Origin: Ulva prolifera
Taxonomy: Eukaryota > Chlorophyta > Ulvophyceae > Ulvales > Ulvaceae
NCBI GenBank assembly: GCA_023078555.1
Contig: CM041197.1
Coordinates: 5,105,810-5,169,809, forward strand
Direction: 5' to 3'
DNA: 64,000 bases
In this document: positions 1 through 64,000 of the stretch, piece after piece
Layout of the letters: each line of letters opens with the position of its first letter
Position numbering within the stretch: position 1 is the first letter of the stretch
Notes under the pieces: model-generated
What the model saw: only the letters and a program-made list of their open reading frames with translations
Databases searched by the model: none
What the model was told of the DNA's origin: nothing
Position numbers and translations under genes: made by a program

Positions 1-2
1 AG

Positions 3-3000
3 GTCCCTGAGGGCTCCGACGTATCCGAAGAAGACTACGGAGACGACGATGTGGACAGCCTATACGACGACGCCAGCAGTGTCTTCTCAAGCCTGTCAGG
101 AGATGACTGGGACACAGACTCTACTGAGGTTTGTCCTTTCGGTGTCTCCCGACGCTGCCTGATTATCCGATTTGCTCTTGTGCTGGGCACCCACCCCCTG
201 CTCCTTGTCGGTGTAAATGGCTGGTGAGTATGTGCAGAGCGACTCCCTCGATGGCCGCGAGGGTCCACAGGTCGCAGCTGAGGCTGCAGCCGTGAAGGGG
301 ACTGCCGCATGGTGGCGTCAGAGACGGATGGATCCGGTCTCCGACACCTGCCGTCTCACAGTGTTGACTGTATCAATGTGGATCGCCAGCCTGAAAAGCA
401 TGTTCCGGATGAGTGATGTTGTGGTGGACATGTGGTGTCGTTTTGTGCATTACCTACTCTTACCAGATGGGAATATGTTCCCCCCATCCTTCCACCTGGT
501 CAAGGCTGTCCTGGCTGTACCAGATGTCTCTTCAGTGACCCGGCACGTGTGCCCACAGTGCTGGACTCTCTTCCCAGGTATAAAGCCGTGTGATCATACC
601 CACCACTTGGACGACGTCTGCAACACCCCAGGGTGCACCCAGAAGCGTTTCGAGGTGGACCTGGCAGGCAAGGGTGCACCTTGCCGGAGTGTCTTCTTCT
701 TTGGGGAGGCCGCATCGCTGAAAGACCTGATTCTGCAACCTGGCGTCCTTGCCGCGGTTCGTGCTCATCGAGTGCACGCCCTAATGGATCCCGCCGGTTT
801 CTGGCAGTCCCCTGCCGGACGTGCCCTGAACGCCGCATGCGGCGGGGTTTTCGCCAAGGCTGACCCGGACGAAATTGCACTGCTTTTCAGCTTGGGTGCG
901 CTCGGCTTGAGTTCGACCTATCATGCGTCCCCGTCACTCAGTTGCCAGGCCATCAATATCGTCTGGGTCCAGTGGGGCCTGCAGTAGCCTCTCCCCGACA
1001 CTAAGTCCGCTTGCAGGGGGTGACGGCGCCCAACTGTACGTGAACAAGCAACACGGGACCACAATCTGGGGCATCCGCCTGCTGGACCTCCCCCCTCATC
1101 TGTCTCATTGCAATGAGGCCTGGATCCCCCTGGGGGTAGTCGAGGGCCCAACTGAACCCACGAACATGGACAGCATCCTTGCACTGGTCCTCGAGTTCTT
1201 CAAGAAGCATGACCCAGGTATGTGTCAGTCTGGCGAGTGTGTACCCAACGCACACTCATGTCCGGCCAGTGCTTAATGTGGCTGTGTTCACTATAAACCC
1301 CCTACAATGCAGCCAGGAAGGGGGAGGACGGGGTCGAGGCTCTCAAAGTCGAGATGCCTGACGGAACAGTTCTGCGCATCTGGCCTGTGCTCTGCTGTGT
1401 GGAGGGCGATATTCCGTGGATGCAGAAGTTGACCAACAGCATCGGGCACGGCGGCAAGAGGGCGTGCTTCCGTTGCGCCCAGAACGGCATCTGGGTGTTC
1501 GCAGCCAACACAGTTCGGTATGTTGGCTCCAGTTGCCGTGCCGTCGCCATGCTGCCTCTGACCACCCCTGCTTACCCCTGGCATCCCTGCCAAGCCCGCC
1601 TCCGCCACCCCCTCCGACATGGCTGGGGGGCTCACTACTGTCCTTATCAGACATCCGCCGTGCAGCTGGCTTGGGTTCCACGGCCCGGTCATCCAGCCTC
1701 AGCCGGTTCACGCTGCGGGGCCTGATCAAGGAAAGCCCCTCACAGCGGCGCAAGAGACGGAGATTGCCGCGGGGGCGGTGCCGAGGATGGTGCCCGGCAG
1801 TATGGAACCAGACCCCGGGCCCCCCCCCCCCCCCCCCCTCGCACGAAGTGGTCCGAGGTTACCACCATCGACCCGGCGACCCTGGCAAAGGACTGCCGGC
1901 TGAAGTACTCTGCTTCAGAGATGTGCGCTCGCGGCCACACAGCAGACTTGTTGATCGATCAGGTGCTGCTGCCCTTGTATTTGAATCTTTCCTCTGTCCT
2001 GCGGCCCATGTGCCAGCATGCATGGTCGACGTTCTGCAATCACGCCCACCAGGTGGCTTGCATGCAGACCACCAGCCCCACGTTGGACCGCTACACCGCC
2101 AAAGACACCCTGCTGGAACGGCAGAAACTTGCGAAGAAGGAGCACATCCGCCTGGGGGTGAAAGGGTCCTCCCTGTTCAGCACCCTCTCATACTTCAAGT
2201 GCGCACCCCTACCTCAGGACAGCTGCCATACCGTCATCTGGACCCACGAATTCACCGTGACGGATGTTGTTCTTGCAGTCCCTGCCACTTCTTCCGCTAC
2301 GGCGTCGCGCACGTGTTCCTCCTTGGCATCCTCATGGACTTCTGGAATCAGTGGCTGCCGAGTTCGAAGCGGCGTAAGAAAGCCCGCCCAGCAGGCCCCC
2401 GTCGGTTGTATCAGCTGCCTAAAGAGGTGGTGGCCCAGATCGCTGCCCGCGCGTCCCACATCATGCACACTTATCTGTTCAAGAAAGTGTACACCGACAT
2501 CACCAAGTGCGGTCACTGGTTACTGCTGGCAGCTGTCCCATGCACACGTGTCGTGAGCCTTACAGCTCGTGGAGGCCAGCAGGTGGCTCGCTTCAAGTTT
2601 GCACTGCTGCAGGCACCGGTCTCGGTGGCTCATGGAGGACTGGCTTGCGTTCACAGAGACATTCTCCCTGTACTTGCTGCACGACCTCAAATGGGAGCCC
2701 GACCAGGAGGGTGTTCGGCTGGTGTTCGAGGAGATGTGGACGCACCTCCGAGCAGGCACCCTGTACTTCCTGCGGTACGAGGAGCTCCAGCATACCGCAC
2801 CCCGGATCAAAGCAGCTCAAGACGCGTTGATGAAGTACGGCGCAATGGCAGAAGATCTCTTTGGGGGGGAGGTTATCTGCACCTTCAAGCTTCATGTTGC
2901 AGCCTGGCACCTACCGGACCAGGTGAGATGCTGTGGGCCTTCGTTCTTCTGTCTAGAGTTCTGGATCGAACGCATGGTGCAGCTACTCAAACGGCTGATC

Positions 3001-3947
3001 AAATATCGTTCCACCAAATCACCAGAGAAAGTGTATGTCAACGATGAGCTGCTGCGGCGCACATGCATGAGATTGCTTCACAACAGCGATACGGCAGAGG
3101 CGGCCATGCACACGTTGCAAGAGGCCGTGGCCTCTGAGAAACGCCGTCGGTCAAAACGGAGCAAGGTCCAGGCCGCAGTGGGCGACAGCGACTCTGATGG
3201 CGGTGATGACAACAGGGTAAGGACCTCGACGCCGAAGAGAAGAAAGAAGTGATGCCGCTGGGGTACACGGGGGTCGGTGAGTTGTCCGGGCTGCCATACC
3301 TGCTCTACCACCAGGACGCCCTGCAGGAGGCAGGGTGGCCGACCCAGCGGGTCCTAAGGGAGGGCTACGGTAGGAAAGAGGCCATCATGCGGGCGCTTGG
3401 GCTGCCGGTCGCTGGGGAGGTTGTTGCTGGGCGGCAGCTCTGTGAGGTGCACCTACGAAAATTCCTGCGAGGGCGGGCTTTGGTAGGGGATGTCCTGACC
3501 TGTGCGCAGCACACCGGTCAGGGTAAGAACGACAATCGATGGTGCCTGCTGAAGTACCATGTAGTAGAGGAGGGTACGAATGTGGGCCAGGATCGGTACT
3601 ATGTTGGCGACTTGCAGTACATAGTCCGTGCCAGGCTCAGCACGGCAGATGGGTCTGGTATCTGTAGAACCTGCACTGTCGAGGCCAGAGACCTGTATCT
3701 CGGTGTGACAGACGTGTACGACTGTAGTACTCCCTATACACCCGGATGCAGGGAGGCGGATGAGGTGCTGAACCGCGCTCCCGAGTTTTACAGGGTGGAT
3801 GGTGTGCATCACCGTTCCTCGGCTTACACTGGCCGGTATGTAGTGAACATTGATGCTATGGCCGGGCAGCTGGTTCCGGTGAAACGGACGGCAGGAGGTG
3901 TTCAGTACTGGCAGACAGCTAATAAGGCCTCCGGGCGTACTGTGTAA
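3..3947 (+). CDS. TNP2/CACTA-like transposase, copy A (5' end outside window)
   Basis: DDE transposase gene of the En/Spm-CACTA TNP2-like type. Clear exons are 3-128 (acidic, Asp/Ser/Tyr-rich), 238-895, 1017-1217 and 1313-1517, joined by GT-AG introns with matching phases; later exons lie near 1845-2200, 2279-2505, 2600-3215 and 3225-3947. Exon 238-895 has a Cys-rich cluster (HVCPQCWTLF, then CNTPGCTQKRF). The core signature follows in order: GDGAQLYV (first Asp), GVVEGPTEP with a downstream Asp, then GHGGKRACFRCAQNG. Every segment has a counterpart in the copy at 20743-25339, and the two proteins are clearly diverged paralogues. Oddities: a 19-C run (1820-1838) and a frame change near 3215 (GDDN to KDLDAEEKKE) may be errors or inactivating indels. 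Its stop lies about 45 bp before the inverted-repeat array at 3994. The family assignment is firm; whether it is active is not. Confidence 0.8.
1820..1838. repeat. Poly-C homopolymer, 19 nt
   Basis: An uninterrupted C run inside the transposase copy A gene. The reading frame before the run (GSMEPDPGP) differs from the frame after it (TKWSEVTTIDPATLAKD), which matches copy B. It therefore lies in an unrecognised intron or is a length-variable or mis-assembled tract. Confidence 0.9.
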
Positions 3948-3993
3948 ACAGGTCATCCCCCAGATGGCGGGATGGGACCACCATGCGGAATGC

Positions 3994-4296
3994 ATGTGCC
4001 CAGTCAGCGCCATCGCGGAATGGTTGCTGGCCCATCAACCAATCCGCATGCGTGCAATGCATGTGCCCAGTCAGCGCCATCGCGGAATGGTTGCTGGCCC
4101 ACCAACCAATCCGCATGCGAGCAATGCATGTGCCCAGTCAGCGCCATCGTGGAATGGTTGCTGGCCCACCAACCATTCCGCATGCGTGCAATGCATGTGC
4201 CCTGCACGGCTGAAGTGTCTACAGGATGCCCGCGTGCACAGTGTCGATGCTGTGACGTCCTGTGCAGCTCGCCAAGGCCAGCCTGGTTTCTAATGG
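3994..4296 (+). repeat. Left inverted repeat with 67-bp unit array (3 units)
   Basis: Three 67-bp tandem units (TGGTTGCTGG recurs at 4021, 4088 and 4155) followed by a unique stretch of about 105 bp up to 4296. The whole block is repeated in inverted orientation at 11966-12472. The unique inner part differs at only a few positions, for instance GTGC versus GTGG in the CCTGTG motif. Each unit holds an imperfect palindrome centred on the TGGTTGCTGGCCCACCAACC type of sequence. Confidence 0.9.
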
Positions 4297-4475
4297 CGAG
4301 GTAATTCCCTTTATATGAGGCATCGTCGGCCCCGCGTGTCTTCACTGCATCGATCTCCACTCTGACCTGTGTGTACGTACGCGGTATTGTCCCTCGGCTA
4401 CTGACGCCGGCAGTACCCAAGCGCGTACTGCGTCCCGTTCAATACCCGCGAGCTGTTAAATTAGTGTTACAGAAG

Positions 4476-5744
4476 ATGTCGGCCGTAGGCGGCGAGGGTG
4501 CTGTTGCCTGCCGTGAAGGGGATGTCCAGCCTGACACCAGCGTCACAGTAACCATCCCGCATAGCCGTCTGCGGGCGGCGCTATTGCCCGCTATTGGGAC
4601 ATTAATATCTAGGTCAGGTCATTTCACCAATGTGGGGCGGGTCGGGCCCAAAGGGACGCCCGACTCCCACGCTGCTTGCGATGCTTGGTTTGACGTCGGG
4701 CTACAGGTCGTAGACCGGGTCGAAACAACCGTAGATCAGAGCGTTGCATACGTGAAGTATGCTGTAGTCATCGCCTGCCTGCAACTCGGGGGGTGGCTGC
4801 GCGAGCAGGAGAGGATGTTGGTGCCCGCATGGGAGGGACTATCCGCACCCCCGCCTGGATGTGACGCCCCTTTGGCCTGGGTCAAGCTGTATGGTAGGAG
4901 GAAGGTGTGCCCATCTCAAGTGATTTTGATCCCGTCGGCTCTGCTACAGGACCCCTTGGAGGGCACTCCTAGCGCCCATGCCCGGCCGCCACGCCGGCCC
5001 ATTGTCGGGGCCTTCGACCTCATGAGGTTACCCCGAGCATGCAGGAACTGGTCAGTGGACATGTGCGCCCACGTGCCTCACCGGCGCCCGCACAGGCTTC
5101 GGATTCGGGTCGCGCCGGGCCTGCCGGCTCCGAGACAGTGCAGCAGAGCGATAGGGCGGTGCTTGGGGTCCCGTCCTTGCCGAAAACCAAGAAGCGGAAG
5201 GAGGCGGACCCTGCCCCGAAGGCAGACACCGGTGCGTTTCAGTATTGGGTTTATGCCAAGTCATGCATTGTCGCCCGACTTGTGCAGCCGTATGGGTATA
5301 CGAATGCAGGTTTTGTGGAGTATGCGGTGACCGGCCCCCGGTCCATTCTGTGGGCCTGGTGCTTTTTTTTCAGTCGCATCCACCCTGACTCCCAGCCCAT
5401 GAGGGTGCCGTCCAACAAGCGGCAGAAAACCGGGGCGGAGACGGACAGTCAACAGCCCATAGGCAAAACCAAGGTGGCTGAGCCCACATGTAATGTGCCT
5501 GTCGGCATGAATCCGCTGTGCACCCTGTTCTTGACCGAGAAGACACTGGCCCGCACTTTTTGCGATGAAGACGATCTGACCCCAAGCCAGCAGCTGGCGC
5601 AGAGGGTGTACCTGCAACCCTCCTGCCGCGCCGTGCTTGCACAGCATGCTGGCGCCCCCTCTACCACGGTGACACAGCTCTCCGCCGCCAGTAATCTCCT
5701 GTACCAGATCCACATCTACTTCCCTCTTCTGATTGAAGTTTATG

Positions 5745-5779
<35 letters not shown>

Positions 5780-8700
5780 AACCCCACTCGTGTCAGGCAT
5801 GCATGGTCACCCAGATTATCGAGGTCCGGTAATACTCGCTGGTAGCCTGTTGGTGTTGTCCCTCGTTCTGACTAACAATTGATCAGTTAGACCGGTCGTG
5901 GACTCGGGGTAGCTTTTGGCTTACATTCCCTCTGTCTCCAGGACATGGACACCCTCGGGGATTTTGTGGAAGCCGTCGCAAATCTTGCGCCTTTCGTAGT
6001 GCAGTACGCTGCGACGCATCCTCTGATCAAACCGGCGCCGGTGCGGCCCCTATGGACATGTATCGTGCTGTAGTCACGCTGATGATGAGTTTACACGTTC
6101 ACCAATCGACTGGCGCTTCCATAACAGATCTGCCTTGTAGGAGACCGATGTGTCTGTGATATTGTGTCCGTGGTTCGCATCTGTCGGGGCGTTTCACCTA
6201 GCCATCCTCAACGCTGCTGTTTCGTACATGCCAGTGCGCAAGGGCCGGTCCACCTGCGACTCCGGGCTGCAGCTGTGCATCCGATCCTACCAGGTTATGG
6301 TGTACGGATCGGCGCACTCAGACCCGGATTTCAGTGCTCGGCTGCCAAACTGGCAGCTTGAAGCTCATCGTTTGGACAGCCGCTGCTTCGAGGACCCTCT
6401 TTATGCGGCCATATTCGTCACCGCCGTGAACACCTCTTGTGCGCACCTTGGGTTTCCCATCCAATCCCATGTACTGATGATGACGTATCCGAATCATGGT
6501 GTGTTGGGATTGCCTCCCCGAGTAAGTGACCGGGTACACGGCTCGATATGCAGGGCTGACCGCCTGGGGCGTCGGGGCTCCCGTGAAAGACTTCACCAGC
6601 CTCCTCATTCCCTTGTGCCCGCCAGATACACTCTGGCATTGGGGGCTGAGGGCGTGGCGGTACCTTTGCACCGTCTCTGCAACCCCGGCTGCCCAAGAGC
6701 AGGGTGGGGTGAAGAAAAAAGCCAAGTGGTTGACCCTGGTGCCCTCGTCGTTCCAGGACATTGACGACTGGGGGTACAACGGGGCCACTGCTCTGGCTAC
6801 AAGAGCCATTGCCATGGGCCTACAGAATGAAGTCTGCTCCAGGTGTGCGGATGTGCCTACACGCTGTTTGGGGAAGTTCCCATCATACTACAGTTGTATT
6901 GGATCGGTGTTTTGTAGCTTTTAGGACAGTCGGCTGTAACGCATGCTCTGATTATCCAGGATCGAGTTCAGCCACATCCCTAACTGCGTCCTGCAGCAGC
7001 TCCCCCCCGGTTCACAGCGTGTACCGCAGGTGTCTACTGCCGAGGTGGGTGGCAGTAGTCGCACGCGTACAGACGACAGTCCATGGGGAGTAGGGGCTGG
7101 CGACAAGCGGGACAGAGGTGATCTCGATGTCGCGCCCGGTAAGGGAAGCAAGCCCCGTCATGGCGCCACAGGTGTGGTGGTGGGGCAGTCAGCGGCTGGT
7201 GCTGGGGGTGCTGGTGGGGCTGACCCCGCCACCGCGGCGGGTGGTGCCGCTGCCGGCGCTGCTGATCAGGCCAAGCCCTCTCATGGCGCCACGGGTGACG
7301 GGGGGGAACAGTCAGCGGCTGGTGCTGGGGGTGCTGGTGGGGCTGACCCCGCCACCGCCGCGGCCGGGGGTGCCGCTGCCGGCGCTGCTGATCAGGCCAA
7401 GCCCTCTCATGGCGCCACGGGTGACGGGGGGGAACAGTCAGCGGCTGGTGCTGGGGGTGCTGGTGGGGCTGATCCCGCCACCGCCGCGGCCGGGGGTGCC
7501 GCTGCCGGCGCTGCTGATCAGGCCAAGCCCTCTCATGGCGCCACGGGTGACGGGGGGAAACAGTCAGCGGCTGGTGCTGGGGGTGCTGGTGGGGCTGACC
7601 CCGCCACCGCGGCCGGGTGTGCCGCTGCCGGCGCTGCTGATCAGGCCAAGCCCTCTCATGGCGCCACGGGTGACGGGGGGGAACAGTCAGCGGCTGGTGC
7701 TGGGGGTGCTGGTGGGGCTGATCCCGCCACCGCCGCGGCCGGGGGTGCCGCTGCCGGCGCTGCTGATCAGGCCAAGCCCTCTCATGGCGCCACGGGTGAC
7801 GGGGGGAAACAGTCAGCGGCTGGTGCTGGGGGTGCTGGTGGGGCTGACCCCGCCACCGCGGCCGGGTGTGCCGCTGCCGGCGCTGCTGATCAGGCCAAGC
7901 CCTCTCATGGCGCCACGGGTGACGGGGGGAAACAGTCAGCGGTTGGTGCTGGGGGTGCTGGTGGGGCTGAACCCGCCACCGCGGCCGGGGGTGCCGCTGC
8001 CGGCGCTGCTGATCAGGCCAAGCCCTCTCATGGCGCCACGGGTGACGGGAGTGGGCCATCGCTGTCCTCTTCCGAGGGGGGGTGGGATGGTGGGAGTGTG
8101 GAATGGGGGGTCGCCTCGAGCCTGTATGGACGCAACGCCGCTAGGTGGCCTGATGGGGGAACCCTCCTGGATACTCTTGCCCGAGTTTCTGGGATTGCCA
8201 GCCCCCCCCAAGACCCCTCCACCGGGGTCGCAGACGGGGCGGGGGGGGGGGCCTGCAAGCGGTGGTTTGCCCTGCAACTCACATGACCCTGCTCTCGGCA
8301 CGCAATATAACCCTGCATCCGGGCAGGTGCTTCCTAGCTTCGACCCCTCCACCGCTCTGGTTCCGTCGGTCGGGGTTTCTGTTAACACGCAGGATAACAG
8401 TCGGCAAATTGTCATAACCATAGACGACGAGCTGCCTCCGTCCGGGAACACCACCTGCAGCAGGGAGACTCTCCTGCATTGTGCCGCCGCCACCTGGCGC
8501 ATCATGACGCGTTGCAACCAGCGGCTCCAGTCGCCCGGTGATGACCAGAGGATCATGCTCATGATGGTCATCTCTGGGCACGGCCTGATCCCTGATCCTG
8601 CCGCTATGGACGAGGTTATCCTACTAAGTCAGGAGGTGTGTCGCATGCTGGCTCCGGGGCCTGAATCACGGTGCTTTGTATGTCCTCATCGATGTGCATG

Positions 8701-8837
8701 GGATTACGGAGTGAGACAATCAGGGGCAGTGTAACAACTTGGCGCCTGTGCAGACTCCCCAGGACGACGTGGGGGACTTACTGGAGACGCTAGACCTACT
8801 GGCCGCACCTGGAGATCAAGCTGTCGAAGAATCGTAG
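4476..8837 (+). CDS. Unrecognised multi-exon gene with Ala/Gly-rich minisatellite domain
   Basis: No family recognised. The likely start is the ATG at 4476 (MSAVGGEGAVACREG). Coding segments are 4476 to about 5030, 5040-5230, 5374 to about 5740, about 5943-6060, 6145-6521, 6554-6842, 6960 to about 8240, about 8245-8677 and 8754-8837. The joints 6842/6960 and 8677/8754 are GT-AG introns with matching phase; the last exon ends LLAAPGDQAVEES and stop. The N-terminal part is hydrophobic and mixed. A basic patch (KTKKRKEADPAPK, later SNKRQKTG) looks like a nuclear localisation signal. The middle (LPNWQLEAHRLDSRCFEDP) is globular. An Ala/Gly/Asp-rich repeat domain follows at 7150-8045, then a folded C-terminus (VLIVIT-type beta strands, ETLLHCAAATWRIM). 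Frame changes near 5030, 6550 and in the G10 run near 8240 suggest small indels or tiny introns. It may be the second (tnpA-like) protein of the element; that is inference. Confidence 0.5.
5749..5777. repeat. Poly-C homopolymer, 29 nt
   Basis: The longest C run in the window. It lies at the start of what reads as an intron of the 4476-8837 gene, just after the coding sequence LLYQIHIYFPLLIEV. Confidence 0.9.
7150..8045 (+). repeat. Coding minisatellite, 123/126-bp units, about 7 copies
   Basis: Units beginning AAGCCCTCTCATGGCGCC recur every 123 or 126 bp (first near 7150, then 7273, 7399, 7525, 7648, 7774, 7897 and 8020). In the frame supported by the upstream splice joint they encode DQAKPSHGATGDGG followed by an Ala/Gly stretch and GGADPATAA. 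The 3-bp length difference is one Ala codon, so the frame is kept. All copies are nearly identical, which points to recent homogenisation. Two other frames, one on the opposite strand, also stay open; these are by-products of GC-rich repeats. Confidence 0.9.
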
Positions 8838-9342
8838 ATTCCATGTTGAGGCAGGGGTCTGGGGTTGGGGTGGCCTGTCGTGCAGCGTGTACGACAGTTG
8901 GGGGATACGTGGTGCCATGCAGCAGTGCTGGAGCCACCACGCCACATGGTTCTAGGCAAGTACGGTATTGTGTAGTGTCGGATCTGGCTACGGATTCATC
9001 AAGTCCCCTGTACCCCGTGTCCGCTTAGCATTACACACTACAGCTTATGCACTCGAGCTTCCACACGATATGTTACAACCGCTGCCGCCCTGACAAGAAC
9101 CTACGCCTGACCGCAGCCATGCTTTTATAAAAACGCCTGTATACCTGCTATGTCTTTCGATTGAGCGGCGGCAGTGGCGTCTTGAACAGAGCTTTGTACT
9201 GAGCCCCGAACACTCCATCCGGCTTCTGAACACTGCGGAGTATGTCGGGCCACAGTGTCGTCTGGAATAGGTGCCTGCAACATTGAGTGATTCAGCTACG
9301 GAAGGAGGTCGCACTTGCCTACCTGGTGAAATGCAAAGTTTG
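8838..9342. other. Intergenic gap between convergent genes
   Basis: About 500 bp between the stops of the two convergent genes of the TIR element. It would hold both 3' ends. I see no open frame or repeat that stands out. Confidence 0.5.
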
Positions 9343-11969
9343 TCAGGGTCTATACCTCACTTCTTCTTCTGACTGGTCTGGGCAGATAGCATCATCCAGG
9401 TTGATGTCCCATCTGGCGTCGGTCAGGATTCTCCGAGCTTCCGCCACCCCAACGTCACCCGCGTCGTCGCCTGCACGCCCTCTCTTCTCCCATTCTTGAA
9501 TCACGGATCGTGCCATGAGGATCCGATACAGGACCACCTCCTCTGCCTTCAGCGCCTTCAGTCTACCGACGACCAACCGGTCAACGCTGCTGCCATCTCT
9601 GAGCTGAAGTGGCGTCTCGTCCTTGCGTTTGTTGTCCACCTGTTTGATTACGTCACACACAGTCTCTGCATACAGGCACGTGAAAACGCCGCAGTCGTAC
9701 GTGTTCCGCTGCTGTGGGACGTCTTTCACCTGTACACCCACCTTGTGTATGGGAGATGAGCCTACGTCTGCCCAGGTGTTGTATGTCAATCCGGGATGCA
9801 ACCCCTCCTACAGTGTCAGGCGGCGACTGCCGAGTAGGACGCACCATGCGTAGGTTTAGTGTTTGTTTCGGCATCAATGCTGGCACATTCCCCTGTTTGG
9901 CGCCCCGCTTTGGCAGAACCCTGGGCCGACCACCCGACTGAACCTTGGGCAAGGGGGGGAGGGCGGGGGCGCCGTCAAGGCACTGACACAGAGCCACGCT
10001 CATCACCTCATTGATGGCGGTCGGTGCGGTTCCCGAGGCGCTCGGCAGGGAGTCATACCAGCTCATTGTAGGGCTCTTTGCTGACAGCAAGAGTCCTGCG
10101 AATCGGCATGTGATGTATCAGCCCCCCGTTGCGTTGTGGATGGTGGGGGTAACACCAAGGACATAATGCAGTCAGGGTCATTGGAGCCGCACCTGGCGAG
10201 TACACCACTGCAAGTCCCCAGTGCTTCCCGGTGGGGACCGGGATGAGGATACACCTCGCTGCTAGTGCTTTCGCCTTCTTCAGCCACGCGATGAGGTGAT
10301 GGAGCATCGCGCGGGCCTCTGCGTCGCTGCTGGGGTCCCGACTGGCCAGGCCCTTCAGGTGGTCGGACGGGACGGCAATGACCCCCCCTCCGGCCAAGAC
10401 TGCAGCCTTGACTACCCCATACTGGACTGGGGTGCTGCTGAACCACTCCGCCACCCAGAAATCCCTGAAGTGCAACACAGAGACGGTGATGGAGACCGTC
10501 GCGTCCTCAAATTTGCCGAGCTGCACCCCTACACCCTTGATAAATGAGGATCCTGAACAACCCTCAATGTCGTCCGGTCCGAACACCTGGCCGCGGAGGC
10601 GTACCCCTGTGGGGTCGTCGTGCGAAGGTTCGGCTGCCAGCCGCACCAGCGGGCGCGTCTGAGCCCTTTCCAGGGCTTGGACTAGAGGCTGCCTCCGAAC
10701 ATCGCTACCCGGAGGCAGCAAGCACGCTGGAGACAGCGTCCCTGGCTGGATTGCCGAGGGGCCTGCAGCGGCCTCCCCACCGTCTGGGGTGTCCACCTCC
10801 ATAGGCGTGGCACCTCCGGCCTCCTGGCGCGACGGCCCCAGAGGTGGCTCTGGGGGGACCACTGCAGCCGCAGCTTGTGCTGCGCCGTGGGCCCGCCGGC
10901 GGGGGACGGCGGGCTGCATCAGTGGATGCCCGATTGCAGCCCCCCCCGCCACTGTGGGGCCGGCGCTGCCCCCTCGTTCCGCCCCCACCGCTCCCTCTTT
11001 CCGTCCAGCAGCGCCTGGATCACGTGTCCGGGTCTCACGTGACCCGGGAATACCGCCTGTGCGAACTCGCAAGGTGGACTCGTGGACAACACTTTGCCCT
11101 GAGGATTCCGCCTGCTGGATCGGCGCCCTGACGGGGGCCGGCGATTGGGCTGCGCCGACCACCCCTCCACGTGAGTCCGATGGCTGCCCTCCCATGCTCG
11201 CCAGATGGGCCGGCACATCTGGGGCCGAGAGAGGGTGCTCAATGACTGGCTCTCTCGGCCACATCGGGGTGGTCTGCGGCTCGCTATCCTGCAGCCTTCC
11301 CCACCATGCTATAATCGGGGCCCCTCCGACTGTCATCTGGATTCGCAGGAGCATCCCCCCCATGTCCTCGTCGAACCCCTGGGTCGTGGCTATGGACCGG
11401 TACAGCTGGATCTCCGGTGGCCCGCATGGGGCTCCGGTCTGAACCGCCCGCTTAAAAGCGCCTTCACGAAGCACTACCCATAACATTTTGAGGTGGATGG
11501 TCGCAGCGCTGTACTCAGTCGTCGCCTCCATGTACTCCGTCGTCAGCATTCGTCGCATTGCCTCGAAGGCTGCCATCATCCGGGGCCCCGCTGCTTCGTC
11601 GCCGGCTAATATGCTATCTATTGTGGCTACATCGCAAGCTGTTAACAGCCACCCGCATTCCATCAAGTCGACTGGGAAACCGAGTGGTCGGTACTGGACC
11701 AGTCGCGGTATACTCTGCCCTGGTAACCAATTGCCCCGCGCTGCTACCTTTACGAATTCAAAAAATGTGGGCTCGTATTGTTTTTTTTCCTCAAGGACGG
11801 CGAGGTAATGCGACACGTTCGCCGGACTGATCCTGGTAATTATCCTCATTGCGACACTGCAGAGTAGGCACGACCAGGTTCGCGTCAAATGATCAACGGT
11901 GATACTAGGCGCATGGTGTACTGTAAAGGAGGTATATGGATACAGCGCGTGTGAGAAGCGCGTGTCCAT
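9343..11969 (-). CDS. Ulp1/SENP-like C48 cysteine protease (transposon-encoded)
   Basis: Three exons with consistent phases: 11969 (or ATG 11849) to 10199, 10080-9944 and 9729-9343. The long first exon has an alpha-helical N-terminal region (HYLAVLEEKKQYEPTFFEF), a Pro/Ala/Gly-rich low-complexity linker, then the start of the protease fold. The C48 catalytic set is complete: His in TGKHWGLAVVYSP (exon 1), Asp in MSWYDSLPS (exon 2), Gln and Cys in VPQQRNTYDCGVFTC (exon 3). Ulp1 enzymes process or remove SUMO-like modifiers; transposon-borne copies are common, but their role in transposition is not settled. The open frame continues upstream into the inverted repeat, so ATG 11849 (MRIITRISPANVSHY), which starts outside the repeat, is the safer start. 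It converges on the gene at 4476-8837. Confidence 0.88.
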
Positions 11970-12472
11970 TAGAAACCAGGCTGGCCTTGGCGAGCTCCAC
12001 AGGACGTCACAGCATCGACACTGTGCACGCGGGCATCCTGTAGACACTTCAGCCGTGCTGGGCACATGCATTGCTCGCATGCGGAATGGTTGGTGGCCCA
12101 CCAACCATTCCGCGATGGCGCTGACTGGGCTCATGCATTGCTCGCATGCGGAATGGTTGGTGGGCCACCAACCATTCCACGATGGCGCTGACTGGGCTCA
12201 TGCATTGCTCGCATGCGGAATGGTTGGTGGCCCACCAACCATTCCGCGATGGCGCTGACTGGGCTCATGCATTGCTCGCATGCGGAATGGTTGGTGGGCC
12301 ACCAACCATTCCACGATGGCGCTGACTGGGCTCATGCATTGCCCGCATGCGGATTGGTTGGTGGGCCACCAACCATTCCACGATGGCGCTGCCTGGGCTC
12401 ATGCATTGCTCGCATGCGGAATGGTTGGTGGCCCACCAACCATTCCACGATGGCGCTGATTGGGCTCACGCT
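11966..12472 (-). repeat. Right inverted repeat with 67-bp unit array (6 units)
   Basis: Mirror of 3994-4296: a unique part of about 105 bp (11966-12070), then six 67-bp units (TTGCTCGCAT or its variant at 12071, 12138, 12205, 12272, 12339 and 12406). Each unit contains a perfect palindrome with 14-nt arms, GGAATGGTTGGTGG, around a one-base centre. Unit number differs from the left side (6 versus 3), so the array expands or contracts independently of the unique part. Confidence 0.92.
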
Positions 12473-14219
12473 TATCGATGAGGGCTCGTTTATCGATAAG
12501 GGCTCACGCTTGTAGATCGGCGTGTCCGCGTCGCTTGTGCGCATCGCATCTACAGCTTAAAGTACACAATTCATTCCAAACTCCACTGCTATAGGTGCAC
12601 TGCGTTATCCATGAACATTCCCACGCTTAGACTGCCGGTCCAACCTGTGCGCGACAGGCTCAGCATGCCATGGCTTCCCACTGGTTCTCACCTGCGCGGG
12701 CGGCCTGTTCCTCGCCGTGGAAGAGCCCGCAGTCCTGTCAGCAGGAAAGCATAGGACATTCCGCGGCCACCAAGGAAGCCATCGGACATTCCGCGGCCAC
12801 CAAGGAAGCCATAGGACATTCCGCCACCATCGTTCCTTGTGAAGCATACGCACGCGGGCGGAAGGTCAACAGCCTCGTAGGAACGTTCCTCTGTCAGCGG
12901 AACGCCTTCGGTTCCGCCCCGGAATGTCACCATTCTCCTAGTGGTACTAGTGCCCTCCCTGGCTGTGATTCCGGGGGTGATCATGAAGCGCCCAGGGATA
13001 CTTCTTTTATTTCCTGTGCCATCATGGCATGACTGATGTAACCTTTGCAGACCATGAATTGAGCACCATGCCTGTTGTGGACTTGCCGACGAGCAGCTGC
13101 TTGCATTCGGCCCCCTCCTATCATTGCCATGCTCGCCCAGTTGATGTTATAATACAGCATTGCATGCATGCACCACCGAAGGGGCCACGTAGGAGCAAAG
13201 TACACCAGGCCACATCACAACCGTCACCCACTGTGGTGGCAACACAGAACAGCTTCACTGCACCTCAGCCGCTCAACACCACCACTAAGCAGCAACGCCG
13301 CATGGTGTAGCCCCCGATGCAGGAATCCATATGCATGGGGTACACATATGCCTGCAGTGTCAACACCGCTACTAGTAGCAGTTGGCCCCTGCCACAGTGT
13401 GTGCAATTGATACCGAGGATGCATGCCACTTAAGCTTGCGAAGGCACGCCTGCACCCTAGCCAGCTGGGCCTCCCGCGGTACCAGTGGGCGCGATCGGTG
13501 GGCTAGGACGCACTGCATGCCGCCGCTGCAGCTGAAGACACACTGACCTGGGCTTGGCGTATTCACCAGGAGTTCTCCTGGCAGTGATCGGTAACCCGGT
13601 CTCCACGCCGTTTCCTGCCTGCCATCCAGCGTGTCGACGCTGATGCCCTGAGGTGGAGCGCGGCCGCGTGGTCCGCGCACGCCCGCCACACCTCACCTCA
13701 CGCTGGGCCTCCACGCTGGGACAAAGTATTGCGTTCCACAGCCAACAGTCTGAAAGCAAGGCTGCTCCAAACTGCAGAGTTACAAAAGTACCGAGTGTGA
13801 TATATACTGGGACAGGGCAGACACCACAAAAGGCTGTACATGTACAAGAGAGTGGACGGGAGAGGACAAACACCACCAAAGAAGCTCATCCGAACCACTG
13901 GCAGCACCCACATCTCACACAGTCACACTACAACTGCACCCACATCTCAGTCCGGCAGGATCGCGTCCTCCAGGCACGCATCAGGCCCTCCAAATTGCAT
14001 TTCACGGACAATGCTGGTGCTGTTGTAGACATCAGGCTCGTCGCGACGTCCTCTATTTGTCGCTTTCACCAGTGGTCGGCGCTGCTAGACGTGCACGAAG
14101 CCCAACTGCAAAACAACCGGGAGCTTTACAACTGCAAAACAACCGGTAGCCAGTCGCAGCGGGCGGGCCCCTGCGGACAGGCCGGACTCCTTTCGGCCGC
14201 ATCGGCCCCGCCGGTGCAG
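12473..14219. other. No gene recognised; small repeats and a dispersed-repeat copy
   Basis: Just outside the right inverted repeat, a short motif GCTCACGCTT flanks ATCGATGAGG/ATCGATAAGG. At about 12749-12832 there is a 33-bp tandem repeat (about 2.5 copies of GGACATTCCGCGGCCACCAA). At 13845-13975 lies a copy of a dispersed repeat shared with 34.9, 35.3 and 36.4 kb. A long open frame through 13653-14909 has no coding character overall. Confidence 0.5.
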
Positions 14220-14440
14220 CGTGCCAACGCGGCCCCACGGCTGCGCATGCATCAGCATGTCCCTCCAGCTGCCCGGCGGGGGTGGGCCGAGTCGTGCACA
14301 AGGGTGTGGGAGCTGGTGGCCGACGCGTGCACGCACGCGCGTGGCGACGGTGCGCGAGAGGAGGTTGTTGCCGCTTTCAAGGAGCTTTTGTATATGCGCC
14401 TGCACATGCGCCTTCTCGCATACAGCAGCCACTACAAGAA
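14220..14440 (+). pseudogene. Possible N-terminal scrap of a non-LTR retroelement
   Basis: The translation around AESCTRVWELVADACTHA and GAREEVVAAFKELL reads like the N-terminal helical region seen in protist non-LTR polyproteins of the type at 29-31 kb. The similarity is judged by eye and the segment is short, so this is a weak call. It is surrounded by sequence dense in GTGTACAT/GTGCAC words, as is 28.54-28.86 kb upstream of the larger retroelement. Confidence 0.25.
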
Positions 14441-15988
14441 TGGTAGGCATGCGGCAGTGTACATGCCGGACACACGTTTGCCCCGCTGCCGCATTCGGGG
14501 ACATTACACGCACATTGCAGGCACATTCCAGGGCTGGCTGGAATGTGTTAGTGAAATGTATGCGGGATGTGTCACCGAAGTGTTCTCGCGGTGTACACCT
14601 GCAGCGCACCTCAATGCACGGAATGTGCACGCCGCGACCGCGCTTGGACGCTCCGACGAACAGCACATCATCTGCCGGCAGCATGTCCTCGTCGTGCACA
14701 CCGTGCCTCCTCAGCCACCACCGGTCGAGTGGCAATTGAACGCGCATCCACACTCCTTCGGCGTGTACATGCCGGATGCACAGCTCCAACACATTTTGTG
14801 CCCCACGCCACGACTGTTGTGCGCATCTTCAGCACGTGCACACGCCGTGAGTAATGTACACGATAGCTCTCGACATGTCCATTGCTCTTTGCGATGTATT
14901 TTCGGGTGAAGCGCAGCAGCGCAGGGGTTTTGTACTCCTCTAGCTTGGACCGTTTCAGTGCTGGAGCTCTGTGTTGAGCTCGTCGAGTCCCACGGCTGGA
15001 GTATGAACACAGTTATAACGCAAGCTCAGCTTTGGTACCTTCAGTAAAATCCATGTGCTTGAAAATGTATGGCGTTGTGAAAAGCCTGCGCTTGTCCTTC
15101 TGAATTTGCGCACAGCAGACCGACGTAGCTAGTAGCGAAAGAGACGCTGGCAGTAAATCCATTGCACGTGCTTGTGGTGATTCACCTCTCATGATCAAGT
15201 GGGTTATTCTGACGTTGGCTGCGATCCTCGAGGAGCTCGGTAGAGGTATCGCCCTCTATTGCCTGTAGCAGCTACATTTTGCAGCCGCTACATCCTGCAG
15301 CAGTCATCGCCTTTGTAGTGGCATTACACCTCTAGCTATAGCCTGTAGCTGAGGGCCATGTGGATCATGCTGTGAATTTGCCATATGGATTTCCATCTCT
15401 ACAGTGTGCTGCATCAGTGTGTCCCCTTGGCCTCGCCACACGACAAATCGCAATGCCTGTGCAGGTGAAGAGTTTCGCTGCCAGTGGCATGCCGGGTGCC
15501 AATACCACTCTTATAGGATAGAGTTATGTTCCCATAGTCAGTCGGTGTCTGCTTGCAAATTCATGTGATTGTATCTAGATCACTGGTAAAAAGAATATGT
15601 GTTGGACGTCTGTAATAATGCAATGAGTGTGACAACATGCCAGAAAATTATGCCGGAGTTGGAGAACATGTACAGCGCCCTCAATTGCAGTAGCAACACT
15701 GTTCACATCGGTATGACAATGAATGGGGAAGAGTGAAAGCAATTCTTGCCGATTGTGTAGAACACCATTGCGCAAAGACACAGAATGCGTTCTCGTGGTA
15801 GGATCTGTAGCGGAACACACTCGCTTACCTCCACAATTTTGTGACAAACCGGCTAAGGTGACCGACGATTCCACAAGACCATAAACAATTTGCAATACGG
15901 GCTCCATGGCATTCATAGTTAGTGACATTAGTAACGCGCGCAATGCTGCATTGTACTTGGGGTCATTGCATATGCTGATCTTACAAGA
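14441..15988. other. No gene recognised
   Basis: 14441-14900 is rich in GTGTACA- and GTGCAC-type words. After 15000 the sequence becomes more AT-rich. A minus-strand frame at 15575-16045 overlaps the 3' exon of the next gene but begins beyond a good GTAAGA donor, so I treat it as intron or 3' sequence. The 17-mer GTGGATCATGCTGTGAA near 15359 recurs near 28423. Confidence 0.4.
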
Positions 15989-17019
15989 GAGTGGTTGTCC
16001 TTGACCTGGTTTGATGTACTTTTGTAGACGCACAGTTATCATCAACTCCGCTCTTGTTATACTCAGAGGTCTTACGATCTACCCTAGGCTTACTGCCACT
16101 TTGCTTCTTGCCACATGTCTTACTGGGTTTCAAGAACCCGTTCACACTCCTCGCTGCCTGCGCATTGGGATTCTGCTGCACCGCTTTGTGGAGTGCCGAC
16201 ACCGATCGCACGTTGGCATAAAATGCCATGCCTACCCGCACTGCATCAGAGTCAACAAACTCTGCCCCACCTGTCGTGCCATGCCGGACGACTCCGGTTT
16301 GCAACCACACATAGCGTTGTGGCGTAATAGCAAGACTGATCCCCACCCCACTCATCCAAAAAAACCCGCCCAACACACTTTTGGGGTAGCCGAGGCAAGG
16401 GCCTGTTTGTAGCCACATGATGAGCCCCCCTTCAGGGCGGTCATACAAGTCCAGGTGTTGCTTCACGGATCTCACCTGACTCTCGTCCGTCAAAATGGTC
16501 ATCGCCCGCGAAGGGTACGCGCCGAGACATGGCGAATTCAGCTCGGTCGCTGTCCACTCAATACTGACATCGGTAGCGATGGCAAGCGCCCCGCAAACAA
16601 TTGGTATTAAAGCGAGCCATGACGCCCCTGGTGTTTTGTTAAAATTAAGGACACCGATGTTCCACACTCCCGCCTGCACAGCGCGAATTGGTAGGAACAC
16701 AACGTTGTGTTCCACAACCACCGCAAATGGTAACTGCCAACATGATTTGTACAAATGAATAATTTTGCCAATGATATGGCTAGGCGCTTGTTATATACGT
16801 CAACAATAAGCGCGAGCGTACCAATAGAGCCGCGACAGTCACCGGATCGATGTCATCAGCACGTGCTACGTTGGGTATGCTCGCTTGACGGCCTTTGCCT
16901 CCACCCATCGGGTTATTCAACCCCCCTCCCACCATCTTACCAGGGCCACGCGTTTTTTGTCCTGCTCCTGAGACTCCTTTTGGACATGCCCGTTCGATCT
17001 TGATGAGTTTTTTTGCCAT
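15989..17019 (-). CDS. Spliced gene of unknown function, basic Gly-rich N-terminus
   Basis: Exon 1 is 17019-16822 (66 codons, MAKKLIKIERACPKGV, then a Gly/Lys/Arg-rich arm with GKMVGGGLNNPMGGGKGR). Exon 2 starts at 16733. The 88-nt intron is GTACGC...GGCAG and phase 0 on both sides. Exon 2 is hydrophobic and beta-rich (VVFLPIRAVQAGVWNIG, SLAITPQRYVWLQTG), ending in a Lys/Ser-rich tail; a GTAAGA donor near 15988 may lead to a further exon I could not place, otherwise the frame stops at 15981. No family recognised. The layout of a basic disordered arm and a beta-rich body resembles small viral or transposon coat-like proteins, but that is only a shape argument. Composition is more AT-rich than its neighbours, which could mean a separate origin. 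Confidence 0.45.
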
Positions 17020-17225
17020 CTACACATGTGTACACAATTGTCTATTGCTGTAGACAACGCAATGTAGTATGTTGACAGATCAATTGCTTTGTGCATACGG
17101 TGCGTTGTCGTGTGCTCCTTAACCGGTGACTACGGCTACATTGATGCACTACAACATTGCTAATCAATGCGCAAACTCATTAGAACACTGATTGCACGAA
17201 ACACCAAAGTGCAAAAAGGACATAA

Positions 17226-17870
17226 TCATACCTCGGGGCGAAGATACATCGGTGAGCTTGGAGTTGCACCCACCACTGCTAATATGTCATGGAGTTGGGG
17301 GTCATCCACTGCTCTAAGGATGTAGGTGGTCCGCTTATCATCTGGCACTTCCCATGCCCCGTCGCTGTCCGTGTCGTGGTGTCCGTGACTCATACCATCA
17401 TGTTGGACTACAGGTGTCACGAAAATCACCACGAAGTCTCGTACAGGCAACTGCACCAGACTGTGTCCCGCCAGCTGGTCGTGGAATGCTTGGATTCTAC
17501 CCACAGTGCTCACGTGTAGCGGGCTCATGTGACGTACATGATACCGTACGCATGGCCCGATGTTGTGAACATCACAATGAGCACGCGCACTAGCCAACTC
17601 GTGGAGGGTGCTCACTTCTAGCACCCCACTACTGCAGCTGCCACTAGTCTCACTACTACAGCTCGACCACCCCGCCCGGTACACACCATTGCCACCGTGT
17701 ACCAACGGTGCCGGTGGATCGTCCACAACAATCGGTGCTTGTTCCTCACCTGGCACGGGACTTGAGCCACCACCGGCTGCACTCACCACAGGCACGAGCG
17801 GGGGCTCTTTGCCACTGTGCAAAGTAAAATGCTTCTGGAAATAGCCGCTGGCTTCAAAAGTTTTTGACAT
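17226..17870 (-). CDS. Hypothetical protein, about 214 aa
   Basis: Open frame starting at ATG 17870 (MSKTFEASGYFQKHF); the frame is open upstream to 18113 without better starts. It has a Pro/Gly/Ser-rich middle (AAGGGSSPVPGEEQAP) and a C-terminal part with hydrophobic strands (VRDFVVIFVTPVVQHDG) and His/Asp-rich MSHGHHDTDSDGAWEV. No family recognised. It lies on the same strand about 200 bp upstream of the gene at 15989-17019, and the two may belong to one mobile or viral-derived unit. Confidence 0.4.
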   Translation of the reverse strand: MSKTFEASGYFQKHFTLHSGKEPPLVPVVSAAGGGSSPVPGEEQAPIVVDDPPAPLVHGGNGVYRAGWSSCSSETSGSCSSGVLEVSTLHELASARAHCDVHNIGPCVRYHVRHMSPLHVSTVGRIQAFHDQLAGHSLVQLPVRDFVVIFVTPVVQHDGMSHGHHDTDSDGAWEVPDDKRTTYILRAVDDPQLHDILAVVGATPSSPMYLRPEV

Positions 17871-18170
17871 ACTATGCCTACAATTGACAAAGTGCCTACT
17901 AACGTGCTGCCGGCGTAAGGCCTGGAGGCGCATGTGCCCCGCCCTTGTGGGCACAGCCCACCCGAACCCCCCCGGGCCCGCCCACGGCAACTCGACCGGG
18001 AAGTATGGCGAGTCAACGTCGCCCAGCACTCTTTTGTACCCATTATCCCGTTGGCAAGTGGTTCCTAAGTGGGCCAGGCATACCCTTTTTGATCTACACG
18101 ACGCCTTGCCCATCTGTACTGCCCCACGCTGTGTTCAAGCTTGTGACTGTGCTGGGCCTACCGGAGCTGG

Positions 18171-18600
18171 CGCTGTGACACCAGTGTCCGAAAAAAATGT
18201 GGATCTGTCCGGGATCAATTCACGAATTTACGTTCTTAATGATAGTCCTCGGCAATACTGTATCTACCAATACCCGGACAGCGATATGTTATCCGTCGAC
18301 CGGCTGGGCTGGCACGATCTGGCGCTGACACCAGTGTCCGAAAAAAATGTGGATCTGTCCGGGATCAATTCACGAATTTACGTTCTTAATTATAGTCCTC
18401 GGCAATAATCTATCTTCCAATACCCGGACAGCGATATTTTATCCGTCGACCGGCTGGGCTGGCACGATCTGGCGCTGACACCAGTGTCCGAAAAAAAAGT
18501 GGAGCTGTCCGGAATCAATTAAAGATTTTACGTTATCAATTACAGTCCTTGACAACAATCTATCTTCCAATACCCGGACAGCGATATATTTTCAGTTTCC
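18171..18600 (+). repeat. 150-bp tandem repeat, 3 copies
   Basis: CCAGTGTCCG followed by A/T-rich sequence recurs at 18181, 18331 and 18481, exactly 150 bp apart. Copies 1 and 2 are nearly identical, copy 3 is more diverged and the last is incomplete. It sits directly upstream of the minus-strand gene at 17226-17870. Confidence 0.9.
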
Positions 18601-19095
18601 CATCGCGCTCCTCGAGCACTTCGAGAAAGTGTCTAGCAGCACAGTGCAACTCGCGGTGGTCGCCACGCTCAAGGTAGAAGTGCGCGCGAGATTCGACGTC
18701 TTTCATCTTTAAAGCTGACGCAATCCTGTATTAATATTGCCGAGTGCGTGTGGCATCTCGTTGTTGTCCCTGTGTTGCAGCTGTCTTATTGTCTCCAGCT
18801 TCTTGCTGCTGTGCTTCGTGGGCTTCCTCTACGGACCGTATTCGTGCCCAGGCGCCTGGTGTCACCGCCATACACCCAGTGTGCGTGTCGTTGCAAAACT
18901 CGGTGGGCTCACGCGGCTGCCATTCGTGTTGTGGTGCGGGCCTGACCGGTTAGACGAAGTACACTGCAGGGGGGCATTCAAAACGGGGGCCACCAGGGCA
19001 CGGGCGAAAATCCACAGGTAAGTGTGCTTAATCCCGGTTGTATAAAGAACATTCTGTGGATAGCATGGTGCTTCTGTACGTGCTGCTCCAAGACA
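18601..19095. other. Spacer between two tandem arrays
   Basis: About 500 bp with no supported gene. It separates the 150-bp and 344-bp arrays. Confidence 0.4.
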
Positions 19096-20680
19096 GCCCT
19101 CTTGCTGCACGACCCGGGACTCAAGCACAGATGCATCACACATCGAATGTGTACATAAATGGGCTGTTTCTGGGCCGCCAAAAAAAAAATCATGTCTGCT
19201 CTCCCGGGAAGGCTGCAGCCTCCCATTATGTAGTCCAGACACAAGCTGCCAGAGCTGATGTCTGCAAATGCATCGAGCCGTGAACCTTGGCTGAGAATGC
19301 AGTGGATATGTTTGTCAGTCGAGTGGTGAAAGAGTCAATATGATAGCTTGAGAGTCCTGTCAGGATTGCACTGTTGCACGAGTGTGCGTGTTTGGCAAAA
19401 TGCTGGCACAATCCACAACTGTAGCAGTCTCTCACGAGCAGCCCTCTTGCTGCACGACCCGGGACTCAAGCACAGATGCATCACACATCGAATAGGTATA
19501 AGAATGGGCGGTTTGTGGGCCACCAAAAAATTTTGATGTCTGCTCTCCCGGGAGGGCTGCAGCCTCCCATTATTTAGTCCAGACACAAGCTGCCAGAGCT
19601 GATGTCTGCAAATGCATCGAGCCGTGAACCTTGGCTGAGAATGTAGTGGATATGTTTGTCAGTCGAGTGGTAAAAGAATTAATATGATAGCTTGAGAGTC
19701 CTGTCAGGATTGCACTGTTGCACGAGTGTGCGTGTTTGGCAAAATGCTGGCACAATCCACAACTGTAGCAGTCTCTCACGAGCAGCCCTCTTGCTGCACG
19801 ACCCGGGACTCAAGCACAGATGCATCACACATCGAATAGGTATAAGAATGGGCGGTTTGTGGGCCACCAAAAAATTTTGATGTCTGCTCTCCCGGGAGGG
19901 CTGCAGCCTCCCATTATTTAGTCCAGACACAAGCTGCCAGAGCTGATGTCTGCAAATGCATCGAGCCGTGAACCTTGGCTGAGAATGCAGTGGATATGTT
20001 TGTCAGTCGAGTGGTGAAAGAGTCAATATGATAGCTTGAGAGTCCTGTCAGGATTGCACTGTTGCACGAGTGTGCGTGTTTGGCAAAATGCTGGCACAAT
20101 CCACAACTGTAGCAGTCTCTCACGAGCAGCCCTCTTGCTGCACGACCCGGGACTCAAGCACAGATGCATCACATATCGAATAGGTATAAGAATGGGCGGT
20201 TTGTGGGCCACCAAAAAATTTTGATGTCTGCTCTCCCGGGAGGGCTGCAGCCTCCCATTATTTAGTCCAGACACAAGCTGCCAGAGCTGATGTCTGCAAA
20301 TGCATCGAGCCGTGAACCTTGGCTGAGAATGCAGTGGATATGTTTGTCAGTCGAGTGGTAAAAGAATTAATATGATAGCTTGAGAGTCCTGTCAGGATTG
20401 CACTGTTGCACGAGTGTGCGTGTTTGGCAAAATGCTGGCACAATCCACAACTGTAGCAGTCTCTCCCGAGCAGCCCTCTTGCTGCACGACCCGGGACTCA
20501 AGCACAGATGCATCACATATCGAATAGGTATAAGAATGGGCGGTTTGTGGGCCACCAAAAAATTTTGATGTCTGCTCTCCCGGGAGGGCTGCAGCCTCCC
20601 ATTATTTAGTCCAGACACAAGCTGCCAGAGCTGATGTCTGCAAATGCATCGAGCCGTGAACCTTGGCTGAGAATACAGTG
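19096..20680 (+). repeat. 344-bp satellite-like tandem array, about 4.6 copies
   Basis: GCCCTCTTGCTGCACGACCC recurs at 19096, 19441, 19785, 20129 and 20473. The first copy is more diverged (345 bp spacing and a longer A run), the next three are almost identical, and the last is cut at about 20680. The array ends about 60 bp from the stop of transposase copy B. Small open frames in each unit are repeats of one another and are not treated as genes. Confidence 0.93.
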
Positions 20681-20742
20681 GGTGTGAAAAACTGGACTGT
20701 TGGTGTCAGCCCCTGAACAAGTGTAAATTTCTGCTTCATACA

Positions 20743-23700
20743 CTACCGTTTTACACCGGCATACCTACCAGACAATTTTGAAGACACACAGAAATACCGG
20801 GTGTCGTCCCTCTCACGGGTCGGGACCACCTGTGAGTCTATTGTTCTCAAATCCAACACAAACACGCCCTCGAACGTGCTGCCGGCTCGGGAGGGGTCCA
20901 ACCTGGCCACTTTCACAAATTCATGCAGTCTGCCTATTTCCGGGTCTGCAGCCCTGACCCCCGGACCGTGCTGGTCCTCACTACTGTACAAATTGGCCAC
21001 CCCCAGCCTCAAATCAGATGGATGGTGACGATCACTTCCCGCCCGTGTTGCTCCCTCGGGCAGCATGTTGCATGTAAACGCAGCATGCACAAAATACAAA
21101 AATTGACCCACGTAAACCTTCCTCTCCTTGCGGCCATCTGCATGCTCCACGGAATACTGAATGAGGAACCATTGATTGTTCTTCCGTCGTTGTGAGTTGC
21201 ACTGTACACTGCTCACAGTGTCCCCGGTGGTGAGGTCTGCCCGTGTGAATTTTTGAAGCACCACCTTCACCCCTTCCTTGCCGGCCCCAAGGGGACCCTG
21301 AAGCCCAAGTTCATGCAAAATAAGCCCTGGCCGCTGGTCCTCCGCATTGTCTTTGAACACGGGCCACCCGTCTACCAGGAGGGTTGTGTCCTCGAACAGA
21401 AGTTGTGGCAGACCTTGCAGTACAATGTCTTCGTCTGTGGCACTCATTGGAGGGATGTGCAGCACCTGCGCCTTTTCGGCGTCTTCAGCCTTCTTTGGTG
21501 CACCTAGCAGCAATGCCTGCCCCGGGAGGGGTTCATCACGAGATAGCAGGCGGCGCTTCTTTACGGCCCGCAATGCCTCGTACAAGGACACACAGTGACA
21601 ACCATCTGGGGACAACTTGACCCGGCGGCACGCCAGCGTCAGTAGCCAGTCATGCACAAACAACAACTCGGGGTAGGCGGTGCTGCGGTACTTCACCATC
21701 CTCTTCACAAGTTGGACCATGCGCTCCACCCAGAACTCGGTCCAGGTGTATCCTGGTCCGCAAGCCCTCACCTGATCCGCCAAGTGCATGGCAGCCAGGT
21801 GCAGCTTGAAGGTGGTTATGTACTTACCACCGAAAATCTGCACGCATATGCAGACTTGTAATGCCAGCTGCATGATGGCACATTCGTGGTCACAATGACT
21901 TGTATGTGTGAATTTGAACATCCCTAACGTGTGTTCAAGGATGACAAGCACCTGTTCAGCAAGTCTCCCATATTCCAGAAGATCTTTTTGAGCCTGTACT
22001 AGGCGCTCTTCAGTGTGTTGACCAGCATGCCACTTCATGAAGTAAAGCACAGATGACCGTAGTAGTGACCACTGCTCGTCAAATACCTTTTTCAGGTGGA
22101 GGTGCTCCCGTTTCCATGGTAGATCGTTCAGTAGGAACATAGAAAATGTCTCGGTGAAAGCAAGCCACTCTTCCATCATCCAGAGGCCTCGGTACCTGCA
22201 ACACGAGGCAGCCACATTAGTTGTGTAGGGCTAATCCCACCAGGCACAATTTTTTATGCAAGCACGGCCACGAAGGTGGTCACACACCGAATTAGATCAG
22301 TGTATGGCTTCCCGAAAAGCTCGGTAGTAAGAATGTCTTCTCCTTTCTTGGTGAGATGCGTCCGGATGTAGGTAGGGAGGACGCACCCCTTTCCAGACAC
22401 TTTCCCCAGCCACATCCTCCAGAAGTCCTTCAGGATGCCAAGCAAGAAGAGGTGTGCGATGCCGTACCGAAAGAAGTGACATGGGCTGCAAGCACATCCG
22501 GATCCAGTCAGTGAGATAGCGCAGCTGCTGGAACCTGCTTCCGGTTGGCAGCACACAGGAACATCAGATGGAGGGACTCACTTCACGTACGACAGCGTCT
22601 GGAACATGGGCTCTCCCCGAGCACCCAGATCCTTCTGCTGCTGATTGACCCATTCAGTGCGCTGGTTTTGGTCCATATCCTCCACTGCTTTGAGTGTTGG
22701 ATGCAACACCTGGTCCTGGAGGAGTTTGGCCTTCTTGCCTCGTAAGAGGATCTCGGTAGCGCTGTACTTCAGCACATTGTCTGACAGCCACGTATCTGAT
22801 CCCACAGCGATGGGATCTGTGAAGGCTGTCCTGGTGAGGAAGCGCCCATCATCCTTCTGTAGGTAGCCAAGTGGCATGCGGGGTTTTTCCCCTGAGCGGT
22901 CTACACCTATCTGCTCTAGAGGGTGCATAGTTTGGCCCGCGAAGGCTGCACAGCTGCCAGCAGCGGCATAACACGGCACTCTTTGTGTTACATCTGCATC
23001 AAACCCCATCCACCTGCATATGCAGGCACTCCGGTTTGGATGGTGCACTTGGCAAGACATACACGTCGTGGAGCAGCACATGTGGGAAGTTAACTGGCAA
23101 TTGTTGGATGCATGGCCATGCATGGCCATGGCCACAAGAACACACCGGACTGTGTTGGCTTCGTGGTTGTGCGCCCCTGAAAATGCACACGCAAAGCAAG
23201 CATTTCCGGCCGTATGATGTAAACCTCCTGTTAATTTCGTCATGAACGGGATGTCTCCTTCTGCTGATACCAATACAGGCCAGACCTTCAGCAGCCTTGG
23301 ACCACCCACATTAACCCAGAGCGGAGTGGACCCTGGGCGGCCTGCAGCTGTCGCGATCTCAGCCGTGAGTTCCATCCTGTCCGGAGGCCCCGGTGCTGTG
23401 CAGGGACTTGGTGTGGTGTGGATGGCAGTATTGCTAAGGTCACACCTGGGTCATGCTTCTCAAAAAACTCCAAGATAGGGCCCATGACATCGTGGTAGGA
23501 CCCCGGCTCGGTAGGGCCTTGCACGACGCTCACAGGAGACCATGTGATATTCTTGGCTTGCAACCCTTCTGGTGCATCTGTCAACTTCAGTCCACAGGCC
23601 AGCGTACCGTACACCTTGTTGGTGTAGATCTGGACGCCATCACCCCCTGCATGTGCAGCATTGATCGGATAGTGCTGCAGCTGCCTGTATATAGCTAGTC

Positions 23701-25339
23701 TCCACCCGCAGGCGTCGCCATAGGGAGCATACCCATAGTGAAAGGGATTACAATTTCGTCTTCCGACGGAGCACTCAATTTGTGGCCAATAGCAGCGTCG
23801 ACATACTGACCAGCGGGGCTCCTGAAATAAGATGCCGGGTCTTTGTAAGCCTGTTCACGCTGTTCCCGATAGGTGTCAAGGTCCTCCAGGATGGGATCCA
23901 AGAGGTCCAGGACGGTTGATCGCACATCAAAACAGTAGATATTCCGCTTCGGCAAAACCACTCCAGTGTCGGACACATCGAAGCGGCGGTTGCCACAACC
24001 TTCAGCTGCACACACTGCATCTGCATTTCCAGGGTAAAGAGCAGAGTGCATATCTGGGAACACGGTCCAGCACTTGTCGCATATGTGCCTAGTACACGCC
24101 TTGCTGGATTCAACATCCAATACAGCCTTGACCATATGGTACGATGCAGGGTACAGGTTGTCCGCTGGCAAGATGAGGTGGTGCATCATTGCACAGAACT
24201 GGTCGATCACAGTGTCGGTGACCCTGTGATCATTCTTCATCGATGCCAACCAATAACAGGCCTGTACGACTGTGACAGTATGCCCCGGGGCAATGGGGTC
24301 ACCCCGGTGCTCACACAGCCAGGCCCCTGTACCCTTCTTTAAACGACGTCCTGGCTCGGCTTCCAGCGCCGGTTGCTGCACTCTCCTTTGGCTTGGAGCA
24401 AGGTGTACACTGACCGGCACTGGTTCGTACACGCCTTGTTGGGCAGCTGCCTCATGTAGTTCTTGACCAGGCACAGGCCCGCCTGCGATGGCGCGAGCTA
24501 GTGCAGCATGAGGTGCATCCACTGCAGCCCCAATCGCTGCTCCCTCCTGATCAGGCTCATCCTCGTCGTCTGTATCCAGCCCCTCCAGGCCACCCCTAGC
24601 TCTCCAGTCGTGATGACCGATCAGCTCCTGCATTAACAGGCACGTGTCCAATAGTGGAAATTTTAATAGCTATTGTACACGTGCCTGCAGTACTATAGCA
24701 TTCGTATACGTATACAAAATGCAGGATGCCGTATTCATCTATACCACCGTTAACGGGCAAGCATACGTTCCACTCATGGTCATGCAACAGCTGTCACACC
24801 TCGTACTCAGCTTCAACAGCGCTTTCTCTTCCCGCCGCTATCAAGTCGGCCTCGCTTGTGGTGTAGTACTCGGGAGTACTGGGCTGCAGAGTTGCGGCCC
24901 AGTCTTCTGTGCATTCTGGTATGAGGAGTGGCAGGCACCCAGCCTCCCGATCCACATGTACAGGCCACTCCAAAGGAGATTCCATGTATTCACTGCCGAA
25001 AACACCGCCACCATCGGCCTGATTGTCCTGTGGGACAGGCTTCAGGGAAGGGCAATCATGCCACGACGCATACGCCTTCCTGTCTGGACCGAAAGTAGCC
25101 TGACAGTGCTCACATCTGTACCTTTGAGTGCCATCATCACAAGGATCACTGAAAATGCCCTTCTCAGACAGGACAGCATCTATAGCATCATTTGTCCGCC
25201 TAACTCGTTTGGCTCCCGGTGCTGGATCTACGTGATCGGCGTCCATAGTGATGCAACCCACCGTGTGTGAATGTGTACTAGTACTGCAGCCAGGTTGCTG
25301 CGGCTGATTGCAATCGAAACGGACAATGGCGCACAACAT
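20743..25339 (-). CDS. TNP2/CACTA-like transposase, copy B
   Basis: Complete-looking transposase gene, about seven exons: 25339 (or ATG 25246) to about 24804, about 24633-23734, 23651 to about 23450, about 23390-23142, about 23020-22583, about 22490-22290 and 22215-20743. Exon 1 has a basic patch (GAKRVRRT) and a C2HC-type zinc knuckle (RYRCEHCQATF with downstream His-Asp-Cys). Exon 2 has the Cys cluster HICDKCWTVFPDM and CGNRRFDV. The TNP2-type core follows: GGDGVQIYTNK, VVQGPTEPGSYHD, then LHHTAGNACFACAFSG. Further conserved blocks are CHFFRYGIAHLFLLG, EEWLAFTETFSMFLL and WTEFWVERMVQLVKRM. In the last exon an in-frame stretch between GRLAEQV and IFGGKYITTF is missing from copy A and is probably a 3n intron. 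A 344-bp array follows its 3' end, and a divergent gene starts 277 bp upstream. Confidence 0.85.
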
Positions 25340-25616
25340 ACAACTCAGCTGGATTTAGAGTGAGTTCCACATTAAGAGATGTTCTATGGCGGCGAACGAT
25401 CACACGCTTCGCGGACATGTGGTCGCATGCAGCGCCGTGTAGTCTCGAGGGTACCCGGTCACTTGTCGCCATGTCCGCGGTGTCTGATTACAAACGCCAT
25501 CAACCTCGGGGTATCTGAGGCGCCCGAACACCAGCTTGAATCATACTGCACACCAGCCGCCAAGGTCCAGCCAATTGCAGTGGTCCTGTGCCACATTACC
25601 TGTAGACGTAGCAGTC
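25340..25616. promoter_or_regulatory. Divergent 5' region between transposase B and its partner gene
   Basis: A 277-bp interval between the two outward-facing starts (25339 - and 25617 +). It must hold both promoters and 5' leaders if both genes are transcribed. No TATA box or named element is clear. The head-to-head arrangement suggests co-regulation. Confidence 0.4.
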
Positions 25617-28361
25617 ATGGTGACCGTAACTCTGAAATCCTTTGATGGTGATCGTAAACACGTCCAGGACTTTAGCATCAGTCACACCAAAGAACCTCAA
25701 CAGGGCTCTTTCATGTTGACGTTACTTGTCAACTGTGGTGTACACGTACCCCATGAAAGTGATGGACTGGAATGGAAACGACACAAATTCCGAGTGGCTC
25801 CCGCGGGTCCGAAGGCTCCCAGCGGGACTAGTGCCATTTACACAGGCGACGCATTTTGCGCATTGCTGCGTGACACGTTAAATCTGCCCGAGGGAGCCGA
25901 TCCAGTCGCGCCGGAGCTGCCCGGCAACATCTGGACGGTATCCAGCCTGACGATGCCCAGTCCGCCGACGACCAGCCGTGTCAATGAGCTGGTTAGCCGG
26001 TCATGTGTCAGCGACGGCACTACCGCAAGGACCGTGGATACCAAAGGTGAGAAACTGCGTGGTGGTATTCACATGTGCGCTAAGCTTCGGGAAACGTTGA
26101 ATGCCCTACCCGAGGCACATCGAAAGTGCCCCAAGGTAAAAAAGGTGCTTGATCCCAAACTCACGCCTGATGGATGCTGGCTTCAAACTACACCAATCAC
26201 AGCACTGAAGGGGTTCGCGCCGAAGGTGTGGCTAACACTACACTACCATGTGAAGTGTCGGAGTGGCCAGTCCGGCCCGTGTGATTGATCACCCGACGGT
26301 GCATTCGGACATTGCAGGCAATCGCAGACGGCGCAACAGACGAAGAGAAGGACGCAGGGCGGAAGATCTTGAACTTGACCGTCGCGTGGGCCGCAATGAT
26401 GAAGTCCTACACAACATCGCAGACAGGCGACAAAAAACTCGCGGAGTACGGCCTCGCCAGTGTCTGCCGTTCAGCAGCTATACAGCTGCAGAGTGTATGT
26501 GCCTAGGTGTTTACATCGTCCGATGACCCGTTCCTTGCAGGACGGTCGTATTCGATCGCATGGGCAACAACAACGTCAGCATCCGGAAGTTCACCAAAGT
26601 TTTGCTGGCTGATCCAAAGGCAGCATCTGAGGCTAAGGGACAAGGCAAAGACTTGACGGAACTGCACATGCAGTTTGACCGGAAGATGGTGAGTCCGCAA
26701 TTAAACTGCTGAATTCAGCTGTGCACGTGTCAACCGGCTGGTGATCCGTAGGAACGTGTGCTCATAGTCGCAACACAGAGAGCTTGTATCGGGCATGTTA
26801 CACAGCTGACTCTGATACTACTAGACGCCATGATCGGGCCGATCATGATACAGGTCAGAGCCTGTGGAGGGACTGCCGAAGCACCAGGCCGAGTGAGCAA
26901 GACTAGACTAGAGTGGGCACTCGACGATGGACACTACCCGCCATGGCGCCCTGATGAGCCCAAGAACATTTTCTTGCCCAAGTTTGAAGTCACCCCTCTG
27001 TCTCCAAGTCCGAGGCACGACTTAGAACGAAGTGGACAGACACCAGAGAAGCCGAAGTGGAACCATGCAGAAGGAGCTACAGACGGGGCAGTGCGAACTG
27101 CCACAAATCTGCAGTTACCCCCAGGCGTTGCAGGCAACATGTCAACGGTATGATCCATCCGCCACCATCGTGCAGTCACAGTGTTCACCACTGCAATTGA
27201 CGTCGTAACTGGCTCTCATGGAGCACTAGGAATTTGCATGATGTCTTGAGAACCTGCAGGCGTTGCACAACAACTCAAGAGCAGTGGTTGAAGAGAAGGA
27301 CATATCAAGAACAATCCGTTTCATGGGATTAACACCCGCAACAGCAAACGTGAGGCCAATGGAACCTGTCGAGGTGGGCAGCAAGAGACCACAGCCTGAC
27401 AGTGCAGGTCCAGAACTAGGCATTGATATCAGCAACGACTTTGAAGGAAGTTACTTGGCGAGTCATAACACGGCATGGAATCAAAGCAGACTGCCAGCAA
27501 TGCAGGTGCCCGCATCTCAGCTGCAGGCAAAGTGCCTTGTATCTATCGCCATCCCAATACACAGCTGAGCTCAGTTGACTTGTTACTGCAGGCCTGGGGC
27601 TCACCACACCCCCTCCCCGAGAAGTCTTATGTCTCCCCAGCCCAGTTCTGTGAGCAGCTAGCCCACCCAGCTACAGAGCAGCCAGAGCTGCACCAGAACG
27701 ACCGGGCAGCAGCAACCCATACGTTCGCACATGCGGGTGTAACAGAAGTAGCAATCGATAACGCAGTGAGAATGATGGGCATGGCTGAGGACGATCTACT
27801 CGGACTGCCTTTGAGCACCATGGAGCCAGAAAATCAAGATGCTACACTCAAGTCACCCGAGGTTCAGGTGAGCAAGACCGCATGTACCTTTGCCCCAATA
27901 CAACTGCAGTGTCACTACACCGGAACCACACACAGCCTATAGGCAGGCTAAATACTGTGCGAGACCGTATGCAGATCAGCTCAACTGGTCCAAACAGTGA
28001 GCGAACGTATGGGAAGTCGTACACTGAAAGTGAGATAGCTAGACTGAACCATGACATCGAAGCTACCAATCGGCTAATCCAAGAGCAAGAAGCTCTCATC
28101 CTTGAACTCAAGCAGCCAGGCGCTGGTAAACGCAACTACACCCAACCCAAGATCCGTATAGCTCAGGAAAAGATCACAGAGCTCCAGGTCTGTCCTGACC
28201 TGAGTGTGAACTACGTGTCGCCTTGGATGTGTGAACTGTATCTTGCCACATAATCTAAATACAGCTGTCAGGTGCAGTCACCGCTCTTACATCTGCAGGC
28301 GACCATGGTCCGTCTAATGGAGAAGAAGATATCTCTCTACGACGAGCTTCATAGGCCATAG
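25617..28361 (+). CDS. Eight-exon gene of unknown function, partner of transposase B
   Basis: Starts at ATG 25617 (MVTVTLKSFDGDRKHV). Exons: 25617-26225, 26318-26494, about 26541-26688, 26752-27147, 27260-27538, 27592-27867, 27936-28187 and 28299-28361. All joints have GT-AG ends and are phase 0 except the entry to exon 3, which is off by one base. The product is about 730 residues. The N-terminal third is beta-rich; exon 2 is helical (GATDEEKDAGRKILNL); the middle has Pro-rich stretches (HYPPWRPDEPKNIF); exon 7 looks like a coiled coil (ESEIARLNHDIEATNRLIQ). It ends KKISLYDELHRP. No family recognised. Its intact splicing pattern argues against decay. By position it could be the accessory (tnpA-like) protein of the copy B transposon, or a host gene next to it. 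Confidence 0.6.
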
Positions 28362-28989
28362 AGTAGGCACCTTGAAGGAGGGATCAGCCATCTGGTGGCT
28401 GTTGCTTAAGCTTAGTGCAACAGTGGATCATGCTGTGAACCACGATGCTTTGCTAAACATAAGAATAAGCTATGATATGATATTGATGATGTAAACAGGC
28501 CTGCCGACGCACCGTGGAACCGAATTATTATTAATTCATGATACTGCTAGTCGTGTACACCACGTGTACATCATCGCCCCGCAACAGTACACGATGCCTG
28601 CAACCGGCGAGTACACGTTCGGATGAAGAGTGCTTGGAATGTGTCAATGATGCCTGGTTTTTATGAAGGTGTACACGCCATGCGCGAGCTGTACTCGACA
28701 AGCACATCTTTCCGGTCCACGTGCATACGCCATAATGCACATCTCTTGTACTCGCGTGCACACTCCAACGTACATCGAGGACAGTTCGGCCACTCGTCAT
28801 GCCAGAGTGTACATCTGCAACATTGGAAGCGCGTCGACCGTTCCTAGCACATGGCACATTCCGGTCACACGAGGACGTAAAGTGTGCAGCTCACACACAT
28901 TGGAGCGGCATTCTCCGAACATTTCATCCACATCACGACACAGCTTTCACAGTGTTTAGCCGCTAATGTGTTGCCGAAATGCACATTAT
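28362..28989. other. No gene; sequence dense in GTGTAC-type words
   Basis: Past the stop of the eight-exon gene there is a short AT-rich stretch (28480-28540). Then 28540-28860 is unusually rich in GTGTACA, CGTGTACAT and similar words, much like 14.43-14.88 kb. No coding signal is seen. Confidence 0.4.
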
Positions 28990-33815
<4,826 letters not shown>

Positions 33816-33816
33816 T

Positions 33817-34463
33817 CAGGCCGGATGGCCGGTGAGCGGCGAGAGATCATCACATGGGACCGCAAGTCCCGTCAGTACCGCCTTGCCCGCGTGACGCGCC
33901 ATCAGCGGGGCAGCGGCGTGAACCTGGCGTGCAACGGCGCGGCAGAGCGTCGTGGAGATGTCGCGCATCGCATTCTCCAGGAAGCGCCGCCGAGAGACCG
34001 CGCCTGCCCCTGCAGCCACATCGGCGAGCCTGTTCAGGAATGCGAACGCCGCCGGGCCCACGCGCCCGTATGTTTCATGCGACAGCGGGACCAAGCTGAG
34101 CCCTCCGACTCCCGAGCGGCCGTACTTGTCGCGTTTCCGCCGGTCGGCGGCGTCCGCCGAGGCGCCGTCGCGGAGCGCAGCCGCGCGGACGTTGGAACCT
34201 GCAAGCGGGTGAGTGACACACACGTCGCCGATCACCGGCGAGCCCGGAAAGAACGCGAGTATGTCGCCCCGCTGGGCGCCCACGCGTGACCTGGGGAGGA
34301 TGGCTGGCGGGGCGTCATGCGCGGGGCTCGCGTGCGGCTGTCCGACGCAAGGCGTGCGGGCGGCCGCCGGCGCACAGGGGAGGTCCCCTGCGGCCGCTGC
34401 GGGGCCTGCTGGGGCCGGCGATGCCGGGGTTGGGCCGGACATCTCGACGTCATCCGTCAACAC
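33817..34463 (-). pseudogene. C-terminal fragment of a second non-LTR retroelement, inverted
   Basis: The minus-strand frame contains QRGDILAFFPGSPVIGDVCV and RKRDKYGRSGVGGLSLVPLS, followed by FAFLNRLADVAAGAGAVSRR and DISTTLCRAVARQVHAAA. The first two blocks correspond to RRGDIVVVMPRLEMAAEVVV and RKRDRFRRD at the end of the element at 28990-31395, so this is the same family in opposite orientation. It preserves the extreme C-terminus that the other copy lost at the GT repeat. Its own upstream part is missing, replaced by the (GT)n tract at 34480. Confidence 0.75.
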
Positions 34464-34476
34464 GACAGCAGCTGCG

Positions 34477-34827
<351 letters not shown>

Positions 34828-35060
34828 TCGGATGAGATTCGGTTTTGGGGGTTGTTTTCTCTGGGAGCTATGTTCTCTCAAATGAAATTTTATGCACTGC
34901 TTCTCCCGTTCACTGGTTTGTAAAACCGGGAGCTGCACGACGTCTTCCATACAAAAACAATATCATCCGAATCAACACCAACACACACATGCATGATCGC
35001 ACCACAACCGCGCCCACGCCTCAGTCCGGCAGGACCGCGTCCTTTCACGAAGCTGTTCAG
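34828..35060. repeat. Member of a dispersed repeat family
   Basis: Two modules recur. Module 1 has consensus TTTGTCTTCTCCCGTTCACT and is found near 34895, 35338 and 36455 (+), and inverted near 13845-13880. Module 2 runs from ATCCGAA to CTCAGTCCGGCAGGA and is found at 34966-35045 and 13890-13975, both on the + strand. The relative orientation of the modules differs between copies. These are probably ends of an undescribed mobile element. Confidence 0.6.
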
Positions 35061-37388
35061 CAGCTTCCGACGCCCGGGAACCAAGCGTACGTTCGCGGAG
35101 CCACAAATTGGTGGACGCAATCAGATCGGGACCACGAAAACGTGCGGCCAATCTTCCGCACCAGCCAAGTGCCGTCGTGGTTCCAATGTTGTCACCGGCT
35201 GCAACTACCGTGTTCGATCCAATGGCAATTATGATGAAGTTGTGGCTCTGCCTGGCTGCTCATGCGGCGGCGCCCATACCCACGAGCCATGTCTCTGTGT
35301 GGACGCAGCTGCGCGCAGTCTGACAGCTTCTGTTTGGCGTTTGTCTTCTTCCGTTCACTCTTTTGTAACACAGCCGTCCGCCGCAGCTGCGGCGGGACCG
35401 CCATCAATATTGGTGCAACGGCCGTCACGCGTCCTCATGGCATGCAAGCATCCACGTGAACGACCCCGCCGGATGCAAGGCGCGTCTTGCACGCGTGCAT
35501 GAATTTGCGACGCCCAAACCCGGCGCAGACATCGCCAGCCGCAGGATGGCTGCTCGTTGATGCACATATATGGCCCAGTCGCGTGCACCGTCTAGCCTTT
35601 GAAGATTCCCCGCTTGGTGAACAGATGGATCTGCAAGGGTTGCATGCAGCGCAGACGATCGATCGAGTCGGGGCACGACTGAGCACGCGCTGAGCACCAC
35701 CATTGACAAGCGAAGCTCTGCAGGTACTCTGCTCTGCTCCTCAGCTCTGCTCCTCATATGTATTGTACATGCATACATATTTGTGTTTCCGGTTCGTTTG
35801 GATGCCATGGGAACGCAGTGCTGCTCGCATACGAGATTCGCCACAGCATTAGTGCACTGCATCAATATTGCATACACTGGCATCACACGGTTCAAAACAT
35901 GTAAAATCGAGTGTAACTGCAGCAGTCACTTTCACGTGATTAACTACCACTCGAATCTGGAAACTCTCTGTACAGTACTCACACTGGACGACCATTTGCA
36001 GCCTCATCAACTTGAATCATTCATCACAATGAGGTGATGTCTTCAATGTTATCTGTACTATAACAGGATAATGTGGTTTCGTGAGTCAAGACTCTTGACT
36101 CATATGTCACAGTAGCAGAGCATGCCGCGCAGGCACCTTTTGTGTTTCTGTCTTGGGTTGAGATAGACCCCATTCAATTTGTTACTCCCCATGACAGTGT
36201 CTACAAGCTTCCACATGCACGCTGTGAATGTTCACATTCGAACATGACTTGGGCAACGTTCTGCATGACAAATGTACAAAATTATCAGCAAAACCTCCAA
36301 TGCCTCTGGAAACAAGCAGCAGGCTCTAATGATGGCTGGTGTTGCTGTAGCTGCTAGCACTGCTGTACATATGTACTACTTAGTCAGTCTAATGCATTCT
36401 CGAGAGCTCATGGAGCTGTTGGTGTTGATTCGGATGAGATACTTTTGTAGTATTTGTCTTCTCCCGTTCACTCCTAAGTAAATTTTGTAATCATTCTCAT
36501 GGAGCTGCTGATTTCAGCAATCGATTGTGCACATGCTGCTCACGCAGCCTTGAAGCTGAGACGGCATATGCCGGCGCCGCTGCAATGACCCGGCAGCACA
36601 GCCTCGCTCCAGTCAAATATGAAACAGTGTAGCCGCTCTGCAACGTATGACTTGGGTGCGAATGCATTCACGGCAACGGCGCACCCGCTGGGGCGCCAGC
36701 GGCTCGTTGGCTGCACGTACGCGTCGTTGACTCGAAGGAGTCACCGTCATGCTCTGTGCGTAAAGTACCAGGCGTGGCACAGTGACCCAGCTCGTGAGTG
36801 ATCGACGGGCATCTGTAGGCACATGTACATCGCGACGTGCCTACAGATTGCCTGCGTCGCTTGCGCTGGTATGTGCTGCTGACTGTCACACGTACGGTAC
36901 GTGTGGCATAGGTGCATTGGGCTGGGATGCATGGTGGTTGTGAGACTCGTTCATGCATACTTCCTTCCGCACATGTGTAAGTTACACAAGCAGCCTGCCA
37001 TCTGCAGCAAGATGACAATTATCAAAAGTTCTACTTGACACCCTCGGACTTGTACATGTGGTTGCAGGAACGACGAAGCCACCGGTGGCACCTATACTCT
37101 GGGAATCCTGGGAGTTCCAAATAATCGGATCTGGCCAGGCCTCCGGAGGCTGGCGGTGTTATAGTATAAAGCACAAAGGCATATCCATCACCGATCCCCA
37201 GGCAGTCCTGAAGCGCACTGTCCCCACGCTTGCCAAAGCAGTGCTTGCTCAGCCAGCCGCAGAAAACGACGAATACCCTCACCCGTACAGCGGGTCTCTG
37301 CCGGCCGGGCCATTAGGACGTGATGCCCGCGACTATGGACACCTCCATGTCCGCAAGGGCATGCATGTGGCGCCGGGAGCGGTCAGGC
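35061..37388. other. Gene-poor stretch
   Basis: It contains further copies of the dispersed-repeat module near 35338 and 36455 and otherwise only short frames without conserved features. A coding-looking patch near 37060-37320 is not assigned. Confidence 0.4.
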
Positions 37389-38349
37389 ATGCGTCCGGCT
37401 GCGGTGCTGGCAGCGGTGCTGCTCTTGCTGAGCCTCCGCATGGCTTGCGGGCAGGATGCTGGTACGCCCTCGTCGCCATGCTCTTGTATACACTACGTAG
37501 CATCCCGTTGCCTAGCGCCTGAAACATCCCGTAGGCTCTGGCAGCAGGCAGGCGCTATCACCCGGCGGCTGTCCCGTTCATCTGCCGTTGTCATGTTCAT
37601 GACTCGTGGCAGGCAAAAGTACGAGCAGTAATGTCCGTGCTGTGTGTTTTATCACTATTCAGTCTCCGAAACGCCACAAGAAAAGTAGCCCCACTGAAAA
37701 TGATAGCGCGATCTCTGTGTACACATCTGTCCTGAACAGTGCTCAAGTGTACCTGCAAGAGCTTCAGTGGATACGCTTGAGGTGAGACCCCAGGATGATG
37801 TAGTCTTGTGTATGTGCTGCCGCCAGCGGTGCTCGCACTCTCTAGAGTCAGCTGTGACAGGCGCATGCGTATCACTGATATCGATACATCTCATCGCAAT
37901 TGATTCAACGTGCTGCTGTGCAGATCCGACTCCGTGCGGCGGGATGGGGGAGCGTTGCTGCACCCTAGACGATAGGTCGTTTCCTTGTGACAGACTCCCA
38001 CCCGGGCGGAACAGCCTGAGCTGCCTAGCAGATGGAACATGCGGGTTCTGCGGATACAACGACGAACCGTGCTGCCCGCTGCAACGCGGGCGGCGCGGCA
38101 GGTTTGACGATTTGTGCAACGGGAACGGCTCCGAGTGCACCGAGGACTACATCTGCACTGGCACCGTCCCCCGGGACGACGGCTGTGGGTTTTCCAGGGA
38201 GCCTTGCTGTCCTGGGGAGCAGTGTGTGCTGGGGGAGGTCTGCACCGATGGCACCTGCACGATTTGCGGCACCAATAACCGGCCATGCTGCCCGGGCGAC
38301 TGGTGCGGGAATGGTGCGGTTTGTGAGGACGGCGTGTGTGGCCAACGCC
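37389..38349 (+). CDS. Secreted Cys-rich repeat protein (3' end lost in gap)
   Basis: Exon 1 is 37389-37461: an N-terminal signal peptide (MRPAAVLAAVLLLLSLRMAC, then GQDAG). Exon 2 starts at 37924 after a TGTGCAG acceptor; the 1-nt/2-nt phase matches, giving DPTPCGGMGERCC. Exon 2 runs into the N gap. It contains at least three related Cys modules with the pattern CG-x(4)-PCC followed by spaced Cys (CGYNDEPCC, CGFSREPCC, CGTNNRPCC). Such proteins are secreted or cell-surface and disulphide-bonded; the specific role is unknown. An upstream in-frame ATG at 37323 would give a longer N-terminus and is less likely because the hydrophobic core should lie near the start. Confidence 0.65.
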
Positions 38350-38449
38350 NNNNNNNNNNNNNNNNNNNNNNNNNNNNNNNNNNNNNNNNNNNNNNNNNNN
38401 NNNNNNNNNNNNNNNNNNNNNNNNNNNNNNNNNNNNNNNNNNNNNNNNN
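38350..38449. other. Assembly gap of 100 N
   Basis: Exactly 100 unknown bases, the usual placeholder for a gap of unknown size. It cuts the Cys-rich gene on its left and the minus-strand exon on its right, so the true missing sequence probably contains the 3' ends of two convergent genes. Confidence 0.99.
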
Positions 38450-38688
38450 CGCTTCTTCCTAACTTTGGGCTGCGCATCTCCGTTGGTCGGTGCTGCCTCC
38501 GCGGGAGCCGCATCGGTGTTCTCAGCAGCGTTGGCTAGCTTGGCTTGCAGCTGTGCGAGAGCATTTTGTGCTTTCAACTTCGCGTCTGCCTCAGCAGTGG
38601 CATCCGTGACCGGCGCCTCAGCTGCAGGAGCAGGCTCGCCGCTGCCTTCGTCCACCGCTGCGGTCATTGTATCGTCTGCCAATGTCAT
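38450..38688 (-). CDS. N-terminal exon of an Ala/Glu-rich protein (truncated by gap)
   Basis: Frame from ATG 38688 (MTLADDTMTAAVDEGSG) through an acidic Ala-rich segment with a helical stretch (DAKLKAQNALAQLQAKLA) to QPKVRKK at the gap edge. The composition is that of a disordered or coiled-coil N-terminus; no family can be named. It would be convergent with the Cys-rich gene across the gap. Confidence 0.45.
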
Positions 38689-40027
38689 CCAGAAATATAA
38701 TCTAGTGAGATATCAACGCTACCATCATCGTGATCAGGACGTGAGAGCTCTGCGAAGCTTATATGTAGGGCTTCGAATAGTTTGCAATCATGAAAGACCG
38801 CGATATCCAATCCGCAGTGTCAATTGTACATGCTGAAAAGGCTCGAGTGGGCGGGGTCTGTCTGTCGCAGCCATGTACATGTACATGGAACGCTTGTTAA
38901 GGATTGCCAGCTGTCTCGCATGATGCATTGAGTCCTGTTCAGAGCTCCTTTCTGCGAAAGGCTACCAGGCATCCCTTGACGGATCACAGTCATTTCATGA
39001 GTTGATTATTGTGATCAAATGCCAAGATAGCATGTGCACCCCCGCTGGACCTGTAACACAGGGCGGATGTGTATCACGGGCACATGCAGATAGCCCGAGC
39101 CATGGCATGCCATGTAGGTGAAATTGCAGCAGACATAAGAACCTTCAAGAGCATGTTCTGTCACCGATCTAAACACGTCATATCATGTGCCATTGAGCAA
39201 GCAATGCGTTCAGTTGTGTAACACAGATGCGAAGTTGTCAGCAGGCAGGCCAATGTGTTGGATAAAGTACCAGGCCTTTCGTCCTTGGCTTAGTCCTCCA
39301 ACAGCACAGGCTCAGGGATGAAATGAACTTTGACTTACAGCAACACCAGAGTTGCTGCGACAATGCTGCACTTTGCTGCACACAGTCGGCAATCAGCGAG
39401 TATTTTGGGACACCACGTAGAACAGGTGTGCTTCTGAAATGGTGGCGTTGAGGTGGCCCAATGAGAAACGCAATTGAGCCGAGCGTTCACGTGTTCATGG
39501 GCCTGTCGGCTTGTTGCTGTCGCTTGCTCCTGATGCCAGCATGTTAAGCTGCCTCCCGGTGTAGCTTCTCGCCAGCGGACAGCGGAAAAATGACCCGCGG
39601 TCGCGCGGATTGCCATCGGACATGGTCATGCATGGGTCATGCATGTAGCCTCGGCGCCGCCGATGCAGTCAGGATACAGACGCACCTGCCATGCATATGA
39701 TCCCACATGCATTCGCCGCCCAACTGCAAGGCTACAGCTGCGTAAACCCACCGGGGCCCCGCGGGGGGGGTTTCGAGACCGTGAATTTGGAATGCATGTC
39801 CACGCCGTTTGGATCGAGGGCCACGCTTATGGCGCGCAACTCGTCATCAGCACATCGTCGAGGGTGTGGATTCCAGGTGAATGTATCCCGTCGACACCCT
39901 TGCAGTACTTATACCGATATACCCGAGACGTCCTTCGGCTTGTCATCTTGAATCACTGCAAGTACTGTGTTGGGCACCGCTAGCAGAGAGAGCCTTGGAT
40001 TTCCCCGCACATTGTGCATCATAGGAC
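38689..40027. other. No gene recognised
   Basis: About 1.3 kb with short frames only. The CATGTACATGTACATG palindrome lies near 38871. Nothing else stands out. Confidence 0.4.
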
Positions 40028-41393
40028 ATGGCTACAACTAGCACCATGTACAGCTTTTTCGAAAAGCTGTTGTGGGGTAGCAGTGCGCATGAACAGCCTG
40101 TCCATGCTGAGGGGACCTTCCCTCCGATGGGCTCTGTCGTAGTGATTAACGGTTGTCCGCAGGCAGCAACGCTTTCGTTCAATAGCACAAAGGGCTCGCA
40201 AGAAAAGCATTTTGGAACGAAACATGTTTCAGAAGGCACGCTTGTGATGGGTGTAGTCGGAGGCATTGGTTGCCCAAGTGTTGCAGCTTCGGCCAGCCGG
40301 GAGCTGATGGACTGTGCCAGAGACATGTTACAAAAGGACCCATGTTCTCGACTGTCAGGTATGGCCATGTTTTCTGTGTTATCCTCTGCTGCTTGCATTT
40401 GTCGCAGTGTTGGCACGGCCAGAGGCACGCCATCACAGCTGTGTTGCGCACAGTAGACTCATCCTTTAGATACATGCCATGGAAGCTCAACATATAGTCA
40501 GAATTTTTCTTTTAGCAGGCCTGCTCAATGTCGACCGCGAACAAGTAATCGAACGTTTGTCTGTTGAAAGCGACGATTCGCATGAGCTTAGCATCCATGC
40601 ATTTATGTTGGAGGTTCTGATATACATATTTCTGTGCTTCAGAGACAATCATGGACACTGTACGTGGCAACGATGACGGGGAAGCGATTTGCGGCGGTGC
40701 ATCCGCATCGCTGCTTGTTGTGAACAGGCAGGAGCTTCAGCTTGCAAGCACGCCATGCTCCAGCAAAACAATCGTGGTGAAGTCTGGAAAACATACATCA
40801 GAAGGTGTGCAACTTTGTCTGCTGCTGGGCAAGGCATCTTGCACATTGCCGCAGCCTCTGATCCTGCGCTGACGTGTGCGGTGACGCGACGTTGGCCACC
40901 CCCGAGGCCTGCCTCGCAAGCCGTACCGATATTTGTTGACGAGCCATACGCAGTTTAGCCCATTATTATAAGCTGCTTGTTTCTGCGTGCAGTCGTTACA
41001 GTTGGCCCAGCGCTGGCAGATGGAGCATTGTCCCAGACACAGACATTTCCGCTTGGCAGGGGAACGCCAGTCAAGTCGCTGGTGGAGTGGCACAGACTAA
41101 AGGAAGATTGGCAATGGGTTCTTATGGGGTCTTTGGCCTTTTGGTCTCTGATTACCACGGCAGAAGCGGTGTGCTCCAGAAATTCATTGAATCAAAACAT
41201 TGCTGCATGCAGGATCTGTCCAATCATATCAATGCCACCAACATATGCACCACGAAATCTTGATATTATTGATGTAGTAGCTCAGCTGGATATGAAGTCA
41301 TTTGTGCACTTCGACTCTGATCCAGCACTGGGAAGATTGTCAGCTGCTGTCATCTATAATGCAACTGCCTCACCGACAGTATGTCTGATCTAA
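40028..41393 (+). CDS. Hypothetical multi-exon protein
   Basis: Exon 1 is 40028-40358 from ATG (MATTSTMYSFFEKLLWG; later GSVVVINGCPQAATLSF and GTLVMGVVGGIGCPS). A GT-AG intron with matching phase joins it to an exon starting near 40518 (GLLNVDREQVIERLSVES). Further coding-like stretches are AMLQQNNRGEVWKTYIRR / GQGILHIAAASDPALT (about 40740-40900) and a last frame ending 41393 (SLVEWHRLKEDWQW; NLDIIDVVAQLDMKSFVHF). The later joints could not be settled. No family recognised. Confidence 0.35.
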
Positions 41394-41839
41394 TGTGCCA
41401 AGAGCACACACAGCGCCAAAGTAAGGTGTATATATATGCCTCAGCATGTATCTCCAATGGTCACAACGATCAGTGATGTGAAGTCCCTGAACATGTTTGT
41501 TCGCCATCGTCTGGGTCTGGATCCTACATTCGCTACGTGTTGCTGATTCTCATCACCAGCTTGTGGCTTTGCTGTGTCCAGCCGGTACCGCTAAGCTCTG
41601 CTCCGTCCCATGCCCTGTGGCAATGTTTCCCGGCATCAAATCTGTCGTCCACACCGATGCGTACCACCATCAGCAGCCCCACTCCAGCGCTGTGCTCGTT
41701 CAAACAGAGCACGTCCCGTTCTATGCCTCTAGCTCCCAGGCTTCTTCCCCTGCGGAGCCTCCATGCCACATATCACCGCACAGCGTCGTCCGCCACGTCA
41801 TGCTCACCCGAGCAGCGCACACTTCTTCTCGCTGTGCAG

Positions 41840-42880
41840 GCGAAGATCATCACCAGCCAGGCCCGCCGTGGCGCCAACCCGGCCCGCATCCTGCGAGCCC
41901 TCGCGTACGAGGCCGCGCTGCGCGACCCGGCCGGCACAACGGCGCAGCACGTCGCGCTGTCCCTCGGCCGCCTGGACCCCAACCCGCAGCCGTCGTTCGC
42001 GACGTCCCCGCGCATCGGCGCGAGCCGCCGCATCACCGCGCCGGGAGAGGAGGCCGTCGGCATCTGGCAGATGGCCCCCACGAGCTCCCGCACGCCCTCC
42101 GAGTCGTCCCCGGACGGCGGTGCCCCGGTGGCCGCCCCGCCCGGGCCTGGCACGAGCGAACCGGCCGACGACGGTCCTCACAGCGGCATGGTGCCGTCCG
42201 GTCTAGAGGACGCTGCGGAGTCGCCAAGTGTCGGCACGCTCGACTCGTCCGATGAGGATGTGACAGGGGGGCATGCGAGTGGGGAGCTGACGGCGCAGGC
42301 TGAGTACGTGCATGACCTGCATGCATATGATAGCGCAGAAGCTGAAGCTGCGACGGATGAGGGCGCCCGTGAGGCGGCAGACGATGCGGCGGACACGGCG
42401 TGTGCGTTGGGGGATGCGGCCGCTGACGGGCGCAGTGCAGGCGGGGACATGGGTGGGGTGGCGGACCGTGCGGCACGTGCCGATGCGTGCGTTTTCCTAC
42501 AGAGGGTGCCCTCTGCAGCTGCGGTGGCTCCGCCACACCAGCTCGCGGCTGGGGCATCGCTCGGGAGCTGGGCGCGGGCGCAGGAAGCGCGCCGCACGAC
42601 GGCCGACTCGGCGTGCTCTCGGGAGTATGGGGCAGGCAAGTGGTGGAGGGTCGACGTGGACATGGATGTCGAGGTGCCCGCTAACAATGGCTTCCGGGTT
42701 GCGGCGGGCCCCGATGCCGCTGTGGCTGCTGCTGCGGAGGGAGATGCTGGGACGTGCGCGGGGACGGGCGCACCGGCGCGGCGCGGGCGGCGGCTGCGCC
42801 GTGCTGCGCGCTGGGCTGCGGCAGGCGTGGTGGTCGTTGCGGCCACCCTGATGCTACGCCGACGTGGCAACAGGAAGTGA
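41840..42880 (+). CDS. Ala-rich protein with C-terminal membrane anchor (3' exon)
   Basis: Large GC-rich exon entered by a GCTGTGCAG acceptor at 41839 and ending at TGA 42880. It begins AKIITSQARRGANPARIL (basic, helical), continues through Pro/Ser- and Asp/Glu/Ala-rich low-complexity sequence, and ends in a single hydrophobic helix (WAAAGVVVVAATLMLRRRG) with a basic tail, typical of a tail-anchored membrane protein. The upstream exon and start were not identified. The codon composition (strong G/C at third positions) resembles that of the host genes on the right. Confidence 0.5.
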   Translation, partial: AKIITSQARRGANPARILRALAYEAALRDPAGTTAQHVALSLGRLDPNPQPSFATSPRIGASRRITAPGEEAVGIWQMAPTSSRTPSESSPDGGAPVAAPPGPGTSEPADDGPHSGMVPSGLEDAAESPSVGTLDSSDEDVTGGHASGELTAQAEYVHDLHAYDSAEAEAATDEGAREAADDAADTACALGDAAADGRSAGGDMGGVADRAARADACVFLQRVPSAAAVAPPHQLAAGASLGSWARAQEARRTTADSACSREYGAGKWWRVDVDMDVEVPANNGFRVAAGPDAAVAAAAEGDAGTCAGTGAPARRGRRLRRAARWAAAGVVVVAATLMLRRRGNRK

Positions 42881-44208
42881 GGACGGAGCGTGTGTGACGG
42901 TTGGGCGTTGTATTTTTATTATCCGCACAGGCTTGCTCAAGGCGCAGTTTCTTATTCTTTCGAGTGTGGGGTTGGATGCGAGTGCAGTGTCAAGTGGTGC
43001 CCGAGGGTGTATATAATTGGACCAAGGGGCGGTGGGATTGGTGTGAGTGATGATGCGCTTGTGCCATGTTCCCGTGGCAGCACTGCGTTGAGTACAGTGG
43101 GGGAGTGCTGAGGATGAGTGCACAGACGAGTTTTAGACTCCAGTTCACGTGGTGTGGCGCTACAAGCACACACGTGTTGGCGTTGTGGATTGTAACCTGT
43201 GTGTATTCATCGCAGCCTTGTGCATGCAAGTCAGGCTAATATGCTTGACCATGTTCAACAGGATCCCTTAGTGCATCACTGGCATGACCAGTGCAGATGA
43301 TGTCAAGGAAACATCTCTGGTTCCACACTCATTGCTTGCTCACGCGTCTCAGTATATTCAACGAACAGCGGCAGTCGCCGAAGGGCTTATGTTATACTGT
43401 GCCTCGTGTGAGTGCATGTGACCATCTGTCTACTTGTCGGTCATCGGTTTGTTTTTGGTGCCACTGCTCAAATTGTTAAAACAATGTTTTTTTGGTGCCA
43501 CTGCTCAAATTGTCAGACCTTGTTCCCTTGCCAGAAATTGGTCTGTGTCCGTTCATGGGGTCAGTGCTTGACAGACACAAGATCAGAAGAAACGTTAATG
43601 CTCAAAATTGAGTCAAGCAGCTAGCAGCTACCTTCAGCGAGGCAGGTCTGGGACACAAATGCAGATTAGATGTGCAAGCTATGCCAGAAGCTGCTCTGCC
43701 TGACAGGTGTGAGGCCTTCTTTTGATTCCAGCCAACAGGACTCATGCAAGCTCATGTGGAGCTTGCCTTGACTGGGTTGGTGCAGTGTACCGGTCTTGAA
43801 GCAGTCAGCCTAGGCCTGTCACATCCTCAACACATGGCCATAGAGCAATGCAGCCGAGTCTGCCAGGTGTGACACCTGATCATGCACAGATGTCACCGCC
43901 ACTGCCACGCTGCCTCGCTATATACCTCTACAACTACATGTGTAGACATGCCATGTTGCAGCCAGAGTCAGGCTGCAGGGATGAATGTGGCAATCGAACC
44001 GATCGATGGAGGCATGTGAGCTAAGCTCAAGCTACTGTGTCTGGCTGGCATCATGGCCTCCGACAGGATTGTCCAGATATCTATTTTCAAGGTTTGTGCT
44101 TGCATTGATGTACGCTGAGTGGAGAATTGTGCAGTTGCGCCCGGCCATACCATTGAGGCATGTAAGCGTGGAAATGCAAGCGCTATTCTGTGCCTATGCG
44201 GTTGCCAT
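42881..44208. other. 3' region and gene-poor DNA
   Basis: No supported gene. A segment TTTGGTGCCACTGCTCAAAT is duplicated in tandem near 43455 and 43494, about 40 bp apart. Confidence 0.4.
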
Positions 44209-45315
44209 CAGGGCTGTAAATTTAACATTTGGGAGCCTGGTTTAACGGTAATTAAGAAAGCTAAAGTAAAATAAAAGTAAAATAGCTTCAAAAAGCTTTA
44301 CTTTAAAGGTGTTTTAAACAAGTGTTTTGCCGCTTTACCCTTAAACTTGTTAAACACGTCGAGGAGGCCTGACACAACAACTAGACCGCCTAAGAGCACC
44401 ACAAACACGTCCGCAGAGACCTAGACAGACCTCTTGCACCACCTACCAACTGTCGGCGCCTCCTGAGCAACCTGACAATGATGCGCATGATCCTAGGCTA
44501 GAAGAATCAAGCTCACATGCCGCAGCACCCTTGTTCTGCAACACCAGCTCCTCCTCATCCACTTCATCGACAAACTCAAACAGGTCTTTGAATGGTGGAA
44601 TCTCAACTATAGCCGCATCACAACCATTAAGGAGATGGGCATGACCATCATCATGATGATCGCTTGAGCTGCGCAGATGGAGCTTCCTTGCTCTTGAGGC
44701 GGCTGGTCGAGGACATAAGTCGTAACACCCCATTCGCCTTGCTCGCCTCGCTGACATTTTCTGCCTTCTTTGGGGTTTTGCCCTTCTTCGTAGATGCTTT
44801 CTGGACCGGCTTCTTCTTTTGAGCCACCGCAGTCGCAGCAGTCTTTCTACGTTTTCTAGAGCCACCAACACCTACCACATCATCAAGACTTTCCTCGTCA
44901 AGAATATCAGTCTCTTAAGAGTCTGCAGGCCGCTTACTTCGCGGCATGCCTGGCAGTTGCTCACTGCCAAATCAAAGACAGGTGCACACAGAGACTACGG
45001 AATTTGACTCCCAAAGCATTAGAAAGCGCATAGTGTCACACAATGAACTCAGCAACATGTGTGCTAGTTCAACCATGGCCACCGTGCATTGCTAGAGTTC
45101 TTTGTCATGTGAGGTCGGTCAAAGCCAATGTGAATGCAGCCCTTTTTGGCCTAAATTTCTATTTTAAAGCACCCTTAATGTTAAAACACGTTAAAGTAAA
45201 ATAAAAGTAAAATATCCCCTTTAACGCCTCTGAATCGGTTTAACGTTAAAATTGTAAAGTAAAATAGCATTTTAAACTGAGTTAAAATGGGGGTAAAGTT
45301 AAATTTACAGCCCAA
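44209..45315. mobile_element. hAT-type DNA transposon, 1107 bp, degraded or non-autonomous
   Basis: The 5' end reads CAGGGCTGTAAATTTAAC and the 3' end, reverse-complemented, TTGGGCTGTAAATTTAAC, so 16 of 18 terminal bases match. The element is flanked by a perfect 8-bp direct repeat GTTGCCAT (44201-44208 and 45316-45323). An 8-bp duplication and CAGGG-type termini are the hallmarks of the hAT superfamily. Both subterminal regions are AT-rich with repeated AAGTAAAATA and TTAACGTTAAA words, in sharp contrast to the surroundings. Inside, the minus strand has a short frame at 44651-44878 with a basic Lys-rich stretch (SRKRRKTAATAVAQKKK) and an acidic stretch in another frame; no transposase core is seen. 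Probably a deletion derivative. Confidence 0.88.
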
Positions 45316-45323
45316 GTTGCCAT

Positions 45324-46465
45324 GGCCCCCTCACGTGTTGGGCTTTCATACAACAGCCTCAACAAGCAGTGGCAGTGCACGGGCTGCCAGATGCCTGTCA
45401 GATTGAGACAGCCACGGGCTTGTCGCGGGCGGGACCGCAGAATCGGAGTGATGCGCGTCATATTGTCCGCGATGCACTTGGTTCGAATCCGATGACGCGA
45501 TGGCTCATCCAGCCAGCGTAAACTCCGACGGCTGAGCGAATTGCCTGGTTTGCCGGCAGACAATAGGCCTTGAGGTAACTTGAGTTGTTGAGGTCCTGTC
45601 TTGGCGGAATGGCCAACAATGTTGGGCCCACAGGTATGGATACCTCGTAATCATCGGTGGCGGTGGATGTCACATTCAGGCACAATGCGACGTGAAACGC
45701 GACACCAATCATTCCGATCAATCGCCCTGTATAACTCTGGCCCAGATGCTGTCAACATGTGATAGGCTGAAGCGCAAACGGGAGTGTGCAGGCAACACAC
45801 TGGTGCTGAGGCCGCTCGTGGCCACGCGATAGGGTTGACCACACATGGTCGGTTTGTGGTTGGGCTCATCCAAGCGTGCGTCGCATTGTCAAGATCGGGC
45901 AGTCCGCAGCAAGCGATCGGGAACAAAACAAATGCTGATACACATCTCCATCACAAGCGGTGAAGAGAGTTGGTAGCTGTGGTTGGTCGAACAGAGCTCC
46001 CAAACAGCCTCTGTCCCTGAATCGCGTCCACTGATCGGCGAACAGTCTGACTATCCTGCGATAGAAAATTTGTAATCATGTTGCGCTGCTCAAATATGTC
46101 AAGACAAGGACGAGCGGCACCGAGCAGGTATTTGCTCTGTTGTGGCCATACATTCGAGTCTGTTAATCACCCCGCGCCGCAATCCATTCATCGCGGCTGA
46201 AAACATGCTAATCCAATGAATTTGCAGGCCATTGTTGGGCAATGCTCGTGCGGCGACTCCTCGAGTTGTTGCCGCCAGAGGTGCGGATCTTGCCCGACGC
46301 TTTGTGATGCTCCGCGTTTCCTTGCGGTCAGCTAAATCTATCCCTGAAGTAGACATGAACAATGAATAACGTTTGCATCGTTTAAACGGGTTTTCTTGAG
46401 CTCTGATAGCCTTGTTTACTGCCTACCTGCTCCTTCCCCACTGACTGGCTGCACCACCCATGCAG
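45324..46465. other. No gene recognised upstream of THF1
   Basis: Several minus-strand open frames (45458-45721, 45651-45926, 46099-46362) have no recognisable motif. The first exon of THF1, with its plastid transit peptide, should lie somewhere in this interval or just upstream. Confidence 0.35.
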
Positions 46466-48862
<2,397 letters not shown>

Positions 48863-49624
48863 AGCCGCCGCTGCACGACACGGTCACACCCGCCTGCCTC
48901 GCAGATCCCACAATTCCCACAATACGTACATACAATTGGGGGGTACCGGCTTCCCAGGTCGCGTTGAGAGCACCTGGCAGGTCCCACTGGTGAAGCAGGC
49001 GATGGCCTTGTGGATGGCTGTGGAGGGGGTGCGGGGCATTTTGAGCATGCCGGCGCGGAGGAATAGTTGCCGCTGCGGCGGCGGTTGAGGGTCGGAGGTG
49101 CTGTGGATGCGTTCACATGCCATGGATGTGGGCTGGTGCTCTACGAGCATGGCGGCAAAGCAGCACGAGTGCTGTACCTGTGTTGACTTGAGAGTGCATC
49201 TAGGGAGGGGAGCATACTCTGATGCTGCGTCTAGCTTTGTAATTGCAGGACGATCGGTCGGGCGGTTGTGACCCATGTGAGCTGTATGGCTGTGGCTGGC
49301 GCTGCCACATGTGCGCCACAAATGCACATGGACGGGGCACCCCTAGCCACGCGGAGATTCAGTTGGAAATTCCGAGCATCGCCTGCACTGGAGGAATGGG
49401 TTCGATGCACCGGAGCCACGCGAGGCTGGTGATGTTGAGGGGGCTCGGCCTGCTTGCATGCCCGTTCTGCTGGCGATGTCATTTGGGATAGCTCGCGGTC
49501 GCACGTGTACTTAGTCTGGCGCTCTCGAGATATTCCATCCATCGCGGGTATCAGCCGGCTAAGAGACGGTAGCAGTGGATGACATTCATGCAGTTGTAGA
49601 TGAATTGCATCTAACCGAGGAAGT
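48863..49624. other. 3' flank of THF1; no gene recognised
   Basis: Intergenic sequence with no conserved frame. Confidence 0.4.
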
Positions 49625-50651
49625 ATGGTGCATCGTGAAGGCCGCTTGCTCCTTGTCACTTGCACTTCGGAAGAGCAAGTTGATGAGCATGTTCTCTGGA
49701 TGGATCTGGCATATGACCAGGTGATACAGCTGCCATTAGCATGGCCTGTATGGAGGTATGATTTCGACCGGTCATCGTACGACGATACTGTCTTTCAAAT
49801 CGTGCAGTCTCAATCCCGAAAGCCAGTCTGTGGACCATCGGAACTCGCCAGCATCAGTGACCGTCGTCACCACAAGTGACTTCACGAACATCCAAGCTAT
49901 GATATGGGGATGTGCTGAGTTGTTCACGTTGCCGCGGAGGAAGAAAGCGCGTCCCATACAGCCCGGCTTGTAGGCGCAGCTGTTTTGTGCGCAATGACCT
50001 GGTCCCACAGGGTGATCAATATTGGCACTCGATCAGCATGCGGCTGCAGAGTGGACTCGATACGTGCAAAGAAAGGTGAGGATGCCGAGATTCCAGCGTC
50101 CATCAAAGATCGAGTGAACAGCACGCGTCCCGTTGCGCTGAACGTCTACGTGCTGCACAACAAAGTGATCTATAAGGCTCGCATTACAGCCAAGGAGGTA
50201 GTTGAAGACATTCTCGATGGTGCGCAGCTAGCCTGCGACAACGCGACCTTGCACTGTGCGAAGCTGCCATTTCGACTTGTGGCCTCGCTGACGTGGGCTC
50301 ATCAATTGTGCCTGAGGCAGCCGGCGTGAACGAATGTGTACAGGTAGAGCACAGCTGGACATGTATGCTCAAGCTTTAGAGTCACCTGGGGAGACCGGCT
50401 CTGGAATGGCCAGCAATGGGCTGCTGGTCAACATCTCCCCGACAACCGTGGCGCCAGTTGAGGGCTCTGGCAAGGCTGTGGCCAGCCATCCCGTCCGAGC
50501 AGCGTCGATCCCATTCGAACTGGCAAGCTCACCAAAGAAGTCGATGACTGGCTCTGTGACCAACAAGATCACTGTACGGCCCAGGCATTCCCCAGTGTGC
50601 AAGGCACACAAGCGCACTCTGCTGAACGCACTCTACACAACCGCCATCTGA
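49625..50651 (+). CDS. Possible hypothetical gene, exons unresolved
   Basis: Coding-like patches follow each other on this strand: MVHREGRLLLVTCTSEEQVD (49625), SDFTNIQAMIWGCAELFTL (about 49880), RVNSTRPVALNVYVLHNKVI with YKARITAKEVVEDILDG (about 50110-50220), and a Ser/Pro-rich frame ending 50651. Joints between them were not settled and no family is recognised. Confidence 0.25.
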
Positions 50652-50675
50652 CAAACAATCCGTGTCGTTGCAAGC

Positions 50676-53600
50676 ATGATAGGAAGCACAGTGCATAGGC
50701 TGTACACAGCGTCGAGCATGTGTCTGCAGACCCTCTTCCGAGGGAGTGCGAAGGGCCAGTCCGATTCGACAGCAGACCACGCCAACAACGGGCACGACGA
50801 CACCGAAGACGGCGCCAGGGACGGTGACACAAACGGCGACGGTGACAGCAAGGGTGGGCAGGAGGAGAACGCAGAGAACAACCCGCTCGTGCAGCTGCTG
50901 CTGGGCGGCACGATGCAGCCTCGCACGCCGGCCCTGCACCTCAAGGCGCGCCGCCCCCACCTCCTGCCACGCATTCTGCCATGCATTGGCCCGCACCCGC
51001 GCCCACCATGTCTGCGCGTGCGCGACTGTGTGCCTGATGGCCGCATGCATGCAGGCGGAGGTGTGCCTGTACCCAGTGGCGCCTTCGACGCTCCGCGACA
51101 TTGTGGAGTGGCAGCAGAACCATGGCCTGCTCCCCAGGTGCGGCGGCCTCCCTCGCGAGGGCTCCAGTCGCGCATCCTCCATGCATGGCGGGCACGTGCC
51201 TCCCGCCCAGCCCGAGGTTCCACCATGAGCTCTGAGGAACAACATGCTGGCACTCAGAAGCGTGTGCATGCGTGTGTATGCGTGACTTCGGAGCCATACT
51301 CACAGTGAGACGGCCACCTCCGGGAGTCGCGCCTGCATTATGTGTAGATCTCCGCAAGGAAGGTCTATGACTGCTCCGTGTGTTGGTTGTGTTTGTGTGT
51401 GTGGAACGAGACAGCCCGGCAAGCGCGTTCAGGGTCGGGTGTGTCGGACACGCAAACGTCTGGTGTCACCGCTGCCCGCTCGGCTGTGGTATAGCAACCG
51501 ATCTCGTTGTGTGTGAGCACGCATGAGAGATATGTGTGCTCGGCCGTCGGCGTGCTTCGGTAATCCAGCGATGCGGCCGGTACGTTCAAGCATCCACCGG
51601 TACCGCGGCCACGTCACTGGGGTGCCAAACATCCCACGTGAACGCATGCTCACGGGCGTTCACACACCTCCCCGTGCTGCAGGAACAACTTTGTCGCCGC
51701 GTGGCGGCTCTCGGCCCTCTCTGGCAGCCGCCTCATGCGTGCTGCCATCGCGCCCGTGCTGGCGCTCCTGCTCGTGTCGCTGTGGCTCATCCTCTACAGC
51801 CTGGCGCCCCCCGTGCGCGCGTTTGGCGACTCGGCGGTGCTGCTCGCGCACGACGCGCTGCCGCCGGCGCTGCAGGATTCTGCCGCCGCGCTGTGGCACG
51901 CACTGCTGCCGTCGTGGATTCTCACAAAGGTGCTGCCGCCGCCTCTGGCCACTCTGGGAAGAAGCCTCAAATCCACAAATCGCCAACTCACGAGGATTTG
52001 GCCAATACATGGCAGAGCACCAAAGCACACCACCAGACGCACTGCGCTGGTGCCAGTGTTGCAGTGTGCAAGTGGCTGCTCGGCGCATCTCGATCTCTGA
52101 CCGGCGTTCGCATAAAAACTACACGACGCGGAGCGGCCGCGTGGTGCAAGTCATGACACGAACCACATGACACTGCGCGGTGCAGGTGGCGCCGAACGTC
52201 GCGGCGATGGTGCTGCTCGCGGCGCTGCCGCTCCTCGGAGCCGTCTCCGCGCTCACCGCGTCCTTCGGCGTGCTGTGCCTGCGCACGCTGTCGTCGCCCG
52301 TGCGCGGCAACGGCCACGTGTACGGCCTCGCCGTCACCGAGTGCTCCGCCGTGTCCGCGTCGGCGTGGCGCCGGATCCAGCTGAACCAGGCCGAGCGGCC
52401 GGACGTCAAGGACGAGATCTCGAATAATGAGTGGATCACGGATGACATCCAGGTGCGTTGCGCACTCCCAGGGCGGCTGTGCGATCTCTCTCTGCGCGCT
52501 GCTCTCGTCTGGCCCCTGGGTGTTTTGCCCCGTGTATCGCCCGGTCGCAGGTCTCGCTGTTGTCCAGGTTGGCCTCTGCATGCTACTTTAGCATGGCCAC
52601 TGGTTCTGCGTCTGTGCAGATCCAGTTGTCGTCGAGCTGAATAAAGGCTACCACAGCTACAATGGGGCCTGCCAGTCGAAATTGATGTGTTTAACGTCCC
52701 TTGTGTGTCGATTGCCGACCTGCTCTACCTCAACCCCGTTCACGCTTCTGCGCTGCCAACAGCCGGCACTGCAGCATCGGTGCCTGTGGACACCTATGGC
52801 CGAACGCACAACACCTCCGCTCCACACGCGCGCAGCAGTAGCCGCCTGTGCGGTCCCGTATCCACGTCGTCAGCATCCAGTTGGCCTGGCGGTGAGTGCA
52901 GGAGCGGTACTGGCACGGCAGCTGCGGCGACGCCTCGCGCCTGCGCAGCGGCCTCAAGGCGAGCAGCTCGTGGCGCCAGAAGATGGACATCCCCAACATC
53001 TTCACCGTGCGCACCCCCTCTCCACCCTCGCGGTGTGCTGTTTGCCATGCACTGTGGACGCATGCGGGTGTGGGTCTCGCTGCGGCGGCATCTCCGCAGC
53101 ACTGCTCGGCGGTACCATATTGATGATGTACCATCAACAACAGCAGCCCACCCATATGCCCAGATTGAGTTACAGCTGTGGGTTCGGAGCCTGCGCTATG
53201 CTGCAGCTCATACACGAGGTATAGGCGACAAAGGCTCAACTGTGTGACACTTTCGTGACGTGCTGTGGCATGCAGAAGGAGCACCCGCACTTCCGCACGC
53301 TCAAGGCAGCCTTCCCGCACGGCGTGCTCGCGATGAGCAAGTGCGGCCACGCCGTGTTTGTCATGAAGATCGGCGTGCTGAAGGAGCGATACGACGACAT
53401 CGAGGCCGCGGGCCTCTCGAACGACGACATCGTGCGCCACCTGGCGCTCGTGTACGAGTACATCTTCACGAAGGTCGACCCCCGGGACCTGCCCGGCGGC
53501 CGCCTGATCAACATCATCGACATGGAGGGCATGGGTGTCATGGACGTGCAGGGTGCGCGGCCTCCGCGCCTTCATAGGACCGTTATGCATGGTAGTCATG

Positions 53601-55105
53601 CATTTGTGTGTCCTGGCGGCATGACTGTCGCAACCCAAAGGTGGACATGCACAAAGAACTGTGTGATAGCACTAGAGACTGAGCGACGCACAGATGGGGC
53701 TGGTGCACATGGACGCTAGTGATGACTGCGGTTCCATGCGTGTTGGGCCGGGCAGCCTGTCCCGTGAAACATTGTGTACCTGTTTCCGCTGAAGGTGGCC
53801 GTGGCCTTGAAAGGGGCGCCGTGAAGCAAGGGGTGGCTGTGGTGTGCAGGCAAGGCGTTCAAGATGGGCAACATGTCGAGCAAGATCTCGCAGCACCACT
53901 TCCCGGACCGCCTCCACAAGGCCCTGCTCATCAACTGCCCTGGTGCCCCCCTCCCACCCTCCTCTGCACTGTACTCACCATGCCCATCATCATTGGTGTG
54001 ACTGTTGTTGTGTCTATGATGGAGCTCCGGCCTACTGGGGCTCGGCTTGCGCCAGGGTGATGCTGTTTGCTGCCATCTGACAGGCACGCCGTGCCGACTC
54101 TGGTGTAGTGCATCCGCTCGGTGGCGGTCCGCCGTGCAGTCTGCGGCGGCTAGGCGCCTGTGCCGCGCCATGAGCCCCACGCTCACTGTCCGTCGTTGTG
54201 TTACACGGGCAGACACGGGTCGGCACGACGCACACGCTACATGGCTGAGGATGCGTGTTGCACATAGCCACGTACTGCCTCATCTCTACGCAGTCAGGTC
54301 GGACGCCAGGTCTTCGCCGGGAGCGAAGCTGCGCACTCGGGGGTCTCCGGTGGCACACAGCATAGCACAGCACAGCACAGCCCGGGCCCCGCCATGCGGT
54401 TCCTTGTGTATCGTGATCTGCACTCGTGCTGCTGAGGCCCAGGTCTGCGGCTGCGCCGAGGGGGTGCGCCGGAAACTTGATGAGCGCTGGTGGGTGCAGG
54501 CATGATCAACCAGATGTGGGGCATGGTGAAGGGCATGCTCGACAAGAACGCCCGCGACCGCACGCAGCTGTTCACCAAGAACGACACCACCAAGGCATCC
54601 CCCCCCCCCCCCCCCCCCCCCCGCACAGTGCAGGATCGGCTGTTGTGTCGGCTTTTAATCCCACAACGCACTGCATGTCGTTTGCTCTATCTTTTTTTCT
54701 GTCCACACGACAAACAAGCCCCATGTTTTGCCCGCACGACAGATTGCTTGTCCGACAATTCTGTTTAGTTTTGTGTCTAGAGTTATCCGGGAGTTTGTTT
54801 CATGGCGACTGCGTCCTCGCCTCGTGCAGCAGCTTATCTGTTTCATTCTTCGACTCTGTTGACTCCTCTTGGCACCAGTGGTGTCTCACAGCAGGCGTAG
54901 GGTGCAGGGCCTACAGGAGATCCTGGCGGACGAGGACATCCCGAAGGAGTGGGGGGGCACCCGCGAGTACGCCTTCTACAACTCCACCGAGGAGGCCGGC
55001 CTGTTCAAGCTCGTCGCAGAGACCAACGGCTGCAGCCTCGACGACCTCGCGATCGACGGCATGTTTGACGCGAAGGCCGCGAAGGCCGCCAAAGAAAAGT
55101 CCTAG
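50676..55105 (+). CDS. Membrane-anchored CRAL-TRIO (Sec14-like) lipid-binding protein
   Basis: Nine exons with mutually consistent phases: 50676-50888, 51055-51137, 51683-51929, 52186-52452, 52902-53006, 53276-53552, 53850-53942, 54500-54594 and 54908-55105, giving 525 residues. The N-terminus has a Gly/Asp/Asn-rich linker, then two hydrophobic segments (IAPVLALLLVSLWLILYSL and MVLLAALPLLGAVSALTASF). A CRAL-TRIO N-terminal region follows (ASRLRSGLKASSSWRQKMDI). The lipid-binding domain includes GRLINIIDMEGMGVMDVQ, MSSKISQHHFPDRLHKALLI and NCPGMINQMWGMVKGMLDK, ending ADEDIPKEWGGTREYAF. Sec14 family members bind and exchange phospholipids or isoprenoids at membranes. Two N-terminal membrane helices on a Sec14 domain are unusual. 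One splice donor (54595, AAG|GCATCC) appears to be GC rather than GT. Confidence 0.88.
54599..54622. repeat. Poly-C homopolymer, 24 nt
   Basis: A C run starting 5 bases after the apparent GC-type splice donor of the CRAL-TRIO gene's eighth exon. As in the other two C runs of this window, it sits on the coding strand near the start of an intron or a frame break. Confidence 0.9.
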
Positions 55106-55126
55106 GTACTCGTGATGCCTCGCAGC

Positions 55127-55200
55127 CATCGGCATGTTTGACGTGCATGCTGCCAAGGCTGCCAAAGACCAGTCCCAGGCACCTGTGATGCCTTGCGGTT
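55127..55200 (+). repeat. Tandem partial duplication of the CRAL-TRIO gene's 3' end
   Basis: The stretch from ATCGGCATGTTTGACG through GCTGCCAAAGACCAGTCCC to GTGATGCCTTGC is a diverged copy of the last coding bases and stop region at about 55055-55125 (GGCATGTTTGACGCGAAGG ... GTGATGCCTCGC). The stop codon TAG of the gene corresponds to CAG in the copy. Confidence 0.8.
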
Positions 55201-55315
55201 CCCGCTGTGGTGGAATGAGCAAGCCGGTGCTGGCCCTACATGCCTCACAGGAGCTCTTTGTGTGTGATAACGGGGCTGGCCGAGGGTCTGCGGGAGTGCG
55301 TGTGTGGGAGGCATG

Positions 55316-55530
55316 CTTGCGGGTGCAGATGTGGGCTGCGCATGCATGCGGATGCAGACGTGCGTGCGGATGCAGATGTGGGCTGCGCATGCATGCGGAT
55401 GCAGACGTGCGTGCGGATGCAGATGTGTGCTGCGCATGCATGCGGATGCAGACGTGCGTGCGGATGCAGATGTGGGCTGCGCATGCATGCGGATGCAGAC
55501 GTTCGTGCGGATGCAGATGTGGGCTGCCCG
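55316..55530. repeat. 47-bp tandem repeat, about 4.5 copies
   Basis: GTGGGCTGCGCATGCATGCG (or GTGTGCTG in one copy) recurs at 55331, 55378, 55425, 55472 and 55519, exactly 47 bp apart. Each unit is rich in alternating purine-pyrimidine GCATGCATGC. Confidence 0.93.
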
Positions 55531-56921
55531 CCACTGTCCTGCCGGCGCCCTGGTGCATGCATAGCTTCCAAGTGTAGCCATGGCGAGCCTGTGTATGCAG
55601 TGCGTGCGTTGCAGCAGGAGGAGCTGGGTGGGAGGGCATGACGGTGGTAGCGTGGCGCGTGCACGTGCGCCGCTCCGTAGCCATGTGGTGAGGGCTGCGT
55701 GGGAGGCACAGGGGATTGGCGGCATGGCATTGTCGGCGTGTGTGCTTGGCTGGAGCATGCACTTGGCGCGGCGATGCATGGGTGAGCCAGGCGCGCAGTT
55801 TGTGTGCTGGTTGGCTTTGCTGCTAGCTTCGGCTGCGACAGGGCTTGTTCTCTGCCTTTGGTCGCGAGAGCGGCACGGCTCTTCCGTGCCATCGGAGTAG
55901 GCATGCAAGAATGCCTAAGGAATGTATGGCCGTTGCCACTGGCCCAGGCAGTGCTAGCCGTGCAGTCGCACTGGATGATCCACTGCCCGAGTGGACGCAG
56001 CTGTGCAGCTTTTCCTCGCGCTGTAACACGTACTTGTCTTGATGGTGCCCGAGTGCATGCTGACTGCGCCATTGTTGGCGTCAACAGGTGCACTGCATCA
56101 GCATGTACCTGCAGTGTACCATTTCGTGAAATGGCCCTGCCAATCTGCTGCATCTGGTGCAGCAAGTCCGCTGTTCAGGAAGTGCACTTAAAGAATTCAT
56201 CTGTACATCATTGTGCACAGGCTGGCACGCCGGCCACTTGCAGCAGCAGTCCGTGGCCCGAGAGTGGCGCTATGCAGTTCAGACCTGTCAAGAAGGGGCG
56301 CACACTGAAGACTTGGGTCCTGGTGTGAGGTATCCGTCCTTCTGAACGGCAGTGGTACGCGCCTGTGTGAAAGGGCTGCAGGAAGCACGTGGGAGCAATG
56401 TGAGTCTACAAGTTGTTGAACATCAGCTTTCGGTACGCGTGTGACAACGGCTTCTGCCCTCCTGAACATTTCTGCGTCTACCTGCACACCCGTGCTGACT
56501 GAGCTCAGCTGGGTCAACTCAGTCCTGTGATGTTCAGGTGTCTATCGGTGTCTACAGTCGGACAGCCGTTCAGTTTGCGGAGTTCGTCAATATCGCCCAA
56601 TCACGCCTCGCCCGGACTGTGCTTAATCAACGTGGACTGCAACATCCTCTTGCTCTTTGTATTCGTGAGACTAATTGTGTCTTACTACGGAGGCACTGTG
56701 CACCATGCCGGTGGTGACATAGCGAAAACAATTCGGAGATGCCTCCTGATCTGATGTAGATGACTATTGTATGTATCAACACGATTCTTACTCACATGCG
56801 CGTGTTGTTAGGTGAAGAGGGTAGGACCTCTTGCGAGGGCTGGTGCACGGGGCTTGTCAAGGCCTAATCGCACCGCACCGAATGAAGGCGCACGATTCAG
56901 GACAAGCGTACTAGGCGTACT
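55531..56921. other. No gene recognised
   Basis: About 1.4 kb of intergenic sequence with only short frames. Confidence 0.4.
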
Positions 56922-57665
56922 ATGGATGCTGTAGTCGCTGCCTGTGACGAAGGTGACTCGACCATCGCGCTTGGCCAGCAGGAGCACGGAAATGACAGCA
57001 AGGCCCGATTCCAGGCTGCATGTAGACGCCTGGGAATGGCTGACTACGCAGCATCCGCGTGGCAAGAGTGGCATGTGAAGCCCATACGGATCCTTGTCGT
57101 GTGTATGAGCTCTGTTGTGGCCTGCTGTATTGTTGTCGTGGCGACGTTCCTGCCAGGCTGCACACTCGACAGCTGGTACCCACTCACCTTCGTTGTGGGA
57201 TATGGAGTGTCACAATCAGTCCAAGTTGCATTTTACTGGAGAAGAGGCCCCAGGCACGCAGGGACACCTGCTCAGGTCGCAGGTTTTGCGGTCATGGTGC
57301 TTGCGCTCCTGATACCGGCAATCGCCGGTCCTCTGCAGCTCGTGCCGTTCAAAAATCGTCTGCTTACTACCGCGCTACTGTCAATCACCGTGAGGTTGTT
57401 CGTTTTGGGCGGGGCCACAGGTGGCGCTGCTGCAGACAAGCCCCCAGTTCCCTACACGAGTTTGGCCGCGCCGCTCCTGAAGACAACGTGGACCACGTTA
57501 CGAGTCATGGATCCGGTCACGGATATGATCCTTTTGCGGATGCTACTTGAACTCCTGCGTTTGCCGGCTCTTCAACACATGCAGCACGAACGAATGCAAC
57601 CCTTTACACTGTGGCTAGCCCAGGCAGCGCTGTTCATTCACGTTCGCCGCAGTCAAACTAATTGA
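56922..57665 (+). CDS. Multi-pass membrane protein, 247 aa, unknown family
   Basis: Single open frame from ATG 56922 (MDAVVAACDEGDSTIALG) to TGA. It has a soluble N-terminus of about 55 residues, then hydrophobic segments at roughly residues 57-78 (ILVVCMSSVVACCIVVVATF), 86-104, 118-142 (VAGFAVMVLALLIPAIAGPL) and 150-170 (LTTALLSITVRLFVLGG), followed by a soluble C-terminal region. No family recognised. It lies 0.4 kb upstream of another membrane protein gene on the same strand, and the two could be one gene if a splice donor inside this frame is used. Confidence 0.5.
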   Translation: MDAVVAACDEGDSTIALGQQEHGNDSKARFQAACRRLGMADYAASAWQEWHVKPIRILVVCMSSVVACCIVVVATFLPGCTLDSWYPLTFVVGYGVSQSVQVAFYWRRGPRHAGTPAQVAGFAVMVLALLIPAIAGPLQLVPFKNRLLTTALLSITVRLFVLGGATGGAAADKPPVPYTSLAAPLLKTTWTTLRVMDPVTDMILLRMLLELLRLPALQHMQHERMQPFTLWLAQAALFIHVRRSQTN

Positions 57666-58081
57666 GGCAAAGCAGATTTGTTCGGACCTGAGTTGCAGTT
57701 GACATAAGGCTCTGATGCGCTGGCCAGTTCGCCGCTGCATCGCATCTTCACGCAAGCCGTGTGTTTGGATCACAGTGCCGATCTTGTCTTGCTGTAATAT
57801 CGCTACACCAGTCCAAGGGCTTCTGGCAAGTACGAGCATCTGCAGCAGTGCATGTGTGCTGGCCAGAGAGGCAAAGCAGCCATACAACTCTGTAGTCCAT
57901 CCTGAGTAAGTGAGTCGAGATCTGGTCGACAGCAGAGCTTGCTTAACCTTTCAACTGCACCGCAATCACATTGCCTGTGTCAAGCAGGTGTCTGCGATGA
58001 TCGTGTGCACAGAACACATCCCAAACCTGGGTATCCGTTCATGCAGCATCACATTTCTACGACGGCCACAGTTCTGTGCAG

Positions 58082-59733
58082 GCAAAGTACCCATGCTACT
58101 GGTTTGGCCAGCACAGCCCATGCCGGCGCTACCGCCTGCTGGCGGCCCTGACAGGCCTCTTCACTGCGCTGTACTTTTTTGCCAGAATAGCGATTGCGAT
58201 GATCGGAGGACTCGCAGAAAACCCAGGCACCAGAAATAGATTGCGAATGTGATAAAAAAAAAAAAAAAAAAGAAGAAAAGAATCCCATGATGCCTCTGCC
58301 TACCAGCTTGCCTTGGCACTGCATGGGTCATCATTTGTGACTCATTACCATCAGTCTATGCACCGCTGCTACCACTGGCGGCAGCTAGGCACTGGACAGC
58401 GCGCGCCCTCAGGCATGCTGCCAGAGGTTTGTACGATGCTAGTAGACTGCATGAAAGCCTGCATAACACCTGCAATGCACACGCGTGTGAGATCTAGAGC
58501 TCTGCCATGCTGACTTTCACGTGCACGCCGCTGGCATGTAGGGCGTATGTGGTTGTGCACATGGCGGCGTTCTCGTGCGAGGCGGCGCTGGTGGCGGGGA
58601 CGCTGCTGAAGCTCTTCACGGAGGCGCAGGACCCGCGGTTCGCCGGCACCGACGCCGCGGCGGTGCGGCAGTACCGCATCCACGTCGGCGTCACCGCCGT
58701 CTCCTTCGCCTTCACCGCCGTCGCCTTTGTCGGCACCGTCGCCGGCTTCGGCTCCGCCCTCGCCCGCCGGCGCGGCGCCGCCCGGCGCATCAGCGAGGGC
58801 TGCTCGGGGCTGGCACGCCGGCGCCGCAGCCACGCGGCTGTGGCGCTGCAAGGCGCAGCGGATGCCTCCGTGCCGGGGCCCCTGCAGTCGGCGCAGGGCG
58901 CCGCAGCGGGGAAGGGTAGCGATGGAAGTGATGCAGAGCGCACAGGTGTGGACACGGCGCAGCAGGGATCGGATGTAAAGCCGCGCGTGGAGGGTGCTGT
59001 TGTTTCAGGTGCGTTTTGCACCTCCAACATGCATGCGTGCCTCAGTGCAGTATGCCATCGCCTGGGTCAGTCCAGGGCACGTTGCTTCCTCAGATACCAG
59101 TGGGGGAGAACACGGGACGGCTCAGAGAAAGGTCTCCTGCAGCTCCACCATGCTCGTACAACTAAGTGATCCATGCTTGCAATACGTGTCGGCGGCGGTC
59201 CAGAATCGCGGTCCAGAAACGCGTCTCTTGCTCCGGTGAGGATGGCGTGACGTTACTGTCACCATTGCCAGATGTGTAGCACAGTGGTCGCAGTCAGGTT
59301 GCCCCGAGATGATCAGACCTGTATCGGGCGTGGATTATTCTGCAGAGGCTTAGGGGACGCCTAGTGCAACCGCATTGAAAGCACGTCACGCAGACATTAT
59401 GCTGGCTGTGCGTCAGAGCTTGGGCACTGACCTATGGACCAGATGACTGAGCCCACCCGATCAAGGGCGCTGTGGTCACACGTCCGCTCCCAAGGCGCGC
59501 CCATGCCATCCAGGTCCACCGCAACAACTTGCAGTGCAGCGGGCGTCAATGTCGTGACAACAATAGACTGCTGTGCAGGTGATCCGGGTCCCGCTTGGCG
59601 CGGAACCCGCGTGGTGCCTCTGGACACCGCAGCACCCTACGACGGCCTTGGGCCTCTCCCTGCCGATGACCCGCCTGGCAGGGCGACACACAACCCGCAC
59701 TTCACACATGCGCGTGTGGCTGGCAGCAACTGA
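58082..59733 (+). CDS. Membrane protein gene, 3' exons (unknown family)
   Basis: Three exons with matching phases: 58082-58248, 58542-59008 and 59579-59733. Joined, they give a Tyr/Cys-rich start (AKYPCYWFGQHSPCRRYR), a hydrophobic helix (LLAALTGLFTALYFFARIAI), AENPGTRNRLR, a second hydrophobic region (AYVVVHMAAFSCEAALVAGT), a loop (EAQDPRFAGTDAAAVRQYRI), a third (GVTAVSFAFTAVAFVGTVAG), then a basic and Ala/Gly/Ser-rich cytosolic-like tail, ending THNPHFTHARVAGSN. The first exon is not identified. The first intron contains an 18-A run just after its donor. Confidence 0.55.
58253..58271. repeat. Poly-A run in an intron
   Basis: About 18 A followed by GAAGAAAAG, beginning a few bases after the GTGATA donor at 58249. 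It could be the tail of a retroposed sequence, but no target duplication was found. Confidence 0.7.
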
Positions 59734-60956
59734 GGTCTGTGGGACATTGTACATCGGCCAGGAACTCGAGAGTGACTCTGGACGTCCGATGGCAACAGCT
59801 GGAGCATCAGTGTGCAGCCGTCAGGGGTGCTGGTGGCGCGCCCAAAATTAGCCTCGGCAATTGTTGGAAGGTGCTATTGGGAAATAGAAACATGGGGTGC
59901 ATAGCCACGGGGCCTTGCACCAGCGGGATGCAGGCAAGGCCTTGGTGCTATGGCCACCAGCTGTCCCTCAAGTGTGTTGTTATTTCATCAGGATGGTGCA
60001 TTTGAAAGAGCGAGGTGATCTGGAACATAGTCGAGGTGACTAGGTGACATTGTGTTTTGATGGAACAGGAATCAACAGCAGCAGCTGCAATCGAATCTCT
60101 CGTTGCAGGTTGCATGGAATAGGAGGCTGCTGTTGTGTGTGTCATGAACCCAAGCAGCCATACGTGGATTCACACTGCAGGCCACGGCCTGGAGACAAGC
60201 CCTGGTCGCTCGGGCTGGGGAGTGTGCAGTGACTTCCAGAGTCCAGAGCGGCCGGTGCAGAAAAAAGAGCCCAGAAAAAAAAGGATGTCTAGGCGAGGAC
60301 GTTCCTTCGAGAAGGAATGGACAGTTCATGTAGCTCATGAGTGTCACATAAGTAAGTGCACTGGATGTATTAGAGCTCACGATGTACATTGCCTGCCGCT
60401 GCAATCTGCTCGTGTATTCAGCAGCGGAAGCTGCAGCGGCGGGGCGCTGGAGCAGCAGCATGACACCAATACCGTGTACTTTCGGAATCACTGTATCACC
60501 CGGGAGCTTGCAGCAAGTCCTTGAGCAGCAGCAGCTGTACAGCAGGCGATTGCGTGGGATCGATCGTGCTGCAGACAGTGCACTGTCTCTGTGTCACTAA
60601 TTCGCACATCAACTGACCATCTGAACCGCTTGCCGGACCAAACGCCCTGTCTATCCTGCATCGCCCACAGCACCGCGCAGCAGGCAGAGCAGGACAAGCT
60701 CAACCTCACGTCCCGCGCGGCGGCGGACCGCCGGTAAACCATGCGCGGGCGGCGGGCGACCACTCTCACATCTTGTGTCCCCGCGGCAATCTAGCAGCTG
60801 TAACCCCCCCGCATGTCCGTGTAGAGCCGAAGCCGCTGCGATATCACACTGCCCCTACCCACCTGGGCGCAGCAGAGTCTGCGGCTCAGCACACAAGGCG
60901 GCTCAGCACACATCGGCAGGCTCCACGTGCTGATGCCTGACTGGATCGGCAGTGCT
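59734..60956. other. Intergenic between convergent genes
   Basis: No conserved frame. It holds the 3' ends of the membrane protein gene (+) and the galactokinase gene (-). Confidence 0.4.
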
Positions 60957-63544
60957 TCAGGTGATGATGCAGGCGGTGGTCGCGACCGCGGCGCCGTGGC
61001 CGGGCGCCGTCGCGAAGATGTGCTCCTCCAGCGCCGCCTCGGTCACCGGCTGCTGTGCGTCGCCGAGCTTGCGCATGTAGAACTCCCGCTTTAGTGCGGC
61101 GATGAACGCCGGAACCTGCATGCATGGCGCTCATGTGCAACCAGCTCTCAGAGCAGAATGCACCGAGTGACACCCGCCGGCTTCCCTGCTGCAGGCACAG
61201 CACACCCTTTCGCCCTGCCAGCTTGTAAAGCAAACGTGGGACCTCTTCAATTTCACCGCACCAACACCCGATGCACTAGGCGTCAGCAGCGCCGGGGATG
61301 GCGCCCCCTCGGCAGCGGCCCTCCATCGTGGCTGTATGTGCCGCACCTGGTGTTGCCGCATGAGGTGGACGCTGCAGCCGCCCCAGCCGGCGCCGGTGAG
61401 GCGCGCGCCAAAGGCGCCAGCGCGGCGGGAGCAGACCATGAGCTCCTCGAGCTCCGGGCTGCTGCAGTCGTACTTCTCGCGCAGGCTCTCGTGGCTCTTG
61501 CGCAGCAGGCCGCCGAGCGTCACGAGCTTGAGCTCGTTGCTCTCGGGGCCGAGGCAGATGTTGCGGAAGCGCAGCACGCGCGCCGCCTCGGTGAACACGT
61601 GCACCGCCCTCGACTGCACGCACGCGCCTCTTCAGCTCCACAGCACAGCACACCACCCGCTGTCGCACTCGCTTGCTCTCTGGCTACACCACGGTCACCG
61701 AAGAACTTGCTGGAAGAAAGAGCATGTGCATGGTGGAACCGCTCACAGCGCGTAGCACACACAAGCTGCCCAGCTGGCGAAAATGTCAGGCTGGCGAGTG
61801 CTGCGTTTCAGAAGCCTGGTGGTAATTGTGTAGTCAGTCCACCGCGCAGTGCAGGCACGCGTGGCGGCACCACGCTGAACAACAATCCCGGCGCAGCCAG
61901 CTGATGTTGGCAGACATGAAGCGGCCAACATCGGGACTCCTGCCGCAAAGCGACACGATGCGGCGACAGGCAGGCTTCCGCGCCGCCGTTGAGCCAGAAA
62001 TGATCATGCAGCGTGGCATCACAATCCGCCGAGGCGCTGGGAGCCGTCGCGGCAGCCCGGCCACGCACGCACAGGGCAGCCCGCACATTGGCTCTTGCAC
62101 CAGCTCTCATGGCCAGGCAGCAGTGCCGCACTCACCATGGCATCGCCATGGGCGGTACACCATGTCAGCGGCCGCATCGTCGAGGCGCACCTGCAGTTGG
62201 AAGCCGAGCTCCATCGCAGCCTGGATGCTCGCCGACGCTGACGGGAAGTCTGGGAAGAGCTCGTCTAGTGGCACCTGCACCAGAGGTCGATCGTGTCCTT
62301 GACTCGTTGGGGCTGTACCCTCACAAACAGAACTGGAAAACAGCAACTTTTCTATCAGGGAACATTTCCTGTGATCTTGGTAATACCTACATACGACAAC
62401 ACATCGGCCCTGGTTCAGTGCGGCATTGTGTTGCTGGATGCAAAATCTCATTCTTGTTCTGAATGCATCAACATGCCTGACTTTGACATTACATATACAT
62501 ACACAAGGCATGGGGCAATTTTGAACACCCAGCGCTGCGCGGCGCGCGCCTGCACGGCCTCCTGGATCTGGTGCGCGGAGTAGGAGGCCTCGTCGAGGTG
62601 CTTGTAGGCGGCCTCGGTGCACATGTCAAGCAGCCGCACGTCCTCGGGCAGCACAACCTTCTTCGCCGGCTTGCCGTCAAGGCCCGCCTCCTCGGGCTCC
62701 GGGCTCGGGGTGAAGTACAGCCGCACGATGTTCTCGCACTGCTGCGCGCACAGGGGAGGTGTTACAACGCACCACAACAACTCGGGCGATTGCATGGCGG
62801 AGCACTACAGCTAATTACAAACGCGCGCGGGCGGCGGTGAAACGGGTGGGGGAGTCATGTTCCTGCGGGGGTGACAGGGGGGGCGCACGAATGGATTCTG
62901 ACGGGCCGAAATCCGGGGGATGTGCAGCATTGCCGTGTGGCAGAACTGACATGTTAGACAGCAGATGGCAAAATGGGGGAGCACCGGCCAGGACGGCGAA
63001 GTGACAGCGCGATGGTCTTGAGGCTGAGCTCGAGGGGGAAAAGCACAGCGAAGCGCTGCTGGTTTTTTTGCATCGTCCCATCACAATGGACCGCGGTGAC
63101 GACATGGCTCACGTTCTATGATCCTTCATCACAGATCACGGCAACGCGCAGAGGCTGCTGGCGCAGAGGCCACCGGCGTGCGGTGAGGAATCGTGGCAGC
63201 ACCGACGACTGGAGCATCTGCCACCGCAACGCAAAGCCATTGCAAATATTCCCAGCAGCTCTTTCACTCTCAGACGTCCAGTCGCTGGTACGCAAAATCC
63301 TGGGGGTAGCGGCGGCGCACATGGAGGGTGCGGAGGTGGCGGGCCTCGCTGATGGGGTAGCCGAGGCGGATCGCGAGCATGATGGCCGCGAGGCGGCACT
63401 CCACGACGCGCAGGTTGTAGTGCACGACGGCTGTCTCGGCCTTGTTGGAGACGCGCGTCGAGTGCGCGACGACGAACTGGCAGTCGTCCGGAAGCGGCAC
63501 GGGTTCGCTCGCGAGCGGGTCGAAGGTGATGTAGGCGGCCTCGC
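60957..63544 (-). CDS. GALK: Galactokinase (GHMP kinase family), 3' part
   Basis: Phosphorylates galactose at C1 with ATP, the first step of the Leloir or salvage route. Exons on the minus strand: 63544 to about 63303, 62738-62529, 62274-62161, 61613-61347 and 61115-60957; the last four join at phase 0. Conserved blocks: FVVAHSTRVSNKAETAVVHY, NLRVVECRLAAIMLAIRLG, SRAVHVFTEAARVLRF, LGGLLRKSHESLREKYDCSS, the GHMP motif 3 region GARLTGAGWGGCSVHL, and the C-terminal ATAPGHGAAVATTACIIT. The middle exon (PSPEPEEAGLDGKPAKKV) is an insertion relative to compact homologues. The N-terminal substrate-binding and ATP-loop exons lie beyond the right edge. The donor after PQDFAYQ near 63303 is not settled. 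Confidence 0.9.
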
Positions 63545-64000
63545 CTGCACGCGCCACACCTGTGGCCACAGTACGCCCGCACCGGCCGGTACCGGCCCCG
63601 CCGGCTGCGCTGTGTGCGGTGTGAAGGAGTGCGGAAAGAGCAGAGCCGCGCGAGTATGCAGGAGGGCTGGTGTGGTAGAGACACGGGCCGGCCATCATTG
63701 ATGCGGTGACCAAGGGGCCGCGCCGAGGCAGGTGGGCGGCTGCACGCTCCGGCTGCGCCGACTGGCGCGTCAGCCGGAATCACTGCGGCGGCGGTGCCGC
63801 CGGCCGCCACCTCGAGCGCACATGACACCGTGGCGAGGGCTGCGAAGCGTCGCTCTTGGCCCCCGAGTAGCAGAACAAAGGCACAGCACGCAGCACGCAG
63901 CACATGGGCGTGCAGCTGAATACATCGCGAGCGGCCAGCTGCGGCTGATCCTGCAGCGTGGCGGCTCAAAACACGCCGCCTGAGGCCACGCACACACCCC
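63545..64000. other. Probable galactokinase intron at window edge
   Basis: Sequence upstream of the first visible galactokinase exon. No further exon of the enzyme (such as the GGMDQ region) could be recognised. Confidence 0.4.

Follow-up and report, generated by a model that had tools for sequence, protein, structure and literature searches.

CACTA elements with a C48 protease

The combination of a CACTA transposon with a C48 (Ulp1) protease is already known in plants. The CACTA-ULP elements of grapevine are Cactavine-2, -3, -4, -5 and -13 (PMC2528002), and the Jozin CACTA elements of Chenopodium carry Peptidase_C48 in ORF2 (PMC8978399). The window analysed here, 64,000 nucleotides of the Ulva prolifera genome, contains the larger part of an element that, like the Cactavine CACTA-ULP elements, combines CACTA ends with a Ulp1 domain and a transposase that may be of TNP2 type. 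The Cactavine host is, however, a land plant, and an array-bounded two-gene cassette, inversion and module exchange are not described in section 10 of the Cactavine paper (PMC2528002). CACTA ends and a C48 domain in the second ORF are shared with Jozin, but the Jozin transposase ORF has a DUF4218 domain that is detected only below cut-off in the window element, and Transposase_21, TAD and DUF4216, all recognised in Jozin, are not recognised in the window element. Some Jozin elements have Transposase_24 beside C48, whereas the window element has a gene, designated geneB, with no Pfam family above cut-off (PMC8978399).

The soybean element Tgmt* (20.5 kb) is similar in size and also has a 3-bp target-site duplication (TSD), short CACTA inverted repeats and asymmetric subterminal repeats that can form palindromes, 2 on the left and 12 on the right, which were taken as domains for TNPA-like proteins (PMC2613891). 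The Tgmt* arrays extend no farther than 159 and 732 bp from its ends whereas those of the window element lie farther from its ends, at 2.2-2.7 kb on the left and 475-885 bp on the right, and the window element, unlike Tgmt*, has a third array in mid-element. The term Ulp1 is absent from the text of the Tgmt* paper (PMC2613891).

Ends and copies of the mobile element

By its ends, the mobile unit is a large CACTA/EnSpm element that carries a C48 protease. It occupies C2:5101241-5118752 (17,512 bp) and includes the TNP2-like transposase gene, designated transposase A in the preliminary description. The left end, C2:5101241, corresponds to window position -4568, so that the left 4,569 bp are outside the window and the right-hand 12.9 kb occupy positions 1-12943 (plus strand). 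The 18-bp terminal inverted repeats, which start with CACTA (CACTAGGAGAATGGTGAC), are identical at 18/18 bases; the right repeat, located by end-motif comparison, is at 12926-12943 (minus strand) and is followed by the TSD, GTA, at 12944-12946, with the partner GTA just before C2:5101241. Matching 3-bp TSDs were present in all 14 copies with both flanks read, one of which is nested inside another copy; ends without a read partner (left of L037, right of L014 and of L015) were left out of this count. L014 and L015 have the same flank and are presumably one duplicated segment.

The exact left-end motif is present at at least 60 places genome-wide (0 for the control read backwards), and the right-end motif, with up to two mismatches, at at least 172 (control, 1). 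These copy numbers are lower bounds, as scoring in the genome search was confined to the best candidates and the end motifs had to match either exactly or with no more than two mismatches. Right ends were located by the letters of the right-end motif itself, a procedure that would miss divergent right ends. A 30-bp tandem repeat (2.7 copies by TRF) near the right end, at 12743-12824, is common to an 8.4 kb relative of the element.

The preliminary description treated 3994-12472 as an 8.5 kb unit with its own ends, possibly a new type of transposon with the 4476-8837 protein as recombinase. Comparison with other copies supports neither proposal. Those with the inverted arms described below extend leftwards through the transposase and rightwards to 12943 (alignment rows of at least 250 aligned bases), and the terminal repeats and the TSDs found in their flanks belong to the 17.5 kb whole and not to the 8.5 kb segment. 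The 8.5 kb segment thus does not stand as a separate transposon but makes up the inner half of a CACTA-type element of 17.5 kb.

The transposase half

The transposase gene, with presumed introns, extends through positions 1-3947 (plus strand), its first exons lying outside the window (from about 4262 in L028). It was delineated from ORFs, from a DUF4218 match and from open frames in other copies, including the transposase ORF 5-1093 of L048. In 15 of the 19 element copies listed, the last transposase exon forms one uninterrupted frame of 467-469 aa, but the window copy reads, at about 3.2 kb, as separate ORFs of 227 and 232 aa. The DUF4218 profile match to the transposase is below the Pfam cut-off (E 0.003), and a genome search with DUF4218 gave weak matches at 60 places, at least 17 of them copies of this element, together with a sub-cut-off signal in 1 of 14 control genomes. 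This match hints that the left half of the element, the transposase half, may be TNP2-like.

Transposase_21 (PF02992) is the core TNP2 profile. It had no match on the element with E up to 10, a range in which the HMMER filters drop most matches above 0.1. Such a result, and the presence of Ulp1 also in MULEs (PMC2528002), would fit an element of the KDZ, MULE or some other Ulp1-carrying superfamily, an assignment that is extremely improbable given the CACTA termini and 3-bp TSDs in 14/14 copies and no KDZ or MULE profile among the Pfam matches with E up to 10.

Genes of the inner half

Two convergent genes had been proposed within the inner half, here termed the cassette, and both are conserved at the protein level in a diverged copy. 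The first, geneB, is at 4476-8837 (plus strand; end from the preliminary description) and was defined, with approximate exons, by tblastn against the diverged copy, dN/dS and TRF. Its conserved stretches are 4476-4919, 5051-5746, 5936-6055, 6141-6446, 6550-6849, 8101-8232 and 8279-8692, and a 41-aa repeat is present in about seven copies at 7149-8049. No Pfam match indicates an RNase H-like fold or a recombinase domain in geneB; the first 622 aa of its joined exons had no match to PDB sequences, and one scan of viral contigs found no relatives of exon 2. A single-sequence AlphaFold model of 5051-5746 had a pLDDT of 40.6 and is unusable for fold assignment.

The second gene, at 9157-11969 (minus strand; exons approximate), encodes a Ulp1/C48 SUMO-protease-like protein, with conserved stretches at 9157-9279, 9349-9738, 9842-10099 and 10161 to about 11900. 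As proposed originally, it has a C48 domain (PF02902, E 9.1e-9); the product also matches SENP1 (E 1.5e-5) in alignments that cover the His and Cys stretches. The motifs ...GKHW..., ...YDS... and ...QQRNTYDCG... are readable in the translation, with the Asp and Gln presumably in C48 catalytic roles. The original observation that the segment contains no recognised transposase core also holds, in that no transposase profile was among the Pfam matches for either cassette gene.

Both genes are under purifying selection. Compared with the element on C7, omega is 0.315 for geneB (776 codons) and 0.308 for Ulp1 (681 codons), and compared with L021 it is 0.48 and 0.40, respectively. In single exons, omega against L021 reaches 2.1 for 8279-8692 (geneB) and 1.3 for 9157-9279 (Ulp1), so recent constraint on these two exons is unsupported. 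For these calculations, exon boundaries were set by hand from the tblastn comparison with the diverged copy, stop codons were dropped (2 in geneB versus L021), and neither the repeats of geneB (7030-8100) nor positions 10700-11100 of the Ulp1 gene were included.

Inverted arms and hairpin arrays

The near-identical inverted repeats noted originally are confirmed. The arms, at 3989-4296 (plus strand) and 11966-12273 (minus strand), located by repeat alignment, are 308 nt long and 94% complementary, consist largely of 67-bp hairpin repeats and enclose both cassette genes. Both end in TTTCTAATGG. The idea that they end at a shared start codon was considered and dropped, as the C7 element has no ATG on its Ulp1 side and the conserved frame of geneB does not start until 4476.

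TRF and palindrome scans place a middle hairpin array (67-bp unit, 3.3 copies) at 3982-4202 and a right array (67-bp unit, 6.1 copies, with a 27-bp palindrome core) at 12058-12468, and the same palindrome recurs in the left array, outside the cassette. Palindrome arrays are therefore located toward both ends of the element, as is characteristic of the subterminal short repeats of CACTA/EnSpm elements. The unit length of the arrays in which the palindrome occurs varies (61, 67, 71 and 49 bp), and an array is also present in the 8.4 kb relative, which has no cassette. As DNA, a unit of the right array folds with -22 kcal/mol (z -4.27; 0/200 shuffles as good), and the fold of a unit from the 3982-4202 array of the window copy is weaker (z -1.58; 15/200). 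Paired changes in the palindrome are mixed, with some C7 and C5 units altered on both sides and others on one side only. A small minus-strand ORF has the left array on its 3' side, and so the arrays do not mark every promoter.

The middle array is absent from the type-1 copy L021, and among alignment rows of 180 bases or more L048 showed no middle array either. The middle palindromes of the window copy have 2, 2 and 1 mismatched pairs, suggestive of an array decaying without function, but this idea was dropped as the middle palindromes of L010 and L011 are perfect.

Two cassette types, orientation and context

The cassette exists as two deeply diverged types joined to nearly identical transposase halves. 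Between the window and C7 elements, dS is 0.042 for the transposase (769 codons; 1 stop codon dropped) versus 1.04 for geneB and 1.03 for Ulp1, values that are near saturation and come from one full pair only. The contrast holds generally: in the 12 type-2 elements, the transposase probes are 95-99% identical to the window and the best cassette segment 75-77%. The sequences thus indicate different histories for the cassette and the transposase half.

On the left, the diverged segment begins at the inner edge of the left arm. Its right edge, at 12722-12771, is about 200 bp from the right end of the element; against the C7 element, identity rises from 0.74 (12672-12721) through 0.86 (12722-12771) to 0.98 (12772-12821). 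Since the cassette is inverted, the drop in identity at the left arm is an inversion breakpoint and by itself does not prove exchange. Among the 22 copies with the transposase upstream, the orientation is as in the window in 9 of the 10 type-1 copies (1 is inverted), and all 12 type-2 copies are inverted relative to the window.

With both orientations present and long inverted repeats bounding the flipped segment, the cassette could be a programmed switch, in which a recombinase, perhaps geneB, changes which gene faces which array. This is very improbable. Orientation tracks subfamily, which makes the flips look like rare events of the past; no middle array is present in the type-1 copy that is inverted, geneB has no recombinase domain match, and the arms of the C7 element align at just 256/384 columns (score 151.5), compared with 221/403 (score 24) in the shuffled control.

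The preliminary description held that copies always including transposase A would argue against an independent unit, and this is largely what was found. Of at least 30 cassette matches, 22 lie downstream of a transposase copy. Among the remaining 8, 7 have an exact element end no more than 25 kb away, 6 in a fitting place and one, a 279-bp fragment, near an end that is probably not its own. This count relied on exact end motifs alone, 60 for the left end and 57 for the right, with the limit set at 17 kb, and the assignment of C9:3739624 spans a nested element. Conversely, the genome has at least 30 transposase copies, 22 with the cassette downstream. C1:800496, which has no cassette core, contains the opening part of a type-2 Ulp1 gene, beyond which element homology stops, and downstream of C2:6607113 there is no match (alignment rows of at least 180 bases).

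These contexts bear on the proposal that the 8.5 kb segment is, or used to be, a separate transposon, bounded by the hairpin arrays, which jumped into a CACTA element and travels with it today. Its inverted arms, its two genes and the match between a boundary of the inverted segment and the inner edge of an arm would be consistent with such an origin, as would two of the 30 cassette matches without clear CACTA context, C7:6262802 (the 279-bp fragment) and C3:4380376. We nevertheless consider it improbable: the other 28 have a transposase upstream or a fitting exact end nearby, the right edge of the diverged segment is about 270 bp beyond the right array rather than at the array edge, and the same palindrome array is present near the left end of the element and in the relative that lacks the cassette. 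Array ends as transposon ends were rejected, as the copies stop at neither array but continue up to CACTA ends flanked by TSDs. An alternative in the preliminary description, a passenger of the neighbouring TNP2-like enzyme, comes close: the cassette lies inside the very transposon that encodes this enzyme.

Origin and function of the cassette

Very probably, the segment forms the interior half of a large cut-and-paste transposon of the CACTA/EnSpm superfamily, a half that is a module with its own history. The TNP2-like protein would cut at the CACTA ends. In En/Spm, the subterminal repeats are bound by TNPA, and, by analogy, the palindromes may be binding sites for an element-encoded protein. 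The arms lie a short way upstream of the conserved coding sequence of geneB and of the Ulp1 gene and so may also control these genes, whose products would serve the element as accessory proteins. Copies with common arrays and ends could have undergone recombination, conversion or gap repair that flipped the cassette, and the same processes could have joined different cassettes to one transposase half. More tentatively, and with considerable doubt, the hairpin arrays might be common docking borders at which the two-gene module is traded and flipped between lineages while one transposase half is kept, with geneB as the array-binding regulator.

We know of no explanation for the recurrence of Ulp1 proteases in DNA transposons. 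The protease here is not a one-off gene fragment, as it and its partner gene were kept under purifying selection through a cassette divergence to a dS of ~1, and both cassette lineages now adjoin nearly the same transposase half. With both genes under selection and two lineages on nearly the same transposase half, the role of the protease becomes testable as a function of the element. This case is also a warning that transposase trees would fail to describe the entire history of such elements.

Ends of the mobile unit

The preliminary description took the inverted repeats (arms) as the boundaries of the mobile unit, and this is wrong: when the initial 16 kb of the window was aligned with 19 fetched stretches, homology was found to continue past the arms in those copies that keep them. 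The right end is at 12943, and the flank beyond differs from copy to copy, except in loci L014 and L015 which share a flank, presumably as part of a duplicated segment. The right end was located through its own sequence, which reads inward as CACTAGGAGAATGGTGACATT and occurs with up to 2 mismatches at at least 172 places in the genome, versus 1 for a control read backwards. A sister motif, CACTAGGAGAATGGTGACGTG, has at least 60 exact places versus 0 for its control, and the two motifs are opposite ends of the same elements. The left end of the window copy is located at C2:5101241, 4,569 bp to the left of the window, and the element is therefore 17,512 bp long (C2:5101241-5118752). The first 18 bases of its two ends are identical and GTA flanks it on each side. 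Identical 3-bp duplications are present in all 14 copies for which both flanks were read, including a nested element at C3:2067822-2113602; three more ends, without a read partner, are outside this count. These ends and duplications are the signature of CACTA/EnSpm transposition and settle what moves. It is by them, and not by a transposase profile, that the element is a CACTA transposon.

An 8,420-bp relative (L029, C5:9462441-9470860) has the same CACTA ends, a GTA target-site duplication and a long palindrome array, with no cassette and with 2.5 kb of an internal 94-bp tandem repeat. When nearest ends are paired, 18 of 43 pairs measure 6.0-8.8 kb.

Transposase half of the element

The TNP2-like gene previously reported as transposase A does sit inside the left half of the element, starting ~4.2 kb from the left end and with several presumed exons, but its match to known profiles is poor. 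In Chenopodium elements DUF4218 accompanies Transposase_21 (PMC8978399), whereas here DUF4218 matches below the cut-off (E 0.003) and the Transposase_21 profile does not match the transposase. A genome search with DUF4218 gave 60 places below the cut-off, of which 17 or more lie next to a transposase copy; it also responds below the cut-off in one of 14 control genomes. Of the 19 element copies recognised from the DUF4218 list, 15 have the last exon as a single open frame (467-469 aa). In the window copy this exon is divided into two ORFs, of 227 and 232 aa, that meet near 3.25 kb, and the transposase of this copy may therefore be disabled.

The window has a second TNP2/DUF4218-like transposase gene (21000-22500, minus strand), with a translation that resembles transposase A and a sub-threshold DUF4218 match at C2:5127488-5127679; copies with equal scores are present on other contigs. 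A small ORF of ~188 aa, divergent to the transposase, is located beyond the window, in the element's left half (copy L028, ~3353-3932, minus strand). It has no Pfam match, and its product is a second candidate for an array-binding protein.

Genes of the cassette

The right half of the element, the cassette, contains the two convergent genes noted previously, both located between the arms: geneB (plus strand, 4476-8837) and a minus-strand gene (9157-11969) in which a C48 domain (E 9.1e-9) and resemblance to SENP1 near the catalytic His and Cys residues bear out the Ulp1 protease. GeneB has no Pfam match above the cut-off; a search of PDB chains up to E 5 with residues 1-622 of the joined exons gave no match, and one viral scan found no relative of exon 2. 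AlphaFold modelled exon 2 alone at an uninformative mean pLDDT of 40.6. Sub-threshold matches of its C-terminal part to SET_TTL (E 0.008) and DUF732 (E 0.03) were taken as chance. Compared with a diverged copy, dN/dS is 0.315 for geneB (776 codons) and 0.308 for Ulp1 (681 codons); compared with a closer copy, L021, the values are 0.48 and 0.40, and individual exons exceed 1. On these ratios both genes look real. The otherwise conserved geneB protein has a low-complexity stretch in which a Gly/Ala-rich unit of 41 aa (GAGGAGGADPATAA...) recurs; it is encoded by a 123/126-bp repeat present in approximately seven copies at 7149-8049.

Arms and palindrome arrays

The inverted repeats are present as described, at 3989-4296 and 11966-12273 (308 nt, 94% complementary), and most of their length is made up of a 67-bp unit in tandem, with 3.3 copies in the left array and 6.1 in the right; every unit has a palindrome of 27-29 bp. 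As single-stranded DNA, a unit of the right array folds at -22 kcal/mol, better than all 200 shuffled versions; that of the left array in the window copy folds more weakly and was matched by 15 of 200 shuffles. Shuffling the letters of the 17.5 kb element 20 times never produced the palindrome. At least 154 rows match the left arm in the 88.9 Mb genome, several for each array. An additional hairpin array, 2.2-2.7 kb from the left end of the element, has the same palindrome in a 61-bp unit, and over units of 61, 67, 71 and 49 bp the palindrome is kept while the surrounding sequence changes. A paired change, GGTTGG/CCAACC to GGTCGG/CCGACC, is present in some units of a C7 left array and a C5 right array; support from paired changes is mixed, because there are also units altered on one side only, among them those of the C7 right array. 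The palindrome is consistent with binding by a dimeric protein.

Two diverged cassette lineages exist, type 1, to which the window copy belongs, and type 2. In the inverted type 1 copy L021, the middle array, at the left arm, is missing and the right-array palindromes are perfect. Near-identity between the arms is a type 1 feature: those of the C7 element align over 256 of 384 columns (score 151.5), and a shuffled control gives 221 of 403 (score 24).

Elsewhere, the window has a 1.84 kb (TG)n tract (31396-33237; 925 copies, 99% matches), further TG and TGTTGC tracts (34480-34827), a 344-bp tandem repeat (19094-20681; 4.6 copies, 97% matches) and a 47-bp tandem repeat with TGCGTGCGGATGCAGA-like subunits (55314-55527; 4.6 copies, 97% matches).

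Orientation and divergence of the cassette

A second full-length element (C7:581900-599935, 18,036 bp) has transposase exons nearly identical to those of the window element (dS 0.042, 769 codons) versus cassette dS values of 1.04 for geneB and 1.03 for Ulp1. The C7 cassette is reversed, and in a colinear alignment identity is 0.90 to position 4281, where the left arm ends on its inner side, and 0.50-0.66 thereafter, making 4281 the breakpoint of the inversion. Towards the right end, identity rises from 0.74 to 0.98 only over 12672-12821, ~200 bp from the end, and so the diverged segment takes in the right array. The left-arm match ends at 4291 in four of five fetched type 2 elements (L022, L024, L025 and L026) and at 4137 in the fifth (L018).

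The genome has at least 30 transposase copies (89-100% identity over a 1000-base probe). Downstream of 22 of these 30 there is a match to the cassette, which is of type 1 in 10 copies and of type 2 in 12. Nine of the type 1 cassettes, including that in the window, have the window orientation and one is inverted; all 12 of type 2 are inverted. By the cassette probe, eight transposase copies have no cassette downstream, one of which has a cut type 2 cassette; ORFs directly after a cut type 2 cassette (L048, 2589-5354) give the impression, in translation, of a hAT-type transposase. Conversely, there are at least 30 cassette matches (13 type 1, 17 type 2), with a transposase upstream of 22 of 30. 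Seven of the remaining eight have an exact element end no more than 25 kb away, although for C7:6262802, a 279-bp fragment, this is probably by chance, and C3:4380376 has no exact end within 25 kb. In the 12 type 2 elements the transposase probe is 95-99% identical to the window, versus 75-77% for the best cassette segment among the matches listed; the contrast is thus not confined to one copy.

Relation to known CACTA elements

CACTA elements with an Ulp1 domain are reported from grapevine, and similar proteins from rice (PMC2528002); Chenopodium has elements with Peptidase_C48 (PMC8978399), and soybean a large element with palindromic subterminal repeats, subterminal repeats of published CACTA elements being recognised by TNPA-like proteins (PMC2613891). 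In open literature, searched mostly short of full text, we found no description of an inverted or exchanged CACTA cassette bounded by arrays; within the limits of these searches, it is the cassette that makes the element new.

By analogy with the published elements, the palindromes would be recognition sites for a TNPA-like protein, and the arrays might also control the cassette genes, as the arms directly precede the conserved coding regions of both. Copies would have flipped their cassettes and combined them anew with one transposase half, the exchanged part being either of the two; the route would be recombination, conversion or gap repair, probably guided by sequence common to the copies.
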